Positions 1-64,000 of a stretch of DNA of 64,000 nucleotides are shown in pieces. This DNA comes from Arthrobacter sp. AZCC_0090 (GTDB lineage: Bacteria; Actinomycetota; Actinomycetes; Actinomycetales; Micrococcaceae), in NCBI RefSeq assembly GCF_014207375.1, contig NZ_JACHEE010000010.1:93301-157300 (forward strand). The letters run 5' to 3'. The notes below the pieces were generated by a model that saw nothing but the letters and a program-made list of their open reading frames with translations, was not told where the DNA came from and did not search any database. Within the stretch, counting starts at the first letter, position 1, and every line of letters starts with the position of its first letter. The translations under genes were made by a program, and so were the position numbers.

Positions 1-314
1 CGGGCTCGGTGAAGAACACGGCCACCGCCACCGGAACGTTGCCGGACGGCAGCCCGGCCCCCAGCACCCCGGGCTCCGCCACGGTCCCTGCCAACAAGGC
101 CGCTAATCCAGGCACCCCATCGACTCCCATAACGCCCGTTTCACCAACGGAACCTGCGTTAGAGCCCTGGTTGGCCTTCACCGGTGCCGGACTCCTGCTC
201 CCTGCCGGATTCGCTGGATTGGTCATTGCGGGATCCGGTGGGCTCTTATTGATGGGAACTCGACGCCGTCGGGACAGCGATACCGCCCGTATAGGAAGGA
301 CAGATAGTAGATGA
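1..314 (+). CDS. C-terminal part of an LAxTG-anchored surface protein (5' truncated by window edge)
   Basis: The reading frame is open to the left edge, so the GTG at 9 is probably internal and the protein begins outside the window. The visible part is a Pro/Thr/Ser-rich stalk followed by LAFTG (residues 55-59 counted from the GTG), about 23 hydrophobic residues and an RRRR cluster. That is a tripartite cell-wall sorting signal; the LAxTG form is the one known for class E sortases of high-GC Gram-positives. The TGA stop overlaps the next gene's ATG (ATGA), suggesting translational coupling. The function of the missing N-terminal part cannot be judged. Confidence 0.7.
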   Translation, partial: GSVKNTATATGTLPDGSPAPSTPGSATVPANKAANPGTPSTPITPVSPTEPALEPWLAFTGAGLLLPAGFAGLVIAGSGGLLLMGTRRRRDSDTARIGRTDSR

Positions 315-757
315 GTGACGTGGTAACGAGGCGTGGCAATCGTCTGATGGCTGGCATGATGCTGGCAGGAACAGCTTTATTGTTGGTTGCTTGCACATCA
401 GGGAGCCCCGATAGTCCATCGACATCCGCATCGGCAACTTCGATCCCGTCCACAGCAATTGTGGGTCAGGACGACGTCCAAGGGGCAGCTACGGACCTCG
501 CGAACAAGGGCTGTATGTTCGCCAACGGCGCCTGGGACTTCACCGGGACCTTGAGCAATTCGCAGAAGGGCGCGCAGTTCTATTCGGTTCGCGTCTGGGT
601 CCGAGACACCAAGACGTCCAGCGTCGTCGCTTCGCAGGTGCTCGAAGAGAAGTTGGATCCAGGCAAGTCCGTGAAACTGGACAGGAAGGCGCTCGTCAAA
701 ACCAACGATGCCAAAGGCCTGGATTGCGTTGTGGATGTCATCCGCAAGACCGCATGA
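311..757 (+). CDS. Small secreted lipoprotein of unknown function
   Basis: The 148-residue product has a short basic N-terminus, a hydrophobic stretch and a lipobox LVAC with the lipidated Cys at residue 28, then a Ser/Thr/Pro linker and a compact C-terminal region with two further cysteines (CMFA and DCVV) that could form a disulfide. The ATG overlaps the stop of the upstream anchored protein by ATGA, so the two are probably co-translated and both face the outside of the cell. No family was recognised. It resembles the FxLYD/DUF4352 style of accessory lipoproteins only in size and layout. Confidence 0.7.
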   Translation: MSDVVTRRGNRLMAGMMLAGTALLLVACTSGSPDSPSTSASATSIPSTAIVGQDDVQGAATDLANKGCMFANGAWDFTGTLSNSQKGAQFYSVRVWVRDTKTSSVVASQVLEEKLDPGKSVKLDRKALVKTNDAKGLDCVVDVIRKTA

Positions 758-1468
758 CGCCGTGAGGTAGCGGAGGGTCCGCCATCAGATGGTGACAGAC
801 CTTCCGCCACCACACAGAACAGTCCTATCGTTCCGGAGACCATCGTCTGCTACCACGGCAAGGCCTCCGTTTCACCATGAACCACGGAAGAGCCACCATA
901 CCCCGATTTTTGCTCGTTTAGGCGCTATAAGAAAGGGAACGGGGTGTGCGGGCTAATGCCTTGGCATCGGCAGGCGCTCGTGAAGGTGTTGGAGAGGCGC
1001 ACACCCACAGGGACTCTCGGCGGATCTGGACATGCTGCATGTCCATTTGGTGAACATCTTCGTTCCAACTCGCCTTTCATTTAGCGACATCGCTAGGCGG
1101 AGAGCCCCATTAAGAAGCAGGAACCCTTGCGCCCGGTTTTGGCCCATGGCGTGCTGTTCGAGCGCTCGGTGGCGTGCGGATCGGCAGCGAGGCGCGGTCG
1201 CGGTCGAAGCCCGGCTCGACGCCGAAGGTTGTGGTTGGACGGCGCCGTCGACGATCATGTCTTCTCTGGCTCCCGACGTAGCCGGCCTTACCGACCTCTT
1301 CTAGGATCTGCCAGGCGGGAGGATCTAGCGTTCGGCGACGAGTAGACGCCGGCGTAGCCCTGCATGAAGGACGCCCGGTCCGTGATGATGGCTTCATCCT
1401 CAAAAGTAGTCCGCGGCCGCGCCGCCCTTGAACCCATCAGACAACAACTGGCCATGCCATGAGGCTAG
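758..1468. other. Gene-poor stretch with a decayed transposase remnant
   Basis: No intact gene is supported here. ORFs in this interval are short, mutually overlapping and lack ribosome binding sites. The minus strand contains pieces that look like a decayed transposase, annotated separately. The remainder up to the palindrome at 1469 shows nothing identifiable. Confidence 0.5.
960..1400 (-). pseudogene. Probable decayed IS1182-type transposase remnant
   Basis: Reading the minus strand in shifting frames gives pieces in the order expected of an IS1182-family transposase: ITDRASFMQGYAG (family: DPDSR...QGYNAQ), then ILEEVGKAGYVGSQ (family: VLADAGYxSE), then NRAQGFLLLNG (family: HNRGFxxFLLRG), then FTKW. 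Stops and frame changes separate them, so it cannot encode a working enzyme. The matches are short and made by eye, and no terminal inverted repeats were found. Confidence 0.33.
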
Positions 1469-1492
1469 TATCTGTGACTTAAGTCACAGATA
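1469..1492. promoter_or_regulatory. Perfect palindrome containing a CRP/GlxR-type operator
   Basis: Twelve-bp arms are exactly inverted with no spacer. The core at 1473-1488 is TGTGACTTAAGTCACA, which fits the CRP consensus TGTGA-N6-TCACA and the actinobacterial GlxR form TGTGANNTANNTCACA at every fixed position. A TATATC hexamer at 1505-1510 could be a -10 element, placing the operator near the usual CRP activation position. It lies 121 bp upstream of the surface-protein start, so cAMP-CRP control of the following cassette is likely. Confidence 0.75.
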
Positions 1493-1561
1493 ACTTTGCG
1501 TCACTATATCCCTTCTTCAACTACTTCATAGGTGATCCTTCCAACAGGTCGGATCGATGAC

Positions 1562-1598
1562 GGCAGGGGGCTTCGTCTACGAAGGGAAACCTCCTGCC
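1562..1598 (+). promoter_or_regulatory. Structured leader hairpin next to the ribosome binding site
   Basis: Bases 1562-1570 pair with 1590-1598 (one G-U), then a 5-base bulge (1585-1589, GGAAA), then CTTCG 1571-1575 pairs with CGAAG 1580-1584 around a TCTA loop. The 14-bp stem ends three bases before the AAAGGAG Shine-Dalgarno sequence (1602-1608). The position suggests control of translation or mRNA stability. It matches no riboswitch class I can name. It also shows that the ATG at 1557 is leader, not the start codon. Confidence 0.5.
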
Positions 1599-1613
1599 CC
1601 TAAAGGAGTAGAT

Positions 1614-2840
1614 ATGGAAATACAAACTCCCTTGTTTTGGCGTTCGCGCAGACGGCTCAGGGGCGGCCTTAAGGTCGGAGCCGTCGTTGTCCTTGCTGCC
1701 GGTATAGTAGCCTCCGGTGCATCCTTGGCTTCAGCGGCCACTTCGATCTCCCATGGTGATGCCAATCTGGTCTCCGGGTCGGTGTTTGGCACCACTATTG
1801 GTTCCATCGGCGCGGTCGATGCAACCAATAACGGTCTGCAGGCACTCGTCACAGCTGGCGCGGAAGGCGGCGTCACGATCCCGGGACCGATCGGGCAGAT
1901 TTTAACCCTGCAGGGCTTCGGACGCTATGCCGACGCTAATCTCAATGGTTCTTCGGATGCCTATGCAGGCGGCGTGACCGCCTCGGGCGCTCCGGGAGCC
2001 TCGGCAGCACAGTTCAACATCACGCCGAGCACGGTTGGCTTGCCGGATCTGTTCACGGTGCAATTCAACGTGGGGCAGTTCTCATCCGAGGCACATTTGG
2101 CGGCCGATGGCACCCCAACAAGTTCCTCCACCGTTTCGAACGTCAATGCCGTGGTCGGCGGCTCCGTAGTGAATAGCCTCAACGGGCCGCTGACCACCCT
2201 GCAGAACGCATACAACGCATTGGGCGCTTTGGTTCCCGGCCTGACTCCTTTCACCAGCCCGGTTGGGCCGAACGGTATCACCATCGGCCAGGATCAGTTC
2301 CTTAACGCGATAGGGGTTCCCAGCTGGGAGCAGGTTCCGGCGAACACCGATTTGGTGAAGCTCCTGCCACAGCTGATGGCCAATAAGGTCAACTCGGCTA
2401 TCGCCACCATGTTGGCGCAGGCTGCGACTGCGGTCAACGCCATGCCCTTCCCGATGAACATCGCCGCTCAGGTAGCTCTGGCCACTCTGCAGGCCGCGGC
2501 TAAGACTGTCACCGACTTGGCTGCTACCTCGTTCGGCAGCGTTGCTTCGGTCATTGGTTCTTTCGTACTGAAGCCAACCGCAACCAACAGCAATGGCTCC
2601 TACACCCAGTCGGCAATCAAGGCTAGCCTTTTCCCCGGTCTGTCCGGTGGAGCAATGGCTATCTCGCTGGCCAACGCGACTGTTGGACCGAACACGGTGG
2701 TTCCGACCGCTCCTGGCCCGATGATCTCTCCTATGGTGCTCGGCGTTGGCGGGGCAACCTTGTTTGCTCTTTTCAGTGTGCTGCTGATCCTTCGGCGTCG
2801 TCAGAACGCGGTTTCCGTCCCAGTAACGGAAGTGCGCTGA
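1614..2840 (+). CDS. Large secreted surface protein with C-terminal membrane/sorting segment
   Basis: The ATG at 1614 is chosen because AAAGGAG ends five bases upstream. The 408-residue product starts with a basic, twin-Arg-rich segment (RSRRRLRGG) and a signal peptide ending near ASAA (about residue 42). The exported body is Ala/Gly/Ser/Thr/Asn-rich, poor in Cys and charge, and resembles actinobacterial choice-of-anchor G proteins. The C-terminus has an APGPMISP segment, a hydrophobic stretch and RRRQ. This is a sorting-type tail, but there is no LPxTG or LAxTG motif. Encoded just before an exosortase-like gene, it is the natural candidate substrate. Its function is probably surface coat or adhesin (inference). 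Confidence 0.75.
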   Translation: MEIQTPLFWRSRRRLRGGLKVGAVVVLAAGIVASGASLASAATSISHGDANLVSGSVFGTTIGSIGAVDATNNGLQALVTAGAEGGVTIPGPIGQILTLQGFGRYADANLNGSSDAYAGGVTASGAPGASAAQFNITPSTVGLPDLFTVQFNVGQFSSEAHLAADGTPTSSSTVSNVNAVVGGSVVNSLNGPLTTLQNAYNALGALVPGLTPFTSPVGPNGITIGQDQFLNAIGVPSWEQVPANTDLVKLLPQLMANKVNSAIATMLAQAATAVNAMPFPMNIAAQVALATLQAAAKTVTDLAATSFGSVASVIGSFVLKPTATNSNGSYTQSAIKASLFPGLSGGAMAISLANATVGPNTVVPTAPGPMISPMVLGVGGATLFALFSVLLILRRRQNAVSVPVTEVR

Positions 2841-3022
2841 TGTACGGCGGAGTTCCGGGGGGCGGAGGTGGCCCGTTTGTTGGAGCTGCCGCCGGAGGCG
2901 GCCTGCTCGCTTCCACTGGTTTCAGTGGCGGCGTCCTGCTCCTTGTGGCGGTCGTTCTGATCGCAAGTGGTCTGCTGCTTTTGCGCGGGCGCCGACTACG
3001 CATCTCAAACCAAGTGGACTAA
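2840..3022 (+). CDS. LAxTG micro-protein (almost only a sorting signal)
   Basis: This 60-residue protein is translationally coupled to the previous gene (TGATG overlap). It has a Gly-rich N-terminus, LASTG at residues 23-27, a roughly 20-residue hydrophobic segment and RGRRLR. It is therefore nothing but a class-E-sortase-type sorting signal with a short Gly-rich head. No separate signal peptide is visible, so how it enters the secretion pathway is unclear. It could be a small wall-anchored subunit, a membrane micro-protein partnering the preceding surface protein, or a decayed anchor domain. The tight coupling argues that it is expressed. Confidence 0.6.
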   Translation: MYGGVPGGGGGPFVGAAAGGGLLASTGFSGGVLLLVAVVLIASGLLLLRGRRLRISNQVD

Positions 3023-3032
3023 ACCGCGGACT

Positions 3033-3072
3033 CATCGTGTGGGAGGGGCCGCAGAGTCCATCCCACACGATG
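3033..3072. promoter_or_regulatory. 12-bp perfect inverted repeat between micro-protein and exosortase gene
   Basis: CATCGTGTGGGA (3033-3044) and its exact reverse complement (3061-3072) are separated by 16 bases. There is no T-tract, so it may be an attenuator or an mRNA-stabilising hairpin rather than a strong terminator. The candidate starts at 3037 and 3070 fall inside it, which supports a downstream start (GTG 3118) for the exosortase gene. Confidence 0.5.
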
Positions 3073-3117
3073 GGGCCGAACGTCTGCGAACGCTCAAGAG
3101 AACGGAAAAGACCTACT

Positions 3118-3675
3118 GTGACGGGTCAGAGAAAGCACCGAGGCACCCCCCCGATCGGATCACTTCTCGGCTATGTGCCGAGGGTTGTTCTCTCCATACT
3201 GCTTGCTTCCACTGCCGTCTTGGCAGTGGTCTTCAGCGGAGTAGTACGAGGTTGGGAGGCCACGATCTCGGCCTTCGCGATCTCTCTGGCGGTACCAGGT
3301 AATGCATTGTCCGTCGGCCAGGTCACGTATTTCGGCCTGGGCACACCGCGTCCCCGTGGCATCGATATCACCGAACTGTGTTCCGCGGTCATGATCGTCG
3401 CACCGTTGCTTCTACTGTCTGCCTTGCTCTTATTGATGGTGCGATTCAAAATTGGCACAATATTTCGGGCTCTGAGCGCCGGTTTCCTGATCATTGTGCT
3501 TGCCAATGTAATTCGTATCGTGATGATTGCCTTCGGCTGGGACAACTTCGGCACGGCGGGCTTCGCTGCGGCCCACCAAGGCTACGGGAGTGTTTTTGCA
3601 CTGATGGCTTTTACCGCAGGAATGATCGTATTCATCCGCCTCTCCTTTGGCCGGAAAGGCAAACCCAACAAATGA
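3118..3675 (+). CDS. Exosortase/archaeosortase-family membrane transpeptidase
   Basis: From GTG 3118 the product is 185 residues, nearly all transmembrane. The family catalytic triad is visible in order: Cys88 in ITELCSA, Arg133 in ANVIRI and His153 in AAHQGYG, with the usual spacing and helices between. Exosortases cleave C-terminal tripartite signals of exported proteins and are thought to transfer them to an acceptor. The next gene (ATGA overlap) is a family-2 glycosyltransferase, as in the XrtG arrangement known from other Gram-positives. Possible substrates are the two upstream genes. The start is uncertain: longer versions from 3037 or 3070 would run through a hairpin. The family call is strong, the subfamily unknown. 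Confidence 0.82.
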   Translation: MTGQRKHRGTPPIGSLLGYVPRVVLSILLASTAVLAVVFSGVVRGWEATISAFAISLAVPGNALSVGQVTYFGLGTPRPRGIDITELCSAVMIVAPLLLLSALLLLMVRFKIGTIFRALSAGFLIIVLANVIRIVMIAFGWDNFGTAGFAAAHQGYGSVFALMAFTAGMIVFIRLSFGRKGKPNK

Positions 3676-5018
3676 GCATCATCCAAGCGGTTGCGTTCTT
3701 CCTGCTCATCGGTTTTCTTACTTACATCACCTCAATCGTTGTTCCCTTCTTTCGGCGAAAGCCGAATCATCCTGGAAACCCTGACGATTTTGTCTGGCAT
3801 TTCATTATCCCTTGCCGGGATGAGGAAGCCGTTATCGGCAATACCATCGAACGGCTCACCGGAACCTTCTCCGGAGCTCATATCTGGGTGATCGACGACG
3901 ACAGCGAAGATGCCACCTCCAACATTGTGCAGAGATATTCGGATGAGAACAGGCTCCTACACCTGGTGCAGCGCCGCCGTCCGGAAGCCCGGACCGGCAA
4001 GGGCGATGCTTTGAACGCCGCCTATCATCAGATGCTCACGTCACTCGATAGAGACGTCGATCCGGAAAACCTGATCGTCTGCGTTGTCGACGCAGACGGT
4101 GAGCTCGCCGCCAACGCTCTTGAGCAGGCCGCTGGCCCCGATGTCTTCGCCAACCCGATAGTCGGTGCAGCTCAGACCTCAGTGTGGATGAAGAACCGCG
4201 ACGACCCTGGTCCACTGGGCACGGGCAAGCCGATAGGGAACTACTTCGCCCGGGCACTCATCCGGATGCAGGATATAGAATTCCGCACAGTGATTGCGGC
4301 CATGCAGAGCCTTCGGGAGAAAACATCCTCGGTGGGTCTGGGGGGAAACGGGCAATTCACCCGGCTCTCGGTGCTGCAGAAAATCGCCGACGAAGCCGGA
4401 GAACCCTGGCACGGAGCACTGCTGGAGGACTACGAACTTGGCATCCACGTGCAGCTGGCCGGTTATGAAAACCGCCACATCCTGGAATCCTATGTAGCCC
4501 AAGAAGCACTCAGCAGCGCCCGGCGGCTCATTACCCAGCGCACACGGTGGGCACAGGGCAACATCCAGTGCATCAAGTACCTACCGGAGATCATCAAATC
4601 CAGGCACATTTCCAACGCCTCGGTAGTCGAGTCGTCGTATTACCTGATTCTCCCCTACCTCCAGCTCCTCGGTATTCTCACGTGGGGTTCCATGACTGTT
4701 TTCTTCATCATGGGTGCCACCTCAGGACAGCTGTTCATCGGCGGCTTCGAGGACCTCGGATGGCTCCTGCTGATGACTCTAATCTTCGGCATTATGCCCT
4801 TCGCAATGTGGGGCCCGATTTACAAAATCAAATGCGAGCCGACGGCCGGCTGGTGGCGAACCGTTGGCTGGAGTATCGGCATGTGGCTGTATGTGTATTA
4901 CACCTATATATGCCTAGTCCGCGCGGCATTTAGAGTGACTACCGGACGGAATGGCTGGCTCAAAACTAAACGCAACGCTGAAAAGAACACCAGCGGCCCC
5001 GTCGCTAAAGACACCTGA
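3672..5018 (+). CDS. Membrane family-2 glycosyltransferase, exosortase-associated
   Basis: The ATG at 3672 overlaps the exosortase stop (ATGA). The 448-residue product has an N-terminal membrane helix (about 5-27), a GT-A catalytic domain with IIPCRDEE (45-52), IDDDSED (74-80), DADG (140-143), LLED (250-253) and the processive-enzyme motif QRTRW (289-293), followed by several C-terminal membrane helices. This architecture is that of cellulose-synthase/hyaluronan-synthase-like enzymes that polymerise a sugar at the membrane inner face. Tight coupling to the exosortase suggests it builds the glycan or acceptor for the sorted protein. The sugar substrate is unknown, but the next gene points to an N-acetylhexosamine. 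Confidence 0.85.
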   Translation: MSIIQAVAFFLLIGFLTYITSIVVPFFRRKPNHPGNPDDFVWHFIIPCRDEEAVIGNTIERLTGTFSGAHIWVIDDDSEDATSNIVQRYSDENRLLHLVQRRRPEARTGKGDALNAAYHQMLTSLDRDVDPENLIVCVVDADGELAANALEQAAGPDVFANPIVGAAQTSVWMKNRDDPGPLGTGKPIGNYFARALIRMQDIEFRTVIAAMQSLREKTSSVGLGGNGQFTRLSVLQKIADEAGEPWHGALLEDYELGIHVQLAGYENRHILESYVAQEALSSARRLITQRTRWAQGNIQCIKYLPEIIKSRHISNASVVESSYYLILPYLQLLGILTWGSMTVFFIMGATSGQLFIGGFEDLGWLLLMTLIFGIMPFAMWGPIYKIKCEPTAGWWRTVGWSIGMWLYVYYTYICLVRAAFRVTTGRNGWLKTKRNAEKNTSGPVAKDT

Positions 5019-5045
5019 TCAATTCGGCTTCAAGAAAGACAACTC

Positions 5046-6194
5046 GTGAAGAAAATAGCCGTCATCTACGGCACCCGTCCGGAAGCTATCAAAATGGCCC
5101 CTCTGATCAAGGCGCTGCAATCCGATCCTCGTTTCGAGGCCCACGTCATTCTCACCGGACAGCATCGCGAAATGCTGGATCAAGTCAACTCCATTTTCGG
5201 TATCATTGCAGACTCAGATCTCGATATCAGCGAAGCGGGACAAACCCTTACCTCCATCACCACCAAGGTACTGGAGGGGTTAGCCGGGCAACTGTCCGAG
5301 GTGAATCCTGATGGCGTGATCGTCCAGGGCGACACCACCTCGGCTCTCGCAGGTGCGCTTGCAGCCTTCTATCAGCAAATCCCAGTTTTTCACCTGGAAG
5401 CGGGACTGCGCAGCGGAAACATTTATAACCCCTTCCCTGAGGAGGTGAACCGGAAGCTGATCAGCCAGCTCGCGAACCTACATTTCGCCCCCACAGAGGC
5501 CAATAAGCTTGCGTTGCTACGTGATGGAGTGGCAGACGAGACCATAGTGGTGACCGGCAACACCGTGATCGATGCGCTCCTGCACACCGCGGAGCTTCCC
5601 GGCGACCTCGACGACCCGCAACTGCTTGGGGCTACCCGGGACGAGGCGCGGCAGATCATCTTGGTTACTACCCACCGGCGGGAGAACTGGGGCGAACCGC
5701 TAGCGCATATTGCCGCCGCCGTGGCAAAGATCTCCACCGGGTTTCCCGAGGCCAGGATTGTCCTGCCGATGCACAAGAACCCGGCAGTTCGGGCGATTCT
5801 TCATGAATATCTGGATGGGTTGGACAATGTGTACTTAATCGAGCCTTTGGATTACGCCCAATTTGCCAAGATGCTCAACCGAGCTTATCTGGTTCTCACT
5901 GACTCCGGCGGAGTCCAAGAAGAGGCTCCCTCACTCGGCAAGCCCGTGCTTGTGTTGCGGGAGACCACCGAGCGTGGTGAAGGCGTCGAAGCGGGCAATG
6001 TGACGCTGGTCGGTACGGACACCGCACGGATTGTGGCCGAAACAACCCGTCTTATGCGGCATCCGGAGCACTATGCGGCGATGACCGCTGCTTCCAATCC
6101 TTATGGTGACGGAACCGCCTCGGTACAGTGTATTGGGGCCCTTTGGGCCTATTTTGAGCGTCTAACGGCTAAAAAGAAATTTGACGACAGCTAA
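5046..6194 (+). CDS. wecB: UDP-N-acetylglucosamine 2-epimerase (non-hydrolysing)
   Basis: The enzyme interconverts UDP-GlcNAc and UDP-ManNAc, a precursor of wall and capsule polymers. The 382-residue length is typical. Family landmarks are YGTRPEAIKMAP at the N-terminus, LTGQHREM, VQGDTTSA, HLEAGLRSG, PFPEEVNRK, THRRENWG and TDSGGVQEEAP. It starts with GTG at 5046, with an AAGAAAG ribosome-binding sequence. It lies 27 bases after the glycosyltransferase gene, so it likely supplies the nucleotide sugar for that enzyme. Confidence 0.93.
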   Translation: MKKIAVIYGTRPEAIKMAPLIKALQSDPRFEAHVILTGQHREMLDQVNSIFGIIADSDLDISEAGQTLTSITTKVLEGLAGQLSEVNPDGVIVQGDTTSALAGALAAFYQQIPVFHLEAGLRSGNIYNPFPEEVNRKLISQLANLHFAPTEANKLALLRDGVADETIVVTGNTVIDALLHTAELPGDLDDPQLLGATRDEARQIILVTTHRRENWGEPLAHIAAAVAKISTGFPEARIVLPMHKNPAVRAILHEYLDGLDNVYLIEPLDYAQFAKMLNRAYLVLTDSGGVQEEAPSLGKPVLVLRETTERGEGVEAGNVTLVGTDTARIVAETTRLMRHPEHYAAMTAASNPYGDGTASVQCIGALWAYFERLTAKKKFDDS

Positions 6195-7388
6195 CACCTC
6201 GTCACCGAACCCGTCGAACCCCAGCGCCGTCTGGCCAGTGCATCGAACGGGATCTGCGAGTCCGTGCCGACCACCGGTTCCCGGACCGTCACGACCGGCT
6301 GGCGTCACCGTCCCGGGCGCCTCGAACAGGCCCTGGTCAGTAGGCACGACCAGGGCCTTCACCGGAGGCGTGGGCTCGATGTCGACCTCAAGGACACCCT
6401 GGGGCCGGATCGTCCAGCAGTTCACGGGCGCGCTAGAGCAGGATGCCGAGTTCGGCATCCGTATGCGCCGACGATCTGCTGCCGACCACCCACATACCTG
6501 ACAATCCATAAGGAGCTTCCTAAATGTGATTTCCTTTGGAAGATCTATTCGGGAGGAGTGTTGCCTCGATCCCTAGAATCCGCCCCAAGGGGCAGCCAAC
6601 CTGCCGCCAACGCTCATTTCTAAGTTGCCGTTGACACCAGACACGAACGGTAAGGAATAGGAACCCGTCGGAGGGCAGGACTTGGGTTCTCTTCCCCGCC
6701 CTCTACCGTCCTTGCGCAGACCCGAGCCTTTGGTTTCAGTGCCCCCTATCTCCGGCTTCAGGCCCTTCCATTGGTTCGTCGCTGTGCAGGTTGGGGGCAC
6801 GGTTCAGGGAATTCTCCTACTGCTTCCAGAGCCAACCGTGCAAGCAGTCATCGTCGCCGCATGGCTGTTCTGTCATTGATCCTCCATCTACGCTGCCCCA
6901 TTTTCCCCCACCGATCCCGGACGAAGCGCCGGGGACCAGTATGAGGTTCTCATCGATTCGGGTCCGCCATAAGGCGCAGTCCTCTTTCCACTTCCCATCA
7001 CCCCTTCCAAGGTGTCCGAGGAGCGCGTCCGGGAGGTTCCCCTGTGGTAGGGATGCCTCCCGGACGCTGTACCTGTCCATCCGCGATTGCTGGGCGTTCC
7101 GGTTGCGGGATTCGTGAAAGACGACGGTCCTTCACGGTCCAGGCACTTGTTAAGTACCGAGTCGCGTCCAAACGTGACGCAAAACACGGCGCGACTTTGA
7201 CCGGGGCATGCCGAGCGGGCGAATCCAGATCCGGGCACCGTTGCCACTGTAGGTTTTTGCGTGCATTCGTCGCGCATGGGATAGAAATTCAATAACGGAC
7301 GGCGATCAGCACAAAGGGCCGCCTTGAACGCTGAACGGGTTCAGACGTCTTTCGGTGTTTCTCCCCATCCCGCTTGACTTGAGAAGGT
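6195..7388. other. 1.2-kb gene-free stretch
   Basis: Apart from the hairpin at 6328-6358, no feature could be supported. The ORFs present on both strands overlap each other, have skewed composition (runs of Arg or Pro) and lack ribosome binding sites and recognisable motifs. It is probably decayed sequence between two gene blocks. Confidence 0.5.
6328..6358. terminator. Hairpin downstream of the epimerase gene
   Basis: AGGCCCTGGTC (6328-6338) and its exact reverse complement (6348-6358) are separated by nine bases. It lies 134 bp beyond wecB with no clear U-tract. It may end the surface-glycan operon, or be part of decayed DNA. Confidence 0.35.
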
Positions 7389-8011
7389 CTAGTTCAAAGG
7401 GACGTCGAAGTTCTGCTTCGTGATGTTCTGCCCGTCGGAGGTGCCGGCGGCTTGTCGTTCGTAGCCCAATGTCAGCTTGGTCTGTGGCGTGTGCAGGATG
7501 AACACCATCCAGCCTTCGTCGCCGAACAGCGGGCCATACCCGGCGTCTTTGACGGCGCCAAGCAGGTCGTCGAGGCCGCCGGAGATTGTCGGGATAGATG
7601 CGCCGCCGTTGGCTCCGACGATGTAGAAGTTGTCGGCTCCGAAGCTGCTATAAAATTTCGAGCCGGTACTGACCTTCGCCGTCACCAGCACAACCTGCCC
7701 GCCGTGCAGCGCGGCCCAGTGATGTACAACCGCTGATGGCGGTGTGAAGTTTGCGACAACGGACTCGATCTGGGCGCTGTTACCCATCACCGGGTCGCTG
7801 ATGCCCTGGTTCACCGCGACCGAGCCGCCGCCCGCAGGAGTGGTGGCCGACGGGCATCTGCCGACGGCACTGTGTTCGACTCGGTGGCAGAGGATAATGC
7901 AGGACGCGATGCCGCACTGCTGGTCGCCGTCGCACCGCCCGGGGCGGAGCATGCCCCAATGAGCAATACCAACATCGTGGCCGTGGCGAGCGCGAGTGGA
8001 GGAAAATTCAT
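7389..8011 (-). pseudogene. Frameshifted lipoprotein gene
   Basis: The ATG at 8011 follows a TTGGAG ribosome binding site and starts a classic lipoprotein signal peptide with lipobox LIGAC, then an Ala/Ser/Thr linker. That frame runs into a stop near 7811. A second frame continues the protein from about 7855 (ATTPAGGGSVAVNQG...) to 7389 with an orderly soluble domain (VVLVTAKVSTG, DLLGAVKDAGYGP). The two frames join near GATGCCCGTCGG on the minus strand. A one-base indel is enough to explain this: either a real pseudogene or a sequencing error. The intact protein would be about 207 residues of unknown function. Confidence 0.65.
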
Positions 8012-9171
8012 AGGATTCTCCAAGTTGAGACCGCGTGGGCCGTCCCATCGGGGCGGCCCACGGATCTAACCGCGTGCGTGTGCGCCGCATGCGGTGTGCT
8101 AGATTATTGCGTGCCCCAAACAGTCGGCATGCACACGTCACCGATGTCTGGGGCACGGCCGGGCTTGTTGCAACGAGTCAGGAATCGATACCCCGCACCT
8201 GGCACTATCTAAGTGCCTGCGGGCGGCGGATCGTGACGCGAAAAGGCCGATGGTGTGAGATCAGCTCCTTTGGTCCCCGGCTCATGGCAGGCGACAGGCG
8301 CCCAGGCGGAAACGGGGAACCCAACTCGGCGCTCCAGCGCTCACTGAATACGGCTGTCGGCCAGGGCCAAAGCGGGGCGTCCAGGTCGCTTCGCCTCGAT
8401 TGAAGCGGCAGCCCCTGGAGTCCACCCGCGAGCTCCAACCGGTCAGCTATCAGACGTACGAACGGATCAAGAAAGACCTGTCAGTCAGGGCGACGGCGGG
8501 CGGAATCTGGGTTGTTCAAGAAACGGCAGCGTTATGGGTCGTTCCGGAGGGAAAGCGATCATGACGGACCTCAAGGCAACGCTCGACAGCTACACCAAGG
8601 ACGTAGAGCCCAAGCTCAAGAGCTGAAACCTGTTGGGTGATCGGGTTTGTCGCAATCCCGGGTCTCGACAAGCCCGGCCACCCTGGCCGAAAGACCCGAC
8701 GTCAGCAACGACGAGAACACCATACGTTTGGGCGATCCACCGACACCGGTACCTGGCCCCTGACCCGGCTCCTGTTGGACTACTTGGCAAACCGCTGCCC
8801 AAACCTGGACACCGCAGCCACCCCCGGATGCGAAGTGGCTATTCCCAAGATAGGCGCCGGGATCGCCCTTGCGAATTTCCAGCGTCTAGTCGACGGGTTG
8901 TCCGTCCTGGCCGACGCCGGAATGACCCTCAGCGAGATCATCTTAAGCGCGACAGACGTTGCCGCCGAAGCCTCCGGGCTCCGCACAAAGTGACGGCCGC
9001 CTCATTGCGGGCCCGAGGACAGACGGGCCGACGCTGGGGAAACTCCAGGCGTTCCACGTCACGATCGGCTCGAATCGCTCACTAAATAGTTGTCCGGATA
9101 CCAAGGACCGTGCACTGCGATTCGCCCCCGTAACGTCGGTGCATGCGTCTGACGTGAATACGCCAGACGGG
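8012..9171. other. Gene-poor stretch with small fragments
   Basis: Besides the amidohydrolase remnant there is a 21-codon ORF at 8561-8626 (starts MTDLKATLDSYTKDVEP) behind a GGAGG sequence, and upstream of it an open frame with the pieces SYQTYERIKKDL and IWVVQETAALWVVPEG. They look like ends of lost genes. Nothing complete is supported. Confidence 0.4.
8790..9075 (+). pseudogene. Remnant of the C-terminal part of an amidohydrolase
   Basis: The frame ending at 8993 reads LSVLADAGMTLSEIILSATD followed by VAAEASGL. This matches the end of metal-dependent amidohydrolases (typical: LVEAGMTPLEALRAATSVAAEALGL). The expected next segment, GRLAPG...ADL, appears one frame over as GRLIAGPRTD at about 8993-9030. 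The N-terminal metal-binding part is absent. A frameshifted gene end is the simplest reading. Confidence 0.45.
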
Positions 9172-9205
9172 TGCGGCCAGCCGATTGAGACCCGGCTGGC
9201 CGCAC
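9171..9205. terminator. Strong hairpin, probable terminator of the minus-strand Lrp unit
   Basis: Thirteen-bp arms (9171-9183 and 9193-9205, GTGCGGCCAGCCG and complement) are perfectly paired around a nine-base loop. The hairpin lies 59 bp beyond the stop of the small minus-strand ORF that follows the Lrp gene. There is no clear U-tract, but the stem is very stable. Confidence 0.5.
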
Positions 9206-9263
9206 GCCCATAGCGGTCGGCTCGTGCCCGGTCACCGGGGCAAGGGTCGAGTTCTTTGTTGGA

Positions 9264-9437
9264 CTATGGATCGAAGTCGCAGTAGATCGTCCACGAGCCC
9301 CTGCCTATACAAGACAACAACGAGGCATTCGCTGCCAACGCCTCGGCTAGGGCTTCCATCACGTCATCAACTTTCACTGTTCGCTCGGTGACTACGCTCG
9401 GGTGGAGCCGGCTGCGGTGTAGAACTACTAGATCCAT
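9264..9437 (-). CDS. Small hypothetical protein (57 residues) downstream of the Lrp gene
   Basis: This ORF runs from ATG 9437 to TAG 9264. An AGGGA sequence lies eight bases before the ATG. The product starts MDLVVLHRSRLHPSVVTE, continues with an amphipathic Ala/Leu/Glu helix (VDDVMEALAEALAANAS) and ends GSWTIYCDFDP. It follows the Lrp-type regulator by 49 bp on the same strand and is followed by a strong hairpin, so the pair could be one transcript. No family was recognised. Confidence 0.4.
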   Translation of the reverse strand: MDLVVLHRSRLHPSVVTERTVKVDDVMEALAEALAANASLLSCIGRGSWTIYCDFDP

Positions 9438-9486
9438 CGGCACGATCCCTAATCGCCTCCTGTCGCGTCACCCATCAGGCCCGGCG

Positions 9487-9981
9487 TCAGTCCTCCGGTA
9501 TCAGGTGGTCGAAGACCAGGTTGGTCTGCGTGTTAGCGATGGCCGGGTCGGACCCCAGATGGCCCGCGATAAAATCCCTGAGCTCTTTGGGAGTTCGACA
9601 AGCCACGTGCACCAGGAAGTCCTGGTCACCGGCCAGCAGGAAGACGCTCTGCACGTTGGGCAACATCCTCAGATGCTGCCCGATGGCCAGCATCTTGTTG
9701 CGCGCCTGAGGGTGCACACGCACCGAAATCAAGGCGTATACCAAAAGGCCCAGAGCCTCGAGGTCCACGGATGTATGGAAACCCCTGATGACCCCGGCGT
9801 CGCGAAGGGCGCGCACGCGGCCAAGGCATGTGGACGGCGCAATTCCTGCCTTCGACGCAAGGACATTATTGGGGATCCGCGCGTCCGCCATGAGCTCTCC
9901 AAGGATGAGACGGTCTATTTCGTCAAGCCGAATGCGGTTCGGATCCGACCCGTCCTGACGTCTCCATTTTGAACTGACCAC
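9487..9981 (-). CDS. Lrp/AsnC-family transcriptional regulator
   Basis: The GTG at 9981 is chosen because TTGGAGG precedes it by seven bases and the resulting 164 residues fit the family; a start at 10152 would run through the divergent promoter. Residues about 20-62 form the winged HTH (DEIDRLILGEL, then NVLASKAGIAPSTCLGRV), and residues about 80-160 the ligand-binding RAM domain (VYALISVRVHP, FLLAGDQDFLVHV). Such proteins bind amino acids and control amino-acid transport or metabolism. It is divergent from an amino-acid permease gene, which is its likely target, along with itself. Confidence 0.9.
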   Translation of the reverse strand: MVSSKWRRQDGSDPNRIRLDEIDRLILGELMADARIPNNVLASKAGIAPSTCLGRVRALRDAGVIRGFHTSVDLEALGLLVYALISVRVHPQARNKMLAIGQHLRMLPNVQSVFLLAGDQDFLVHVACRTPKELRDFIAGHLGSDPAIANTQTNLVFDHLIPED

Positions 9982-10019
9982 GAAATCGCCTCCAAAATCT
10001 TCCTGATGATTCAAAATCG

Positions 10020-10049
10020 TTGACCTCAAATTGACTTCAATTCTATCTT
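10020..10049 (+). promoter_or_regulatory. Candidate promoter of the amino-acid permease gene
   Basis: TTGACC (10020-10025) and TATCTT (10044-10049) are separated by 18 bp, a fair sigma-70-like match in the Lrp/permease divergent region. The AT-rich flanks (TTCAAAATC, TCAAATTGACTTCAATT) could be Lrp contact sites. Confidence 0.4.
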
Positions 10050-10189
10050 GGAGCGATTCATGGAATGCCCAGCCTGCGGCAGGACCGGGTCGGCCCGAAG
10101 ACCTGCAGAGGTCCGCACGCGGTTCCGTTCCAGCAGCCGGCCACAGCAGCACACATCAAGCGGAAAGTTCTATCGACAAGGAGGTCGCG

Positions 10190-11626
10190 ATGAACAGTTT
10201 CGACAAAATCCAGGCCCGCGAAGGCGGGCTCAAGCGCCAGCTCACAGCCCGGCAGATGACCATGATCGCGCTCGGCGGCGCTATCGGAACAGGGTTGTTC
10301 CTGGGCAGCAAGTTCGCCATCGGCTTCGCCGGGCCGAGCGTCATCATCAGCTATGCCATCGGCGGCCTCATCGCCCTGCTGCTAGTGGGCTGTCTTTCCG
10401 AGATGACCGTTGCCCACTCGACATCGGGCTCGTTCGGGGCATACGCCGAACACTATGTCAGTCCCTTGGCCGGGTTCCTGGTCAAGTACATGTACTGGTC
10501 GTGCATCGTCCTGGCCGTGGGCACGGAGGTCACGGCTATCGGAGAATACATGAAGTTGTGGTTCCCTGACGTCCCGGCGCTGCTTTGGGTGGTGCTGTTC
10601 TCGGCCGTGCTGATCGCGGTCAACGCCATGAACGTCAAGGCATTCGGCACCCTTGAATACTGGTTCTCAACCATCAAGGTGTTCGCGATCGTCGCCTTCA
10701 TCGTTCTCGGCGCCTACATCGTGTTCGGCAGCCACAGGCCGGAAACGGGTCTCCAGAATTACGCTGCAGACGGCGGGTTCTTCCCCCATGGCCTCTCCGG
10801 CACATGGTTCGCCGTGATTGTCTCGATTTTCAGCTACCTGAGCATCGAAATGATCGCGGTGGCGGCCGGAGAGGCGAAGGACCCCGCCGCCGCGGTGAAG
10901 AAGGCCTTTCGCACCACCATCGTCCGGCTGCTGCTCTTCTACATCGTCACACTGGCCTTCATCCTTGCCATCGCCCCGGTGGGCCAGATCCTCGCCGGTG
11001 GCAGCCCGTTCGTCACGGTGATGCAGAACGTCGGCATACCGTACGCGGACAGCCTACTGAACTTCGTGGTGATCATCGCGGCGCTCTCCGCCATGAACAG
11101 CCAGCTCTACATCTCCACCCGCATGATGTTCAGCCTGTCGCGCGGTGGCGACGCACCGTCGCTGTTCGGCAGGGTGCGGGCTAACGGCGCCCCCGTCAAC
11201 GCCCTGATCCTCTCGACGGCAGGCATCGCCGTCGCCACCGTCGTCTATGCGATGTTCCCGGAAACGGCGTTCACATTCATGATGGCCATCTCGATGTTCG
11301 GCGCCATGTTCACCTGGCTGATGATTTTTGTGACCCATTGGTTCTTCCGCCGCAGCGCGAAACGGTCCGGAACGGAACTCGCCTTCAAAGTCCCCTTCTT
11401 CCCGTTGGGAACGCTCCTGGGCACCGGGCTGATGGCCGCCATCCTCCTGAGCACGCTTGCAACGGAGGCGTTCGGCATGACGCTGGTCTTCGGGATTCCG
11501 TTCGTGGCGCTCGTAACGGCGATGTACTTCGTCGTGAAACGTCGCCAACGGACTACTGGCAGCCCAGACGGCCCCGAGAAAGACGGCACGGACGAAAACG
11601 CCGCGGTTGCGACCGGCAGGCCCTGA
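10190..11626 (+). CDS. Amino-acid permease, APC superfamily
   Basis: The ATG at 10190 follows AAGGAGG with four bases between. The 478-residue product begins with a cytosolic segment GLKRQLTARQMTMIALGGAI and then GTGLFLGS, the signature of the AroP/GabP/LysP-type amino-acid transporters. About 12 hydrophobic helices follow, with a hydrophilic C-tail rich in Asp/Glu/Lys. It imports an amino acid by proton symport; the exact substrate cannot be told. The divergent Lrp-type gene is the likely regulator. Confidence 0.9.
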   Translation: MNSFDKIQAREGGLKRQLTARQMTMIALGGAIGTGLFLGSKFAIGFAGPSVIISYAIGGLIALLLVGCLSEMTVAHSTSGSFGAYAEHYVSPLAGFLVKYMYWSCIVLAVGTEVTAIGEYMKLWFPDVPALLWVVLFSAVLIAVNAMNVKAFGTLEYWFSTIKVFAIVAFIVLGAYIVFGSHRPETGLQNYAADGGFFPHGLSGTWFAVIVSIFSYLSIEMIAVAAGEAKDPAAAVKKAFRTTIVRLLLFYIVTLAFILAIAPVGQILAGGSPFVTVMQNVGIPYADSLLNFVVIIAALSAMNSQLYISTRMMFSLSRGGDAPSLFGRVRANGAPVNALILSTAGIAVATVVYAMFPETAFTFMMAISMFGAMFTWLMIFVTHWFFRRSAKRSGTELAFKVPFFPLGTLLGTGLMAAILLSTLATEAFGMTLVFGIPFVALVTAMYFVVKRRQRTTGSPDGPEKDGTDENAAVATGRP

Positions 11627-11892
11627 CAATTCTAGTGTGAAGCCGCGGACACAGAACCCCTGACGTGCGGACGTGATGACCGGCGCGTTTGTAAGGACGA
11701 TTGTCGGACCCTGTAGTGGAGCCTTTTGGCGGTTTGCTGCTGTCTTCGGCGCCAGCGGGAGCGTTTGAGAGTATGTTCCACTCCGGCCGCGAGTTCGGTT
11801 TTAGAAATTGGTTCTAGAAACCGCGTCATGGTTGGCGGGTTCCAGCCACTACCTACTTAAGGTCAATAATTTCCACGCTCTAAAGGACGGCA

Positions 11893-13518
11893 ATGGCGTC
11901 TGGTACTACTCGTTCAACGGCCGACGCTGTCAGCGACGGCCAACTCATCGCCATGGTCCGTAACGGGGATCTGGATGCCTATGACGGGCTGTACGCTCGG
12001 CATGTCTCCATCGCCTCCACGGTGGCTCGTAAAAACGTTGACAACTTCAGCGACGCCGACGACGTCGTCGCTGAAGCATTCCAGTCCGTTCTGCAGAGCC
12101 TGGTGGCGGGCAAAGGGCCTGAACACTTCTTCCGTGCGTACTTGTTGTCGGCAGTGACCCGGCTTTCCCACCACAAGAACCGGAAAGCCGGCCGCACGCT
12201 GCCGACCAGCGACGAGACGGTCCTTGACCACAAAATGACACCGGACGATCCCGCCATCCGGGCCTTCGAGTCACAAACCGTGGCCCGCGCCTTCCGCTCG
12301 CTACCCGAGCGTTGGCAGTCGGCGCTGTGGTACCTGGACGTGGAACGGATGAAACCCGCCGCCGTCGCTCCGATCATGGGACTCACACCCAACGCCGTCT
12401 CCGCGCTCGGCGTCCGGGCACGGGAAGGGCTGCGGCGGCAATATCTGCAGATGCATGTCAGCGAGACTCCGCAGGGCGACTGCACGGAGTTCGTCTCCCA
12501 GTTGGGATCCTATGTTCGCGGTGGTTTGTCCAAATCGGCCGAGGCGAAAGTCCGGGACCACCTTGATGGCTGCGCAAAATGCACTGCCGTGCTGCTGGAC
12601 CTCAAGGACGTCCAGGGAACCATGCGGGCCGTGCTCCTGCCCTTGATCACGGGCGTCCCCTTGGCTGCGTGGGGAGGGAACGCCTCAGGGCTGGGCGTTG
12701 TGGGCCAGCTACGTGCGGCGCCAGCGGCATCCCGGGTGGCCGGAATCTCCCACCCCTTGTTGATGTCCATCTTGGCCGTGCTCGCCGTGGGACTCGTGGT
12801 GGGCGCCGTCGGCACCATAGAGGTCCTGACCGGCCAGCCCACACCAAGGGCGTATCAGGGCGCTGAGATACACACCACCCAGCCAGCCCTCCCAACGCCG
12901 GCACAGCCCCAGGCGCCCGCGCCCATTCCCTCCGCAGCGCCCGTACCGTCGCCGCCTCCGGCATGGCCGAGCGAACCGGAGACACCGGTGATCGTGGAAC
13001 CTCCCCTTGCCGCGCCGGCACCTGTGCCAGTTGCAGCGCCGATGCCGACCCTCGCGCCAACCCCCTCACCGACGCCGTCGCCCGTGCCGACTCCCACGCC
13101 CACATCGACCCCGACCCCGTCGCATGTGCCCACTCCCACTCCCACTTCGACCCCCACGCCGAATCGTGCGAAAGTCAGCGCTACCACGAGCCGGACCGAT
13201 TCCGGTACGGATCCCACGACGGCAACACTCCAGACCGTCTTCACCCTGTCGCGAGGATTCGGGAGCGCCACCGCCGACTTCTCGGTCAACACCCCCGGCT
13301 CGATTTCGGCCAGCTCAGTCACTGCCCCCGCGGGCTGGAGCTGCGCCGCGAAGCCACTGGATCTCTCGAGCATCAGTTGCACCACGGGTTCGGTGCAACC
13401 TGGCGAACTGAAATTCACGTTCAACGTCAATATTCCGGACTACTGGCACGGCCACACCCTGACATATGGCTTGAGTGGACCTGGGATTGCTGCGAATACC
13501 TTCTCCTACGGCTTCTGA
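11893..13518 (+). CDS. ECF-type sigma factor fused to zinc-finger, membrane helix and Pro-rich extracellular tail
   Basis: The 541-residue protein has sigma region 2 (about 15-95, including FSDADDVVAEAFQSV), sigma region 4 (about 128-185, LPERWQSALWYLDVERMKP, then a helix-turn-helix), a zinc-finger anti-sigma motif with Cys197, His223, Cys227 and Cys230, one membrane helix (288-309), a long Pro/Thr/Ala linker (320-430) and an outer C-terminal domain of about 110 residues. The sigma factor and its membrane anti-sigma sensor are thus one polypeptide, as in the ECF52/53-like groups of actinobacteria. To free the sigma part, proteolysis or a conformational change is expected. It probably senses an envelope signal; targets are unknown. 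Confidence 0.85.
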   Translation: MASGTTRSTADAVSDGQLIAMVRNGDLDAYDGLYARHVSIASTVARKNVDNFSDADDVVAEAFQSVLQSLVAGKGPEHFFRAYLLSAVTRLSHHKNRKAGRTLPTSDETVLDHKMTPDDPAIRAFESQTVARAFRSLPERWQSALWYLDVERMKPAAVAPIMGLTPNAVSALGVRAREGLRRQYLQMHVSETPQGDCTEFVSQLGSYVRGGLSKSAEAKVRDHLDGCAKCTAVLLDLKDVQGTMRAVLLPLITGVPLAAWGGNASGLGVVGQLRAAPAASRVAGISHPLLMSILAVLAVGLVVGAVGTIEVLTGQPTPRAYQGAEIHTTQPALPTPAQPQAPAPIPSAAPVPSPPPAWPSEPETPVIVEPPLAAPAPVPVAAPMPTLAPTPSPTPSPVPTPTPTSTPTPSHVPTPTPTSTPTPNRAKVSATTSRTDSGTDPTTATLQTVFTLSRGFGSATADFSVNTPGSISASSVTAPAGWSCAAKPLDLSSISCTTGSVQPGELKFTFNVNIPDYWHGHTLTYGLSGPGIAANTFSYGF

Positions 13519-13765
13519 CGGCAGCGGGACATCGCGGAGCCGGTGAACCGCTGGAACCGGTCCTGCGTACCAATTGCACGGTTGCTTTCGGGCCTGGTCG
13601 GTCGGGATACAGGCAAACCGGCCCGTGAATTTGACGGAGATCGGTTTGCGCGATTGACCGCAATCTGTCGGACTTTCGGCGACACGATTTCCAAAGTCTC
13701 GTTACTAAGCAAGTGGCACACCTTGTCGGGTTTGCCGATCCCTTGCCACATGAAAGGACATGAGA

Positions 13766-14416
13766 ATGCTTCGTCAAATTATCGGGGTCACCATTTCTGT
13801 TGCCGCATTGGGACTGGCTGGCTGCTCAGGCGGTGGTTCCACACCGGTATCAAGCGGCACAACCAACGCATCATCCTCTCCGACGGTAACGAGCCCGGCG
13901 GCCAGCGCGAGCCCCTCGACCTCGTCCCCGTCCCGGAGCGCACTTGCGGGGGATTTCACCAAGGAGGGAACCCAGCTAAGAATCGGGGAGATCGCAACCA
14001 TTCCCTACGACTATGCCAAGAAGACGGCCACCCTCAAGGTGGCAGTGGAAAGGATTGAGAAGGGCACCCAGGCCGATCTTGCCCCTCTCCAGCTCGGCGA
14101 CAAAGCAAAGGGCATGACGCCGTTCTATGTCCGGGTCAGCATCACGGGCGGCGAGAAGGCCAGCGACATGGCCTTCTCAAGCCTGTCTGGCATCCACGGT
14201 TTGCTGGCCGATGGGTCCCTGGCCACCCCAGTTTATGTGATGGGCTCATTTGACCGGTGCAGCGATGATTCCTTCCCCAAGGACTTTGCCGAGGGAAAAA
14301 CCGTGCAATCGTGCTACGTATTCGTCGCCTCGGGTTCCGCCCAAGTCACAGGAGCACGATGGCAGGGCAGCGGCAAAGCATACAGCGGCACCAACACCGG
14401 GCTGACCTGGAAATGA
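13766..14416 (+). CDS. Secreted lipoprotein of unknown function
   Basis: Of two in-frame ATGs (13760, 13766) the second is preferred because GAAAGGA lies seven bases before it. The 216-residue product has the lipobox LAGC, a Ser/Thr/Pro linker and a domain with YDYAKKTATLKVAVERIEKG and a later pair of cysteines (FDRCSDD, VQSCYVF). It resembles actinobacterial DUF4352-like immunoglobulin-type lipoproteins. It sits downstream of the membrane sigma-factor fusion, so it may be part of an envelope response (inference). Confidence 0.75.
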   Translation: MLRQIIGVTISVAALGLAGCSGGGSTPVSSGTTNASSSPTVTSPAASASPSTSSPSRSALAGDFTKEGTQLRIGEIATIPYDYAKKTATLKVAVERIEKGTQADLAPLQLGDKAKGMTPFYVRVSITGGEKASDMAFSSLSGIHGLLADGSLATPVYVMGSFDRCSDDSFPKDFAEGKTVQSCYVFVASGSAQVTGARWQGSGKAYSGTNTGLTWK

Positions 14417-14484
14417 TTGGAATCCATCGCGCCGACAGCCCGGATCAAGGGGAAGAACAAGACCAGCAAACAAGGGAGTCCCAA

Positions 14485-14694
14485 ATGGACGCAGGATTCA
14501 ATCTCTACGCTGATGCGGACGCCCGCGTGAGATTCCAACTCGTCACCGAAAATGGAGACGTGTTGCTCGCGTCCAATGCTTTTGAGAACGAGGACGCGGC
14601 AATCGCCGCGATCTGGTCTCTGCGCGAGGCCGCGGCCAACGGGCGCATCGTTGATCTCACCGGCGTGAAGCCAGAAAACCACACCGCCGGCTAG
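14485..14694 (+). CDS. YegP-like DUF1508 small protein
   Basis: The ATG at 14485 follows AAGGGAG. The 69 residues contain one DUF1508 unit: FQLVTENGDVLLASNAFENE, then AAIAAIWSLREAAANG. YegP homologues usually have two such units, so this is a single-unit version. The biochemical role of the family is unknown. Confidence 0.75.
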   Translation: MDAGFNLYADADARVRFQLVTENGDVLLASNAFENEDAAIAAIWSLREAAANGRIVDLTGVKPENHTAG

Positions 14695-14775
14695 CAAAAC
14701 TTGCTTCCACCCACCCCGCCGATCTCATGGGGATGGTTCTAGGAAGCGGCACTCGCCCCATTACAGGGCGGTCAC

Positions 14776-15114
14776 CTACTTTTGTGCCTTCCTTTTCTGC
14801 CATTGCCAGGCGTGCCAGAACAGAAGCGTCGCCAGGATCAAAGCCGCTGCCTGGAGGAGTTGTGGCGTCATGTTCATCAGGACGTACGCGAAAGGCATCG
14901 TATTTCCCGGACTGGGGGTGAACGGGGTCATTGCCTCATTGATGATCACCATGATCGCTATGACCAGCAGGAATTCCAGCGCCCATAACCCGATAATGAA
15001 CGGATTGACGGAAGACCTCCGCTGAGCCGCTTCAGGGGGCTCCAGGTGATGCTCCAGCGAATTCCCGTGCTGGTCGATTTCACGGAATTCAATCCGTGCT
15101 TGACCCTCGTCCAT
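14776..15114 (-). CDS. Small integral membrane protein
   Basis: The ATG at 15114 is preferred; GGGGAA lies upstream, and the longer ORF to 15186 adds a basic non-conserved head. The 112 residues have an acidic cytosolic N-terminus and two membrane helices (VNPFIIGLWALEFLLVIAIM and a second, LLQAAALILATLLFWHAW), ending in KRKAQK. No family was recognised. It converges with the DUF1508 gene. Confidence 0.65.
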   Translation of the reverse strand: MDEGQARIEFREIDQHGNSLEHHLEPPEAAQRRSSVNPFIIGLWALEFLLVIAIMVIINEAMTPFTPSPGNTMPFAYVLMNMTPQLLQAAALILATLLFWHAWQWQKRKAQK

Positions 15115-15280
15115 CGTCCGTTCCCCCTGGTTCGGTGTGCCGTTGCCACGCCGCTCGGCGGTTTGCAGGGCGCACTTTTGAGGCACTCTACCGCGTGCCG
15201 CCCTCCGCAGTCACCACCGCCGTCGTCGTGCGTGAATACCAGCAACCCCACTCGGGGACCATCGGGACTAGTCTGGGCGC

Positions 15281-16057
15281 ATGACAACTCGTGCCAACGA
15301 ACTCACTGCCTTGGTCACCGGTGCCACCGCCGGCCTCGGGGCGGAATTCGCTCGCCAGCTGGCCGAATCCGGCCACCACCTCGTCCTCGTGGCCCGGGAC
15401 GAAGGTCGCCTGCGGGCTACCGCGGAGGTGCTCGAACGGGACTTCAGTATCTCGGCGGAGGTATTGCCGGCGGACCTGACCTCAGGCGTCGGGGTTGCGG
15501 CTGTCGCGGACCGTTTGCGGGACGCTTCCCGGCCGGTGGACGTGCTGGTCAACAACGCCGGAATCGGTTTGCTGAACTCTTTCGAGAAGAACGATGTGGA
15601 AGACGAAAAGCGGCATTTGCGGCTGCATGTCCAGACACCCATGGAGCTGTGCCACGCGGCCTTGGAGGTCATGTTGGCACGCAAGTCGGGCAGGATCATC
15701 AACGTCGCCAGCGTTGCGGCATTCGCCAACCGTGGCAGTTATTCGGCAGCCAAGGCCTGGCAAGTGGTCTTCAGCCGTTGGGCAAACATCGCCTATGCCG
15801 GCAGCGGGGTGAAAGTCACGGCAGTCTGCCCGGGGTTCACCCACACTGAATTCCACGATCGCATGGGCATGGACAAGTCGGTAGCTCCCCGCTTCCTGTG
15901 GCTGAAAGCTGAGCGTGTCGTCCGCGAAGGGCTGGAAGACAACGTCCGGGGTAAGGGTGTATCCATCCCCACCAAGCGCTACAAAGCGATCACTGCCGCC
16001 ATGCGTTTCCTGCCGCCGAAGCTCACCTCGGGACCGCCCCGCCGCCCCTTGAATTAG
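15281..16057 (+). CDS. Short-chain dehydrogenase/reductase
   Basis: The 258-residue product is a classical SDR: cofactor motif TGATAGLG (13-20), NNAG (91-94), catalytic Ser near 144 and Tyr154/Lys158 in YSAAK. ARDEG after the second strand suggests NADP(H) preference. The DUF4166-like C-terminal segment (KRYKAITAAMRFLPP) resembles that of SDRs annotated as lipid or short-chain alcohol oxidoreductases. The substrate is unknown. Its 3' end overlaps the convergent FUSC gene by 35 bp. Confidence 0.85.
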   Translation: MTTRANELTALVTGATAGLGAEFARQLAESGHHLVLVARDEGRLRATAEVLERDFSISAEVLPADLTSGVGVAAVADRLRDASRPVDVLVNNAGIGLLNSFEKNDVEDEKRHLRLHVQTPMELCHAALEVMLARKSGRIINVASVAAFANRGSYSAAKAWQVVFSRWANIAYAGSGVKVTAVCPGFTHTEFHDRMGMDKSVAPRFLWLKAERVVREGLEDNVRGKGVSIPTKRYKAITAAMRFLPPKLTSGPPRRPLN

Positions 16058-17123
16058 CTCGACCCCGTGAAGTAAACCAGCCCCGCGAAGTACCCCTCGG
16101 CGCCTGGATCAGCACGGCCACGGCGATCCCGATCACCGCGCCCACGAAAGTCTCCACAGCGCGTTCCAGGACCAGCACCCCAGGATCCGCGGGCGCCGCC
16201 AACTGAGTCATGAGCAAGATGACCGGGGTGAAGAACACCATGGCCCAGCCGTAGTGCCGAGCCATGAACAACTCGGTGGGGAATTGGAACCCGATCACCA
16301 GCAGAGCCAAGATGACTGCGGTTTGTCCGGGGAAGTATTGCAGCGGCGACAAAGGGCTTGGAAAGAGTACGACGGCGACAATCGCCAAACCGAGGAATGT
16401 CCCCACAATGCGATGGATGCCGCGGTGTAGCCGGCTTGGCATATCGGCTCCGGCCAGCGGAACAGCGGCCGCAGCCATGGCCCAGTGCGGGTGGCCGCTT
16501 CCCGTGAGCACTCCGCAGGCACCTGCCGCGCCGACGGCGAGCACATACCGTGCCGCGTGCACCCCCGCGGCCTGGCGCAGTTGAGCAGAGAACGCCGGAA
16601 TATCCCGGATGGCGCCACGTTCCCAGACCCGGTGCCGAAGCCATCCGGCGAAGCCAACCACCGTCGAGAACGCTGCCGAGGCGGCGCAGATCAGCACTGC
16701 AGCAAGGAAGGGGATGCTTGCGGGGACGGAGGCGCACGCCCCTAGTGCCAGGATTCCGAAGAAGGGGCCGTTGGGCTTGAGCCGCACCTTGTCCGAGAAC
16801 AGCGAACCTACACCTGCCAGGAGCGCCTCCACCGCTACCAATCCCCATGAATGGATATGGAAGACGGACAAGAAGGTGCCTACTGAGACGCCGGCCAAGA
16901 GCACCGCGGCAGCTTGCGCTTGGTGTTTGAGGCGCAATTGGTGCGACTCGGCACGGCCGTACATGCCGGTCAGGGCGCCGAACACGGCGTAGATGATGAG
17001 GTCCGCCCGGCCAACCGTGAGAAGCACAAGTGCCGGCACGGCGACGCTCAGTGCGACGCGGACGGCAGCAAGGTGGTCGTTGCTTGCCGGTGGAATCCTA
17101 TGAAGGGCGCGGGCATGGGCCAT
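16023..17123 (-). CDS. FUSC-family membrane protein (aromatic-acid-exporter type)
   Basis: Two hydrophobic halves of about five helices each are visible (VALSVAVPALVLLTVGRADL to about 150, and YVLAVGAAGACGVLTGSGHP to the end), with the family feature GHPHWAMAAAAVPL and HRGIHRIVGTFLG. Related proteins export aromatic acids or other small molecules. The ATG at 17123 is preferred to the TTG at 17153; no strong ribosome binding site is visible for either. The last 35 bases overlap the convergent SDR gene. Confidence 0.8.
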   Translation of the reverse strand: MAHARALHRIPPASNDHLAAVRVALSVAVPALVLLTVGRADLIIYAVFGALTGMYGRAESHQLRLKHQAQAAAVLLAGVSVGTFLSVFHIHSWGLVAVEALLAGVGSLFSDKVRLKPNGPFFGILALGACASVPASIPFLAAVLICAASAAFSTVVGFAGWLRHRVWERGAIRDIPAFSAQLRQAAGVHAARYVLAVGAAGACGVLTGSGHPHWAMAAAAVPLAGADMPSRLHRGIHRIVGTFLGLAIVAVVLFPSPLSPLQYFPGQTAVILALLVIGFQFPTELFMARHYGWAMVFFTPVILLMTQLAAPADPGVLVLERAVETFVGAVIGIAVAVLIQAPRGTSRGWFTSRGRANSRGGGAVPR

Positions 17124-17275
17124 GATTGATCGCAACGGGACACCACCAATCAATTCGGCCGACTATTGGGAAGCTATCAGCACCCCAAGATCCGCGCCAT
17201 TAGCTGGGTCACAACGTTGCATTGTGTTTCCCCCGCTGGCGGTCGTTCACAAAGTGGGCGCGATTGCCATGGCTG

Positions 17276-17506
17276 TCATGACAGTGACGACGCGAGGCCA
17301 GGTGTGTGTTCGTAGATCAGACCGACGGGAACATGAGGTGCGAGTGCCACGGTGAATCGGTAGTGTCCATCCCGCATTACGAGTATGCCGCAGGTGCCGT
17401 TCTGGATTGCTTTCTCGCGTGCCACTGTCACAGCATGATTGAGCTGGGACTCCATGTCAGAAGTATCGCTGGCGTGGAAATCGGCAATGATGTGAATGTC
17501 GTTCAT
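17276..17506 (-). CDS. Small conserved-looking hypothetical protein (76 residues)
   Basis: The ATG at 17506 follows GAAAGG at normal spacing. The product has a helical segment (DMESQLNHAVTVAREKAIQN) followed by a beta-rich stretch (GILVMRDGHYRFTVALAPHV). No cysteine cluster or membrane segment is present apart from single residues. The family is unknown. It lies between the FUSC and GNAT/AAA genes on the same strand. Confidence 0.6.
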   Translation of the reverse strand: MNDIHIIADFHASDTSDMESQLNHAVTVAREKAIQNGTCGILVMRDGHYRFTVALAPHVPVGLIYEHTPGLASSLS

Positions 17507-17612
17507 TTATGGCCTTTCACAGGCTGATGAGGAAGATGGGAATCGTTGAAGCTGGCTTGAGGTTTGTCACTCAGCTGTGAAATAGATCGCGCGGGAAGAT
17601 CATTCCTCAGAT

Positions 17613-18893
17613 TCACGTTCGCGCTAGCCGTTCTATGTCTTCAAGGAAATCACGGACAATCGCTTCGGTTACTGTGGCGCGCGTCTGACTGATGGCTTCA
17701 AGATAATGCTCGGTGGTCAGTTCCGCCTCCGTCGCAGAAAGACCATGGCGAACGGCGTATTCCAGCGCGTGTTGTGAGGCCTTACGTGCGGCAAACTCTA
17801 TGTCGGCAGGAGAGAACCGTTCGGTGTTCTCCGCCAAAGTTGAGAGATCGATGTCTGTTGCGGTGGATGGAACGTATCGGGTCCAGATTGCCCTTCGCGC
17901 AGCGGCATCCGGCGGCCCAATCGGAAGGACGTAGTCGAAGCGCCCGTGACGCAGGAATGCTTTGTCGAGTGACCGAATGAAATTCGTGGCACAAATCAGG
18001 AGACGACCTTGCTGTTCGCGAAAGGATGGGATGATCTTGAGCAATTCATTTGTCACTCCGTGCGATGCCGTGGGGTGTTCGCCCTTTCTGGTTGAGGCTA
18101 TCTCTTCAACTTCATCGATGAACACCACTGCGTGTTCCAAGTGAGCGATGTCAAGAAAGGCCTGGCGGAGGGCAGACGCCAGCCCTTGCGGATCAGACGC
18201 CAGACGGGACGGAAAGACTTCGACAAACGGCCAGCCTAGGCGGGATGCCACGGCTTTGGCGAAGGTCGTCTTTCCGGTGCCTGGTGGCCCGAAAAGGACG
18301 ACGGCTTTGGGCGGAAGCACTCCCAGGGTTTGGGCCAATTCGTCTTGAGCGAGCGGCAGGATCACGCGTTGTTCGATCAGGTGCTTTTCATCCGTCATCC
18401 CGGCCAAAGCATCCCAGAGTCCGCCTGGCAGCAATCTACCTCCGACCTGGCTGAGGCAGCCGGTTTCTTTCGGCCGGCCAGGCACGGCGCGCTCGAAATA
18501 CATGAGGGTCTCCTCAACCGTGAACCGGCTGTTGCGGAATGCTTCGACCCTGGATTCGGCAGCAGGCAGTAGTGCGGAAATTCGGAGGACGCCGCGCATA
18601 CTAAGGCGAGACTCAAGTCCGGCGATTAGGGCGCTTCCGAGCCCTTGATCCCGCCAACCAGCTGCCTGCCCCAGCATGAGGACCCATGCCCGATCCTCTT
18701 CGATCCGGCAGGCCGCCGCTCCGACAATACGTTCAGCCGAAACGGCCACAACTCCCAACTCGTCTGAACAGGCAGCGATGATCTCGGCGAGACTGTATAC
18801 GGGGTGGACCCCTGCGGTTCGAGATTCCTGCCACACCTGAACCAGCTGATCCAAATCATCAGGGTGGTAGTTCCGGACTCGCCATGGGTGCAT
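17613..18893 (-). CDS. GNAT acetyltransferase fused to an AAA+ ATPase
   Basis: Residues 1-135 are a GNAT domain with the acetyl-CoA motif WRDQGLGSAL (80-89). Residues about 165-425 are a single AAA+ module: Walker A GPPGTGKTT (202-210), Walker B VVFIDEVEE (256-264), sensor-1 LLICATN, arginine-finger region LRHGRFDYVLPIGPPD, and a C-terminal helical lid. The ATPase part resembles katanin/spastin- or FtsH-type modules but lacks a protease domain. The fusion suggests that acetylation is coupled to remodelling of a protein target, or that the GNAT part acts as a substrate-recognition module. I know of no characterised protein with this pair. Confidence 0.85.
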   Translation of the reverse strand: MHPWRVRNYHPDDLDQLVQVWQESRTAGVHPVYSLAEIIAACSDELGVVAVSAERIVGAAACRIEEDRAWVLMLGQAAGWRDQGLGSALIAGLESRLSMRGVLRISALLPAAESRVEAFRNSRFTVEETLMYFERAVPGRPKETGCLSQVGGRLLPGGLWDALAGMTDEKHLIEQRVILPLAQDELAQTLGVLPPKAVVLFGPPGTGKTTFAKAVASRLGWPFVEVFPSRLASDPQGLASALRQAFLDIAHLEHAVVFIDEVEEIASTRKGEHPTASHGVTNELLKIIPSFREQQGRLLICATNFIRSLDKAFLRHGRFDYVLPIGPPDAAARRAIWTRYVPSTATDIDLSTLAENTERFSPADIEFAARKASQHALEYAVRHGLSATEAELTTEHYLEAISQTRATVTEAIVRDFLEDIERLART

Positions 18894-18971
18894 CGTGGCC
18901 TCGTTTGCTATCGGTTGGTTAGGTGGGATCCTGACAAGGCTTGACCGAGGTCTGCATGTCGGCGCGTGCGT

Positions 18972-19214
18972 CTATAGGGCTTCTTGATTTTCGCCACGAG
19001 CTGATAAAAGAGCGCAGTCGATCGCGTCTGGGCCGAAGGTAATGTGCGATATTGCTCTGGCGTCATATGCAGAACGGGAACCAAGCCCGTCCAGCCGAGA
19101 CTCCGCGATCAGTTCTTCTCTGAAGTGGGCTCGGGAGGAGTATCCGGCAGCGAAGGTGTAGTCCTGCCCGATATGCCTGTCATAGCGGGATCGGGCGAGC
19201 CTGCGTGACATCAT
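18972..19214 (-). CDS. Hypothetical protein (80 residues)
   Basis: The ATG at 19214 is preceded by AGGAAG with eight bases between. The product is rich in Arg, Ser and Ala and contains GYSSRAHFREELIAESR, vaguely like the second helix-turn-helix of AraC regulators (GFSSxSHFxR), but too little is present for a full domain. It could be a gene fragment or a small regulator. Confidence 0.4.
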   Translation of the reverse strand: MMSRRLARSRYDRHIGQDYTFAAGYSSRAHFREELIAESRLDGLGSRSAYDARAISHITFGPDAIDCALLSARGENQEAL

Positions 19215-19637
19215 GCGAATCACTTCCTGTTTTCGAAGCTCATAGCTTGTTGATCCCTCGAATTCACACTAGCTACGGCCCACTCAAGGAGTCTGTGCGC
19301 GCTGCACATCGGTTTCCTCTTTTCTGTGCTCGTGGACCTCCGCCGGCATGCCATCTTCACCCACACACGGTGCCTCGTCCTCGGCGGACCGGGTGTGGGT
19401 TTGATCCGTGCAAGTTCTCCGGCGATCGGCTGGTCCCGGTGGGTCACAGAGCCCGACCGTGCACCGCGCACGGTTTCCTCTACATCGGCGTCCTAGGGTT
19501 TTGTCTCGGCGACTATCGGAAACCGACCCGCGAGGAAGTCAATGGACGGTGCCGGATGGTTCAACGAACCCAGCCATCTTGTCGCCCGACGCCCAGCAAC
19601 TCAACCACCGCGCGGCGGACCTTCCACTACAGAACGG
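19215..19637. other. Gene-free stretch with two operator-like repeats
   Basis: No gene is supported. Two related inverted repeats, TGTGCGCGCTGCACA (19294-19308) and CGTGCACCGCGCACG (19458-19472), are each followed within one to three bases by the same CGGTTTCCTCT. A third copy of the palindrome lies upstream of hyuA. Confidence 0.45.
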
Positions 19638-20075
19638 ATGAACCACATGAGCCCACTCGACAAACCCAGGGAACGCGCAGAGATTCTCGGCGTGATCCAT
19701 GGCATGTACGCCAACTACCTCGTAGGGAACCGAGGCGCAATAGATGCGGTTCTTGCCGCGGACTTCACGATGTTCGACTCCGACCATCCAGAGCTGATTG
19801 TCGGTTTTGATCAGCTCAACGCTGTGCGAAATTCGCGGCCAGCAGGATCTGAAGTACCCGATGAATCCCTATCCGTGTTTGGAGAGCATCTCTGTTTCGC
19901 CGACCGTTTGGCCGTGGCCACTTACTGGCTACGAGTGGATTTCGTGGGTCCCGGAAGCGCTGGCCGCGAGCCGGAACTGGTCCGTAATACGGCTGTGCTC
20001 GTGCACGGCGGCTCCGGCTGGAGGATTCTTCACATTCATGAAGACGTGCATGGCCAAACCACCCAGACCGCGTGA
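19638..20075 (+). CDS. SnoaL/NTF2-like protein (DUF4440-type)
   Basis: The 145 residues fit the cone-shaped NTF2-like fold: an N-terminal helix pair (ILGVIHGMYANYLVGNRGAI), DAVLAADFTMFDSDHP, a middle strand with GFDQLNAVR, and a final strand pair RNTAVLVHGGSGWRILHIHED. Family members include SnoaL-like cyclases and ketosteroid-isomerase-like proteins, so the reaction cannot be told. ATGs at 19638 and 19647 are both possible. It lies just upstream of hyuA and may belong to the hydantoin island. Confidence 0.75.
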   Translation: MNHMSPLDKPRERAEILGVIHGMYANYLVGNRGAIDAVLAADFTMFDSDHPELIVGFDQLNAVRNSRPAGSEVPDESLSVFGEHLCFADRLAVATYWLRVDFVGPGSAGREPELVRNTAVLVHGGSGWRILHIHEDVHGQTTQTA

Positions 20076-20102
20076 TGCAGGCCGCCTCGAGTGACCGGGA
20101 TA

Positions 20103-20121
20103 GCTGTGCGCCGCGCACAGC
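20103..20121. promoter_or_regulatory. Perfect palindrome upstream of hyuA, candidate operator
   Basis: GCTGTGCGC and GCGCACAGC are exact complements around one base. The core TGTGCGCCGCGCACA recurs with small changes at 19294 and 19458. It lies 66 bp before the hyuA ribosome binding region. It could be the binding site of the PucR-type regulator of this island, or a terminator for the SnoaL-like gene. Confidence 0.5.
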
Positions 20122-20186
20122 GGCTCAAGCATGGCCGTTTGTAGCGTGTGGGGTATTAGTTACTCAGCTCACACACAGGAGGAGCC

Positions 20187-22223
20187 ATGACCTATCGAGT
20201 CGCCATGGACATTGGCGGAACGTTCACGGATGTCGTTGCCTACGACGAGAACACGGGGACATTCGAGGCCGCTAAGTCCCCGACCACCCCGAGGGACCTA
20301 ACCCGCGGCATGCTATCCGCGATCGACAAAGTCGTCGAGAACGCCGGTGAAATCAGTTTCTTCGTCCACGGAACCACCCAGGGGCTCAATGCGCTCCTCG
20401 AGCGCAAGGGATCCAAAGTCCTTCTGCTGTCCACCCAAGGAATGCGCGATGTGTACCACATAGCGCGAGGCAACAGGGACCGGATGTTCGATCTGCACTA
20501 CCGGAAGCAGCAACCGCTTGTACAGCGTGCTGACACAACCGAGGTCCGAGGGCGCCTGAACTGGAAGGGCGAGGAGCTTGAGCCACTCGATGAAGCCGCA
20601 GTCGTCGCGGTCGCGGAACAGGTAAAGTGCGGCAGTTTCGATGCTGTTGCCGTCGCGCTGCTCTTCAGCTATCTGAACCCGGCTCATGAGCTACGAGTGG
20701 GACAGATTCTCCGTCAAGAGCTCCCTGCGGACATCATGGTTGTCCTTTCACACGAAGTTGCCCGTGAATGGCGTGAATACGAGCGGACCTCCACCGCCGT
20801 CCTCGAGGCCTACACCGGTCCTGTCGTCAGAAAGTACTTGAGCAAGGTTCAGGAGAAGTTTTCAGCGGCAGGAATGGATGTCCCGGTTCAGGTGATGCAG
20901 TCCTCGGGCGGGGTGGTCAATGCGTCCTTCGCACGGGAGCATCCCCTCCAGACCCTGTTGTCAGGTCCAGTGGGCGGAACGGCCGGCGGAGCCGCTGTTG
21001 CGGGTCTGCTCAATCTGAAGAATGCCATTTGTGTCGATATGGGTGGGACGTCGTTCGATGTGTCTTTGGTGCTCGACGGTAAGCCCGATATTTCCCACGA
21101 GGGCGATGCAGACGGTTTTCCTCTGCTCACCCCCCTGGTAAAGCTTCACACCATAGGGGCGGGAGGCGGTTCATTGGCTTACGCCGAAGCGGGCGGCCTG
21201 CGCGTCGGCCCGGAATCGTCGGGTGCCACACCCGGTCCGGCCTGTTATGGAAACGGTGGCACCCGGGCGACGGTGACAGATGCCAACTGCCTCCTGGGCA
21301 GGGTTGACCCCACATGGTTTGCCGGCGGAAGTCTGCAACTTGATGTTGACGCCGCGACCTCCGCCATCGGTTCGCTGGCCGCCGAGCTGAACCTGGATCC
21401 GGTTGACCTCGCCGGGGGCATCGTGGATGTCGCGAATGCGAAAATGGCGCAGGCGATTCGGACACTCACCGTCGAGCACGGTCTGGAGCCGCAGGAATTT
21501 ACCTTCATCGCCTTCGGGGGTGCCGGTCCCATGCACGCCGAGGCAATCGCGCAGGAGCTTGGTATCCGTGAAGTGGTCATACCCAGGTTTCCCGGAGCCT
21601 TTTCGGCCTGGGGAATGATCGGCAGCAATGTCCGCCGGGATTTCGTGCATCCATTCTTCATCCAGGGTGAACTTCTTGACCAAGATTCAATGGTTGACGA
21701 GCTGAAGGCTCTCGGCCGCCGGGCCGGATCGGCGCTTGAAGACCAAGGGATCGGGCCGGCACACCATGAGTTCGAGTACTCCGTGCAAATGCGATACCAA
21801 GGGCAGGACTATGCCCTCACGGTGCCGCTGACGGCCGCCGATGAACCCGCCGAGGAAGATTTCCTCCAAACCATCTGCCACAGGTTCGGTGAACTCCACG
21901 AAAGCCGGTACGGACACAGCACACCCGATGCCGGGGTTGAATTCGTCAGCCTTCGCGTGTCGGGCCGAGGGCTCCTCCCCGCCATGACACCCAAACCTTT
22001 TGAGCCTGTGGCGGAGGCTGTCGGAAAACGGTCCCAAAGGGTCATCTTCCAGTCCCGATCCTGGGACGCCGCGGTCCTTCGTAGGGAAGAGCTTCCTGTG
22101 GGCGAAACCGTCGAAGGTCCGGCCGTCATCGTTGAAGGAACGTCCACAACCGTAATTTCCCCGTCGTCTCGGGCCCGGGTCGACGAAAACGGATTCCTGA
22201 TCATCGAAGTAGGTGCAAAATAG
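20187..22223 (+). CDS. hyuA: Hydantoinase/oxoprolinase subunit A (ATP-dependent N-methylhydantoinase-type)
   Basis: The ATG at 20187 follows AGGAGG. The 678-residue product is a full-length HyuA: actin-like ATPase motif MDIGGTFTDVVAYDE at the N-terminus, HGTTQGLNALLERKG, SHEVAREWREYERTSTAVL, the second phosphate-loop region MQSSGGV, VDMGGTSFDVSLV, and C-terminal GGAGPMHA. With HyuB it forms an ATP-dependent hydrolase of five-membered cyclic amides such as N-methylhydantoin, 5-oxoproline or hydantoins. The precise substrate cannot be read from sequence. hyuB follows after two bases. Confidence 0.93.
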   Translation: MTYRVAMDIGGTFTDVVAYDENTGTFEAAKSPTTPRDLTRGMLSAIDKVVENAGEISFFVHGTTQGLNALLERKGSKVLLLSTQGMRDVYHIARGNRDRMFDLHYRKQQPLVQRADTTEVRGRLNWKGEELEPLDEAAVVAVAEQVKCGSFDAVAVALLFSYLNPAHELRVGQILRQELPADIMVVLSHEVAREWREYERTSTAVLEAYTGPVVRKYLSKVQEKFSAAGMDVPVQVMQSSGGVVNASFAREHPLQTLLSGPVGGTAGGAAVAGLLNLKNAICVDMGGTSFDVSLVLDGKPDISHEGDADGFPLLTPLVKLHTIGAGGGSLAYAEAGGLRVGPESSGATPGPACYGNGGTRATVTDANCLLGRVDPTWFAGGSLQLDVDAATSAIGSLAAELNLDPVDLAGGIVDVANAKMAQAIRTLTVEHGLEPQEFTFIAFGGAGPMHAEAIAQELGIREVVIPRFPGAFSAWGMIGSNVRRDFVHPFFIQGELLDQDSMVDELKALGRRAGSALEDQGIGPAHHEFEYSVQMRYQGQDYALTVPLTAADEPAEEDFLQTICHRFGELHESRYGHSTPDAGVEFVSLRVSGRGLLPAMTPKPFEPVAEAVGKRSQRVIFQSRSWDAAVLRREELPVGETVEGPAVIVEGTSTTVISPSSRARVDENGFLIIEVGAK

Positions 22224-22225
22224 CC

Positions 22226-23893
22226 ATGCCCAACCCCATTGAAACTGAAATCATCCGCTGCGCACTCTTGCAGGCGGCCGAAGACATGAACACGACTCTC
22301 ATCAGGTCCGCGTACACCCCGACCATCTATGAGGCCAAGGACTGCGCAGTTGCGCTCCTTGACCGGGAGCACCGGGTTCTCGGCCAGTCGTCGGGATTGC
22401 CGATCTTCCTGGGAAATCTTGAGGAATGCACCCGCGCCACCGAGCGGCTCTATGGCCGTGACGTTTGGCAGCCTGGCGACGTGTGGGTTCTCAATGACTC
22501 CTACATCGGCGGAAGCCACCTTAATGACGTCACCATTTACGCTCCCATTTTCAACGATTCCGGAGAGTCCGAACCTCAGCTGCTCGGGTTCGCAGCCTCA
22601 CGCGCTCACTGGATCGACATGGGATCCAAAGATCCCGGCGGATCGATGGACTCGACCAGCATCTACCAGGAAGGCCTGAGACTTGGACCCGTGCTGGTCG
22701 AAAAGGGCGGACAGCCGTGCCGGGATGTACTGGAACTGATCTCCAGAAATGTGCGGTTCCCGGAGCCGACGCTGGGCGACCTTCGTGCACAGATCGCCTG
22801 CTCACGCATCGGCGCTGCCCGACTGCGAGAAATCGTCGAGCGCTGGGGCCTGGACACTATCGACGCGGCCTCGGCGGAAATCTTTGAGCAAACCGCAACG
22901 CTGGAGCGAAATGCCATTGCCGCCATTCCCGACGGGATCTACTGTGCCGAGGGACTCCTGGACAACGACGGAATCGTCCTTGATGTGCCGCTGCCCGTCC
23001 GCGTTGCGGTCGCCGTCAGCGGGGACCAGATCAGCATCGACCTTAGCGACAGCGCAGATCAAACGCTTGGTCCGGTGAACTGTGGAGCGGCGCAGGCCGT
23101 GTCAGCGTGTCGGGTCGCGTACAAGCTCCTCGTGAGCGGGGACATCCCACTGAACGGCGGCTCATTCGGACCTCTTGACGTTGTTCTGCGGGAAGGATCC
23201 ATGTTTGCAGCCGTCGAACCGGCCGCGTGCCAGTACTACTACTCCCACCTCGGTTTGCTGATCGATTTGGTCATCAAGGCGTTGGCGGAGGCTCTTCCGC
23301 TCCGGGTTGCGGCAGCAAGTTACGGTGACTCCCTCATCACGCAGTTCACAGGGGTTGACCCGAGAACGGACAAAGCCTTCGTCTCGCAGGAGGCCACGGT
23401 CGGCGGATGGGGTGCCTGGCATGATTCAGACGGCGAAAGCTGCCTCATCAACAACGTGAACGGCTCGCTACGTGACATGCCCGTCGAGGTATTGGAGACG
23501 CTGTTTCCCGTGCGGGTGAATCACTACGGCATCCGCCAAGACTCTGGCGGAGCCGGCAAACATCGGGGCGGAAACGGTGTCATCAGGGAGTACACTTTCG
23601 AAGCCGAGCAGCATTTGTCCTTGTGGTGGGAACGGTCCAAGACTCCGGCGTGGGGCCTGTTCGGGGGGAAACCGGGGCTCCCGCCTCAGGTCCTGTTGAA
23701 TCCGGGCACGGCCAGTGAACAGAGCATCCTCAAAGCCAATGCCGTTTCGGTCCGGAAGGGCGATGTGCTTCGCTGCGAGTCCGGCGGCGGCGGCGGGTAT
23801 GGCGTGCCGAACGAGCGTGACCAGGCGTCAGTGGACCTTGACGTCGCGCAGGGACTCATCTCTGCTGAGAGTTCTGCGCGCTACGGCGCTTAG
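22226..23893 (+). CDS. hyuB: Hydantoinase/oxoprolinase subunit B
   Basis: The 555-residue product has the HyuB landmarks TLIRSAYTPTIYEAKDCAVALLD (here in two pieces), VWVLNDSYIGGSHLNDVT, PVNCGAAQAV and the C-terminal segment DSGGAGKHRGGNGVIREY. It starts two bases after hyuA and ends GLISAESSARYGA. HyuA and HyuB together carry out ATP-dependent ring opening. The last 55 bases belong to a ~158-bp segment that is duplicated about 1.13 kb downstream. Confidence 0.93.
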   Translation: MPNPIETEIIRCALLQAAEDMNTTLIRSAYTPTIYEAKDCAVALLDREHRVLGQSSGLPIFLGNLEECTRATERLYGRDVWQPGDVWVLNDSYIGGSHLNDVTIYAPIFNDSGESEPQLLGFAASRAHWIDMGSKDPGGSMDSTSIYQEGLRLGPVLVEKGGQPCRDVLELISRNVRFPEPTLGDLRAQIACSRIGAARLREIVERWGLDTIDAASAEIFEQTATLERNAIAAIPDGIYCAEGLLDNDGIVLDVPLPVRVAVAVSGDQISIDLSDSADQTLGPVNCGAAQAVSACRVAYKLLVSGDIPLNGGSFGPLDVVLREGSMFAAVEPAACQYYYSHLGLLIDLVIKALAEALPLRVAAASYGDSLITQFTGVDPRTDKAFVSQEATVGGWGAWHDSDGESCLINNVNGSLRDMPVEVLETLFPVRVNHYGIRQDSGGAGKHRGGNGVIREYTFEAEQHLSLWWERSKTPAWGLFGGKPGLPPQVLLNPGTASEQSILKANAVSVRKGDVLRCESGGGGGYGVPNERDQASVDLDVAQGLISAESSARYGA

Positions 23894-23998
23894 GACGGGC
23901 AGCGGCCCGGTCCGATTTTGTCGTGGACCATCTAGATCCCACGGACAAGCACAGTGCACGCCAAATGCAGGGCAAACCGCTGTCGCGGGTCCCCGGGA
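23840..23998. repeat. Imperfect direct duplication, copy 1 (hyuB end plus PucR-gene end)
   Basis: This segment aligns by eye over its whole length with 24969-25125, with substitutions and a few indels. It contains the 3' end of hyuB (plus strand) and, on the minus strand at about 23931-24000, the last codons of a PucR gene, reading GDPRQRFALHLACTVLVRGI and then stop. The intact PucR gene further right ends almost identically. Confidence 0.8.
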
Positions 23999-24003
23999 CG
24001 GGC
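23931..24003 (-). pseudogene. C-terminal fragment of a PucR-type regulator gene
   Basis: On the minus strand this reads RPGDPRQRFALHLACTVLVR, then GI and stop. The intact regulator at 25059-26534 ends DPGDPRQRLALHLACTVLVP, then GI. Only the last two dozen codons are present, without HTH or sensor part. It is a leftover of a duplication, not a gene. Confidence 0.75.
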
Positions 24004-24132
24004 GGCTTCGGGGGGTCAGTACGCAGGCGCGTCGACCGGTACCGTCGAAAAGTCTGTGCACTAGGCCCTGATCGCTGGAAAGTGCATTTGCAAGCATGGG
24101 GACACGTCATCCAATGCGCAAAGGAGTCTGCC

Positions 24133-24939
24133 GTGTCCAAGGGACCGCTCAAGATCATGTATTTGAATCCCGCTCCCGACGAGTTCGGCGAAGATGCACT
24201 CTTCGCCGAACTCGCCACCAATGAAAGCAGCCCGGCACCGAGGTTCACGTGACGTCCCTTCCTTGTTCAGTGGGGCTGTTCTCGCATATCGAGTACCGCT
24301 CCTACGAGGCGATGGTGACGCGTGCAATTATCCAGGCGGTGAGGGCTGCGAGTACCGAAGGATTCGATGCACTCGTCATCGGCTGCTTCTACGACACAGC
24401 CTTGCTCGACTCGCGGGAGCTCTCAGGCGGGATGATAGTCACCGCGCCCTGCGAAGCTGCCATTGATGTCGCGTCAACATTGTCGAATCGCTTTGGTGTA
24501 ATCATCGGTCGGGAGAAGTGGGCCCCATCAGATGGGACGCACGATTGACAGCTACGGCAAGGGCAATGCGCTGACCGGCGTCTACCCTCTGTGCCTGGGT
24601 GTTGACGACTTTCAGAGGGACCACGCGGAAACCCGCGCCCGCATGGTGGAGGCCGGGCGTATCGCGGTCGAACGGGACCATTCGGAGTCCCTCATTCTTG
24701 GGTGCACCATGGAGGCGGGCTTTCACCGCAGTTTCCAAGAAGAAATTGGCGTGCCTGTGATCGACCCGTCCGTCGCGGCGATCGCGCGGGCTGAACATTT
24801 CGGCCGTCTGCGCAGAAGCCAAGGATGGGTTCCGAGCCGGAGGTGGTCGTGTGAAGCGCCGCCGGAGGCCGAGTTGGCGGCCATAGGTGTTTTCGATGTG
24901 GCTGAACCATTCGGCAATCTCATTGTGGTGCCGGCATGA
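24133..24939 (+). pseudogene. Hydantoin/Asp-Glu-type racemase gene broken by two frameshifts
   Basis: GTG 24133 (behind AAGGAG) starts KIMYLNPAPDEFGED and stops at 24252. The protein resumes in another frame from about 24249 (TSLPCSVGLFSHIEYRSYEA...) through the first catalytic-Cys region VIGCFYDTALLDSRE to 24548. A third frame from about 24532 gives SYGKGNALTGV and the second Cys region LILGCTMEAGF, to 24939. In the correct frames the pieces form one racemase of about 265 residues with both expected cysteines. The enzyme would interconvert D- and L-hydantoins next to hyuAB. Two indels make it nonfunctional unless they are sequencing errors. Confidence 0.75.
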
Positions 24940-24968
24940 CGAACATCCCACCCTGCCACGATGAAGTC

Positions 24969-25125
24969 GCCGTCGCACAGGGACTCATCTGTGCCGAGGG
25001 GTCTGCGTGCTACTGCGTTTAGGCGGTCAGCGGCTCCGTCCGATTCTGCCAGGACCGTCTAGATCCCGGGGACAAGCACAGTGCACGCCAGATGCAGGGC
25101 CAGCCGCTGTCGCGGGTCCCCGGGA
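24969..25125. repeat. Imperfect direct duplication, copy 2
   Basis: This is the counterpart of 23840-23998. The plus strand reads VAVAQGLICAEGSACYCV and then stop, a diverged copy of the hyuB C-terminus. The minus strand carries the real end of the PucR gene. Together the two copies bracket the broken racemase gene. Confidence 0.8.
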
Positions 25126-26534
25126 TCGTAGCCGAGGTCCTTGATCTTTTGTAGCCTGGCGGTGATGGTGTTCCGGTGCACGCCCAGCTGCTGCGCGGCC
25201 AGCGACGGCGCCAGTCCGACATCGAGAAGGCATGCCAGCGTCTTCAGCAGAGTACCGTCGACGTCGGCTTCCAGCAGCCCGGCGAGCACCATGCGTGCGG
25301 GCTGTGTCATCGCTTGCCTCGGGAGGGTTGCCAGGAGCTGTTCAGGTCCCATCTGGCCCGCGAGAACAACTCGTCCAGCCACCGCGACGGCGACGCTTGC
25401 CGCGGTAGTGGCCTCCAGGATCGCTTGGCTGGCCCCGGCCATCGAGGAAAAGCATCCGGAGACGCCCGCGGAGCAGGGCACGGTATTCGCCGCTTTGTTC
25501 ACCACGGTCCCCACGATCTTGCTAAACGCCTTCAGATCATCGTCAATGGGGGCGTTTCCCTTAAGCCGGTACCACCCGATCCAGACATCCTTGTACCGCA
25601 TCAATGGGGAGAAGTCCGGCCGCCGCGGCCAGAAGGAGCGGAAAACCATGGCGGGGTCTACAGTCGCCTGCGAGGCGGACGTCAGCCCCAGGGCCGCCAT
25701 CAGGAACGGTCCTCCGGCAGGCCAGCCGAGCGCCGTGGAGAGCAGTTGATAATCTTCCGAATCCCCGGACAGCAGCTGCTCCAAAAGGAGAGACGAGCGG
25801 ACACCGGCGCGCTCGTCGTGGCTCCGGGTGCGAGCGGCCCACAGGGAATATGCTGCGGCGGCCAGCTCGAGAACCTCCTCGATCTTCCCGGTGGAGTCGG
25901 GAGAATCTGGTGGCGTCTGTACTACGAGGGTGCCGATGGTGAGCCTGTGCTCGTCGGTGACCAAAAGCTGCGTGGACTCCATCCGGTGATCCGTGACAAT
26001 ATGGCCCAGCAGCACGCCGTCGTCGGGCCCGGTGAAATAGATGTTCTTTTGCGGGAGTGCCCTCTCCAGGACAGCCATGATCTGTCGTGGCATTGGATCG
26101 CGGAGCGCAGCCAGTTCGTGCGCGACCCGGGCGAGTAGTGCCGCGCGGGTCGCCTCGGGTTGGGCGATCGCGGCGGCGACGCGAACGGCCACCTGAAAGG
26201 GGTTTTCGTGGCTGAGGAACATGGGAACACCAAGCCGGTCAGCCAGTGCCCCCACGGACGCTTCGTGGACCGGTGAATGTGGCACCACCACGCATGCTGC
26301 AGCCCGCTCCCAGGCGCTGCGAAGAGCCATTTCCACTCGCCACCCGCTCGAGGCCAGGGACTCGGTTAGGACGAGCACCGTGTGCGGGTGGGCTACGGAA
26401 ATGGCGTCGAGGCTGTCGACGATCTGGACGCTCCGGGCCGCCCCGGTGAAGTCGCCACCGAACGCTTGGCCCAGGCCCATCACGTCCCGGAGCAGGTCTG
26501 AGACTGTGAGGTCTTTAGACGGTCGTTCCCTCAC
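25059..26534 (-). CDS. PucR-family transcriptional regulator
   Basis: The 491-residue product has an N-terminal sensor region (VSDLLRDVMGLGQAF...), a central GGDEF-like/CdaR domain (about 240-390) and the C-terminal PucR helix-turn-helix (LLDVGLAPSLAAQQLGVHRN, then TITARLQKI). Such regulators control purine, allantoin and amino-acid catabolic genes. It is the last gene of a minus-strand operon, its start overlapping the DUF917 stop (ATGA), and likely controls the hydantoin island. Its 3' end lies inside the duplicated segment. Confidence 0.9.
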   Translation of the reverse strand: MRERPSKDLTVSDLLRDVMGLGQAFGGDFTGAARSVQIVDSLDAISVAHPHTVLVLTESLASSGWRVEMALRSAWERAAACVVVPHSPVHEASVGALADRLGVPMFLSHENPFQVAVRVAAAIAQPEATRAALLARVAHELAALRDPMPRQIMAVLERALPQKNIYFTGPDDGVLLGHIVTDHRMESTQLLVTDEHRLTIGTLVVQTPPDSPDSTGKIEEVLELAAAAYSLWAARTRSHDERAGVRSSLLLEQLLSGDSEDYQLLSTALGWPAGGPFLMAALGLTSASQATVDPAMVFRSFWPRRPDFSPLMRYKDVWIGWYRLKGNAPIDDDLKAFSKIVGTVVNKAANTVPCSAGVSGCFSSMAGASQAILEATTAASVAVAVAGRVVLAGQMGPEQLLATLPRQAMTQPARMVLAGLLEADVDGTLLKTLACLLDVGLAPSLAAQQLGVHRNTITARLQKIKDLGYDPGDPRQRLALHLACTVLVPGI

Positions 26535-27634
26535 GGGGCACCTTCATTCATTGTGTCCTCGGACAGGTTGTAGAAGCCTTCCACGGCGTGCCCGGAAAGC
26601 TGCATGAGCAGTCGGCCCTGTTTGGTCTTCCATGCCGGGGACGCCGCGGGAACCATGGCGACATGCACGGGCTCGCCGACCGTTAGGTTTTCCAGGTTGA
26701 TAACCTCATGGGTCCGCGGGTTCAGGATGAGAATCTGGTCCGGGGCGCTGGCGATGACCCGGCCGTCGGCCAAGGCGAGGAATATTTCATTGTGGGCTTC
26801 CAGCCGCAGATGGCTGCGTGGCTCCGCCGACTCGCTGATCAGTATGCTGACTGGCGCCGAGGGCAGGGTCCCGGCTGCGCTGGACCGTGGCTGCCCGGCG
26901 ATGGACTGTATCGGATACTCGATGCCTGAGATCGTTCCGCGGCAGAGTGTCCGGGAAACCAATGGATCAGGGCCGAAGTCGGGATGCCCGCTTCGGAGGG
27001 CGTTTGAAAGGGTGCCCGGAAGGCCTGCCATCGCCAGCTGTTCCGCTGACATGGGATAGCACGCCACTATTGCCCATCCGCCGGCAGCAGCGACTATCGG
27101 TCGGATCAGTTCTTCGATCCGCGTGGCCGGCGCGTCCAGGATGAGGTCGTCGCGCATCGGCGTGGCCACGGCGATGGGTCCGACGCTAATGCCGTGGAGG
27201 GTGAACGTTGTCTGCTCCAGCAGCGGCAGGACCCGGCCGCAGCCGTCTCCATCAACTAGCGGTTTCCCGCTCGCGGCGGCGGCAGCCGCAGAGATGAGGG
27301 GATTTTCCCCCGAACAGTTCAGCGGGACTATGCCTTGGAATTCGGTGCCAACCCAGCGCTCCAGTGTCCTGATTGCCCGTAGTGCCTCGTTTCCTTCAGG
27401 AAGCAGTTCTGACAGGGCAGCGGCGGATCCGACAATGCTGAGGGAGCAGAAGCTGCCCCGGGGAAGGTCGTTCAACCGGAGGAGCGGTACAGAGCGGGCG
27501 GTCACTTCAGCCCGCGCCCAGTCCAGGGCGGCTTGATATCCAGCCTCGTCAATGCCCGTTGTGAAGCGCCGCACGCCGCGTGCGAAGGCATCGAGATTGT
27601 CCGTGTTGATCGCAGGAATGTACTGGCCGTTCAT
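26531..27634 (-). CDS. DUF917-family protein
   Basis: The 367 residues show the DUF917 (S-methyl-thiohydantoin desulfurase-like) layout: LVDGDGCGRVLPLLEQTTFTL-type core (Asp/Gly-rich DGDGCGR), GGWAIVACYPMSAEQL, then a C-terminal beta-rich domain with ILISESAEPRSHLRL and a final VEGFYNL. Families of this type are regularly found beside HyuA-like proteins and PucR regulators and are thought to act on hydantoin-like compounds. It overlaps both neighbours by four bases, so the three are one translational unit. Confidence 0.8.
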   Translation of the reverse strand: MNGQYIPAINTDNLDAFARGVRRFTTGIDEAGYQAALDWARAEVTARSVPLLRLNDLPRGSFCSLSIVGSAAALSELLPEGNEALRAIRTLERWVGTEFQGIVPLNCSGENPLISAAAAAASGKPLVDGDGCGRVLPLLEQTTFTLHGISVGPIAVATPMRDDLILDAPATRIEELIRPIVAAAGGWAIVACYPMSAEQLAMAGLPGTLSNALRSGHPDFGPDPLVSRTLCRGTISGIEYPIQSIAGQPRSSAAGTLPSAPVSILISESAEPRSHLRLEAHNEIFLALADGRVIASAPDQILILNPRTHEVINLENLTVGEPVHVAMVPAASPAWKTKQGRLLMQLSGHAVEGFYNLSEDTMNEGAP

Positions 27635-28998
27635 GCCGATCTCGCTGACTTCGGCTCGCCGGCCGCGCCGACGGCGACTCTGTGGAAGCCCGGGGGCAAG
27701 TAGGACATGGGCGCGTGCTCCAGCCGCTCAATGCGAATGGTCACTCTGTCCGCGCCCGCCTCGACGGACAGGTTCACCGCGTCCTCCTGCGCCTGCGCCA
27801 GGGCCTGGGCCAGTGTCCGGGTCTCGTCAACCCTGATGACGCGCTCCAGTTCGGCTCGAACGGGAGACCGGGCAGCGCCAACCGCGGCCGCGAACAGCGC
27901 GTACTCCGGTCCTAGCTCGGGGGCGAGTTCCATGGCTCTCGGACCGACAACAATCATCGGAGAATTGAAGCTGCCAAGCATGAGTGCTGCAGCGAGGTTG
28001 AGATGCCTGTTTCTGGGTTCGGATCGGGCGGGTGGCCCTAGATGGTGCGGCGGGAAGGGTCCCAGGTTCAGGTCTTTCCATGCAAGCTGTTCGTAGGCGA
28101 CCTCGGCGACTGACATCCGTATCGCTGAATCGTAGGAACTCTCCGGCCGGGTCGGCAGCCTCCCGGACTCGAGGATGACGGATCTGATGCCGTCGTGGCC
28201 TGCGTCGACCACGACGGCATCAGACAAGTTCGCCAAGTGTGCTGCCCCCGCGAAGAGGCATCCGCTGGCCCCGTCGATGCAGACAATCGGGAACTGTCTG
28301 AAGTGCTCCAGGACTACGGCGCCGCCGGATGTCCTGGCCACATAGACGGGGGCGTGTATTCCATGCGACTTCAATGTCTCTTCAAGTGTCTCCGAGAACG
28401 CGGCAGCCCAGGGACGCAAGGCTGCGTTGAGGACCGCCGCGTTCTCGCGGTCCCTGAGGCCACTGCCTCCCAGCGTGTGAGACAGGGTAATTGACAGTTC
28501 CGGTGCAACAGAGGTGATGGCTTCGGCACAGGATTCCTCCAGATCTGGCCGTGTTGGCGAGCCTGCCCCGCAGACCGCGATGCGCGGCACCCCAGCATCC
28601 GTGGCGCGTCGGGCCAGGTCAGCGACCTGCCTCAAGTCCGGGTCCGAGATGCTGGTTCCAGCCAACGTTGCGCCTCCGCGAATGGTTTCTACACAGGTTC
28701 CAATCCGGGCCGAAAGTTCTCTTGGCCAGGCTGCAAGTGGGCGCAGCGCTGGGTGAGCCGGGCCGGAAAGACGGAGCACCGCGGTTGGTTGGAGTTGCCC
28801 TGCCTGGACCTGATCGTGGATGGCGATCACCACGCAGGAAACGGATTCGATGATTGCGGAAGTCAGACGGGCTAGTCCATTGTTCAGTCCCTCCGTGATG
28901 GACGTGTCCGTCATCGTCGCACGGCCGGCCAGCGAGCCCGAACTATCCAGCGCGGCCATCGTGATGGCATCTGATCCGACCTCTATTCCAAGGTGCAT
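27631..28998 (-). CDS. Short HyuA-like (hydantoinase/oxoprolinase) protein
   Basis: From ATG 28998 (GGACGGA upstream; a GTG at 29022 is the alternative) this is about 455 residues, against 680-700 for full HyuA. HyuA-like signatures remain: the N-terminal ATPase strand MHLGIEVGSDAITMAALD, LSHTLGGSGLRDRENAAVLN (compare the SHEV...RE region), YVARTSGGAVV and a degenerate second ATPase loop VVVDAGHDGIRSVIL. The C-terminal swivelling domain is missing and no HyuB is encoded beside it, so it probably works with the DUF917 protein instead. Confidence 0.75.
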   Translation of the reverse strand: MHLGIEVGSDAITMAALDSSGSLAGRATMTDTSITEGLNNGLARLTSAIIESVSCVVIAIHDQVQAGQLQPTAVLRLSGPAHPALRPLAAWPRELSARIGTCVETIRGGATLAGTSISDPDLRQVADLARRATDAGVPRIAVCGAGSPTRPDLEESCAEAITSVAPELSITLSHTLGGSGLRDRENAAVLNAALRPWAAAFSETLEETLKSHGIHAPVYVARTSGGAVVLEHFRQFPIVCIDGASGCLFAGAAHLANLSDAVVVDAGHDGIRSVILESGRLPTRPESSYDSAIRMSVAEVAYEQLAWKDLNLGPFPPHHLGPPARSEPRNRHLNLAAALMLGSFNSPMIVVGPRAMELAPELGPEYALFAAAVGAARSPVRAELERVIRVDETRTLAQALAQAQEDAVNLSVEAGADRVTIRIERLEHAPMSYLPPGFHRVAVGAAGEPKSARSA

Positions 28999-29044
28999 AG
29001 CTTCCGTCCCCGGCTGGGACACTCTTGCGATGAGTGTGTCCCGC

Positions 29045-30382
29045 CTATGTGAGTCCCTTGCCCTCGGTTTCCGGCAGCGGAAGCGATACGGCGAGGGTGA
29101 GCAGCAGGAATCCGCTAATGATGACCACGGTGCCCGTGAAGTCGACCGACTGACCCAAAAGGAAGCCTACCGTTGAGGGCGCCGCGGCCGTGGCGATAAG
29201 CTGCGCCGCCAGCGCCCACGAGGATCCGGTGTTCCGGAGCACCGTTGGGTAGAACTCGCAGTTCCAGGTGTTCCAAATTCCCCAGGCTCCGAGCATAAAG
29301 AAGGACAGCGCGAAATTGGCCACATAAAGCACGGTAACGTCCGGCGCGTAGGCGAAGAGCAGCCCGCTCAGCACCGAACCCGCGAGGTAGGCCACGAAGA
29401 GTTTTTTGCGCCCGAATTTCCTCGTCAGCAGGGAAGCCGAAACATAACCGGGGATCATGAAGAGTGCACTCAGGGCCACAAAGTCCAAGCTGCTGGAAAG
29501 GGAGAGGCCTTTTTGCTGCAGCAGTGTGGGAAGCCAGGTCTGCAGTCCCCAGTAAGCCCAGTTGAACGCGAAGTTCAGGATCAGCATGAGCAAGGTGATC
29601 CGGCGCAGCGGACGGGACAGCAGAAGCCAGGGTTTTGCCGCGCTCTTGGAACCCTCCAGGCCGAACACGGCGTCCGGAGAGACGGAGACTCGAAGACGTC
29701 CGAGAACCTTTCGGACGTCGGAGAAGCGGCCGCGTGTCGCCAGCCAGTAGGGCGACTCCGGAACCCATGCCCAGACCAGGAAAGTCCAGATGCCGGCGGC
29801 GGCGCTGGCAATTGCCACTGCCTGCCATCCGAGGAACCCAAGCATCTGGGAGGAAGCCACAGCGGCCAGGACGCCGATCGGCCACCCGATGGACAACAGC
29901 ACTGTGGCCCGCCCTCTGACCTTGGTGGGCATCAGCTCTAGAAAGTACGGGAACGTCACTGTGTAGATTCCTGCCAGGGCAATGCCTGACAGGATCCTCA
30001 AGCCGGTGAGCATCTCAAAGGAAGTGGAGAACGCCGCCGCCAAGGCAATCAGCGAATAGACGCCTAGACTGATCACCGCCACCGGTTTTCTGCCGAATCT
30101 GTCGGCAATAGGGCCCCAAATGAGGACGCCGGGAATCATGCCGGTTGCGACAGCAGAAAGCGCGACGCCGAGTTGTTCGAAATCCAGGCCGAAGCTGGAC
30201 GCAAGGTTGTCGGAGACGTAGACGAGGGCCAGTTGTTCCCAAGCCTCAATGACAAACGTGATGAACAGGGCGATGGCGATCTTCGCGTGCACACGGCTGA
30301 ACCGCATGTCTTCAAAGGCACCCGAAACCGTCTGGACCATTTCCAGGCCCGGGGTGCGTGTTCCTGCAGGTATGGAGCTCAT
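29045..30382 (-). CDS. Major facilitator transporter (sugar/metabolite-porter type)
   Basis: The 445-residue product has 12 hydrophobic helices and the MFS loop motif GPIADRFGRKPV between helices 2 and 3, the repeat TRKFGRKK in the second half, and PESPYWL after helix 6, as in the metabolite:H+ symporter group. It is the first gene of the minus-strand operon with the HyuA-like, DUF917 and PucR genes, so it probably imports the cyclic amide or related compound those proteins act on. The ATG is preceded by AAAGGAACGAAAG. Confidence 0.88.
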   Translation of the reverse strand: MSSIPAGTRTPGLEMVQTVSGAFEDMRFSRVHAKIAIALFITFVIEAWEQLALVYVSDNLASSFGLDFEQLGVALSAVATGMIPGVLIWGPIADRFGRKPVAVISLGVYSLIALAAAFSTSFEMLTGLRILSGIALAGIYTVTFPYFLELMPTKVRGRATVLLSIGWPIGVLAAVASSQMLGFLGWQAVAIASAAAGIWTFLVWAWVPESPYWLATRGRFSDVRKVLGRLRVSVSPDAVFGLEGSKSAAKPWLLLSRPLRRITLLMLILNFAFNWAYWGLQTWLPTLLQQKGLSLSSSLDFVALSALFMIPGYVSASLLTRKFGRKKLFVAYLAGSVLSGLLFAYAPDVTVLYVANFALSFFMLGAWGIWNTWNCEFYPTVLRNTGSSWALAAQLIATAAAPSTVGFLLGQSVDFTGTVVIISGFLLLTLAVSLPLPETEGKGLT

Positions 30383-30553
30383 CTTTCGTTCCTTTGCTTG
30401 ACCCGCTATTGCTAATTAAACCCCTCCTGGGGGTTACACAGATCACACTAGAAAGGGCCCAGTACGCGAGGCTGGGCGATGCGCACACCAAAGGCCAAGG
30501 GGACTGTGCGCAGCGCTTGGTCGCGGGAAAGTGGTCTCGGCCAGGATGGTCCC

Positions 30554-32119
30554 GTGAAAGATATCCAGTTATCAGTCAAGGGGCCGCAGCCGCTCTCGGA
30601 GCGCGGCGGAAACAGATCACGCCGGCCTGACTCTGAAGCCTTCCGGTCCTTCTTGGCGAACCACTGGCGTGTGCCCACGACAGATCCGACGTCCGATGGC
30701 GGTGCCCCCTATGCTGCCCAGCGACGGCTGATGCTCTCGCGGCAGATGGAATCCAAGCGACTCGTGATTCCTGCCGGCACGCTCAAAGTCCGTGCAGGAG
30801 ACAGTGACTACCGGTTTCGCGCGCACTCCGCGTTTGTCCATCTGACCGGGCTGGGAGCACGCTGTGAACCCGGCTCGGTTTTGATTCTGGAACCTGTGGG
30901 GCGCGGGGAAGGTGATAGCGGCGGCCATCATCGCGCCACCCTGTACCTTCCTCCGCCGTCCGGGCCGGGAAATGCCGATTACTATTCAGACGAGATCTTC
31001 GGCGGCTTCTGGATCGGAGAACGGCCATCGCTGGCAGCAGTCCAGGCCACATGCGGTATCGTCACGGCTGACATCGCCGAAATTGAGACGGCAGTTTGGA
31101 ATATTGCCAGCGAAGGCCGGCCGCGAGACGTTCAGATCTGCTCGCTGCGGGGGCTCGACCCCTGGGTGGATGCTCTCGTTGACTCTAGCCGCCGCCGTAC
31201 TGATGACTCAGTCGGTGCTCACAAGGAACCCTCCTGGCTGGAGTTGGATGACAGCTTGAGCGAAGTCCTGTCAGAACTTCGTCTGGTCAAGGACGCCTGG
31301 GAAGTTGAGCAGATACGCAAAGCGGTTGCCATCACAGTTGAAGGCTTCCATGACGTGGTCAAGGCGCTCCCCAGAGCCCTCGCACACCCCCGGGGTGAGC
31401 GAGTGGTGGAAACGACCTTTGCAGGACGCGCCCGCGTGGACGGCAACGATGTCGGCTACGAGACCGTCGCGGCATCAGGGAACAATGCGACCACCCTGCA
31501 CTGGATGTGCAACGACGGTCCCGTGAGGCCAGGCGAGCTCCTGCTCCTGGACGCCGGCGCGGAGACGAATTCCCTGTACACGGCCGATATTACGCGGACG
31601 CTCCCGGTCAGCGGACGGTTCTCAGACGTGCAGCGCCTGGTCTACGAGGCCGTGCTGGAAGCCGCGGACGCCGCGTTCTGCGCGGCCTCGCCCGGCCGAA
31701 GGTTCCGCGACATTCACGACGCGGCCATGGAAGTCCTTGCAACCCGACTGGAAACGTGGGGAATACTCCCTGTTTCAATCCGGGAGGCACTGGCGCCAAA
31801 CGGCCAGCATCACCGCAGATGGATGCCTCATGGCGCGAGCCACCATCTGGGTCTGGACGTCCACGACTGCGCACAAGCCCGGAAAGAGCTGTATCTGGAC
31901 GGAATGCTAGTCTCCGGAATGGTATTCACGATCGAACCCGGCCTCTATTTCAAAGAGGAAGACCTCGCAGTACCGCCTGAATTCCGCGGCATTGGCGTAC
32001 GAATAGAGGACGACATCCTGATTTCCGATGCAGGCCCGGTCAACCTCAGCGCGGCGCTACCCCGGCGTCCGGAAGACATTGAAGGATGGATGCAGTCGGT
32101 TGAGTCCTCGTCGGCATGA
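30554..32119 (+). CDS. M24-family metallopeptidase (Xaa-Pro aminopeptidase type)
   Basis: The GTG at 30554 is preferred; the frame is open to 30479, but that part overlaps the divergent promoter region. The product is about 521 residues. The N-terminal domain (KRLVIPAGTLKVRAGDSDYR...HLTGL) is that of aminopeptidase P. The C-terminal pita-bread domain shows the five metal ligands: LLLDAGAETNSLYTADITRT (two Asp), HGASHHLGLDVHD (His), TIEPGLYF (Glu) and RIEDDILI (Glu). It removes N-terminal residues before proline. It is divergent from the MFS gene of the hydantoin operon, so it may process a dipeptide or N-carbamoyl product there. Confidence 0.9.
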   Translation: MKDIQLSVKGPQPLSERGGNRSRRPDSEAFRSFLANHWRVPTTDPTSDGGAPYAAQRRLMLSRQMESKRLVIPAGTLKVRAGDSDYRFRAHSAFVHLTGLGARCEPGSVLILEPVGRGEGDSGGHHRATLYLPPPSGPGNADYYSDEIFGGFWIGERPSLAAVQATCGIVTADIAEIETAVWNIASEGRPRDVQICSLRGLDPWVDALVDSSRRRTDDSVGAHKEPSWLELDDSLSEVLSELRLVKDAWEVEQIRKAVAITVEGFHDVVKALPRALAHPRGERVVETTFAGRARVDGNDVGYETVAASGNNATTLHWMCNDGPVRPGELLLLDAGAETNSLYTADITRTLPVSGRFSDVQRLVYEAVLEAADAAFCAASPGRRFRDIHDAAMEVLATRLETWGILPVSIREALAPNGQHHRRWMPHGASHHLGLDVHDCAQARKELYLDGMLVSGMVFTIEPGLYFKEEDLAVPPEFRGIGVRIEDDILISDAGPVNLSAALPRRPEDIEGWMQSVESSSA

Positions 32120-32129
32120 GGCAGCGAGG

Positions 32130-32411
32130 TTAGCGGCATCCCCCGGTATCCCATTTGTAGTCGATCCAAGCGGTGAACCCTTCGCAGCGCTCGAACATCG
32201 TGCGGGGCTCGGCGCCGTGTCCCTCGATCCATAGGATGGCTCCGTCCGGGGTGACGCCGTCGACGCGTCCGGTGCGGACTGTCCTGTCATCCACCCGGAT
32301 CTGGATCACTTCGCCGAGTAGCGCCACCCAGTCGTGCTGGAGGTGCATCCTTCTGGTGTCCGCTTTGACCGTAGCCGAAGTGCCCGAAAGGCGAATCAGG
32401 CCGGGAAACAT
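32130..32411 (-). CDS. Small hypothetical protein (93 residues) coupled to the sugar isomerase gene
   Basis: Its ATG at 32411 lies 16 bases inside the 3' end of the upstream isomerase gene, suggesting translational coupling. The product has a beta-strand-rich pattern (GEVIQIRVDDRTVRTGRVDG, GAILWIEGHGAEPR) like a small beta-barrel, ending FEGF-like (CEGFTAWIDYKWDTGGCR). No family was recognised. Position suggests a role in the polyol cluster. Confidence 0.55.
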   Translation of the reverse strand: MFPGLIRLSGTSATVKADTRRMHLQHDWVALLGEVIQIRVDDRTVRTGRVDGVTPDGAILWIEGHGAEPRTMFERCEGFTAWIDYKWDTGGCR

Positions 32412-33256
32412 TGCAACGCCGTCGAGCGGGCGGATTCCAGCGCTTCGCTAACGGGACGTGTGCGGTGTTGCTCGGAGAGGATTTCCACGCCCCATGGTCC
32501 ATTGAAACCGATGGCCTGGAGCGTTTTGATGAACCCAGTGACATCTTGGTCACCTTCTCCGCAGAGACGGCGATTGTCGCGGGTGTCTTCAAAGAGTGTT
32601 CCCCTGATTTCCGCGTCCGCGTCGTTGAGCTCCACCCCGAAAATCTGGTCGGCGGTGAGGCTGCGGGACAGTTCCTCCAAGCTCGTTCCCGCCCGGAAGA
32701 CATGCCAGTAATCAACCACCAAACCGCAGTCCGGCATATCGACAGACCGCATGAGCTCGGCGGCCGCCGGCATCGAGCCGACCATCGAAAAAGGCATGGG
32801 CTCGAGCGCGATGCGCGTCCCCCTTTGTGAGGCCCCTTTTGTCAGGCGTCGCAGCGGCTCCACCAGGAAGTCGAGATCATTCAAGGGCTCGCCGAACGCC
32901 GTTCCGATCTTGATGAAGCGCGCCCCCAGTGTCTCTGCGGCATCGAGGAGCAGCTCGAACTGCGGCCTCCACTCATGGGAGCGGGATTCGTCCCACCAGT
33001 CGCTGAGTAGCTCGACTTCAACGTAGCGGAAGCCGGCTTGGTCGATGAGTCCCTTGAGCCCGGAGAAGCCGATTGAATCCCTTGCGGCGACGAGGTCGTC
33101 ATACGCCAATCCGAACCCGGCCCATCCCGTGGCGGCGATGGCTGCCAAGCGCTCGGCGAGAAGGACGGGGCTGGTCTCGGGGATGCTCAAAGGCGCGATG
33201 TTGCCTGCGCTGGTCCAGCAGGTAGCGATTAGTTCGGGGGTGCTTGAGTACGTCAT
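32396..33256 (-). CDS. Sugar-phosphate isomerase/epimerase family (IolE/IolI-like TIM barrel)
   Basis: The ATG at 33256 follows GAGGAG. The 286-residue product is an AP-endonuclease-2-type TIM barrel with metal-ligand motifs EVELLSDWWDE (Glu), IALEPMPF (Glu), CGLVVDYWHVFRAG (Asp, His), and VELNDADAE. Relatives isomerise or dehydrate inososes (IolI, IolE) or hexuloses. It is divergent from the ABC importer and shares its control region, which carries two LacI-type operators. Inosose isomerase is the likeliest role (inference). Confidence 0.8.
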   Translation of the reverse strand: MTYSSTPELIATCWTSAGNIAPLSIPETSPVLLAERLAAIAATGWAGFGLAYDDLVAARDSIGFSGLKGLIDQAGFRYVEVELLSDWWDESRSHEWRPQFELLLDAAETLGARFIKIGTAFGEPLNDLDFLVEPLRRLTKGASQRGTRIALEPMPFSMVGSMPAAAELMRSVDMPDCGLVVDYWHVFRAGTSLEELSRSLTADQIFGVELNDADAEIRGTLFEDTRDNRRLCGEGDQDVTGFIKTLQAIGFNGPWGVEILSEQHRTRPVSEALESARSTALQCFPA

Positions 33257-33321
33257 CGTTCTCCTCGCGACGGTGCGCGGTTCGGTAGCAATTGGGGTGC
33301 GAACACCCATCGACCATCTAA

Positions 33322-33377
33322 TTGGAACGCTCCATTGACAATTGGTCAAGCCTTGATTTAGCGTTGGAGCGTTCCAT
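33322..33377. promoter_or_regulatory. Two LacI-type operators flanking a TTGACA element
   Basis: TTGGAACGCTCCAT (33322-33335) and TTGGAGCGTTCCAT (33364-33377) are inverted copies of one another, each an imperfect palindrome with a central CG as LacI-family operators have. Their centres are 42 bp apart, four helical turns, which suits a looped tetramer. A TTGACA hexamer (33335-33340) lies between them, with no strong -10. The LacI-family gene at 42010 is the likely binder, controlling both divergent units. Confidence 0.72.
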
Positions 33378-33493
33378 AAAGCGATTTGCATCACATTCGT
33401 TCATAGCTAGATGGTTCCGTCCTCCCACCATGTCTTCGAAGGCACAGAAGCGGGGTCGACGGTCGAAGTACGCGACATCAAAGGAGATCTCAC

Positions 33494-34486
33494 GTGGCAA
33501 AGTTCAATTGGCGGCGGGGCGCAGTGGCGCTGGCCGTAGTACCGCTTCTGGCGCTGGCAGCATGTTCAGGCGGCGGCAAGCCGGCTGACAACGGCAGCGC
33601 CGGGGCGGCCGGGCAGGTGGCTGACACGCCGCGCCTCAAGATCGCGCTGATCACCCACGCTGCGGCCGGGGACACGTTCTGGGACATTGTCCGCAAGGGC
33701 GCTGAAACGGCGGCGAAGAAAGACAACGTTGAGCTTCTCTACAGCGGAGACGGGGATGCCGGCCGCCAGGCGCAGCTCGTGCAGCAGGCCATAGACCAGA
33801 AGGTCGACGGCATCGCCGTCACCCTCGCAAAGCCTGACGCCCTGAAGGATGTCGTCCAGAAGGCTCTCGCTGCCGGGATTCCGGTAGTGAGTCTGAACGC
33901 CGGCGAGGACCAGTACAAAGCAATGGGAGTCATGGCCCACTTCGGGCAGAGCGACAAACTCGCCGGCGTCACGGTGGGCAAGCGCCTAGCCTCAGAGGGC
34001 ATCAAGCACCCGATCTGTGTCATCCAAGAGCAGGGCCACGTCGGGCTTGAGAACCGTTGCGCCGGCATCAAGGAGAACGTCCCCGGCTCGGAGGTTGTGT
34101 ACGTCAACGGTGCAGACATGACATCCGTTGCTTCCACGGTCACCGCGAAGCTGCAGTCGACTCCAGACGCCGACGCGATCGTCGGTCTCGGCGCCCCGTT
34201 CACGCTGACCATCGTCAAGTCAGTCAAGGACAGCGGCAGCAAAGTCAAGGTGGCTTCCTTTGACCTGAACGGCGATCTGGCCAAGGCGATCGTGGATGGA
34301 AGCGTCGAGTTCACGGTGGACCAGCAGCCGTACCTGCAGGGCTACGGATCAGTCGATGCGATCTGGCTCAGCAAGGTCGGTGGCTTCAAGGTCGGTGGCG
34401 GCCAGCAGGTCTACACCGGACCGGCCGTGGTGGATAAGTCCAACGCAGCTGACGTCTCCAAGTTCGCTCAGGCCGGTATCCGCTAA
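33494..34486 (+). CDS. Sugar ABC transporter substrate-binding lipoprotein (inositol/polyol type)
   Basis: GTG 33494 follows AAGGAG. The 330-residue product has a lipoprotein signal with lipobox LAAC (Cys24) and a type-I periplasmic-binding fold of the ribose/inositol group (IALITHAAAGDTFWDIVRKG, VDGIAVTLAKPDALKDVV, GIPVVSLNAGE, FDLNGDLAKAIVDG). It captures a sugar or polyol outside the membrane for the permease and ATPase that follow. Myo-inositol is suggested by the iol genes in the same run. Confidence 0.9.
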   Translation: MAKFNWRRGAVALAVVPLLALAACSGGGKPADNGSAGAAGQVADTPRLKIALITHAAAGDTFWDIVRKGAETAAKKDNVELLYSGDGDAGRQAQLVQQAIDQKVDGIAVTLAKPDALKDVVQKALAAGIPVVSLNAGEDQYKAMGVMAHFGQSDKLAGVTVGKRLASEGIKHPICVIQEQGHVGLENRCAGIKENVPGSEVVYVNGADMTSVASTVTAKLQSTPDADAIVGLGAPFTLTIVKSVKDSGSKVKVASFDLNGDLAKAIVDGSVEFTVDQQPYLQGYGSVDAIWLSKVGGFKVGGGQQVYTGPAVVDKSNAADVSKFAQAGIR

Positions 34487-34503
34487 CCCGCAAGAAAACC
34501 GTC

Positions 34504-34536
34504 GGGATGCCGGGCACAACTACGGCCCGGCATCCC
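34504..34536 (+). promoter_or_regulatory. Intercistronic hairpin between binding-protein and permease genes
   Basis: GGGATGCCGGGC (34504-34515) and its exact complement (34525-34536) enclose nine bases, with no U-tract. Such hairpins after the binding-protein gene of ABC operons stabilise the upstream message or partly terminate, giving more binding protein than permease. The AAAGGAG of the next gene follows. Confidence 0.65.
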
Positions 34537-34558
34537 ACGCCAAAGGAGTTTAGTAATC

Positions 34559-35599
34559 ATGGCCAATGCCGTCTTAACCGCCACTTCCGATGAGCGGGTC
34601 AGCACACGGAACCCCCTCCAGAAACTGCTGGTCCGGCCGGAAATCGGCGCCCTCGTGGGGGCCGTCGTCCTCTTCGTCTTCTTTTCCGCCATCGCCCCTG
34701 TCTTCCTGCAGCCCAACTCCCTAGCGACCGTCCTCTACGGAAGCTCCACGATCGGCATTATGGCCGTCGGGGTGGCCCTGCTGATGATCGGCGGGGAGTT
34801 CGACCTCTCCACGGGCGTAGCCGTCATCACCTCTGCCCTGTCTGCTTCCATGTTCAGCTGGTACTTCAGCGTCAACATCTGGGTGGGAGTCCTGTTCGCG
34901 CTGTTGATTTCGCTCGGCATCGGGTTCATCAACGGCTGGATACTGGTCAAGACGAAACTTCCCAGCTTCATCGTCACCCTGGCCACCTTCCTCATGCTGG
35001 CTGGCCTCAACCTTGGTCTCACCCGCATGATCGGCGGTGCGGTAGCTACGCCTTCGATCTCGAGCATCGACGGATTCGATGCGGCAAAGGCGATCTTCGC
35101 CTCGAGCGTGAATATCGCCGGGATTGAGGTAAACGTCACCGTTTTCATTTGGATCGGTCTCGTCGCCGTAGCGTCCTGGGTGCTGTTGCGCACCAAGGTG
35201 GGCAACTGGATCTTCGCCGCCGGTGGCGACGCGAACGCTGCCCGTGCGGTGGGTGTGCCGGTGACCAAGACCAAGATCGGCTTGTTCATGGCCGTGGGCT
35301 TCTGCGGGTGGATCCTGGGCATGCACAACCTGTTCGCCTTCAACACCGTTCAGTCCGGTGAAGGCGTGGGCAACGAGTTCCTCTACATCATCGCGGCGGT
35401 CATCGGCGGCTGCCTGCTCACGGGCGGCTACGGTTCGGCGGTGGGCGGTGCGATCGGTGCGTTCATCTTCGGCATGGCCAACAAGGGCATCGTGTACGCG
35501 CAGTGGAACCCTGACTGGTTCAAGTTCTTCCTGGGCCTGATGTTGCTGCTGGCCACCATCGTGAACTTGATCGTCAAGCGTCGAGCCGAAAGCAAGTAA
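34559..35599 (+). CDS. Sugar ABC transporter permease
   Basis: The 346-residue protein has about ten hydrophobic helices and the BPD_transp_2 (RbsC/AraH) pattern: [20 protein letters not shown], then [19 protein letters not shown], and the C-terminal [20 protein letters not shown], then [14 protein letters not shown]. It forms the membrane channel of the importer; as a single permease gene it would act as a homodimer. Confidence 0.92.
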
Positions 35600-35605
35600 A
35601 GAACC

Positions 35606-36532
35606 ATGAATGCACAACAGATTAACCAGCAGACCCTGCTTAAGGATGAAAAGGATCCGCTGACCCACACGCCCGTGCACCTACTGTCCCTGGACAAGAT
35701 TGGTAAGCACTATGGCAATGTCATCGCCTTGCGCGATGTGACCATGGCCGTGGACAACGGCCGGGTCACCTGCGTGCTGGGGGACAACGGTGCGGGCAAG
35801 TCCACGCTCATCAAGATCATCGCCGGCCTCCACCAGCACGATGAAGGCTCGTTCAAGATCATGGGCGAGGAACGCAAACTGGGCAGCCCGCGTGAAGCCC
35901 TGGACGCAGGCATCGCCACCGTGTACCAGGACCTGGCCGTGGTCCCGTTGATGCCGATCTGGCGGAACTTCTTCCTCGGCTCGGAACTGACCACCGGCTG
36001 GGGGCCGTTCAAGTCCATGGATGTCCAGAAGATGAAGGACATCACGCTGAAGGAACTGGCCGAGATGGGCATCGACCTGCGCGATGTGGAACAGCCCATC
36101 GGCCAGCTCTCCGGCGGTGAGCGCCAGTGCGTGGCGATCGCCCGGGCCGTGTATTTCGGGGCGAAGGTGCTGATCCTGGACGAACCGACGGCCGCGCTGG
36201 GTGTGAAGCAGTCCGGCGTCGTGCTCCGCTACATCCTGCAGGCCCGCGACCGCGGGCTGGGGGTCATCTTCATCACGCACAACCCGCACCACGCCTTCCC
36301 CGTGGGTGACCGGTTCCTGCTGCTCAAGCGCGGCAAGTCGATCGGCTACTACGACAAGAAGGACATCACCTTGGACGAACTCACCGCCCAGATGGCCGGC
36401 GGCGCCGAGCTCGCGGAACTCGCCCACGAACTCGAGCAGCTCGGCGGACACACGGAGGCCCTCAAGGAAGTCCAGGCCGAAGTCGCCGGGGTAGCCGACG
36501 CTGCAGCCGAAAGCAACACCAAGCGCCACTAA
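35606..36532 (+). CDS. Sugar ABC transporter ATP-binding protein (single ATPase domain)
   Basis: The 308-residue product has one ATPase domain: Walker [10 protein letters not shown] (59-67), signature LSGGE (168-172), Walker B VLILDEP (188-194). RbsA/MglA-type partners of such permeases usually have two ATPase domains in about 500 residues, so this is the short FrcA-like type, working as a homodimer. The C-terminal 50 residues are Ala/Glu-rich and helical. It energises the import of the polyol. Confidence 0.9.
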
Positions 36533-36563
36533 GCGCGAACGTACACAACCTGATGGAGCAACC

Positions 36564-37994
36564 ATGGAAATGCTAATAGCTGGAAACTGGCGCGGCGCCG
36601 CCGACGGCAGGACCGAAGAGGTCCGCTCGCCCTTCGACGGCCGGACCATCGACACGGTCCCTGTGGCAACAGTCCAGGACGCCGAGGCCGCCCTTGACCG
36701 GGCCGAGATCGGTGCCCACGTCCAAAGGACCACGCCGGCCCACGTCCGCGTCGACATCCTCCTGCGTGCAGCCGCCCTGGCGGATGAACGCGCCGAGGAC
36801 ATCGCCCAGACGATTAGCGCAGAAACCGGAAAGCCCATCACGGAGGCGCGGGGCGAGGCCAGCCGCTCCGGCAACATCATCCGCCTCGCTGCCTATGAGG
36901 GAAGCCAGCTGTATGGTTCCACGCTTCCCTTGGACGCGAACGCCGGGACAGGCTTGGACAAGATCGGCTTCACGTTGCGGCAGCCGGTGGGCATCGTCGT
37001 CGCCATCACCCCGTTCAACTACCCCGCCCTGCTCGTGTTGCACAAAATTGCACCCGCGCTGGCAGCCGGTAACGCCGTCGTACTTAAACCCGCCCGCGCA
37101 ACGCCGCTGACGGCGCTGAAGCTAGCACAGTGCTTCGTCGACGCCGGCCTGCCGCCTGAAGCTCTGTCCGTGATCACCGGACCCGGCAGCTCCCTTGGCG
37201 ACGTCCTGGTGACGGACCCGCGGGTCCGCAAGGTGTCCTTCACCGGCTCCACTAGCACCGGGACGCACATCAGTTCGATCGCGGGAGTGAAGAAACTGTC
37301 CCTCGAGTTGGGGGCCTCATGCCCGGTGATCATCCTGCCGGACGCGGATCTCGAACTCGCCGCCACCGCGGTGGCTGCCGGCGGCTACGTCAACGCCGGG
37401 CAGGTATGCATTTCCGTTCAGCGGGTCATCGTTGACCGTCGGGTTGAAAAGGACTTCCTGGATGCGTTGGTCCCGAAGGTCGAAGCGATCGCCGTGGGCA
37501 ATCCCAAGGAAGAGGACACCCGGCTTGGTTCGCTGATCTCCGAAGACGAAGCCTCACGCGTCCACGCATCGATCCTCGAGGCCCGCCATTCGGGCGCCCG
37601 GGTCCTCACCGGCGGTGACCGTGACGGCGCAGTGGTGACGCCCGCCGTCGTCGCCGGGGTCGACCCCCGGTCGCCGCTGAGCCGGAACGAACTGTTCGGG
37701 CCCGCCGTCGCCGTCTCCTCCGCCCAGGACATGGAGAGCGCCATCGCCATGGCCAACGACAACGAATACGGCCTGGGCGCCGGCATTTTCACGAACGACG
37801 TCGCCGGAGCGGTCCAGGCCATGCGGCAGATCGACGCCGGCAACATCCACATCAATTGGTCGCCGCTGTGGCGGGCCGACCTCATGCCCTATGGCGGCTT
37901 GAAAGGCAGCGGCATCGGCAAGGAAGGCGTCCGCTCTGCTGTCCAGGAAATGACCGAAGAGAAGACGGTCGTCCTGCACGGGCGCCCCTGGTAA
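36564..37994 (+). CDS. NAD(P)-dependent aldehyde dehydrogenase
   Basis: The 476-residue product is a standard ALDH: ITPFNYPALLVLHKIAPALA, VSFTGSTSTG, catalytic Glu248 in LELGAS and Cys282 in NAGQVCIS. Unlike the MmsA-type gene at the end of the cluster it keeps the general-base Glu, so it is a hydrolytic (acid-forming) dehydrogenase, similar to succinate- or lactaldehyde-type enzymes. It may oxidise a semialdehyde released by the HpcH/HpaI aldolase two genes downstream. Confidence 0.9.
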   Translation: MEMLIAGNWRGAADGRTEEVRSPFDGRTIDTVPVATVQDAEAALDRAEIGAHVQRTTPAHVRVDILLRAAALADERAEDIAQTISAETGKPITEARGEASRSGNIIRLAAYEGSQLYGSTLPLDANAGTGLDKIGFTLRQPVGIVVAITPFNYPALLVLHKIAPALAAGNAVVLKPARATPLTALKLAQCFVDAGLPPEALSVITGPGSSLGDVLVTDPRVRKVSFTGSTSTGTHISSIAGVKKLSLELGASCPVIILPDADLELAATAVAAGGYVNAGQVCISVQRVIVDRRVEKDFLDALVPKVEAIAVGNPKEEDTRLGSLISEDEASRVHASILEARHSGARVLTGGDRDGAVVTPAVVAGVDPRSPLSRNELFGPAVAVSSAQDMESAIAMANDNEYGLGAGIFTNDVAGAVQAMRQIDAGNIHINWSPLWRADLMPYGGLKGSGIGKEGVRSAVQEMTEEKTVVLHGRPW

Positions 37995-38016
37995 CCACGA
38001 CAACGGGAATAAGGCA

Positions 38017-39966
38017 ATGACCACACCATCGCAGACCATCAGGCTCACCACCGCCCAAGCGGTCATCAAGTACCTCTCCGCACAGTATTCGCTGGCCGAC
38101 GGCGTGCGCCGCCGCCTGGTCCCCGCAGCCCTCGGCATCTTCGGCCACGGCAACGTGGCTGGCCTGGGACAGGCATTGGACGAACTGGCCGACGACATGC
38201 CCTTCGTCCAAGGCCGGCACGAACAGTACCTGGCCCACATCTCCACCGCGTATGCCAAGGCAAGCCGTCGCCAGGCAGTCCTCGCCGTCACGGCCTCCAT
38301 CGGCCCGGGCGCGCTCAACCTCGTCACCGCCGCCGGCCTGGCAACAGTGAACAGGATTCCGCTCCTGCTCTTGCCGGGTGACACCTACGCCACCCGGCAC
38401 CAGGGCCCGGTGCTGCAGCAGCTCGAACACCCCACCGAGGCTGATGCCACGGTCAACGACGCGTTCCGTCCTGTTTCGCGGTTCTTCGACAGGATCAACC
38501 GCCCGGAGCAGCTCCTGACCGCACTTCCGCAGGCAATGCGCGTGCTCACGAGCCCCACGGACACGGGCGCCGTGGTCCTTTCGCTACCCCAGGACGTGCA
38601 GTCCCACGCCTACGACTTCCCGGCCGAATTCTTCGAGCCGCGTGATTGGAAGATCCGCCGGCCGCTGCCTGACCTGGAAGAGGTCGACGACGTCGCCCGG
38701 CTCATCCGCTCGGCCGAACGTCCGGTGATTATCGCCGGCGGCGGCATCCACTATTCCGATGCCCACGCCGCGCTTGAGGCACTCGCAGGACAGATCGGCA
38801 TTCCCGTCGTGGAGACCTTCGGCGGCAAGGGCGCCGTGACCAAGGATGAATGGTGGCAAGTGGGCGGCGTCGGCCTGGAGGGCAACTTCGCCTCCAACAC
38901 CCTCGTCAAGCAAGCCGACCTGGTCCTGAGCGTCGGCACCCGCCTCACAGACTTCGCCACCGGCTCGCAGTCGATCTTCGAAAACCCGGACGTCCGTTTC
39001 GCGTCGTTGAACATTGTGGACGCCGATACCCGCAAGCAGGGCGCCACGGGCATCCTGGCGGACGCCCGACTCGGCCTGGAAGCACTCTCCCGCTCCTTGG
39101 AGGGCCACAGCACCAGCGAAAGCTGGCAGGAAACCGTCCACACCGAGAAAGCAAAGTGGGCCCCCATCCGGTCCCAGTGGCTCGACGCCGACACTCCCTT
39201 CCGCCCGGAAGACCACCCCGACGCGCCGGTCACAGGCGCGGTCCTGACCCAACCGCAGCTGATCGGCCTGATGCAGGAGCACGCCCGCTCCGGCGACACG
39301 ATCATTGCGGCGGCGGGAGGACCTCCCGGTGACCTGCAAAAAGTCTGGGACGCCACGGGTAACCGCAACTGCCACCTGGAATTCGGTTTCTCCTGCATGG
39401 GTTACGAAATCGCGGCCGGAATGGGCGTCCGGCTGGCCGAGGGCAATAACGACAATCGGGTGGTCACCTTCATCGGCGACGGCACGTTCCTCATGGCACC
39501 TACCGAAATCCTCACGGCCGCGCAGGAAGGACTCAACGTCACGGTTGTCGTCTCCGAAAACCACGGCTACCAGGTCATCCACCGCCTCCAGATGAACCGC
39601 AGCGGCAAGGAATTCGGCAACGAGTTCCGCTACCGCACCACCGGCGGCAGCGTCGCCGTCGAAGACGCGCCCAAGGCGCGCCTGGATGGCGATTACCTCA
39701 AGGTGGATCTGCGGCAGATCGCCGAAGGCCTGGGCGCCCTCGCCATCCGGGCAACCACCGCGGCAGAGGTCCGGGAAGCGCTGGCCTCCACTCGCGATAC
39801 CGAAGGGCCCGTCGTGATCGTGGTGCCCACCGTCCCGCACGTGGACCTGCCCGGCGGAGACGTCTGGTGGGACGTAGCCCCCGCAGAAGTCTCCGGACAG
39901 GAATGGGTCCGCACCCTCCGCGCCGATTACGAGCAGGCAAAGAGCCGCCAGCGGTGGTTCGGATGA
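38017..39966 (+). CDS. iolD: 3D-(3,5/4)-trihydroxycyclohexane-1,2-dione acylhydrolase (ThDP-dependent)
   Basis: IolD opens the ring of the inosose-derived diketone to 5-deoxy-D-glucuronate. The 649 residues carry the acetolactate-synthase-type fold: N-terminal ThDP-activating Glu69 in VQGRHEQYLAH, LGIFGHGNVAGLGQAL, and the ThDP/Mg motif GDGTFLMAPTEIL...ENHGYQ. The combination FGHGNVAGLGQAL and RHEQ is characteristic of IolD. The gene starts 22 bases after the aldehyde dehydrogenase and overlaps the aldolase start by ATGA. Confidence 0.93.
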   Translation: MTTPSQTIRLTTAQAVIKYLSAQYSLADGVRRRLVPAALGIFGHGNVAGLGQALDELADDMPFVQGRHEQYLAHISTAYAKASRRQAVLAVTASIGPGALNLVTAAGLATVNRIPLLLLPGDTYATRHQGPVLQQLEHPTEADATVNDAFRPVSRFFDRINRPEQLLTALPQAMRVLTSPTDTGAVVLSLPQDVQSHAYDFPAEFFEPRDWKIRRPLPDLEEVDDVARLIRSAERPVIIAGGGIHYSDAHAALEALAGQIGIPVVETFGGKGAVTKDEWWQVGGVGLEGNFASNTLVKQADLVLSVGTRLTDFATGSQSIFENPDVRFASLNIVDADTRKQGATGILADARLGLEALSRSLEGHSTSESWQETVHTEKAKWAPIRSQWLDADTPFRPEDHPDAPVTGAVLTQPQLIGLMQEHARSGDTIIAAAGGPPGDLQKVWDATGNRNCHLEFGFSCMGYEIAAGMGVRLAEGNNDNRVVTFIGDGTFLMAPTEILTAAQEGLNVTVVVSENHGYQVIHRLQMNRSGKEFGNEFRYRTTGGSVAVEDAPKARLDGDYLKVDLRQIAEGLGALAIRATTAAEVREALASTRDTEGPVVIVVPTVPHVDLPGGDVWWDVAPAEVSGQEWVRTLRADYEQAKSRQRWFG

Positions 39967-40766
39967 GCGCGTCATCAGCGAGCGGCGGAAACCACGACGG
40001 CGGACCGCTCGACGGCGGTCAGCTGCGGCGCCGCTTGGCCGCCGGAGAGGTGACCGTGGGAACTTTTGTTGGCATGGCTTCGGCGACTGCGGCGGAAGTG
40101 TGCGCCGCCGCAGGCGCCGACTGGGTGCTGATCGATCTTGAGCATGGTTCCGGGGGTGAAGATGCCGTCCGCGACGGTGTCCTTGCGGCCGGAAGCTACG
40201 GTGTCCCCACCATCGTTCGTGTGGAGAGCGCCGAGCGGATCCGCATCGGGCGTGTCCTGGACCAGGGCGCGGCAGGCATCATGGTGCCCCGACTGAACAC
40301 CGTTGAAGAAGCCAGCCAAACCGTGAAGCACATGCTCTATCCGCCTTACGGCGACCGCGGCGTGGCAACCTACAACCGCTCCTGCCGCTGGGGCATGGAC
40401 AGGGCTCCGTTGAGCGCAGATCAGCAGTCAACCGTGGGAATCATCCAGATCGAGACACTCGACGCCCTGGAGCACGTGGAGGAGATCGCGGCGCAGGACG
40501 GCGTGGATGTCCTCTTCGTCGGACCGATGGACATGTCCTTCGCTCTGGGTGTGCCGATGCAACTGGATAGCAGTGCTTTCCAAGAGGCGTTGCAGCGAGT
40601 GGTCGCGGCCGCGCAACAGCACAACAAAGCGGCGGGAATCCTCGCGGTGGACGGCTTGGCGGCGGCCAAGTATGTCGGTCAAGGGTTCACGTTCGTTGCC
40701 ATCGGCTCCGACTCCACCATCATGGCTGCGGCATTCCGTGACGCCTTTGACACCGCACGCAACTGA
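39963..40766 (+). CDS. HpcH/HpaI-family aldolase
   Basis: The ATG at 39963 overlaps the iolD stop. The 267-residue product has the class-II 2-keto-3-deoxy-acid aldolase residues: DLEHG (His61), Arg86 in IVRVES, IQIET (Glu164), VGPMD (Asp190). Such enzymes cleave 2-keto-3-deoxy or 4-hydroxy-2-keto acids, using a divalent metal, to pyruvate or a similar keto acid plus an aldehyde. It stands where an IolB/IolC/IolJ set would normally be in an iol operon, so it may cleave an unphosphorylated intermediate. Confidence 0.88.
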   Translation: MSASSASGGNHDGGPLDGGQLRRRLAAGEVTVGTFVGMASATAAEVCAAAGADWVLIDLEHGSGGEDAVRDGVLAAGSYGVPTIVRVESAERIRIGRVLDQGAAGIMVPRLNTVEEASQTVKHMLYPPYGDRGVATYNRSCRWGMDRAPLSADQQSTVGIIQIETLDALEHVEEIAAQDGVDVLFVGPMDMSFALGVPMQLDSSAFQEALQRVVAAAQQHNKAAGILAVDGLAAAKYVGQGFTFVAIGSDSTIMAAAFRDAFDTARN

Positions 40767-40795
40767 CAAGAATTTACAACGAGAAAGGCAATAAC

Positions 40796-42007
40796 GTGAG
40801 CCCAGAATCCCGCACAGTCGGTGTAGGCCTCATCAGCGTCGGATGGATGGGAAAGCTCCACTCGCGCGCTTACCAGACGGTCCCCTACGCCTACCCGGAG
40901 CTTGGTTTGGCCACCAAGCTGGTCATCGCGGCGGACACGGCGCCGGATCGGGTGGACTATGCCCGCGACGTCCTTGGCTTCGCGGAAGGCACCACCGACT
41001 ACCACGATGTCCTGAACCACCCGGACGTGGACGTTGTCTCCATCTGCGCACCCAACTTCCTGCATGCCGAAATCGGTATTGCGGCAGCCAAAGCCGGCAA
41101 GCATTTCTGGATCGAAAAGCCTGTTGGACGCGGCTATGAAGAAACCGCAGCCGTGCAGGAAGCCGCTGTGGAGGCCGGCGTCGTGACCTCCATCGGATAT
41201 AACTACCGGCATGCACCCGCGGTAGAGCACGCCAGGAAGCTCATTGCGGATGGCCGCCTCGGCCGCATCACCAACGTGCGCGCCGTGTTCTTCTCGGGGT
41301 ATGCGTCCGAACCCAACGGCGCCTTGTCCTGGCGTTTTGACCGGAAACTTGCCGGCACCGGCGTGTTGGCGGACCTGTTCAGCCACGCAACGGACCTGTG
41401 CCAATATGTAGTTGGGCCCATCGCCGAGGTAACCGCGCTCACAAGCACGGTCTACACGCAGCGCCCCAAGCTGGCGATGGGGTCAGGGACGCACTTCGCG
41501 GTGATCGAAAACGGTGAAATGGGAGAGGTCGAGAATGAGGACTACGCTGCAGCGCTTGTCCGCTTCGGCCCGTCCGCCCGCGGGGCAGGCGCCGTCGGCA
41601 CCATCGAATCCTCGCGCGTTGCCGTTGGGCCGGAATGCGGTTACCAGATCGAGGTCTACGGGACCGAAGGCTCGCTCAAATGGGACTTCGAGCGCATGAA
41701 CGAACTCAAAGTCTGCCTTGGCCGGAACAACGACGAGCAGGGCTACACCACGGTCAACGCCAGCCCCCGCCACGGCGACTACGCACACTTCCAACCGGGC
41801 CCCGGCAACAGCATGGGCTTTGACGACCTCAAGGTCATCGAGGCCAAGAAGTTCCTGGTCGCCGTCACTGGAGGAGCGCAGGAGAACTCCAACATCCACG
41901 ATGCCGCTTCCGCTGCCGCAATTGTCAGCGCTGCTGAAGCATCCTCGCTGTCGGGTCAATGGCAGAAGATCGAGGAAATCCACGGCACCACGGCAGCGCG
42001 GGTGTAA
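40796..42007 (+). CDS. Gfo/Idh/MocA-family oxidoreductase
   Basis: GTG 40796 follows AGAAAGG. The 403-residue product has the N-terminal Rossmann fold (VGLISVGWMGKLHSRAY), the EKP motif in WIEKPVG, YNYRHAPAVEHARKLIADG, and a C-terminal substrate domain with LADLFSHATDLCQYVVG (conserved Asp/His pair). Such proteins oxidise sugars or inositols at a ring carbon, using NAD(P). It is longer than IolG and may act on a different inositol isomer or intermediate. Confidence 0.88.
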   Translation: MSPESRTVGVGLISVGWMGKLHSRAYQTVPYAYPELGLATKLVIAADTAPDRVDYARDVLGFAEGTTDYHDVLNHPDVDVVSICAPNFLHAEIGIAAAKAGKHFWIEKPVGRGYEETAAVQEAAVEAGVVTSIGYNYRHAPAVEHARKLIADGRLGRITNVRAVFFSGYASEPNGALSWRFDRKLAGTGVLADLFSHATDLCQYVVGPIAEVTALTSTVYTQRPKLAMGSGTHFAVIENGEMGEVENEDYAAALVRFGPSARGAGAVGTIESSRVAVGPECGYQIEVYGTEGSLKWDFERMNELKVCLGRNNDEQGYTTVNASPRHGDYAHFQPGPGNSMGFDDLKVIEAKKFLVAVTGGAQENSNIHDAASAAAIVSAAEASSLSGQWQKIEEIHGTTAARV

Positions 42008-42009
42008 CC

Positions 42010-43026
42010 ATGGCACCTCCATCCGCCCGGCGGCCAACGATCATGGACGTGGCAGAACGCGCCGGCGTTTCCAAGTCCTTGGTCTCACTCGTGCTGCGCG
42101 ACTCACCGCGCGTCAGTGACGAACGCCGCCAGCGGGTGCTCAAGGCCGTTGAGGAAATGGGCTTCGAGTTGAACCTCGCAGCACGGTCCCTGGCAACGCG
42201 GGACAGTGGCACCATCGGTGTGCTAGTCAGCGATATGCACAACCCGTGGGCCTTTGACGTCGCCGACGCCGCACGGACCGTACTTGAAGAGGCCGGGCAC
42301 ACCGTCCTCTTCAGCGCGGTCACGGCGGCGGGCAGGGGAGTGGACCAATCCATCCTCCAGGCCTTCCGGGATTTGCGGGTCGCGGGCCTGCTCGTCGTCG
42401 GAACGGTGCCTGACCAGCACCCGTTCAGCCGCGCCGTTTCCGGTGGGGCTGTGGTCTTTGCCGGTGGAGGACCGGACTACATCGACACCGCCGATATCGT
42501 GCGAAGCGACGACGCCCTCGGCATGGCAATGGTTGTTGAGCACTTGATCGCACAGGGACACGAGAACATCGTGCACCTTGGCGGTCTTGGTGGCTCGGTT
42601 GGCCGGGAACGCGTAGACGGGTATTCGGCGGCTATGGAAGAGCACGGGCTGGCCCGTCACATCCACGTGGTCGATGCCGACTTCTTCCAAGAGTCCGGCT
42701 ATGTTGCCGCTCAAAGGGCCCTCAGCTCCCGCTCCAAGCACCAGCGCCCCACAGCGCTGGCTTGCATCAACGACCTCGCCGCTTTTGGTGCCATGACAGC
42801 TGCCGATGAACGCGGCGTCGAAATAGCCGTCACCGGTTACGACAACATCGCGGTGGGTGCCATGCCGCGCCTGGGACTGACCACGGTGGACCCGGATAGC
42901 TCCAGCATTGGCGTCACAGGGGCCAAAACCCTCCTGGAACGCATCCATGGCGAGGGCAGCGGGTTCGTCCACCATTCCGTCACGCCCCACTTGGTCGTGC
43001 GGAAATCCAGCCTCCTGGGCCTCTAA
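42010..43026 (+). CDS. LacI-family transcriptional regulator
   Basis: ATG 42010 starts three bases after the stop of the oxidoreductase. The 338-residue product has the N-terminal LacI HTH (RPTIMDVAERAGVSKSLVSL, then VLR, residues 9-31), the hinge helix with LAARSLAT and a type-I periplasmic-binding-like sensor domain (TIGVLVSDMHNPWAF, GYDNIAVGAMPRLGLTTVD). It probably represses the cluster and is induced by an inositol-derived ligand. The two operators at 33322-33377 are of the type it should bind. Confidence 0.92.
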   Translation: MAPPSARRPTIMDVAERAGVSKSLVSLVLRDSPRVSDERRQRVLKAVEEMGFELNLAARSLATRDSGTIGVLVSDMHNPWAFDVADAARTVLEEAGHTVLFSAVTAAGRGVDQSILQAFRDLRVAGLLVVGTVPDQHPFSRAVSGGAVVFAGGGPDYIDTADIVRSDDALGMAMVVEHLIAQGHENIVHLGGLGGSVGRERVDGYSAAMEEHGLARHIHVVDADFFQESGYVAAQRALSSRSKHQRPTALACINDLAAFGAMTAADERGVEIAVTGYDNIAVGAMPRLGLTTVDPDSSSIGVTGAKTLLERIHGEGSGFVHHSVTPHLVVRKSSLLGL

Positions 43027-43110
43027 AACACCAGGCCTTTAAACCCTCCAGACGTATCAGCGGCGCCATATCTGACGCCGCCCCATACCTCCACATCTTC
43101 AAGGATGACG

Positions 43111-44043
43111 ATGGCTTCCATAACCACACCCCAAATCTTTGTCGCTCTCGGCAGCGTCGAGCCAGACCTCGTGGAACCGCTCCTCTCCGAACACCAGCGG
43201 CTCATCCAGGACCCCAACGACGAGGACCTGGCCAATGCCGATGCCGCGATCGTCAGGGCTGCCTACCGCGTGGACCGGGAACTGTTGGACCGCATGCCCG
43301 CCCTCAAAGTCATTGCCAGGACCGGCGTCGGAACCGACCTCGTGGACGTCGCCGAGGCCAACCGGCGCGGGATCCCGGTGGTCATCACGCCTGGAAGCAA
43401 CACCGCCTCGGTGGCCGAAGGCGTGTTTGCCCACCTGCTGGCACTCGTCAAGAAGCTCTCTCCACTGACCGCGCTGGTCCGCGAGGGACGCTGGGAGCAG
43501 CGTGCCGCCGTCGACGTCGGAGACCTGGAGGGATTCACGCTCGGCATCATCGGCTATGGCCGTATTGGCCGACGGGTGGCGCGTATCGCCGAGGCCTTCG
43601 AGCTGAAGGTCCTGGCCTACGATCCTTTCGCCGAAATCCCCGCGGCGATCCGTTGCGACAGTGTGGAGGAACTCCTTGCGGGCAGCGACTTCATCACCCT
43701 CCACGCGCCCCTGACACCGGAAAACCACAACCTCATCAACGCGGACCGGCTCAAGGCCATGCGACCGGGAGCGATCCTCATCAACTGCAGCCGCGGCGGC
43801 CTCGTCGACCTCGACGCCGTCCACGAGGCACTGCAGTCCGGCCATCTTTCCGGGCTCGGGCTGGACGTGTACGATCCCGAGCCGCCCGCTCACCACCCAT
43901 TGTTCGACCACGAAAACGTCGTCCTGACTCCGCACCTGATGGGATTCACCCGTCAAGGCATGGCCCACACCGTCAGGGATGCCGCCCAAGGCGCGGTTGA
44001 CGTCCTCGCTGGCCGCACGCCCGCCGCGGTGGCAGCGCCATGA
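43111..44043 (+). CDS. D-isomer-specific 2-hydroxyacid dehydrogenase
   Basis: ATG 43111 (AAGGA upstream) is preferred over 43105. The 310-residue product has the NAD motif GYGRIG (148-153) and the catalytic triad Arg228 in NCSRGG, Glu257 in DPEPP and His275 in TPHLMG. It reduces a 2-keto acid or oxidises a D-2-hydroxy acid. In this cluster it could act on hydroxypyruvate or tartronate-type products of the aldolase (inference). Confidence 0.9.
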   Translation: MASITTPQIFVALGSVEPDLVEPLLSEHQRLIQDPNDEDLANADAAIVRAAYRVDRELLDRMPALKVIARTGVGTDLVDVAEANRRGIPVVITPGSNTASVAEGVFAHLLALVKKLSPLTALVREGRWEQRAAVDVGDLEGFTLGIIGYGRIGRRVARIAEAFELKVLAYDPFAEIPAAIRCDSVEELLAGSDFITLHAPLTPENHNLINADRLKAMRPGAILINCSRGGLVDLDAVHEALQSGHLSGLGLDVYDPEPPAHHPLFDHENVVLTPHLMGFTRQGMAHTVRDAAQGAVDVLAGRTPAAVAAP

Positions 44044-44051
44044 CCGCTCTG

Positions 44052-44101
44052 AAGTTGGGCACGTCCCCGTCAAAACGCCAAAACCAACCCAAGCCCAACT
44101 T
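44052..44101. repeat. Inverted repeat upstream of iolG
   Basis: AAGTTGGGC (44052-44060) and GCCCAACTT (44093-44101) are exact complements 32 bases apart. The arms resemble the outer arms of the larger palindromic element at 49429-49494 (CCCAACTG/CAGTTGGG), so this may be a decayed copy. No clear operator or terminator function is seen. Confidence 0.35.
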
Positions 44102-44135
44102 TTCCCGGGCAACCAGCTAGAAAGGACCCCCACAC

Positions 44136-45176
44136 ATGTCCACTGATCGCCCCGTGAAGCCCCTTAAAGTAGCGCTCTTCGGTTCCGGCCGCATCGGGCA
44201 GGTTCATGCCCGGAATATCGCCGATCACCCGGACCTGGAATTGGCATGGATTGCCGACCCTTTCATTGATGGAGCCCGAACGTTGGCGGCTGAAACCGGT
44301 GCCATCGCTGTCGAGTCAGCCGACGAGGTTTTCGCGAACGGTGACCTTGACGCCGTCGTGATCGGCTCGCCCACCAGCACGCACGTGGACCTCATCTCGC
44401 GCGCCATGGCGCGAGGCGTGGCGGCCCTCTGCGAAAAGCCGATCGACCTCGACATCGAGCGGGCGCTCGCGTGCCGCGACGCGATCAAGGGCAACAACAC
44501 CCCCCTCATGCTCGGGTTCAACCGGCGCTTCGATCCCCACTTCGCGGCTATCCAGTCGCGCGTCGCAGCGGGTGAAATCGGCCGCCTCGAACAGCTGACC
44601 ATCATCAGCCGCGATCCCGCACCTGCGCCCGCCGCCTACATTGCTACTTCCGGTGGGATCTTCCGGGACCAGAGCATCCACGACCTGGACATGGCCCGGT
44701 TCTTCGTCCCTGACATCATCGAGGTTTCCGCCACCGGCGCCAACCTGTTCTGCGACTACATCGAGGAAGCCGGGGACTTCGACTCGGTTGTCATCACCCT
44801 CAAGGGCCGCGACGGCGAGCTGGTCACCATCACCAACTCCCGCCACAGCGCCTTCGGCCACGACCAGCGACTGGAGGCATTCGGCAGCGAGGGGATGCTC
44901 AGCGCAGGCAACGTCACCCCGACGACGGTGCGCAAGTATGGCGCCGCGGGCACCGAGGAGTCGGATGCCTACCTGCCGTTCTTCCTGGAGCGTTACGCCG
45001 CGGCTTACCGGAACGAGTTGGACAGCTTCGCGAAGGCCATCCGCGCGGGCATCCCCTGCAGCCCGGGATTCGACGACGGCCTGCAAGCACTCGCTCTGGC
45101 CAACGCGGCCGAAGAGTCCGCCCGTTCAGGCCGCGCCGTCAGGATCGAAAATTCAGTCAAGATCGGGCAGCCGTAG
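44136..45176 (+). CDS. iolG: Myo-inositol 2-dehydrogenase
   Basis: The 346-residue product has VALFGSGRIGQVHARNI, EKP (100-102) in LCEKPIDLD, NRRFDPHFAAIQ and the substrate motif GIFRDQSIHDLDMARFF with Asp178 and His182. These match the Lys/Asp/His triad described for IolG. It oxidises myo-inositol to 2-keto-myo-inositol (scyllo-inosose) with NAD. AGAAAGGACC lies upstream. The SDR gene starts two bases after its stop. Confidence 0.92.
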   Translation: MSTDRPVKPLKVALFGSGRIGQVHARNIADHPDLELAWIADPFIDGARTLAAETGAIAVESADEVFANGDLDAVVIGSPTSTHVDLISRAMARGVAALCEKPIDLDIERALACRDAIKGNNTPLMLGFNRRFDPHFAAIQSRVAAGEIGRLEQLTIISRDPAPAPAAYIATSGGIFRDQSIHDLDMARFFVPDIIEVSATGANLFCDYIEEAGDFDSVVITLKGRDGELVTITNSRHSAFGHDQRLEAFGSEGMLSAGNVTPTTVRKYGAAGTEESDAYLPFFLERYAAAYRNELDSFAKAIRAGIPCSPGFDDGLQALALANAAEESARSGRAVRIENSVKIGQP

Positions 45177-45178
45177 CC

Positions 45179-45958
45179 ATGCCACTTCTCCAGGACAAAG
45201 TCATCCTGATCAGCGGAGGCACGCAGGGTTTGGGCGCCGGAGTCGCTCGGCGTGCGGCGGCCGAGGGTGCAGCCGGGATCGCCATCACAGGTCGGAACGC
45301 GGACTCGGGTGAACGACTCGCGTCCGAGATCACCGCATCGGGGGTCGAGGCGCGGTTCATCAAGACCGACCTCGCCGACGTCGAACAGGCCCGGAACTCG
45401 GTGCTTGAGACGATCAACGGCTTCGGTCGACTCGACTGCGCGGTCAACGCGGCCGGCTTGACCACCCGCGGCACCATGCTGGACACCACGCCCGAGCTCT
45501 TCGACGCGCACATCGCAGTGAACCTGAAATCGCCGTTCTTCATCATGGCCGAAACCATCAAGCATCTTTGTAGCAGGGGTGTGCCAGGAAGCATCGTGAA
45601 CGTCATCTCCATCGCCGAACTCGGCGGGCAGCCGTACTTGGCGCCGTATGTGGCGGCCAAGGCCGGCCTGGCCGGGGCAACCCGTAATGCCGCACATGCG
45701 CACCGTTGGGACAAGATCCGCATCAACGGGCTCGACATCGGCTGGACCGCCACGGATGGCGAAGCCGAAACCCAAAAGAAATTCCACGGCGCAGGGGAGG
45801 ACTGGCTCGAGAAGGCCAACGCGTCCGTCCCGATGGGAAAGCTCGGCCAAGTGGACGAGATCGCCGAATTCATTGTCTTTCTCCTCTCCGACAGGAGCGG
45901 AGTCGTCACAGGCTCGGTCATCGACTGGGACCAGAACGTATACGGAGGATCAGATTGA
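45179..45958 (+). CDS. Short-chain dehydrogenase/reductase
   Basis: The 259-residue product is a classical SDR: GGTQGLGAG cofactor motif (13-21), NAAG, Tyr/Lys in YVAAK, and a C-terminal region GEDWLEKANASVPMGKLGQV, then DEIAEF. ITGRNADSGERL after strand 2 suggests NADP(H). It could reduce or oxidise an inosose or ring-opened product. It lies two bases after iolG and its stop overlaps the iolE TTG start. Confidence 0.9.
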   Translation: MPLLQDKVILISGGTQGLGAGVARRAAAEGAAGIAITGRNADSGERLASEITASGVEARFIKTDLADVEQARNSVLETINGFGRLDCAVNAAGLTTRGTMLDTTPELFDAHIAVNLKSPFFIMAETIKHLCSRGVPGSIVNVISIAELGGQPYLAPYVAAKAGLAGATRNAAHAHRWDKIRINGLDIGWTATDGEAETQKKFHGAGEDWLEKANASVPMGKLGQVDEIAEFIVFLLSDRSGVVTGSVIDWDQNVYGGSD

Positions 45959-46839
45959 GCACCATCACCAAGCGTCTTGCCGCGGCACCCATTTCGTGGG
46001 GGGTCTGTGAAGTTCCCGGGTGGGGCCACCAACTCGAGGCGGACCGGGTCCTTTCGGAAATGACGGCGCTGGGCATCAGCGCTACAGAGTTCGGCCCCGC
46101 GGGGTTCCTCCCTGAAGAGGCTGCCCAGCGCGCGGAAGTGCTGAAGCGGCACAACCTCCAGGCGATCGGCGGCTTCTTCCCCGTCATCCTGCACGACCCG
46201 TCGAAGAACCCCGTGGACGTCGTAGCGGCTGAGCTGGATGCGTACGAAGCTGCGGGAGCGAGCGTCATGGTCCTCGCTGCGGAGACTGGCGTCGCAGGTT
46301 ACGATCAGCGCCACGAGCTCGACGCCGAAGGCTGGGAACTCTTCGGCAGGAACCTTGACGCCGTGGTCAAGGCAGCCGCGGACAAGGGCATCCAGGCAGT
46401 GGTCCACCCCCACGTGGGAACCATGATCGAAAGCACCTCGGACGTGAACCGGGTCCTGAACGACACCGCCGCAAACCTGTGCTTGGACACAGGCCACCTG
46501 CTCATCGGCGGAACCGACCCAGCCCTTCTGGTTCGCGACTACGCCTCGCGAATCGGCCACACCCACCTGAAGGACGTGCGCAAGTCCGTCGCTCAGCGGG
46601 TCCAGGCGGGTGAGATCTCCTACACGGACGGTGTCAAGGCCGGCATGTACGTGCCGCTGGGGCAAGGCGACGTCGGCATCGCCGGCATCGTCCGCGACCT
46701 GCTGGGCGCCGGGTACGAGGGCTGGTTCACTATGGAGCAGGACACCATCCTTGATTCCGAACCCACCGACGACGGTCCGGTCCGGGACGTCCGCCAGTCT
46801 GTTGCGTTCCTGCGCCAGCTCGAAGCGGAGATCGGCTGA
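45955..46839 (+). CDS. iolE: Myo-inosose-2 dehydratase
   Basis: IolE dehydrates 2-keto-myo-inositol to the diketone opened by IolD. The 294-residue product has APISWGVCEVPGWGHQL (IolE hallmark), FGPAGFLP, VVHPHVGTMIES, LCLDTGHLLIGGTD, HTHLKDVR and MEQD with the metal-ligand residues of the family. The start is a TTG at 45955 overlapping the SDR stop by four bases (TTGA), supported by GGAGGA just upstream. The next gene overlaps by one base. Confidence 0.9.
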   Translation: MSTITKRLAAAPISWGVCEVPGWGHQLEADRVLSEMTALGISATEFGPAGFLPEEAAQRAEVLKRHNLQAIGGFFPVILHDPSKNPVDVVAAELDAYEAAGASVMVLAAETGVAGYDQRHELDAEGWELFGRNLDAVVKAAADKGIQAVVHPHVGTMIESTSDVNRVLNDTAANLCLDTGHLLIGGTDPALLVRDYASRIGHTHLKDVRKSVAQRVQAGEISYTDGVKAGMYVPLGQGDVGIAGIVRDLLGAGYEGWFTMEQDTILDSEPTDDGPVRDVRQSVAFLRQLEAEIG

Positions 46840-47864
46840 TGAGCGCCGTCCGCTGGGGCGTGCTGACCACGGCGAGGATCGCCCAAGGTAGGTTCCTGCC
46901 CGCCATGAGCCGGGCACGGAACGCGGTTGCGTCGGCCATCAGCAGCCCGAACGGAAAGGCAGCCGAAGTCGCAGAGCGCTTCGGCATCCCGGCGGCCTAT
47001 TCTTCCCACGAGGAATTGCTGGCCGATCCAAGCATCGAAGCCGTCTACCTGCCCTTCCCCAACTCGCTGCACGCCGACTGGATTGTTGCGGCCGCGGAGG
47101 CTGGAAAGGACATCCTCTGCGAGAAGCCGCTCGTCGCCAACACCCACGACTATCGCCGGGTGCTGGAAGCCTGCGAACGCAATGGGGTGAACCTGATGGA
47201 AGCGTTCATGTACCGTTTCCACCCCCAGCACCAGAAGGTCCGTGAGTTCATCGACTCGGGCAAGATCGGCGAGTTGGTGTCCATGCATGCCCGCTTCCAC
47301 TTCGTCATGGACCGAAGCGAAGGCGAGGTCCGCCTCCAGCCGGGAATGGACGGAGGCGCGCTCAATGACGTCGGATGCTACGCCGTCGACATCATGAACA
47401 TGGTCATGGGCCGCGCGCCGCGAACCGTCTACGGCAAAGGCACAAGCCGCACGGACGCGGTGGAAACGACTATGGCCGCGATCCTGGACTATGGGGACGT
47501 CCTGGGAACGCTGGACTGCGGTTTCGAGGGACCGCGCACTAACACGTTCCAGATCATCGGTACGAAAGGCCAAATCACCCTGGACAAGGCGTTCGACCCG
47601 GACCCGGGCGAAATTGCCCGCGTTACCGTATCCTTCCGCGATGGCCGGACCGAGTCTGTCGACATCGGGGAAGACCCGTTCAAGACCGAAATCGAACGAT
47701 TCAGCGCGTGGGTGCGCAACTCCGGACCCGAACTCGTCCACAGGGAATTGACCGAACAGAACCTGGCCGTCCGCCTGGCGCTCCAGGAATCACTCGCCAC
47801 CGGCTTGCCGCGGGATGTCAACGACGTACATGCCGTGGAGCACCACCTACTACAGGAGCAGTAA
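46839..47864 (+). CDS. Gfo/Idh/MocA-family oxidoreductase
   Basis: The 341-residue product has RWGVLTTARIAQGRFLPAMS, CEKPLVAN, MEAFMYRFHPQHQKVREFID and GMDGGALNDVGCYAVDIMN with the Asp and (Tyr-type) substrate residues. It is of the dehydrogenase subgroup that includes scyllo-inositol and D-xylose 1-dehydrogenases. It is the third such enzyme in this cluster. Its ATG shares one base with the iolE stop and its stop overlaps the mmsA start (TAATG). Confidence 0.88.
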   Translation: MSAVRWGVLTTARIAQGRFLPAMSRARNAVASAISSPNGKAAEVAERFGIPAAYSSHEELLADPSIEAVYLPFPNSLHADWIVAAAEAGKDILCEKPLVANTHDYRRVLEACERNGVNLMEAFMYRFHPQHQKVREFIDSGKIGELVSMHARFHFVMDRSEGEVRLQPGMDGGALNDVGCYAVDIMNMVMGRAPRTVYGKGTSRTDAVETTMAAILDYGDVLGTLDCGFEGPRTNTFQIIGTKGQITLDKAFDPDPGEIARVTVSFRDGRTESVDIGEDPFKTEIERFSAWVRNSGPELVHRELTEQNLAVRLALQESLATGLPRDVNDVHAVEHHLLQEQ

Positions 47865-49357
47865 TGACTATCATCAACCACTTCATCAGCGGAGCCGAGG
47901 CTGCCGGCAGCGGCACGGGCACCAAACCCGTCTACAACCCCGCCACCGGGGCCGTAACGGCCGAGTTGCGGTTGGCCAACCGCTCGGATTTGGACGCGAC
48001 GGTTGCCATCGCCAAGGAAGCCGCGGCGTCCTGGGGCGACATTTCCCTGGCCAAGCGCACTGCCGTGCTGTTCAAGTTCCGCGAACTCGTCGCTTCGCAC
48101 GTTGAAGAACTCGCCCAGCTGATCACGGCCGAACACGGCAAGGTCCTCAACGACGCCAAGGGCGAGATCGGCCGCGGCTTGGAGGTCATCGAGTTCGCCT
48201 GCGGCATCCCGCAGTTGCTGAAGGGCGAGTACTCGGACCAGGTCTCCACCGGGATCGATGTATTCTCCTTCCGGGAGCCCGTTGGCGTTGTCGCCGGCAT
48301 CACCCCGTTCAACTTCCCCGTCATGGTGCCTTTGTGGATGGCCCCGATGGCGATCGCCACGGGCAACGCCTTCATCCTCAAGCCTTCACACCGCGTTCCC
48401 TCGGCCGCAATGTTGTTGGCCAAGCTGTGGAAGCAGGCAGGTCTGCCCGACGGCGTGTTCCAGGTCCTGCACGGTGACCGCGATGTCATCTCCGGGCTCC
48501 TGACGCACCCGGACGTGGACGCGATTTCCTTCGTAGGGTCTACCCCCGTGGCGAAGCACATCCTGGAAGTGGCGACGGCGCACGGCAAGCGGGTCCAGGC
48601 CTTGGGCGGGGCGAAGAACCACGCGATCATCATGCCCGACGCCGACCTGGACAACGCTGCCGACCACCTGGCCGCCGCCGCGTTCGGTTCCGCTGGCCAG
48701 CGCTGCATGGCCATCTCCGTTGCGGTCGCCGTCGGCGATGCCGCCGATCTGCTGGTCAAGAAGGTCGAAGAGCGTGCCCTCGACGTCAAGGTCAAGAACG
48801 GCACCGAAGCCGATGCCGACATGGGCCCCGTGATCAGCCCCGAATCGCGCGAGTTCATCGTCAAGACGGTGACAGAGGCAGAGCAGGCCGGCGCCGTGAT
48901 GGTGGTGGACGGACGCGACCTGGTGATTCCCGGCCATGAAGAGGGGTTCTGGGTCGGCCCCACTGTGATCGACCATGTGAACACGGAAATGAGCGCCTAC
49001 CAAGAGGAGATCTTCGGCCCGGTCCTCGTGGTGGTCCGGGTGGAGGACCTGGACGCCGGCATCAAGCTGATCAACGCCAACCCGTACGGCAACGGGACCG
49101 CGATCTTCACGTCCTCGGGGGCGGCAGCAAGGAAATTCCAGCGCTCCGTGGATGTCGGCATGATCGGCATCAATGTGCCGCTGCCGGTCCCTGTTGCCTA
49201 TTACTCCTTCGGCGGCTGGAAGGCCTCGCTGTTCGGCGACAAGCACATCTACGGTCCAGAGAGCGTGTCCTTCTACACCCGCGGGAAGGTCATCACGTCC
49301 CGCTGGCCTGAGTCCACCCACGCTTCGGGAGCTTCGTACAACTTCCCGTCCAACTAG
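47864..49357 (+). CDS. mmsA: CoA-acylating methylmalonate/malonate-semialdehyde dehydrogenase
   Basis: The enzyme (IolA in the inositol pathway) converts malonate semialdehyde to acetyl-CoA, CO2 and NADH. The 497-residue product has catalytic Cys281 in SAGQRCMAIS. The usual general-base Glu is replaced by the family's Asn region QALGGAKNH. ITPFNFPVMVPLWM, EEIFGPVL and NPYGNGTAIFTSSG are also present. It is the last gene of the long plus-strand run, overlapping the previous stop (TAATG). A big palindrome follows 72 bp downstream. Confidence 0.93.
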   Translation: MTIINHFISGAEAAGSGTGTKPVYNPATGAVTAELRLANRSDLDATVAIAKEAAASWGDISLAKRTAVLFKFRELVASHVEELAQLITAEHGKVLNDAKGEIGRGLEVIEFACGIPQLLKGEYSDQVSTGIDVFSFREPVGVVAGITPFNFPVMVPLWMAPMAIATGNAFILKPSHRVPSAAMLLAKLWKQAGLPDGVFQVLHGDRDVISGLLTHPDVDAISFVGSTPVAKHILEVATAHGKRVQALGGAKNHAIIMPDADLDNAADHLAAAAFGSAGQRCMAISVAVAVGDAADLLVKKVEERALDVKVKNGTEADADMGPVISPESREFIVKTVTEAEQAGAVMVVDGRDLVIPGHEEGFWVGPTVIDHVNTEMSAYQEEIFGPVLVVVRVEDLDAGIKLINANPYGNGTAIFTSSGAAARKFQRSVDVGMIGINVPLPVPVAYYSFGGWKASLFGDKHIYGPESVSFYTRGKVITSRWPESTHASGASYNFPSN

Positions 49358-49428
49358 TCCCCTCCGGCTCCCAACCTTCGCAAGCTCAGGTCGGGGCCCT
49401 CGCCGGCGTGGGCCCAGCCTCCCACCCA

Positions 49429-49494
49429 CCCAACTGGCTTGCAGTTGTTGTCGTTTTGAGCCCGCATAACGACAACCACTGCGGGTCAGTTGGG
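49429..49494. repeat. 66-bp near-perfect palindromic element
   Basis: Outer arms CCCAACTG/CAGTTGGG, inner arms GCAGT/ACTGC and GTTGTCGTT-type/AACGACAA pair across the centre, with one four-base internal mismatch, one single mismatch and a short central loop. There is no T-tract. It is either the terminator of the iol run or a REP/MITE-like repeat of the genus. Confidence 0.7.
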
Positions 49495-49530
49495 TCGACG
49501 GGTGTTTCGAATCAGTGGCAGGATCGAACC

Positions 49531-49986
49531 ATGACTGTGTCGTTCACCTGCCATACCCACATCCGACGTGAACCCGCGGAGCTATTCGACCTCTCGCGCA
49601 ATGTCGACGCGCACGTCGGCTCCATGGCCAAGTCCCGGGAACGTGCGGTGGCAGGTGTGGTGTCCGGGCTGCTGTCGGAAGGCGACGAAGTCACCTGGCG
49701 GGCCTGGCATTTCGCCCTACCCTTGCGGATGAGCAGCCGGATCACCCAGTTTCACTTCCCCGATTCCTTCACGGACGAGCAAGTGCGTGGTCCCTTCCGG
49801 TTCTTCCGGCACGTTCATGAGTTCATTCCCGACGACGGCGGCACGCTCATGATCGATCGCGTCGAGTTCGCGGCTCCCTTCGGAGTGGTGGGCAGGCTTG
49901 CGGAGAAAGTGATCCTGGGAAGATATTTGCGGAACCTCATCGAACAACGCAATCGATACCTCGCCAGCAGTGGCGCGGCCGCATGA
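49531..49986 (+). CDS. SRPBCC/START-like cyclase-or-dehydrase family protein
   Basis: The ATG at 49531 follows AGGATCGAACC. The 151-residue product fits the SRPBCC fold used for cell-division-inhibitor-like and polyketide-cyclase-like proteins: FTCHTHIRREPAELFDLSRN, RAVAGVVSGLLSEGDEVTWR, GPFRFFRHVHEFIPDDGG, MIDRVEF, and the final helix LAEKVILGRYLRNLIEQRNR. Ligand unknown. The stop overlaps the next ATG (ATGA). Confidence 0.75.
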   Translation: MTVSFTCHTHIRREPAELFDLSRNVDAHVGSMAKSRERAVAGVVSGLLSEGDEVTWRAWHFALPLRMSSRITQFHFPDSFTDEQVRGPFRFFRHVHEFIPDDGGTLMIDRVEFAAPFGVVGRLAEKVILGRYLRNLIEQRNRYLASSGAAA

Positions 49987-50525
49987 TCAGGTCAGCGCGC
50001 GCGGACGAATTGGAGCGGTTGCGCGGGATCGAATTCGCCGCGGGCGAGATCTTCCGATCCTGCGGAATGGACGCCATCGCTGATGACGAGCCGTTGACCG
50101 TCACCGAGCTGGCACTCTTCCAGGCGCGCGGTGGCGCTCTGGTCTTTACCGATGCCTCAGATGTTCCTGTGGCTTATCTCCTGCTTGAGCGCCTGGACGG
50201 CAATGCGCATGTGGAGCAACTGAGTGTCCACCCTTCGCATGCGCGGCGGGGACTCGGGAGTGAGTTGCTCGATACCGCCGAAAAGTGGGCGCAGGCGGAG
50301 GGACTGGCGTGGTTGACCCTGACCACCTTCCGCGACGTGCCCTGGAACGCCCCGTACTACCGGAGACTCGGTTTCGAAGAGCTGGACCCGGAACTGCTCG
50401 ACGATGGACTGCGCGGGATCCTGGAGTGCGAGGCCTTGGTCGGCCTGAGCCGCTGGCCGAGGATCGCCATGCGGCGGCGGGTAGGGCAACATCCGGTCGA
50501 CGGCAAGTCTGTCAGTCTGTATTGA
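49983..50525 (+). CDS. GNAT-family N-acetyltransferase
   Basis: The 180-residue product has the GNAT core: VEQLSVHPSHARRGLGSELL (acetyl-CoA motif RRGLG at 88-92) and PWNAPYYRRLGFEEL. It is coupled to the SRPBCC gene by ATGA. The substrate (antibiotic, amino acid or protein N-terminus) cannot be deduced. Confidence 0.85.
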   Translation: MIRSARADELERLRGIEFAAGEIFRSCGMDAIADDEPLTVTELALFQARGGALVFTDASDVPVAYLLLERLDGNAHVEQLSVHPSHARRGLGSELLDTAEKWAQAEGLAWLTLTTFRDVPWNAPYYRRLGFEELDPELLDDGLRGILECEALVGLSRWPRIAMRRRVGQHPVDGKSVSLY

Positions 50526-50534
50526 CAGGCATCA

Positions 50535-50556
50535 GTTGTCAGTTCAAACTGACAAC
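50535..50556. promoter_or_regulatory. Perfect operator palindrome abutting the HTH-gene start
   Basis: GTTGTCAGTT (50535-50544) and AACTGACAAC (50547-50556) are perfect 10-bp arms around two bases, ending exactly at the ATG (50557). A weaker relative, CTGTCA-N8-TGACAG, lies at 50509-50528. TTGACA at 50522-50527 with a 17-bp spacer points to a -10 at 50545-50550 and a transcription start at or next to the ATG. Autorepression by the HTH protein is likely, and the mRNA would be leaderless. Confidence 0.68.
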
Positions 50557-50760
50557 ATGAATGGCGATGAACTGATTCCTCCCACCCCGGTGACGGACCC
50601 GGCAACTGGCCTGCGCGCCGTCGGTGCCCTGCACCGCCTGGCCGAGAAAGTGGAGTCAACCAACGTGGCCCTTGCTCGGCAGCAGGGTTGGTCCTGGGAG
50701 CAGATTGGCGATGCCTTGGGCGTCTCCCGGCAGTCGGTCCACGCCAAATACGGAAAGTGA
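50557..50760 (+). CDS. Small helix-turn-helix protein (67 residues)
   Basis: ATG 50557 has no Shine-Dalgarno sequence; the operator palindrome occupies that place. Residues 24-64 (GALHRLAEKVESTNVALARQ, then GWSWEQIGDALGVSRQSVHA) form one helix-turn-helix of the type seen in small actinobacterial DNA-binding proteins. The Clp-N gene follows after seven bases, so the pair is one operon, presumably autoregulated. Confidence 0.82.
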   Translation: MNGDELIPPTPVTDPATGLRAVGALHRLAEKVESTNVALARQQGWSWEQIGDALGVSRQSVHAKYGK

Positions 50761-50767
50761 GTCTGCC

Positions 50768-51232
50768 ATGTTTGAACGATTTGCCGCTGAGGCCAGGACT
50801 GCAGTCCACGCGGGCGCAGAGGAAGCCAAGCGGCGTGGTGACCGGCGAATAGGTACGGACCATTTGCTCCTGGGATTGCTCCACGATCCGGCGAGCAGCC
50901 GGACACTGGCGGTGGACCTTGAATCTGCCCGCGCCCAGCTCGACGCCCTTGACCAGCAAGCGCTGGAAGCCGTCGGCATCACTCTGGGCGACTTCGGACC
51001 ACTGAATGCGCCGAAGGGAAGCAGCCGGACCACCTTCACCTCGGCCGCCCGCTCGGTCATTCAGGATTCCCTGATTCTGACCACCGGGGAGAGGGCCCGC
51101 AGAATTACCACCCGACATCTCCTGCTCGCCCTGTTGGAACGGCAGGAACCGGATCCGGCTGCCGTCCTGCTCCATAACCTGAGCGTGGATACGGCGGCAC
51201 TCAAGGCCCGGCTCCAGAATCCGGGGTCCTAA
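50768..51232 (+). CDS. Clp N-terminal-domain protein (ClpC-N-like, no ATPase)
   Basis: The 154 residues contain two Clp-N repeats: [31 protein letters not shown], and later [25 protein letters not shown]. Clp-N domains bind substrates or adaptors for ClpC-type unfoldases. Stand-alone proteins like this one may act as adaptors or decoys. It follows the HTH gene by seven bases. Its last four bases overlap the convergent HNH gene. Confidence 0.85.
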
Positions 51233-52722
51233 GCTGACTGTCGTTGCGGGCGCCAGTAGTACAGGTCCCCGAAATAGTGGTCCGTCGTAGTCGGCGGGTC
51301 CGCGCCGGGTGAATTGCTGGTCACCTGGTGGGGAGCGGACCGGTGGAAGCCGGGCAGGGGCGGGGCTGTTGACTGGTAGTGGTGGCCGGTAGGGGTGCGG
51401 ATTTCGAGGACATGCCTGCCCCTGGGCCTGGTTTCGGCTGTCCGGGTTTGTGCTGTCCAGCCGGTGAGTTCTTTGGTGTGGTTGCAGGTTTCGCACAGGC
51501 CTGCTCCGTTGGCCAGGCTGGTGGGGCCGCCGTCGTGCCAGGGGATGATGTGGTCGAAGTGCCTGATCGGGGCGTCGCAGTAGGGGGTGCGGCAGGTGTC
51601 GTCGCGGGCTTGGATGAAGCGCCGCAGCCCTGCCGGGAAGAGCCGCGCCCGCGAATCCGCGCCGACAAGCTCCCCGGTCCCCGGGGCGGTGAAGAGGCGC
51701 CGGAGCCAGAGCTTGAGTTCTTGACCGCTCTCCGGCTCGCCTGCCGTGAGCATTGTCCGTGCCCAGGCGGCGGGGACGATGCCGTAGCCGGCGAGACGGG
51801 CGGGTTCGCTGTCGCCCTGGAACAGCGTCCGGTCGGTCATGACGAGCTGGACCTCCACGCCCGCGATCCCGCCCGGGGTGCCGGTGGTGCGTTCGACGAG
51901 GGTGTCGGCCATGATCTGGCCCCGGGACCGGGGCTCCCCGCCGGAGCGGAGGGTGTCGGCGTGCCGGGACAGGGCCGCGTGCACGGCCACGCCCTGCGCG
52001 ACGGGGAGCAGGGCGGTGAGGTAGGTCATGGTGTCCGGTGCCGGGCGGAGGCTGACGTGCCGTTCGGTGGCGGCGTGGCTGGCGCGCTGGGTGACGGAGC
52101 GGGGGTCCCGCCGGTAGGCCGCGGTCCGGGCCGCGGCGATGATGGCCTTGTCCCCGGCGCCGTCGAAGACTCCCGTGTCGGCGGCGAGTTCCTCGTCCAC
52201 GGCGCAGCGGTCTTCGGCGGACAGGCAGGCTGTTTCCTTCACCAGCAGGGTGGCGCGCCATTCGCTCAACCGTCCGGTGTCGAGGGCGGTGAGGGTGTGC
52301 GGCATTTCCGTCACGAGGGCTTTGGCCAGGCCCAGAAACCGGGATCCGCGGGCGGGGGATTCCCGCCGGGCCAAGGCGATCTGGGCTCCGACGCCGCGTC
52401 CCTGTTCGTCGGCCGGGATGCCCAGGTCTTTCTCGGCGCTGCGCTGGGCGGCGTCAAAGGCGACGGTGATCCTGGCTTGCGCGGCGGCGGCCGCCGACTT
52501 CAGGTCCTCAAGCGCAGCTACCTGGTCAATCAACGTAGCGCTGTCCGCGCTGGGCCGAATAGAGCTCACCGCAACGATCAGATCCCGCACACTTGCGCCT
52601 GCGGTCTGGGCATCCGGCGTTTGGGCGCGCCGGATCTGACCGCCGGGGACAGCAATATCCGGACCCACGCCGCCGATTGGCGCGCCCGCCCCGATCGCCC
52701 GGATTCCTTGATTGCCGTCCAT
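51229..52722 (-). CDS. DUF222/HNH-endonuclease-domain protein
   Basis: ATG 52722 follows GGGAGG; a longer ORF to 52950 lacks a binding site. The 497-residue product has a DUF222 region (about 40-360) and a C-terminal HNH motif: [20 protein letters not shown], then DGG...[15 protein letters not shown] with the paired cysteines and His residues. This 13E12-like family is very abundant in actinobacteria; the in vivo role is unknown. Confidence 0.9.
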
Positions 52723-52995
52723 AGGTAAACCCTCCCAGAAGGGTCTGACATTTTTAGGCCAGGGAGCCCTGCCAAGCCGAAATACCTCGAAATCAGCAAG
52801 AATTCTCTTGAGGCGGACTACTGACAGCTCCCGCCGATCCTCGCCAGAGGACGCGCCGGCCGGCGAAAGCCCGCCAATAGGCCGGAGGGCGCGCCGCCGA
52901 ACCATGCTCAGCTTCGAATGCCGCAACGGCAGCGAAGCGAAATGCGTCACACACTGATAGTTCGCACGACCGACAGCAGCGTCGGCAAAGAGCAG

Positions 52996-53397
52996 CTATC
53001 CCGCCACCAACTCAACCTCGTAACCGTCGGTGTTCACCAGATAGGCGGCGTAGTGGTCGGGGCCGCCGGCGTGGGGGTATTTGCTTTCGAACATCTCGTA
53101 CCAGCCGCAATCGGCGCCGAGCTCCCGGAGCCGGTCCACGTTCTCCTTCGTGCCTGCGTGGAAGGCGAGGTGGTTGAGGCCGGGTTCCGTCCTGCGGTGC
53201 GTGCTTCCGGTGATCGCCGCGGATTGTTCGATCACAATGTATGTGGCTCCGAGTTTCCAACTGCAGCCGTCTGGCCACTCTTGGAATTGTTCGTAGCCGA
53301 GTTCGGCCAGCAGCCAGCCCCATTCCTCTTGTGCACGGGCGATGTGCGGCACCCAAATCTCGACGTGGTGCAGCGAACCCACTGGAACTTCAGCCAT
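52996..53397 (-). CDS. VOC-family (glyoxalase-like) protein
   Basis: The 133 residues have the paired beta-alpha-beta-beta-beta modules: VGSLHHVEIWVPHIARAQE (metal His/Glu), GYEQFQEWPDG, PGLNHLAFHAGTKENVDRL (second His), YAAYLVNTDGYEVELVAG (last Glu). Such proteins are metal-dependent lyases, dioxygenases or resistance proteins. It lies nine bases before the 3' end of the sensor kinase gene on the same strand. Confidence 0.82.
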   Translation of the reverse strand: MAEVPVGSLHHVEIWVPHIARAQEEWGWLLAELGYEQFQEWPDGCSWKLGATYIVIEQSAAITGSTHRRTEPGLNHLAFHAGTKENVDRLRELGADCGWYEMFESKYPHAGGPDHYAAYLVNTDGYEVELVAG

Positions 53398-53406
53398 GCC
53401 GTGAGT

Positions 53407-54774
53407 CTACGTTTGCCTGAGGCCCGCCGGAATGCCCGGCAACTCCACTACGAACGCCGCGCCTCCCTCAGCAGCCGTGCGAACGCTGATGCGCCCACCC
53501 AGCCGCTGCACGATCCTCGCGGCGATCGACAAGCCCAGTCCGCTGCCCACGGGCCGTTCGCCGCTGTACCTGGCAAAGAGCGCACCGCGTTCAAACGCGA
53601 CGGCGGCATCCGCCTCCGTGAGCCCAGGTCCGCCGTCGCGCACTTCCACGGTGAGCCCGCCGCCGGAAGGATACGCCGCGAGCACCACGGGAGAGTCCTC
53701 CGGCGTCACGCGCAGCGCGTTTTCCAGCAAACCGTCCACCACTTGGCGCAGCCGTTGGCCATCGCTACGGATGGGCAATGCTCCAGCAGGCAGCTCGAGC
53801 CGCCCCACGATCCCGCTTTGAACGCACACGGCCTGCCAGGCCTGCCAGCTCTCCTGCAGTATCAAAGATGCATCCACGGGCTGAAGTTCTACGCGGAAAT
53901 CGTCGGACTCAAGCCGCGCCAATTCCAAGAGATCGCGGACGAATCTGTCCAGCCGATTGGTTTCAGCCACGAGGGTCTGCCCGACGCCGCTCACCTCGGC
54001 TCCGCTGATCACGCCGTCGGCCAAGGCCTCGGCGTAGCCCCGCAGCGCCGTGAGGGGTGTCCGGATTTCGTGCGAAATGGAGAGCAGGAATTCGCGTTGC
54101 CGCCCTTCGCTGGTCCGGAGGGCGGCGTCGAGGGCGGCGAGCGCCCGCGAAACCTCCACCACCTCGGCTGGTCCGCCGGGCACCACCGCGACGGCTCGTT
54201 CTCCGGTCGCGAGCCGGTGCGCTGATTGCGCGGTGCGCACCAACGGCCGGCTGAGCCATTGCGCCAACAAGCCGCCAGCCACGATGGAGAACACGAGGCA
54301 GGCCGCGAGGGCAATCAGCATGCGGCTCAGCAGGGGAGCGGCGGCCGCGCGGATCTCGGACACGGGCTGCGCCAGCACCACGCCACCACCTGCCGCAACG
54401 GGCCGGGCTTCGAGGACCACCGTGTTTTGCGGTCCGTCCACGGTCCTGGATACCGACTTTCCGGCCAACACATCCGCCACGGTCTTCGCATCCACCAACC
54501 TGGCGCCGCCACCTGTCACGCGGCCGTCAGCGCTGATCGCAGCGAGCCTCGCGCCGTGGGTCAGCAGATCGGCGCGGAGGTCCTGGAGGCTTCCGAGGCT
54601 GGTTTGTTTGCTGAGGGAATCGGCCTCGACTGCGAGATACTTCTTCGCTTCGTCAACCGCCGTGGCGTTCACCAGTTGGGCGGCCAAAAGGCCGGCGAGC
54701 ACGACGGCGACAGTCGCGACGGCGGCAATCACCGCCGTCGTGCGCCCTGCCAGTGTGCCGAACCAGCGCCTCAC
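53407..54774 (-). CDS. Sensor histidine kinase (HAMP, HisKA)
   Basis: GTG 54774 overlaps the response-regulator stop (GTGA). The 455-residue product has TM1 (about 13-33), an extracellular sensor part (about 35-148), TM2 (about 150-172), HAMP (about 172-222), phosphorylated His235 in SHEIRTPLTALRGYAEAL, and an HATPase domain (VDGLLENALRVTPEDSP, EVRDGGPGL, VGSGLGLSIAARIV). It senses an outside signal and phosphorylates the partner regulator. Ligand unknown; the secreted protein gene at 55638 may be a target. Confidence 0.92.
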   Translation of the reverse strand: MRRWFGTLAGRTTAVIAAVATVAVVLAGLLAAQLVNATAVDEAKKYLAVEADSLSKQTSLGSLQDLRADLLTHGARLAAISADGRVTGGGARLVDAKTVADVLAGKSVSRTVDGPQNTVVLEARPVAAGGGVVLAQPVSEIRAAAAPLLSRMLIALAACLVFSIVAGGLLAQWLSRPLVRTAQSAHRLATGERAVAVVPGGPAEVVEVSRALAALDAALRTSEGRQREFLLSISHEIRTPLTALRGYAEALADGVISGAEVSGVGQTLVAETNRLDRFVRDLLELARLESDDFRVELQPVDASLILQESWQAWQAVCVQSGIVGRLELPAGALPIRSDGQRLRQVVDGLLENALRVTPEDSPVVLAAYPSGGGLTVEVRDGGPGLTEADAAVAFERGALFARYSGERPVGSGLGLSIAARIVQRLGGRISVRTAAEGGAAFVVELPGIPAGLRQT

Positions 54775-55469
54775 GCTGAATCCCCGGAGGATGGCGCAAC
54801 CGCCGAGTACCCGACGCCGCGGCTCGTCGCGATGGGGGAGTGCTCGCCGAGTTTGGCGCGGAGCTGTGCGATGTGCACATCAACGGTCCGTCCCGCGGCA
54901 TAACTTGCCTGGCCCCACACAGCCGAAAGCAGCTGCTCGCGCGAAAAGACGCGGCCAGGATGGGCCATGAGATAGGCGAGGAGGTCGAACTCGGTGGCGG
55001 TCAGCGTGATTTCGGCCGTGCCCGCGCATGCGGTGCGGTTCAGCGGATCCAGTTCGACGCTGCCCAGCACAAGCGGTTTGGGCCGCGGCGTCCCTTCGGT
55101 CCGGCGCAGCACCGCCTTGACCCGCGCGACCAGTTCAGAGGGCGAAAACGGCTTGGTGAGATAGTCGTCGGCGCCCAATTCCAAGCCAAGGACGCGGTCA
55201 ACTTCCTCATCACGGGCAGTCACGAATAGGACAGGAGTCCAGTCCTCCGCCTGCCGCAATTGCCTGCAGAGTTCGATCCCATCCATGCCCGGCAATCCGA
55301 CGTCGAGAATCACCGCGACCGGTTTGAGCCGCCTGATCTGTGCCAGCGCGGAAATCCCGTCGCGCTCCACATGTACGCCGAAACCGGCGCGGCTCAGGTA
55401 CAGGCGCTGGATATCGGCGATTGCCTGTTCGTCCTCGGCAATCAGCACCAATCCGCGGCTGTCTTCCAT
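54771..55469 (-). CDS. OmpR-family response regulator
   Basis: ATG 55469 (MEDSRG) is preferred; the track to 55559 has no binding site. The 232-residue product has a receiver domain with phospho-acceptor Asp56 in ILDVGLPGMDG, LTKPFSP, and a winged-helix DNA-binding domain with LTATEFDLLAYLMAHPGRVF, then VDVHIAQLRAKLG. It is coupled to the kinase gene downstream. Confidence 0.93.
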   Translation of the reverse strand: MEDSRGLVLIAEDEQAIADIQRLYLSRAGFGVHVERDGISALAQIRRLKPVAVILDVGLPGMDGIELCRQLRQAEDWTPVLFVTARDEEVDRVLGLELGADDYLTKPFSPSELVARVKAVLRRTEGTPRPKPLVLGSVELDPLNRTACAGTAEITLTATEFDLLAYLMAHPGRVFSREQLLSAVWGQASYAAGRTVDVHIAQLRAKLGEHSPIATSRGVGYSAVAPSSGDSA

Positions 55470-55637
55470 GCGTCCATTCAACAGCAAGGACGGACGCCCC
55501 GGAGCATCCGTGGCCGGTGACAGGGACGGTTTTACATTCCTCGAACATTCGCCGAACAATCAGTTCATGCGGCCGGACGAGAGTGTTGTGAAGAGAGCTG
55601 GCGGACGAGCCGCCAGCCGGAACAAAGGACACTGACC

Positions 55638-56150
55638 ATGGACAACGCCGCCCCGAACTCCAGTACCCCAACTCAGCGGCGCAAGGGCAGCAAGGCCCGC
55701 ACCGCCGTCGTCGGCGTTCTTGCCGCCAGCCTCCTGCTGGGCGGTGGGGTGCTTGCCGCCAATGCGGCGAGCTCGCCCACCGCTACAAGTACGACGGCGG
55801 CTGCCACCTCCCAGCCCACGGCGACGGCTGCCGCGGCCAAGTCTGCCCTGGCACGGCATCCACTCTCGGCCGCCCTGCGGTTCTTCGTGAACGGTGACAG
55901 CAGCAAGCCCAACTACGGCCAACGCGCCGCGAAGATCGCCACCTTCATCCTAGACAAGCGCCCGAAGCTGGCCGCAAAGCTTCCAGCGGCGTTGCAGGCC
56001 GACCTGAAGGCGCTGAAGGACGCGGCGGACGGCGACCGCGTAGCGAAAGCCACTCACATCAAGGACACCGCACTGAATGGCGGCTATGGGCCGAAGATCC
56101 AAGCGCAAGCCAAGCGGATGCAAGAGCAGAAAGCGGACCGCAAGGCCTGA
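55638..56150 (+). CDS. Secreted Ala/Lys-rich hypothetical protein
   Basis: ATG 55638 follows AAAGGA. The 170-residue product has a basic head (RRKGSKARTA), a membrane/signal helix (VVGVLAASLLLGGGVLAANA), a Ser/Thr/Ala linker and a basic helical domain (AALRFFVNGDSSKPNYGQRA, ILDKRPKLAAKLPAAL). It is divergent from the two-component operon, so it is a plausible target. No family was recognised. Confidence 0.7.
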   Translation: MDNAAPNSSTPTQRRKGSKARTAVVGVLAASLLLGGGVLAANAASSPTATSTTAAATSQPTATAAAAKSALARHPLSAALRFFVNGDSSKPNYGQRAAKIATFILDKRPKLAAKLPAALQADLKALKDAADGDRVAKATHIKDTALNGGYGPKIQAQAKRMQEQKADRKA

Positions 56151-56158
56151 GGCGCTGC

Positions 56159-57760
56159 CTAGGCCGGGACTTCCGAAAGGTCCCGGCTAGGCTTCGCTTC
56201 CGCAGGCGTGCCGAGAGGCTCGCTGTCGAACGGCATCTCGTCGAGGTCGATCAACGGGTTGGTGTCCTGGGTGGCCACCAGCTCGCGAGCCTCCGCCTGG
56301 GTGTCCACGCTGGGCATGGAACCCGGGAGCGGGCGCTGCGCGGATTCACGCAGGAAGTAGATGGCGACGGCGCCCACGATCGAGGTTGCCATGAGGTAAT
56401 ACGCGGGCATCATGTCGTTGCCGGTGCCCTGGATCAAGGCAGCGACGATGAACGGCGTGGTGCCGCCGAAGATCGCTACGGAGAAGTTGTAGGCGATCCC
56501 CATTCCCCCGTAACGGCTTGAGGTCGGGAAGAGTGCCGGCAGCGCAGAGGCGAGGTTGGCTATGTAGAACGTGACCGGGAAGGCGATCAGGGCCAAACCG
56601 GCAAGCGTGGACCAAATATCGCCGATGCCGATCAGCAGGAATGCCGGAACGGCGAACACAATGGTGCTGATGGCGCCGATCCACAGGACGGGCCGGCGGC
56701 CGATCCGGTCGGAGAGCTTGCCCGTCAGCGGGATACAGACTGCCATGATGACCAACACGGGGATGGTCAGAAGGGTGCCGTGAACGGGGTCGTAGCCCTT
56801 GGACTCGGTGAGGTAGGTGGGCATGTAGGAAGTCAGCATATAGCCCACGGTGTTGGCGGCCGCAGCAAGGATCATGGCGAGGATAATCTGGCGCCAGTAA
56901 GCCTTGACGATGCCGATGGGGCCCTTGGCTACTGCGGCATCGCCCGCTGCGGCGTCCGCGGCGAGTGCTTCCTGGGCATCCAAAGTGGCCTGGAACTGGG
57001 GTGATTCCTCGATCTTGCTACGGAAGTACACGGCGATGACGCCGAGCGGCCCCGCGATGAGGAACGGCAGCCGCCAGCCCCAGTCCTCCATGGCCGATTG
57101 GCCGAGGGTGAGCTGCAGGATGGACACGAGGGCCGCACCAAGGGCAAAGCCGATGTACGAGCCCATATCCAGGAAGCTCGCGAAGAAGCCGCGGCGCTTG
57201 TCCGGAGCGTATTCGCTCACAAACGTGGTGGCGCCGGCGTATTCACCGCCCGTGGAGAAACCCTGGATGAGTTTCAAAATGACCAGCAGTGCCGCCGCCC
57301 AGATGCCGATCTGTGCGTATCCCGGTAGGAGCCCGACGGCGAAGGTACTCGCCGCCATCAGCAGGAGTGTTGTGGCGAGCACCTTTTGGCGACCCACTTT
57401 GTCGCCCAGCCAGCCGAAGATTACACCGCCGAGCGGCCGTGCCACGAAGGTTGCGGCGAAGGTTCCCAGCATGAACAGGGTCTGCACGGACTTGTCGGCC
57501 TCGGGCAGGAAGACGGGACCCATCGTGGTGATGAGGTAGCCGAAAACGCCGACGTCGTACCATTCCATGGTGTTTCCGACGATCGTGCCGCCAAGGGCTT
57601 TTTTCAGCATGGGCTGGTCTACGACGTTGACGTCGGATACTTTGAGTCGACGGCGTGTTGGAAGTTTCAATTTTGAGGTACCGCGTGGTGCGGTTTTGCT
57701 CGTTCCAGCGGCGTTCCTAGCGCCTGCTGGAGAGTCAGTGATGCTTTGGTCTATGGGCAT
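56159..57760 (-). CDS. MHS-type major facilitator transporter (ProP-like)
   Basis: ATG 57760 (TAGGAGC upstream) is preferred over 57784. The 533-residue product has an N-terminal cytosolic tail, then GGTIVGNTMEWYDVGVFGYL and FVARPLGGVIFGWLGDKVGR, the metabolite:H+ symporter hallmark, 12 helices, and GFSTGGEYAGATTFVSEYAP. Relatives import proline/betaine, citrate or other carboxylates. The C-terminus carries an acidic tail of about 50 residues. It is only eight bases from the convergent secreted-protein gene. Confidence 0.92.
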   Translation of the reverse strand: MPIDQSITDSPAGARNAAGTSKTAPRGTSKLKLPTRRRLKVSDVNVVDQPMLKKALGGTIVGNTMEWYDVGVFGYLITTMGPVFLPEADKSVQTLFMLGTFAATFVARPLGGVIFGWLGDKVGRQKVLATTLLLMAASTFAVGLLPGYAQIGIWAAALLVILKLIQGFSTGGEYAGATTFVSEYAPDKRRGFFASFLDMGSYIGFALGAALVSILQLTLGQSAMEDWGWRLPFLIAGPLGVIAVYFRSKIEESPQFQATLDAQEALAADAAAGDAAVAKGPIGIVKAYWRQIILAMILAAAANTVGYMLTSYMPTYLTESKGYDPVHGTLLTIPVLVIMAVCIPLTGKLSDRIGRRPVLWIGAISTIVFAVPAFLLIGIGDIWSTLAGLALIAFPVTFYIANLASALPALFPTSSRYGGMGIAYNFSVAIFGGTTPFIVAALIQGTGNDMMPAYYLMATSIVGAVAIYFLRESAQRPLPGSMPSVDTQAEARELVATQDTNPLIDLDEMPFDSEPLGTPAEAKPSRDLSEVPA

Positions 57761-58030
57761 TTGGGCCGCTCCTAGGGGGGTCATTTGCTTGCGACGTTTA
57801 GCTGCCGCGCTCTGGGCAGGGTTTCAATTTTACGCGAGTTTCGCCGAAACTAAGAGTCGGACTCCCAATTCTCGGCGCTCGAAGGCGCCTTTCGGGCCCA
57901 AATGTCTGACATCCAAATGCCGCCCACAGCCCCGGAATCACGCGGATTTTGAGGCGTTCCGTGGCTGCGTTACCAAATTTTTTGGTTCAGGACCACGAAA
58001 CGCACAGTTTGCTGATCATTTTCGGTGGGT

Positions 58031-58819
58031 TTACCGTAGTTTTCCGAGCACCACCGTGGCATCGAATTCTTCGGAATGGACCACCCTCGCGGAAAGCTCG
58101 GCGAGCTCGAACAAGGCGGCCGTCGTTGGGGCCTGCCGGACGCTCGTTTCGATCAGCAGATGACCCCCTGGAGCCAGCCATAACGGCGCCTCCCCAGCTA
58201 TCCGGCGGTGCACGTCCAGGCCGTCCGCGCCGCCGTCGAGCGCTATGAGCGGTTCATGCAGACGCGCCTCCGGCGGCATCATTCCGATCGAGTCCGTGGG
58301 CACGTACGGGGCGTTGGCTACCAGTACTTCCACGCGGCCGCGAAGGGTCTCCGGGAGGGCCGAGTACAGATCGCCTTCATGCACTTGTCCGCCAGCAGGC
58401 CCGATGTTGCGAGCGGCGCAGCGGATCGCGACTGGATCGACGTCGGCAGCGTGCAGCTCGATGCCGCCCACTGCGGCCGCCAGTGCGGTGCCGACGGCAC
58501 CCGAACCACAGCAAAGATCGACGACGACGGCGCCCGGCCGGGCGATGCGGGCCGCCTCCTGGACGAGGTACTCCGTGCGGCGGCGGGGGACGAACACACC
58601 CTGGTCTACGGCAATGTGCTGGCCGCAGAACTCAGCCCAGCCAAGGAGGTGTTCGAGGGGCAGTCCCGAGACGCGCAGTTCGACCATCCGGTCGAGTTCC
58701 CCGGGAGCGTGCGCCGCAGCGATCAGGAGCTCGGCCTCGTCTTCGGCGAAGACGCAACCGACCGAACGGAGCCGGGCCGTGATGGCGGAATGGGAAGGCT
58801 GGAACGTGCGTTCTGACAT
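58031..58819 (-). CDS. PrmC/HemK-related protein N5-glutamine methyltransferase
   Basis: ATG 58819 follows GAAAGG. The 262-residue product has the HemK-type fold: LPLEHLLGWAEFCGQHIAVD, FVPRRRTEYLVQEA, SAM motif VVDLCCGSGAVGTAL, and NAPYVPTDSIGMMPPEAR in place of the usual NPPY. That NAPY variant marks the PrmC-related subfamily whose protein target is not established. PrmC proper modifies release factors. Confidence 0.85.
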   Translation of the reverse strand: MSERTFQPSHSAITARLRSVGCVFAEDEAELLIAAAHAPGELDRMVELRVSGLPLEHLLGWAEFCGQHIAVDQGVFVPRRRTEYLVQEAARIARPGAVVVDLCCGSGAVGTALAAAVGGIELHAADVDPVAIRCAARNIGPAGGQVHEGDLYSALPETLRGRVEVLVANAPYVPTDSIGMMPPEARLHEPLIALDGGADGLDVHRRIAGEAPLWLAPGGHLLIETSVRQAPTTAALFELAELSARVVHSEEFDATVVLGKLR

Positions 58820-59190
58820 GGGAGAGCCTTTCGGGATACCGAGGGGTGCTCTCCGGGCCATGCTAGCCGAGAGCGGACGTGGAGGCGACGCCCGAAGCGC
58901 GCTCCGGGAAAGTCAGGGTTCACAAACACGGTCTGGAGTGTCTAGGGTGGGTTCATGGGAACACTGATTTTTGAATAGACCAGCGGGTCCTGGTTCGTCG
59001 CAGATGCTGGCCACGCCACTGCTGACGTTGATCCGACGCCGTTGAGTTTGAACCGACAAAAATCCATGCCTGTTGAGGCTTCGCCTCCGCGCTGTTCCTG
59101 TTGCTGCTATTTGGACCCTGGGTCTCGCAGAGGACGTCGCAGTCCCGAGGACCTCCTCCGGCAAATCAAGAACTTTAAGGAGTCCACTGC
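58820..59190. other. Intergenic stretch before small basic protein gene
   Basis: No gene is supported here. A short stem GAGGC-TTC-GCCTC at about 59077-59089 and CTTTAAGGAG at 59174-59183, the ribosome binding site of the next gene, are the only structures seen. Confidence 0.4.
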
Positions 59191-59433
59191 ATGACACCGA
59201 ACGCACCCGAAACCAACGCCGAGCAGGAACCCGCAGAGCAAGCGGCGGCCGTGCAGGAAACTGACGCCCTGGCTGCAGGCATCAAATCGAAACTGACTGA
59301 CGCCCAGAAGGAAATGCTGGCCCGCAAGTCCAGGGGTGGCGCCGGGGCAGGCTGGCAAAGCACCGGAAAAGGACACAAGCCAACCCAAGCGAGTGGCAAG
59401 CAGGCCAAGTCCGAGAAGAAGGTCCGCTGGTAG
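59191..59433 (+). CDS. Small Gln/Lys-rich DUF5302-like protein
   Basis: ATG 59191 follows TAAGGAG. The 80-residue product begins acidic (AEQEPAEQAAAVQE), then KLTDAQKEMLARKSRGGAGA and a Lys-rich tail. The KEMLxRK...GGAGAG...K pattern resembles DUF5302-like small actinobacterial proteins, probably disordered and stress-related. Confidence 0.6.
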   Translation: MTPNAPETNAEQEPAEQAAAVQETDALAAGIKSKLTDAQKEMLARKSRGGAGAGWQSTGKGHKPTQASGKQAKSEKKVRW

Positions 59434-59520
59434 ATCTTGCTGAGGAAGTTCCTACAGACAAGAGGACCGCTCCCACCTAGTATGGAAAATCCCTTCGTTT
59501 CACTGCAGAAAGGAAGAACA

Positions 59521-59781
59521 ATGGCTGCGAAGCACGTTGCGCAACAAATCGACTCCGAGGTCGCAAGCCACTTGGTCGAGTCCATGGATAAGACAACCAT
59601 GCCGGCCCCGGAAACTGTGGCCATGACGCTGGCGTCGAACCAAGGACCATCCTGGCCGGACGGCAGCGGCAAGGCCAAACACCCTAAGGACCGCGGTGCC
59701 AATCATGGCCGCGTCGGGCAGCAGGCTGCGGTCACCGCGGTCCACCGCACCAGCCGTCCTCAGATGCCGCACTCGTCCTAG
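59521..59781 (+). CDS. Hypothetical protein (86 residues)
   Basis: ATG 59521 follows AAAGGAAG. The product is polar, with AAKHVAQQIDSEVASHLVES, a central Pro/Thr region and a His/Arg-rich C-terminus (GANHGRVGQQAAVTAVHRTS). It is followed directly by the long terminator palindrome. No family was recognised. Confidence 0.6.
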   Translation: MAAKHVAQQIDSEVASHLVESMDKTTMPAPETVAMTLASNQGPSWPDGSGKAKHPKDRGANHGRVGQQAAVTAVHRTSRPQMPHSS

Positions 59782-59788
59782 AAATATT

Positions 59789-59848
59789 CGACACAGAAAA
59801 TGCCCTGCGACCCCGGAATTCCGGGGTCGCAGGGCATTTTCCGTGTCG
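59789..59848. terminator. 60-bp nearly perfect palindromic bidirectional terminator
   Basis: The sequence pairs with itself around GGAATTCC (59815-59822) with only one mismatch (59795/59842), giving a 29-bp stem with runs GAAAATGCCC and GGGCATTTTC that provide T-runs on both strands. It lies between convergent genes and serves both. Its length is unusual for an actinobacterial terminator. Confidence 0.8.
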
Positions 59849-59857
59849 CAGGTCCGT

Positions 59858-62464
59858 TCAGGGAGCGCGCTCGACGTCGTCGGGGGACTTGTCCGGCCGC
59901 CACCCGCGCCAGACGGGATGGCGCATCCTCTCGGTGCCGGTCCAATCGCCGAACGTCACCTCTCCCACGAGCTCGGGGGAAACCCAGTGGGCGCCGCGCG
60001 CGTCCTCGGCGGGGATGTCGTGGAAGGGAGAGTCCGGGCGATCGAGCCCCTCCAGGCGCTTCAGGATGTCCCGCAGCTGCCAGTCCTTGAAGCCAGTGCC
60101 TACCCTGCCCGCATAGCGCAACTTGTCGCCGTCGGGGATCCCCACGAGCAACGCGCCAATGGTCCCGAGCCTCGCGCCGGAGCCCGGCCGCCAACCACCT
60201 ACCACCACCTCCTGCATGCGTTCCAACTTGAGCTTGATCCAGGACCTGCTGCGCCGCCCCGGCTGGTACCGGCTGTCGGCGCGCTTGGCCATGACGCCCT
60301 CCAAGCCAAGCTCGGCGGCGCTGGCCAAGAGGTCGTCCATATCATGCTCCAGCACTTCGGAGATATGAATGGGGGAGCCTTCGCCCGGCATATCGGCATT
60401 GAAGTCTGCCAGCCGGTCTCGGCGCTCGCTGAGGGGCAGGGAGGTGAGGTCGGCGCTGCCGCCTTTTTCGGTAGTGTGGCGGGATCCGGCGTCGTACAGG
60501 AGATCGAACAGCATCAGCTGCACGGGGACCCCGGCCCGGGCGCGCTCGACGTCGCCTGGCTTGTAGAGGTTCATCCGCTTCTGGAGCAACTCGAAGCTGG
60601 GCCGGCCGTTCTTGCTGAGCGCCACGATCTCGCCATCCGCCACAAAATCGTGGTGCGGCCAGTAATGCGGATCCGCCAGCTCGGGGTAGGTGGGCGTCAT
60701 GTCGATCCCGGAGCGGCTCGTCAGCCTGATCTTGCCACCCGATCCTGAAACGATGGCCCGGAAGCCGTCCCACTTGAGCTCGAACAGCCAGTCCCCGTCC
60801 GCCACATCGGCGGTGGTCCCGGACGTCGCGAGCATGGGCGCGTAGCTGGGTGTCCCGTTCGATTGGTGCGCGGCCTCAGGCAACAGCACCGTCCTGTGGC
60901 CCGGTTTGTCCTTCATCAGGTGGATCAGCCACTGCGACGGCGACTCTCCCGTGTGGATGAGTGCGAAACGGCGGGTGCCGTGCAATCCGCCGCCGGGCTT
61001 GCCGGTGAGGGTGGCGATGACTTCCTTGCCGTCGCGCCATTTTTCGCACTCGAACTCTCCGCTGTCCCAGATGCTGACAGTCCCGGCGCCGTATTCGCCC
61101 TTCGGAATGATGCCAGTGAACTCCGCGTACTCCATCGGGTGGTCTTCGGTCCGTACGGCCAAGTGGTTCTTTGCCGGGGTGTCCGGCACTCCCCGGGGCA
61201 GCGCCCAGGACGCCAGGACGCCATTGTGCTCCAGCCTGAAATCAAGGTGGAATCGGCGGGCATGATGCTCCTGGATGACAAAGATTCCGCCGGGAGGGTT
61301 GGGCTCTGCGTCAGGCTGGAGTGGGCGCGAACCGGGTTGATGGCCGACGGCGGGAAACGGTTCGGGCGTCCGTTGCGGGTCGCGCTTGTCCACATAGCTC
61401 GCCAGCCGCGGGTTCACGGCGGTGGCCTCGCCGCCCGAGGTGCCCCCGACGGCGGTGCTTCCGGCCGGGGTGCGCTGGCCTCCCGGACCGGAGGCGCCGT
61501 CGTCGTTCTTGCTTTGCGTGCCGCCGGAGCGCTTGGAGCCGTTGCCTGCGTGCGCGGGCGTATGCCCGGACTGCCCGGCGGCCACCGCGGCGAAGGGGTC
61601 TTTCCCGTCTTTGACGCGCTTCATGACAGCCGTGAAGTCCAGATGCTCAAGCTCGGGGGAGGCGAGTTCACGCCACGTCCTGGGAGCAGCCACCATGGGG
61701 TGGGCGCGTCCGCGAAGGGAGTACGGGACGATGGTGGTCTTGTTCCCGCTGTTCTGGCTCCAGTCCACCAAGACCTTGCCGTTGCGCAGGGTCTTCTTCA
61801 TGTCGCTGACCACAAGGTCCGGGTGGTCAGCCTCGAGGGAGCGCGCCAATTCGTGGGCAAACGCGGAGACCTGCTCCCATTTGCGGGTGCCATCCAGCCC
61901 GGCGTAGAGGTGGATCCCCTTGCTGCCGCTTGTCACAGGGACGGGATCAAGGCCGATGTCCTGCAGAATGCTGCGCGCCAGCTTGGCGACTTCAACGCAT
62001 TCGGGGAGGCCCGTGCCCGGGCCGGGGTCAAGGTCCAGGACCAAGCGGTCGGGCGGCAACATGGTTCCGTCGGCGTCCACTTGCCATTGCGGCACGTGGA
62101 TTTCCAAGGCGGCGATCTGGGCCAACCAGGTGAGCGTAGCGAGGTTGTTGACGAGCGGGTAAACGTTGCTGTGGTCCCTGTGCTGGATGGTGACCCGGGG
62201 AACCCACGACGGCGTCGAGTCGTCCAGGTTCTTCTGGAAGAACATCTGCCCGGGATTCTCGGTGGTCCCTACTCCGTGCACCCAGCGCTTGCGGGTGGCG
62301 GGTCGGTTAGCGGCGGCCGGGATCAGGAATGGTGCCACGGCCGCGTAGTATTCGAGCACTTCGGCCTTGGTGGTGCCAGTCTCCGGGTAGATGATTTTGC
62401 CCAGGTTGGTGAGCGTCAGTTCGTGGCCCTCGACGTTGACGCGTTCCTTTTGGCTGGTTGCCAC
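59858..62464 (-). CDS. ligD: Multifunctional ATP-dependent DNA ligase LigD (polymerase, phosphoesterase, ligase)
   Basis: LigD repairs double-strand breaks with Ku. The 868-residue product has an N-terminal polymerase/primase domain (about 1-300: LDLDPGPGTGLPECVE, SGSKGIHLYAGLDGT, RGRAHPMVAAPRTWRE), a Gly/Ser-rich linker (about 310-390), a 3'-phosphoesterase domain (IQEHHARRFHLDFRLEHNGV, YAEFTGIIPKGEYGAGTVS), and a C-terminal ligase with adenylation Lys in ELKWDGFRA, DGEIVAL, EGVMAKR and WIKLKLERMQEVVVGGWRPG. The order polymerase-phosphoesterase-ligase is the mycobacterial one. GTG 62464 is the start; it is divergent from ku with 38 bp between. Confidence 0.95.
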   Translation of the reverse strand: MATSQKERVNVEGHELTLTNLGKIIYPETGTTKAEVLEYYAAVAPFLIPAAANRPATRKRWVHGVGTTENPGQMFFQKNLDDSTPSWVPRVTIQHRDHSNVYPLVNNLATLTWLAQIAALEIHVPQWQVDADGTMLPPDRLVLDLDPGPGTGLPECVEVAKLARSILQDIGLDPVPVTSGSKGIHLYAGLDGTRKWEQVSAFAHELARSLEADHPDLVVSDMKKTLRNGKVLVDWSQNSGNKTTIVPYSLRGRAHPMVAAPRTWRELASPELEHLDFTAVMKRVKDGKDPFAAVAAGQSGHTPAHAGNGSKRSGGTQSKNDDGASGPGGQRTPAGSTAVGGTSGGEATAVNPRLASYVDKRDPQRTPEPFPAVGHQPGSRPLQPDAEPNPPGGIFVIQEHHARRFHLDFRLEHNGVLASWALPRGVPDTPAKNHLAVRTEDHPMEYAEFTGIIPKGEYGAGTVSIWDSGEFECEKWRDGKEVIATLTGKPGGGLHGTRRFALIHTGESPSQWLIHLMKDKPGHRTVLLPEAAHQSNGTPSYAPMLATSGTTADVADGDWLFELKWDGFRAIVSGSGGKIRLTSRSGIDMTPTYPELADPHYWPHHDFVADGEIVALSKNGRPSFELLQKRMNLYKPGDVERARAGVPVQLMLFDLLYDAGSRHTTEKGGSADLTSLPLSERRDRLADFNADMPGEGSPIHISEVLEHDMDDLLASAAELGLEGVMAKRADSRYQPGRRSRSWIKLKLERMQEVVVGGWRPGSGARLGTIGALLVGIPDGDKLRYAGRVGTGFKDWQLRDILKRLEGLDRPDSPFHDIPAEDARGAHWVSPELVGEVTFGDWTGTERMRHPVWRGWRPDKSPDDVERAP

Positions 62465-62502
62465 CTCTTCACCTCCGCCTTGTTGTGATGTTCACTTAGT
62501 GC

Positions 62503-63381
62503 ATGAGGGCCATATGGAAGGGTTCTATCGCGTTCGGGCTGGTCAACGTGCCTGTCAAGCTCTACAGCGCCACCGAGGACCACGATGTCAGTCTTCACCA
62601 GGTCCACAACAAAGACGGAGGCCGCATCCGCTATCAACGGAAGTGCGAAATCTGCGCCTCTGTTGTGGATTACGAGGATATCGACAAGGCCTACGAAGAG
62701 GAAGGCCGTACGGTGGTGCTGTCCGCCGCGGATTTGAAGTCGTTGCCCGCGGAGAACAGCCGCGAAATCGAGGTAGTGGAGTTCGTTCCGGCCGAGCAGT
62801 TGGACCCCATCATGTATGAGCGACCCTACTACCTGGAGCCCGATTCCAAGTCCCCCAAGGCCTATATGCTGCTCCTGCGCACCTTGCAGGACACCGAGCG
62901 CGTGGCAATTGTGCAGTACGCCCTCCGGCAGAAGACCAGGCTCGGTGCGCTGCGGGTGCGGGGGGACGTGCTGATGCTGCAATCCCTGCTCTGGGACGAC
63001 GAAGTCCGCGAGGCCAACTTCCCGTCGCTGGAGACCGACGTCAAGATTTCGGACAAGGAGCTCGAGATGTCCTCGGCCCTGGTGGACTCCATGGCGCGCG
63101 ACTTCGAGCCCGAGCAATACACCGACAACTACCAAGTGCAGTTGCGCCAACTCATCGCGGCCAAGTTCGAAAAAGGCGACTCCATCGACACCGAGGAGAC
63201 CTTCGGCGTCACGGCAAGCGAAGGGGAAGGCGGCGAGGTCATCGACCTCATGGAGGCCCTCAAGCGGAGCCTCGACAAGAAGCGCGGCAAAGCTTCCGCT
63301 GGATCGGCCGCTGAAGAGCCCGACGACGGGGCCACCGCCAAGGCGGCCAGCAAGCCCAGGGCGAGGGTCAAGAAAGCCTGA
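62503..63381 (+). CDS. ku: Ku DNA-end-binding protein
   Basis: The 292-residue product starts MRAIWKGSIAFGLVNVPVKL, then YSATEDHDVSLHQVH, the bacterial Ku signature. It goes on with RYQRKCEICASVVDYEDIDK, ERPYYLEPDSKSPKAYMLL and a Lys/Ala-rich C-terminal tail (about 260-292) that may add DNA binding. The ring-shaped homodimer threads onto DNA ends and recruits LigD. It is divergent from ligD and shares its short promoter region. Confidence 0.95.
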   Translation: MRAIWKGSIAFGLVNVPVKLYSATEDHDVSLHQVHNKDGGRIRYQRKCEICASVVDYEDIDKAYEEEGRTVVLSAADLKSLPAENSREIEVVEFVPAEQLDPIMYERPYYLEPDSKSPKAYMLLLRTLQDTERVAIVQYALRQKTRLGALRVRGDVLMLQSLLWDDEVREANFPSLETDVKISDKELEMSSALVDSMARDFEPEQYTDNYQVQLRQLIAAKFEKGDSIDTEETFGVTASEGEGGEVIDLMEALKRSLDKKRGKASAGSAAEEPDDGATAKAASKPRARVKKA

Positions 63382-63416
63382 CGCGCCGCCGTCGTGCTCC
63401 CCCTCCCACGAGCAGT

Positions 63417-63426
63417 GGACATGTCC
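63417..63426. repeat. GGACATGTCC palindrome (repeat family member)
   Basis: A perfect 10-bp palindrome; identical copies lie at 63501-63510 and 63604-63613, and GGCATGTCC variants at about 63571 and 63674. All lie in the gene-free 311 bp after ku. Confidence 0.75.
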
Positions 63427-63435
63427 CTCGCACGT

Positions 63436-63495
63436 ACACCGCTCCCACGAACACCGCTCCCACGAACACCGCTCCCACGAACACCGCTCCCACGA
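63436..63495. repeat. Tandem repeat of four perfect 15-bp units
   Basis: The unit ACACCGCTCCCACGA occurs four times head to tail (63436-63450, 63451-63465, 63466-63480, 63481-63495). It sits between two copies of a CTCCCACGAGCA...GGACATGTCCC segment. Four perfect copies suggest a recent slippage expansion, so copy number may vary between strains. Confidence 0.85.
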
Positions 63496-63500
63496 GCAAG

Positions 63501-63682
63501 GGACATGTCCCTAGTGCTGGGCAAGGGGTGGGCATAATCCCAATATGTCCACTCCCGGGCCTGGGCGGAGGGCATGTCCCTCCGGGATCCCGGAGCGAAG
63601 ACTGGACATGTCCCTTGTGCTGGGCAACGGATGGGCATAATCCCAATATGTCCACTCCCGGGCCCGGGCGGAGGGCATGTCC
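63501..63682. repeat. 79-bp direct duplication with 103-bp period
   Basis: Positions 63501-63579 and 63604-63682 are near-identical over 79 bp, differing at a few bases. Each starts with the palindrome GGACATGTCC and ends GGGCATGTCC. Between the copies is a short unique segment with the inverted repeat TCCGGGATCCCGGA. The pattern is that of REP-like intergenic repeats. Confidence 0.8.
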
Positions 63683-63692
63683 GGTGGATGGT

Positions 63693-63959
63693 CTAGTGGT
63701 TTCGAAGCGCTGAGATCAGCTCGGCTTTCTTCTTGCTTGAGTACCCTGTGAGGCCCAGTTCCTTGGCTCGGGACTTGAGTTGGGGCACAGTCCAGTCCTC
63801 GTAGTCGCCCGAGGTGCCGCCACGCCGGCCGATTTCCTTGCGACCTTCCTTGGCAGCGGCATTCGAGATCCTGGCGGCCTTTTCCTTGGATGCGCCATCC
63901 TCGCGGAGGGTTTCGTAGAGCTCGGGATCTTTGAGGCTGGGATTTTTCTTATTTGGCAT
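63693..63959 (-). CDS. SAP/Rho-N-like small basic protein (DUF7218-type)
   Basis: The 88-residue product starts [20 protein letters not shown] and ends with a helix-extended-helix SAP/Rho-N segment, [20 protein letters not shown], then [13 protein letters not shown]. Such proteins bind nucleic acids and are common in actinobacteria next to stress or repair genes. ATG 63959 follows AGGAGGAACC. It converges with ku across a repeat-rich spacer. Confidence 0.8.
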
Positions 63960-64000
63960 GGGTTCCTCCTTCGGTCACGGTCCGGCTATGAGGGGAGCTC

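Follow-up and report, generated by a model that had tools for sequence, protein, structure and literature searches.

The window, the whole 64,000-nucleotide stretch of Arthrobacter sp. AZCC_0090 DNA that was analysed, carries on its plus strand an open reading frame (11893-13518; ATG start, TGA stop) for a protein of 541 aa. As read from its sequence, this gene encodes an ECF sigma factor, an anti-sigma zinc finger, a transmembrane helix, a stalk and an outer domain in one chain. The sigma part consists of sigma-70 region 2 (residues 33-101; 11989-12195, +) followed by region 4 (residues 129-178; 12277-12426, +) with no region 1 or 3, as expected of an ECF factor. A zf-HC2 anti-sigma zinc finger (residues 197-230; 12481-12582, +) comes next, and its H-x3-C-x2-C motif plus an upstream Cys make it a predicted ZAS domain with ligands C197, H223, C227 and C230. 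Hydropathy alone predicts one transmembrane segment (residues 289-307; 12757-12813, +; mean 2.62), after which a Pro/Thr-rich stalk, placed by sequence and orthologue comparison at about residues 313-424 (12829-13164, +), leads to the outer domain (residues 425-541; 13165-13515, +), delimited by alignment, an AlphaFold2 model and Foldseek. The sequence-only reading had described the same series, from the two sigma regions and the Cys197/His223/Cys227/Cys230 finger to a transmembrane helix, a Pro-rich stalk and an outer domain, and each of these parts was recovered. A sortase signal (LPxTG/LAxTG, transmembrane segment, basic tail) was absent from the C-terminus of the window protein, which ends ...NTFSYGF.

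The zinc finger scored well above its Pfam cut-off (31.3 bits vs 22.2) and its four ligands are unchanged in all 15 aligned relatives. The sigma regions matched in order with scores below threshold: Sigma70_r2 reached 23.6 bits, slightly under the cut-off of 24, and Sigma70_r4_2 reached 18.3 bits, under the cut-off of 25.7. NCBIfam ECF models cover the sigma part, with PRK05602 the top match (residues 5-188; E 1e-20, far under its equivalog cut-off), and TIGR02937 scored 39.7 bits against a cut-off of 42.9. Four solved relatives of the sigma part were found, including SigH, SigE and sigma-E. We did not take the sub-threshold scores as decay, because the alignment of 15 shows many invariant core residues in both regions, the region-2 cut-off was passed by all eight relatives scanned (though that of Sigma70_r4_2 by only one of the eight) and pN/pS is low. 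When the window gene was compared to its orthologues in loci L057 and L062, pN/pS was 0.09-0.13 in the sigma part and 0.08-0.26 in the finger, rising to 0.38-0.48 in the outer domain and 0.38-0.49 in the stalk, the part least conserved between orthologues (53-63% identity). Degeneracy of region 2 or 4, which the sequence-only reading had named as grounds for rejecting its claim, was thus not borne out.

That reading had called the outer domain unrecognised, a description that no longer holds, and had asked for the structure prediction that now replaces it. AlphaFold2 returned an all-beta model of nine strands (pLDDT 92.4, pTM 0.85). The best solved match in Foldseek was 9ifr, a CLIPPER domain (TM-score 0.72), with Candida Als adhesins next and further matches to integrin ectodomains, collagen-binding adhesin domains, SdrD and a shaft pilin. 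Ig-like domains with no adhesive function (adaptin ears, complement C3) were matched as well, so an adhesive role does not follow from the fold by itself. DUF11, now renamed CLIPPER, is a stalk domain of fibrillar adhesins in which an isopeptide bond is common, according to the available part of the source (PMC12617251). The predicted nine strands and the match to 9ifr fit a CnaA-like Ig sandwich of 7-9 strands. Of the Lys-Asp-Asn isopeptide triad of CLIPPER domains, the Lys was looked at by eye: one near the N-terminal strand is present in the window protein but in only 5 of 17 rows overall, and the outer domains have a conserved Cys pair instead. W482, C484 and C496 (window numbering) are invariant in all 17 aligned outer domains. 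Pfam searches of the window protein at E ≤ 1 returned neither the DUF11 profile nor a carbohydrate-binding domain, and NPCBM had no match in the AZCC_0090 genome, Bacteroides ihuae alone matching among the control genomes. The outer domain models, with high confidence, as an Ig-like sandwich closest to CLIPPER/DUF11.

Proteins of this type recur among related bacteria. At least 9 of 37 genomes of the genus (AZCC_0090 included) hold a match below E 1e-80, and several of them carry two or more paralogues; presence counts from this search, which scored up to 24 candidates per genome, are lower bounds. A relative of the sigma and finger part was found at E ≤ 1e-40 in 45 of 149 sampled genomes of the family (again including AZCC_0090), one of which has nine. 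Together with the orthologues in L057 and L062, which share its architecture and are 94% and 88% identical to the window protein over sigma and finger, this count excludes a chance origin of the gene. A scan of named genomes gave 332 confirmed stretches, and the best 80 were taken as loci; among these 80 are records of Arthrobacter, Paenarthrobacter, Psychromicrobium, Sinomonas, Cellulosimicrobium and Isoptericola as well as Demequina, Cellulomonas, Kribbella, Kocuria, Nocardiopsis and Streptomyces. The counts below use a set of 80 loci with a called ECF ORF, which omits 14 without one, the two together making 94; L055, whose ECF gene carries a stop, was omitted. Six loci (L060, L065, L077, L098, L109, L119) were merged as duplicates by a 95-residue key that also merges distinct genomes, for example L065 with L053. 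In the AZCC_0090 genome the window protein is the sole full-length member found, and two broken members, a sigma-only paralogue and a C-terminal remnant, are also present.

The sigma and finger part is constant across relatives and the portion past the transmembrane helix varies, from about 160 to about 1,700 residues. In four genomes (L053, L065, L067, L071) this portion is a whole Gram-positive sortase pilin. Pfam detected GramPos_pilinD1, pilinBB, SpaA and an LPxTG anchor in L065 and L071, the two that were scanned. All four proteins contain the sequence W-x-Y-D-V-N-V-Y-P-K-N, which we take to be the pilin motif, and Y-x-L-V-E-T-K-A-P-x-G-Y, presumably the E-box, and all four end in an LPxTG-type signal. 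In a three-way comparison of L065, L067 and L071, pN/pS was 0.12 for the sigma part and 0.21-0.23 for the pilin, indicating purifying selection in both and making an assembly error unlikely.

Genes with a predicted sorting signal cluster directly beside the family genes. In the 67 of 80 loci covered by neighbour tables, they made up 16 of 249 neighbours at positions ±1-2 (one of the 16, in L049, being a false positive) compared to 2 of 462 at ±3-6 (Fisher p = 2.7e-6), and the two distant cases are genes of the pilus operons of L042 and L059. Such a gene was present at ±1-2 in 15 of 28 Arthrobacter-type loci compared to 1 of the 39 others with a neighbour table. The neighbour in L043 encodes 978 aa with an LASTG signal, DUF7507 repeats, SpaA_3 and DUF11; that in L037 encodes 440 aa with LAYTG, a Big_8 domain and a sub-threshold ALS_N match; and that in L044 encodes 2,747 aa. 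Pilus operons lie at L053, L067 and L071.

Alignment of the regions upstream of the window gene and its orthologues first showed a conserved block, a promoter-like element of the form CGTCA-N17-CCACT (11824-11850, +) that is also supported by the pattern counts and hold-out test given below. It consists of a -35-like CGTCA (11824-11828), a 17-bp spacer and a -10-like CCACT (11846-11850), and starts 69 bp 5' of the start codon of the window gene. The same element precedes the orthologous genes and, beside relatives, genes for sortase-anchored adhesins or pili, and its presence at 11824-11850 predicts autoregulation of the window gene. A copy with one mismatch (8212-8238, -), 84 bp (from 8240) upstream of an uncertain ORF (7389-8156, -), may be chance. 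The AZCC_0090 genome contains four perfect sites in 4.92 Mb, and three of them fall in a 26.5-kb stretch of the window's contig (C10:78.7-105.2 kb) that includes the window gene. These three are the window site itself (C10:105124), a site at C10:90227-90253 that lies 111 bp 5' of a giant repeat-protein gene, and a site at C10:78695 that resembles the tip-pilin promoters of L053, L067 and L071 and is directed here towards the 3' end of a pilus operon in reversed orientation. The fourth (C5:61102) lies antisense within a helicase-like gene. The adhesin and pilus sites are thus 15 and 26 kb away from the ECF gene and not adjacent to it. Sites with one mismatch occurred genome-wide at chance level (35 vs 34 for the control) and were not taken as a regulon.

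The window begins with the 3' end of the giant gene (3-314, +), which encodes a repeat surface protein with the sorting signal LAFTG and, by eye, DUF11-like repeats. This gene begins at C10:90338, 15 kb left of the ECF gene, ends at about window position 314 and contains an assembly gap of 97 N immediately left of the window. A 41-residue remnant of an ECF outer domain (C10:90060-90182) directly precedes it. The sortase, shaft pilin and tip pilin genes are located at C10:79.6-85.2 kb, and the sigma-only paralogue (C10:78782-79477) adjoins the sortase gene. From the remnant and the paralogue we infer that the layout seen in L043 and L044 (ECF gene, element, adhesin gene) was once present in this genome. 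We also considered an invertible switch (phase inversion) of the pilus operon. This was dropped, because the borders of the reversed operon showed no convincing inverted-repeat pair and the 5' region of the operon has no more than a weak form of the element (CGTCA-N17-CTACT in L042, poorer ones in L059 and AZCC_0090).

Over the 80 loci (1.51 Mb) the pattern CGTCAYGR-N14-CCACT occurred 20 times, compared to 0-2 times for each of nine control patterns. Nine occurrences lie upstream of the ECF gene, nine at an adhesin- or pilin-type gene and two elsewhere (L053, minus strand, and L073). The adhesin- or pilin-type sites comprise two on the divergent side, one before the surface-protein gene of L037 and one in L057 that was assigned by likeness at a place with no called gene, and seven before a downstream adhesin or tip-pilin gene, among which the gene in L064 has no detected sorting signal and that in L066 runs off the contig. 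When the pattern was relaxed to CGTCA-N17-C[CG][AT]CT and applied to the 94 loci (1.77 Mb), 57 sites had a spacer of 17, compared to 4-34 for each of the 12 remaining lengths between 11 and 23. In the 350 bp preceding the ECF gene, a spacer of 17 was found in ECF direction at 12 loci and divergently at 27, with 0-1 for each of the other spacers. The divergent loci comprise 25 in which the element faces a partner gene described below and L037 and L057, in which it is on the surface-protein side.

A matrix built from 20 sites (two off-context sites removed, two sites of the AZCC_0090 genome outside the window added) was applied to 18 hold-out loci, L205 and L207 having been removed as repeats of L076 and L070. 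It gave 28 matches at ≥13 bits with 14 of the 18 loci positive, some hold-out loci being closely related to training loci. The controls gave 0-2 matches (five Markov shuffles), 0-2 (ten column-shuffled matrices) and 4 (reversed matrix). Each of the 28 matches lies within 3 kb of the ECF start. They precede the ECF gene in L189 and L190 and genes for LAxTG proteins in L189, L191, L196 and L198; other matches stand in front of further genes, divergent or downstream, and for several no start was called within 350 bp. At 13 bits the element was not found in hold-out loci L197, L199, L206 and L208 or in 12 of 39 Arthrobacter-type and near loci. In 23 genomes of the genus, the five with the family hold 12 perfect sites, nine of which have a family gene within 30 kb, and one genome (G005) has the family with no perfect site found. 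The other 18, in which scoring of up to 24 candidates per genome detected no family member, hold six.

In 58 of 94 loci, and in 46 of the 80 that have a called ECF ORF, the divergent partner gene sits immediately upstream of the ECF gene; in three loci (L042, L059, L062) it lies elsewhere in the locus. It was not found in the remaining 33, some of them on short contigs and the window among them; the AZCC_0090 copy is located near the pilus operon at C10:86263-87054. The 25 element-bearing loci noted above are all among the 58. The partner is a protein of about 266 aa with a helical N-terminal part and a GGDEF-like C-terminal half. Pfam and NCBIfam searches of 20 partner proteins returned nothing above cut-off, with GGDEF_2 in one of the 20 at E 0.02. 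A partner profile matched GGDEF proteins (E 4e-6) and FimX (E 1.6e-5) in the PDB, and a model (pLDDT 90, pTM 0.59) also matched GGDEF folds. By eye the GGDEF signature is replaced, for example by GDGLY in L089, which makes cyclase activity unlikely. As a guess, the partner may tune the sigma factor via nucleotide binding.

The sequence-only reading had called this protein a complete transmembrane signalling line. All the parts do lie in one chain, and this much stands; the description was too narrow in overlooking the element, the adhesin and pilus genes and the GGDEF-like partner. We propose instead that the protein is probably a one-chain transmembrane sigma switch that is freed by proteolysis and drives its own gene together with sortase-anchored adhesin and pilus genes. 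At rest, as the domain family suggests, zf-HC2 would keep the N-terminal ECF sigma inactive at the membrane, and the CLIPPER/adhesin-like domain on its stalk would sense the state of the cell surface. The likeliest signal would be whether sortase-anchored adhesins or pili are present, assembled or loaded, or the contacts these make. A cut in or near the transmembrane helix would then free the sigma domain; the genome contains a strong Peptidase_M50 gene (site-2-type protease; C2:109443). The freed sigma would bind promoters of the CGTCA-N17-CCACT type, raising expression of its own gene and of the adhesin and pilus genes and, in many relatives, also of the divergent gene for the GGDEF protein that has no catalytic signature.

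Adhesin-type domains occur in the sensor as well as in its predicted targets. Together with the pilin-fused sisters, this suggests that the sensor may read the state of the fibres under its own control, which is the boldest and least supported step of the proposal. A more literal form, possible though in our view doubtful, is that the sigma factor is wired physically to adhesive fibres, with the pilin-fused sisters linked covalently by sortase into the pilus base or the wall. The sisters carry a complete Spa-type pilin, keep its pilin-motif lysine and the E-box-like sequence, and share an operon with genes for tip pilin, shaft pilin and a sortase. Pulling on the pilus, or failed assembly, might then expose a cut site, freeing the sigma factor and leading to more pili, and the window protein would be a non-covalent form whose adhesin-like domain reports on the surface adhesins it controls.

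The proposed switch has to be weighed against an ordinary ECF52/53-type fusion that senses polysaccharide or envelope stress and lies near adhesin genes incidentally. Its domain order is identical to that of the ECF52 protein SCO4117, as far as the available part of the source describes it (PMC5826349), and 38 of the 39 non-Arthrobacter-type loci with a neighbour table have no sorting-signal gene at ±1-2. Pfam found no carbohydrate-binding domain in the protein, however, nor NPCBM in the genome, and an element with a fixed 17-bp spacer common to ECF and adhesin genes, which recurs in the hold-out loci, is unexpected from chance neighbourhood; we consider the ordinary fusion unlikely. The element could also be bound by another regulator, either a different ECF sigma factor or a repressor, making the fused protein a target and not the source of control. 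This would account for the six perfect sites in 18 genus genomes with no detected family member and for the many family loci that have no element. It fits poorly with a two-part element of strict spacing, as in sigma promoters, that stands upstream of the ECF gene itself and whose 28 hold-out matches all lie within 3 kb of a family gene, and we judge it quite improbable.

Finally, the sigma part might be inactive and the protein a relic or a pure surface protein. The Pfam scores of regions 2 and 4 under their curated cut-offs and the two broken family members in the same genome (sigma-only paralogue and C-terminal remnant) point in this direction, but the invariant core residues and a pN/pS in the sigma part (0.09-0.13) below that of stalk and outer domain make it very unlikely. 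The switch acting on adhesin and pilus genes remains our preferred reading.

The one-chain architecture is already known from ECF52/53-like proteins, and the predicted adhesin regulon is well supported. For the adhesin wiring, the sigma-pilin fusion, the element and the partner we found no precedent in the literature searched, a search made mostly at the level of titles, so that earlier reports may be in print. An element that links a one-chain sigma switch to sortase-anchored adhesins and pili provides a direct, testable set of targets. The pilin-fused sisters allow one to ask whether bacteria feel the state or pull of a pilus via a tethered sigma factor, and the conserved GGDEF-like partner may connect the switch to nucleotide signalling.

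The RsgI/SigI systems of Clostridium thermocellum keep sigma and anti-sigma in separate proteins, and SigI is not classed as an ECF factor. The likeness lies in the use of several sensors with varied outer parts that are tied to cellulosome surface genes, and RseP cleaves RsgI within its transmembrane helix (available part of PMC12203970); RsgI/SigI senses polysaccharide substrates, unlike the system proposed here. IutY of Pseudomonas putida (ECF243) also fuses a sigma factor to a membrane anti-sigma and is freed by Prc and RseP, but it serves Gram-negative iron-starvation signalling (aerobactin), and an adhesin-like outer domain is not described for it in the part of the review available (PMC8999054). 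The partner resembles the degenerate GGDEF domain of FimX-type proteins in its C-terminal half and differs from them in its helical N-terminal part, in being encoded opposite a sigma factor and in having, at about 266 aa, no room for EAL. The CLIPPER (DUF11) domains of fibrillar adhesins have a predicted fold in common with the window outer domain (TM-score 0.72 to 9ifr), whereas the latter has no DUF11 sequence match and is mounted on a sigma factor and not on an adhesin stalk.

The closest resemblance in layout is to ECF52, represented by SCO4117 of Streptomyces coelicolor, an actinobacterial protein with ECF sigma, zinc finger, transmembrane helix, Pro-rich extension and outer domain in one chain (PMC5826349, PMC8999054); the comparison to ECF52/53-like proteins made by the sequence-only reading agrees with the domain layout given in the available part of the review (PMC8999054). 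The same part of this 2022 review expects proteolytic release for ECF48, ECF52 and ECF53 and gives it as shown for IutY alone (PMC8999054). For SCO4117, the one ECF52 protein with a studied regulon in the sources as available, both proteolytic release and autoregulation have been proposed (PMC5826349, PMC8999054), and in these sources the signals of the ECF48/52/53 fusions are not known. The motif given for SCO4117 is CSGYN-17 bp-SRHA (available part of PMC5826349), which differs from the CGTCA-N17-CCACT of the window element. The window protein has the C-terminal zinc finger, transmembrane helix and Pro-rich extension of ECF52. The outer domain of ECF52, however, is a carbohydrate-binding module, whereas no such module was found by Pfam in the window protein and its outer domain models as an adhesin-type Ig sandwich. 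Compared to SCO4117, the predicted targets of the window protein are sortase-anchored adhesins and pili.

Sister genes of the one-chain sigma factor at four loci of family relatives (L053, L065, L067 and L071) encode ECF-pilins of 864-882 aa, in which the sigma factor, anti-sigma finger and TM helix are joined to a complete sortase pilin. The products bear an LPxTG-type signal and the genes adjoin pilin and sortase genes. The outer parts of other long family members, including L096:6902-13351, reach ~1,700 residues, and some of those scanned gave weak matches to DUF11, CARDB, NPCBM_assoc and CBM_5_12. One 3.2-Mb genome (G186) held nine family paralogues at E <= 1e-40.

Incomplete members were found on the Arthrobacter contig itself (C10). 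A paralogue of 231 aa adjoining a sortase gene (C10:78782-79477, minus strand; L007:3786-4478) exceeded the cut-offs for regions 2 and 4 and lacked the finger; it holds the sigma part alone, without its anti-sigma part. Immediately 5' of the giant surface-protein gene, a stretch of 41 residues with 46% identity to the ECF outer domain (C10:90060-90182, plus strand) is what remains of a decayed family member. The giant repeat gene is interrupted by a 97-N assembly gap (C10:93204-93300) that abuts the window start on the left.

A copy of the tip-pilin promoter (C10:78695-78721, plus strand; 80% over 80 bp compared to L053) points at the 3' end of the pilus operon, which is reversed relative to L053, suggesting a possible past inversion. 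Within the window, the initial ~110 residues of an ORF at 7389-8156 (minus strand) resemble another frame. A one-mismatch copy of the promoter-like element lies 84 bp upstream. This ORF may be a disrupted gene for a surface or secreted protein.

Three loci encode a small protein (L043:8001-8579, minus; L044:10881-11513, plus; L007:10414-10989, minus), whose gene points away from the ECF gene, in a divergent arrangement, at L043 and L044. The L007 copy had no Pfam match; judged by eye, the protein resembles one lone CLIPPER (formerly DUF11) domain, a stalk domain of fibrillar adhesins.
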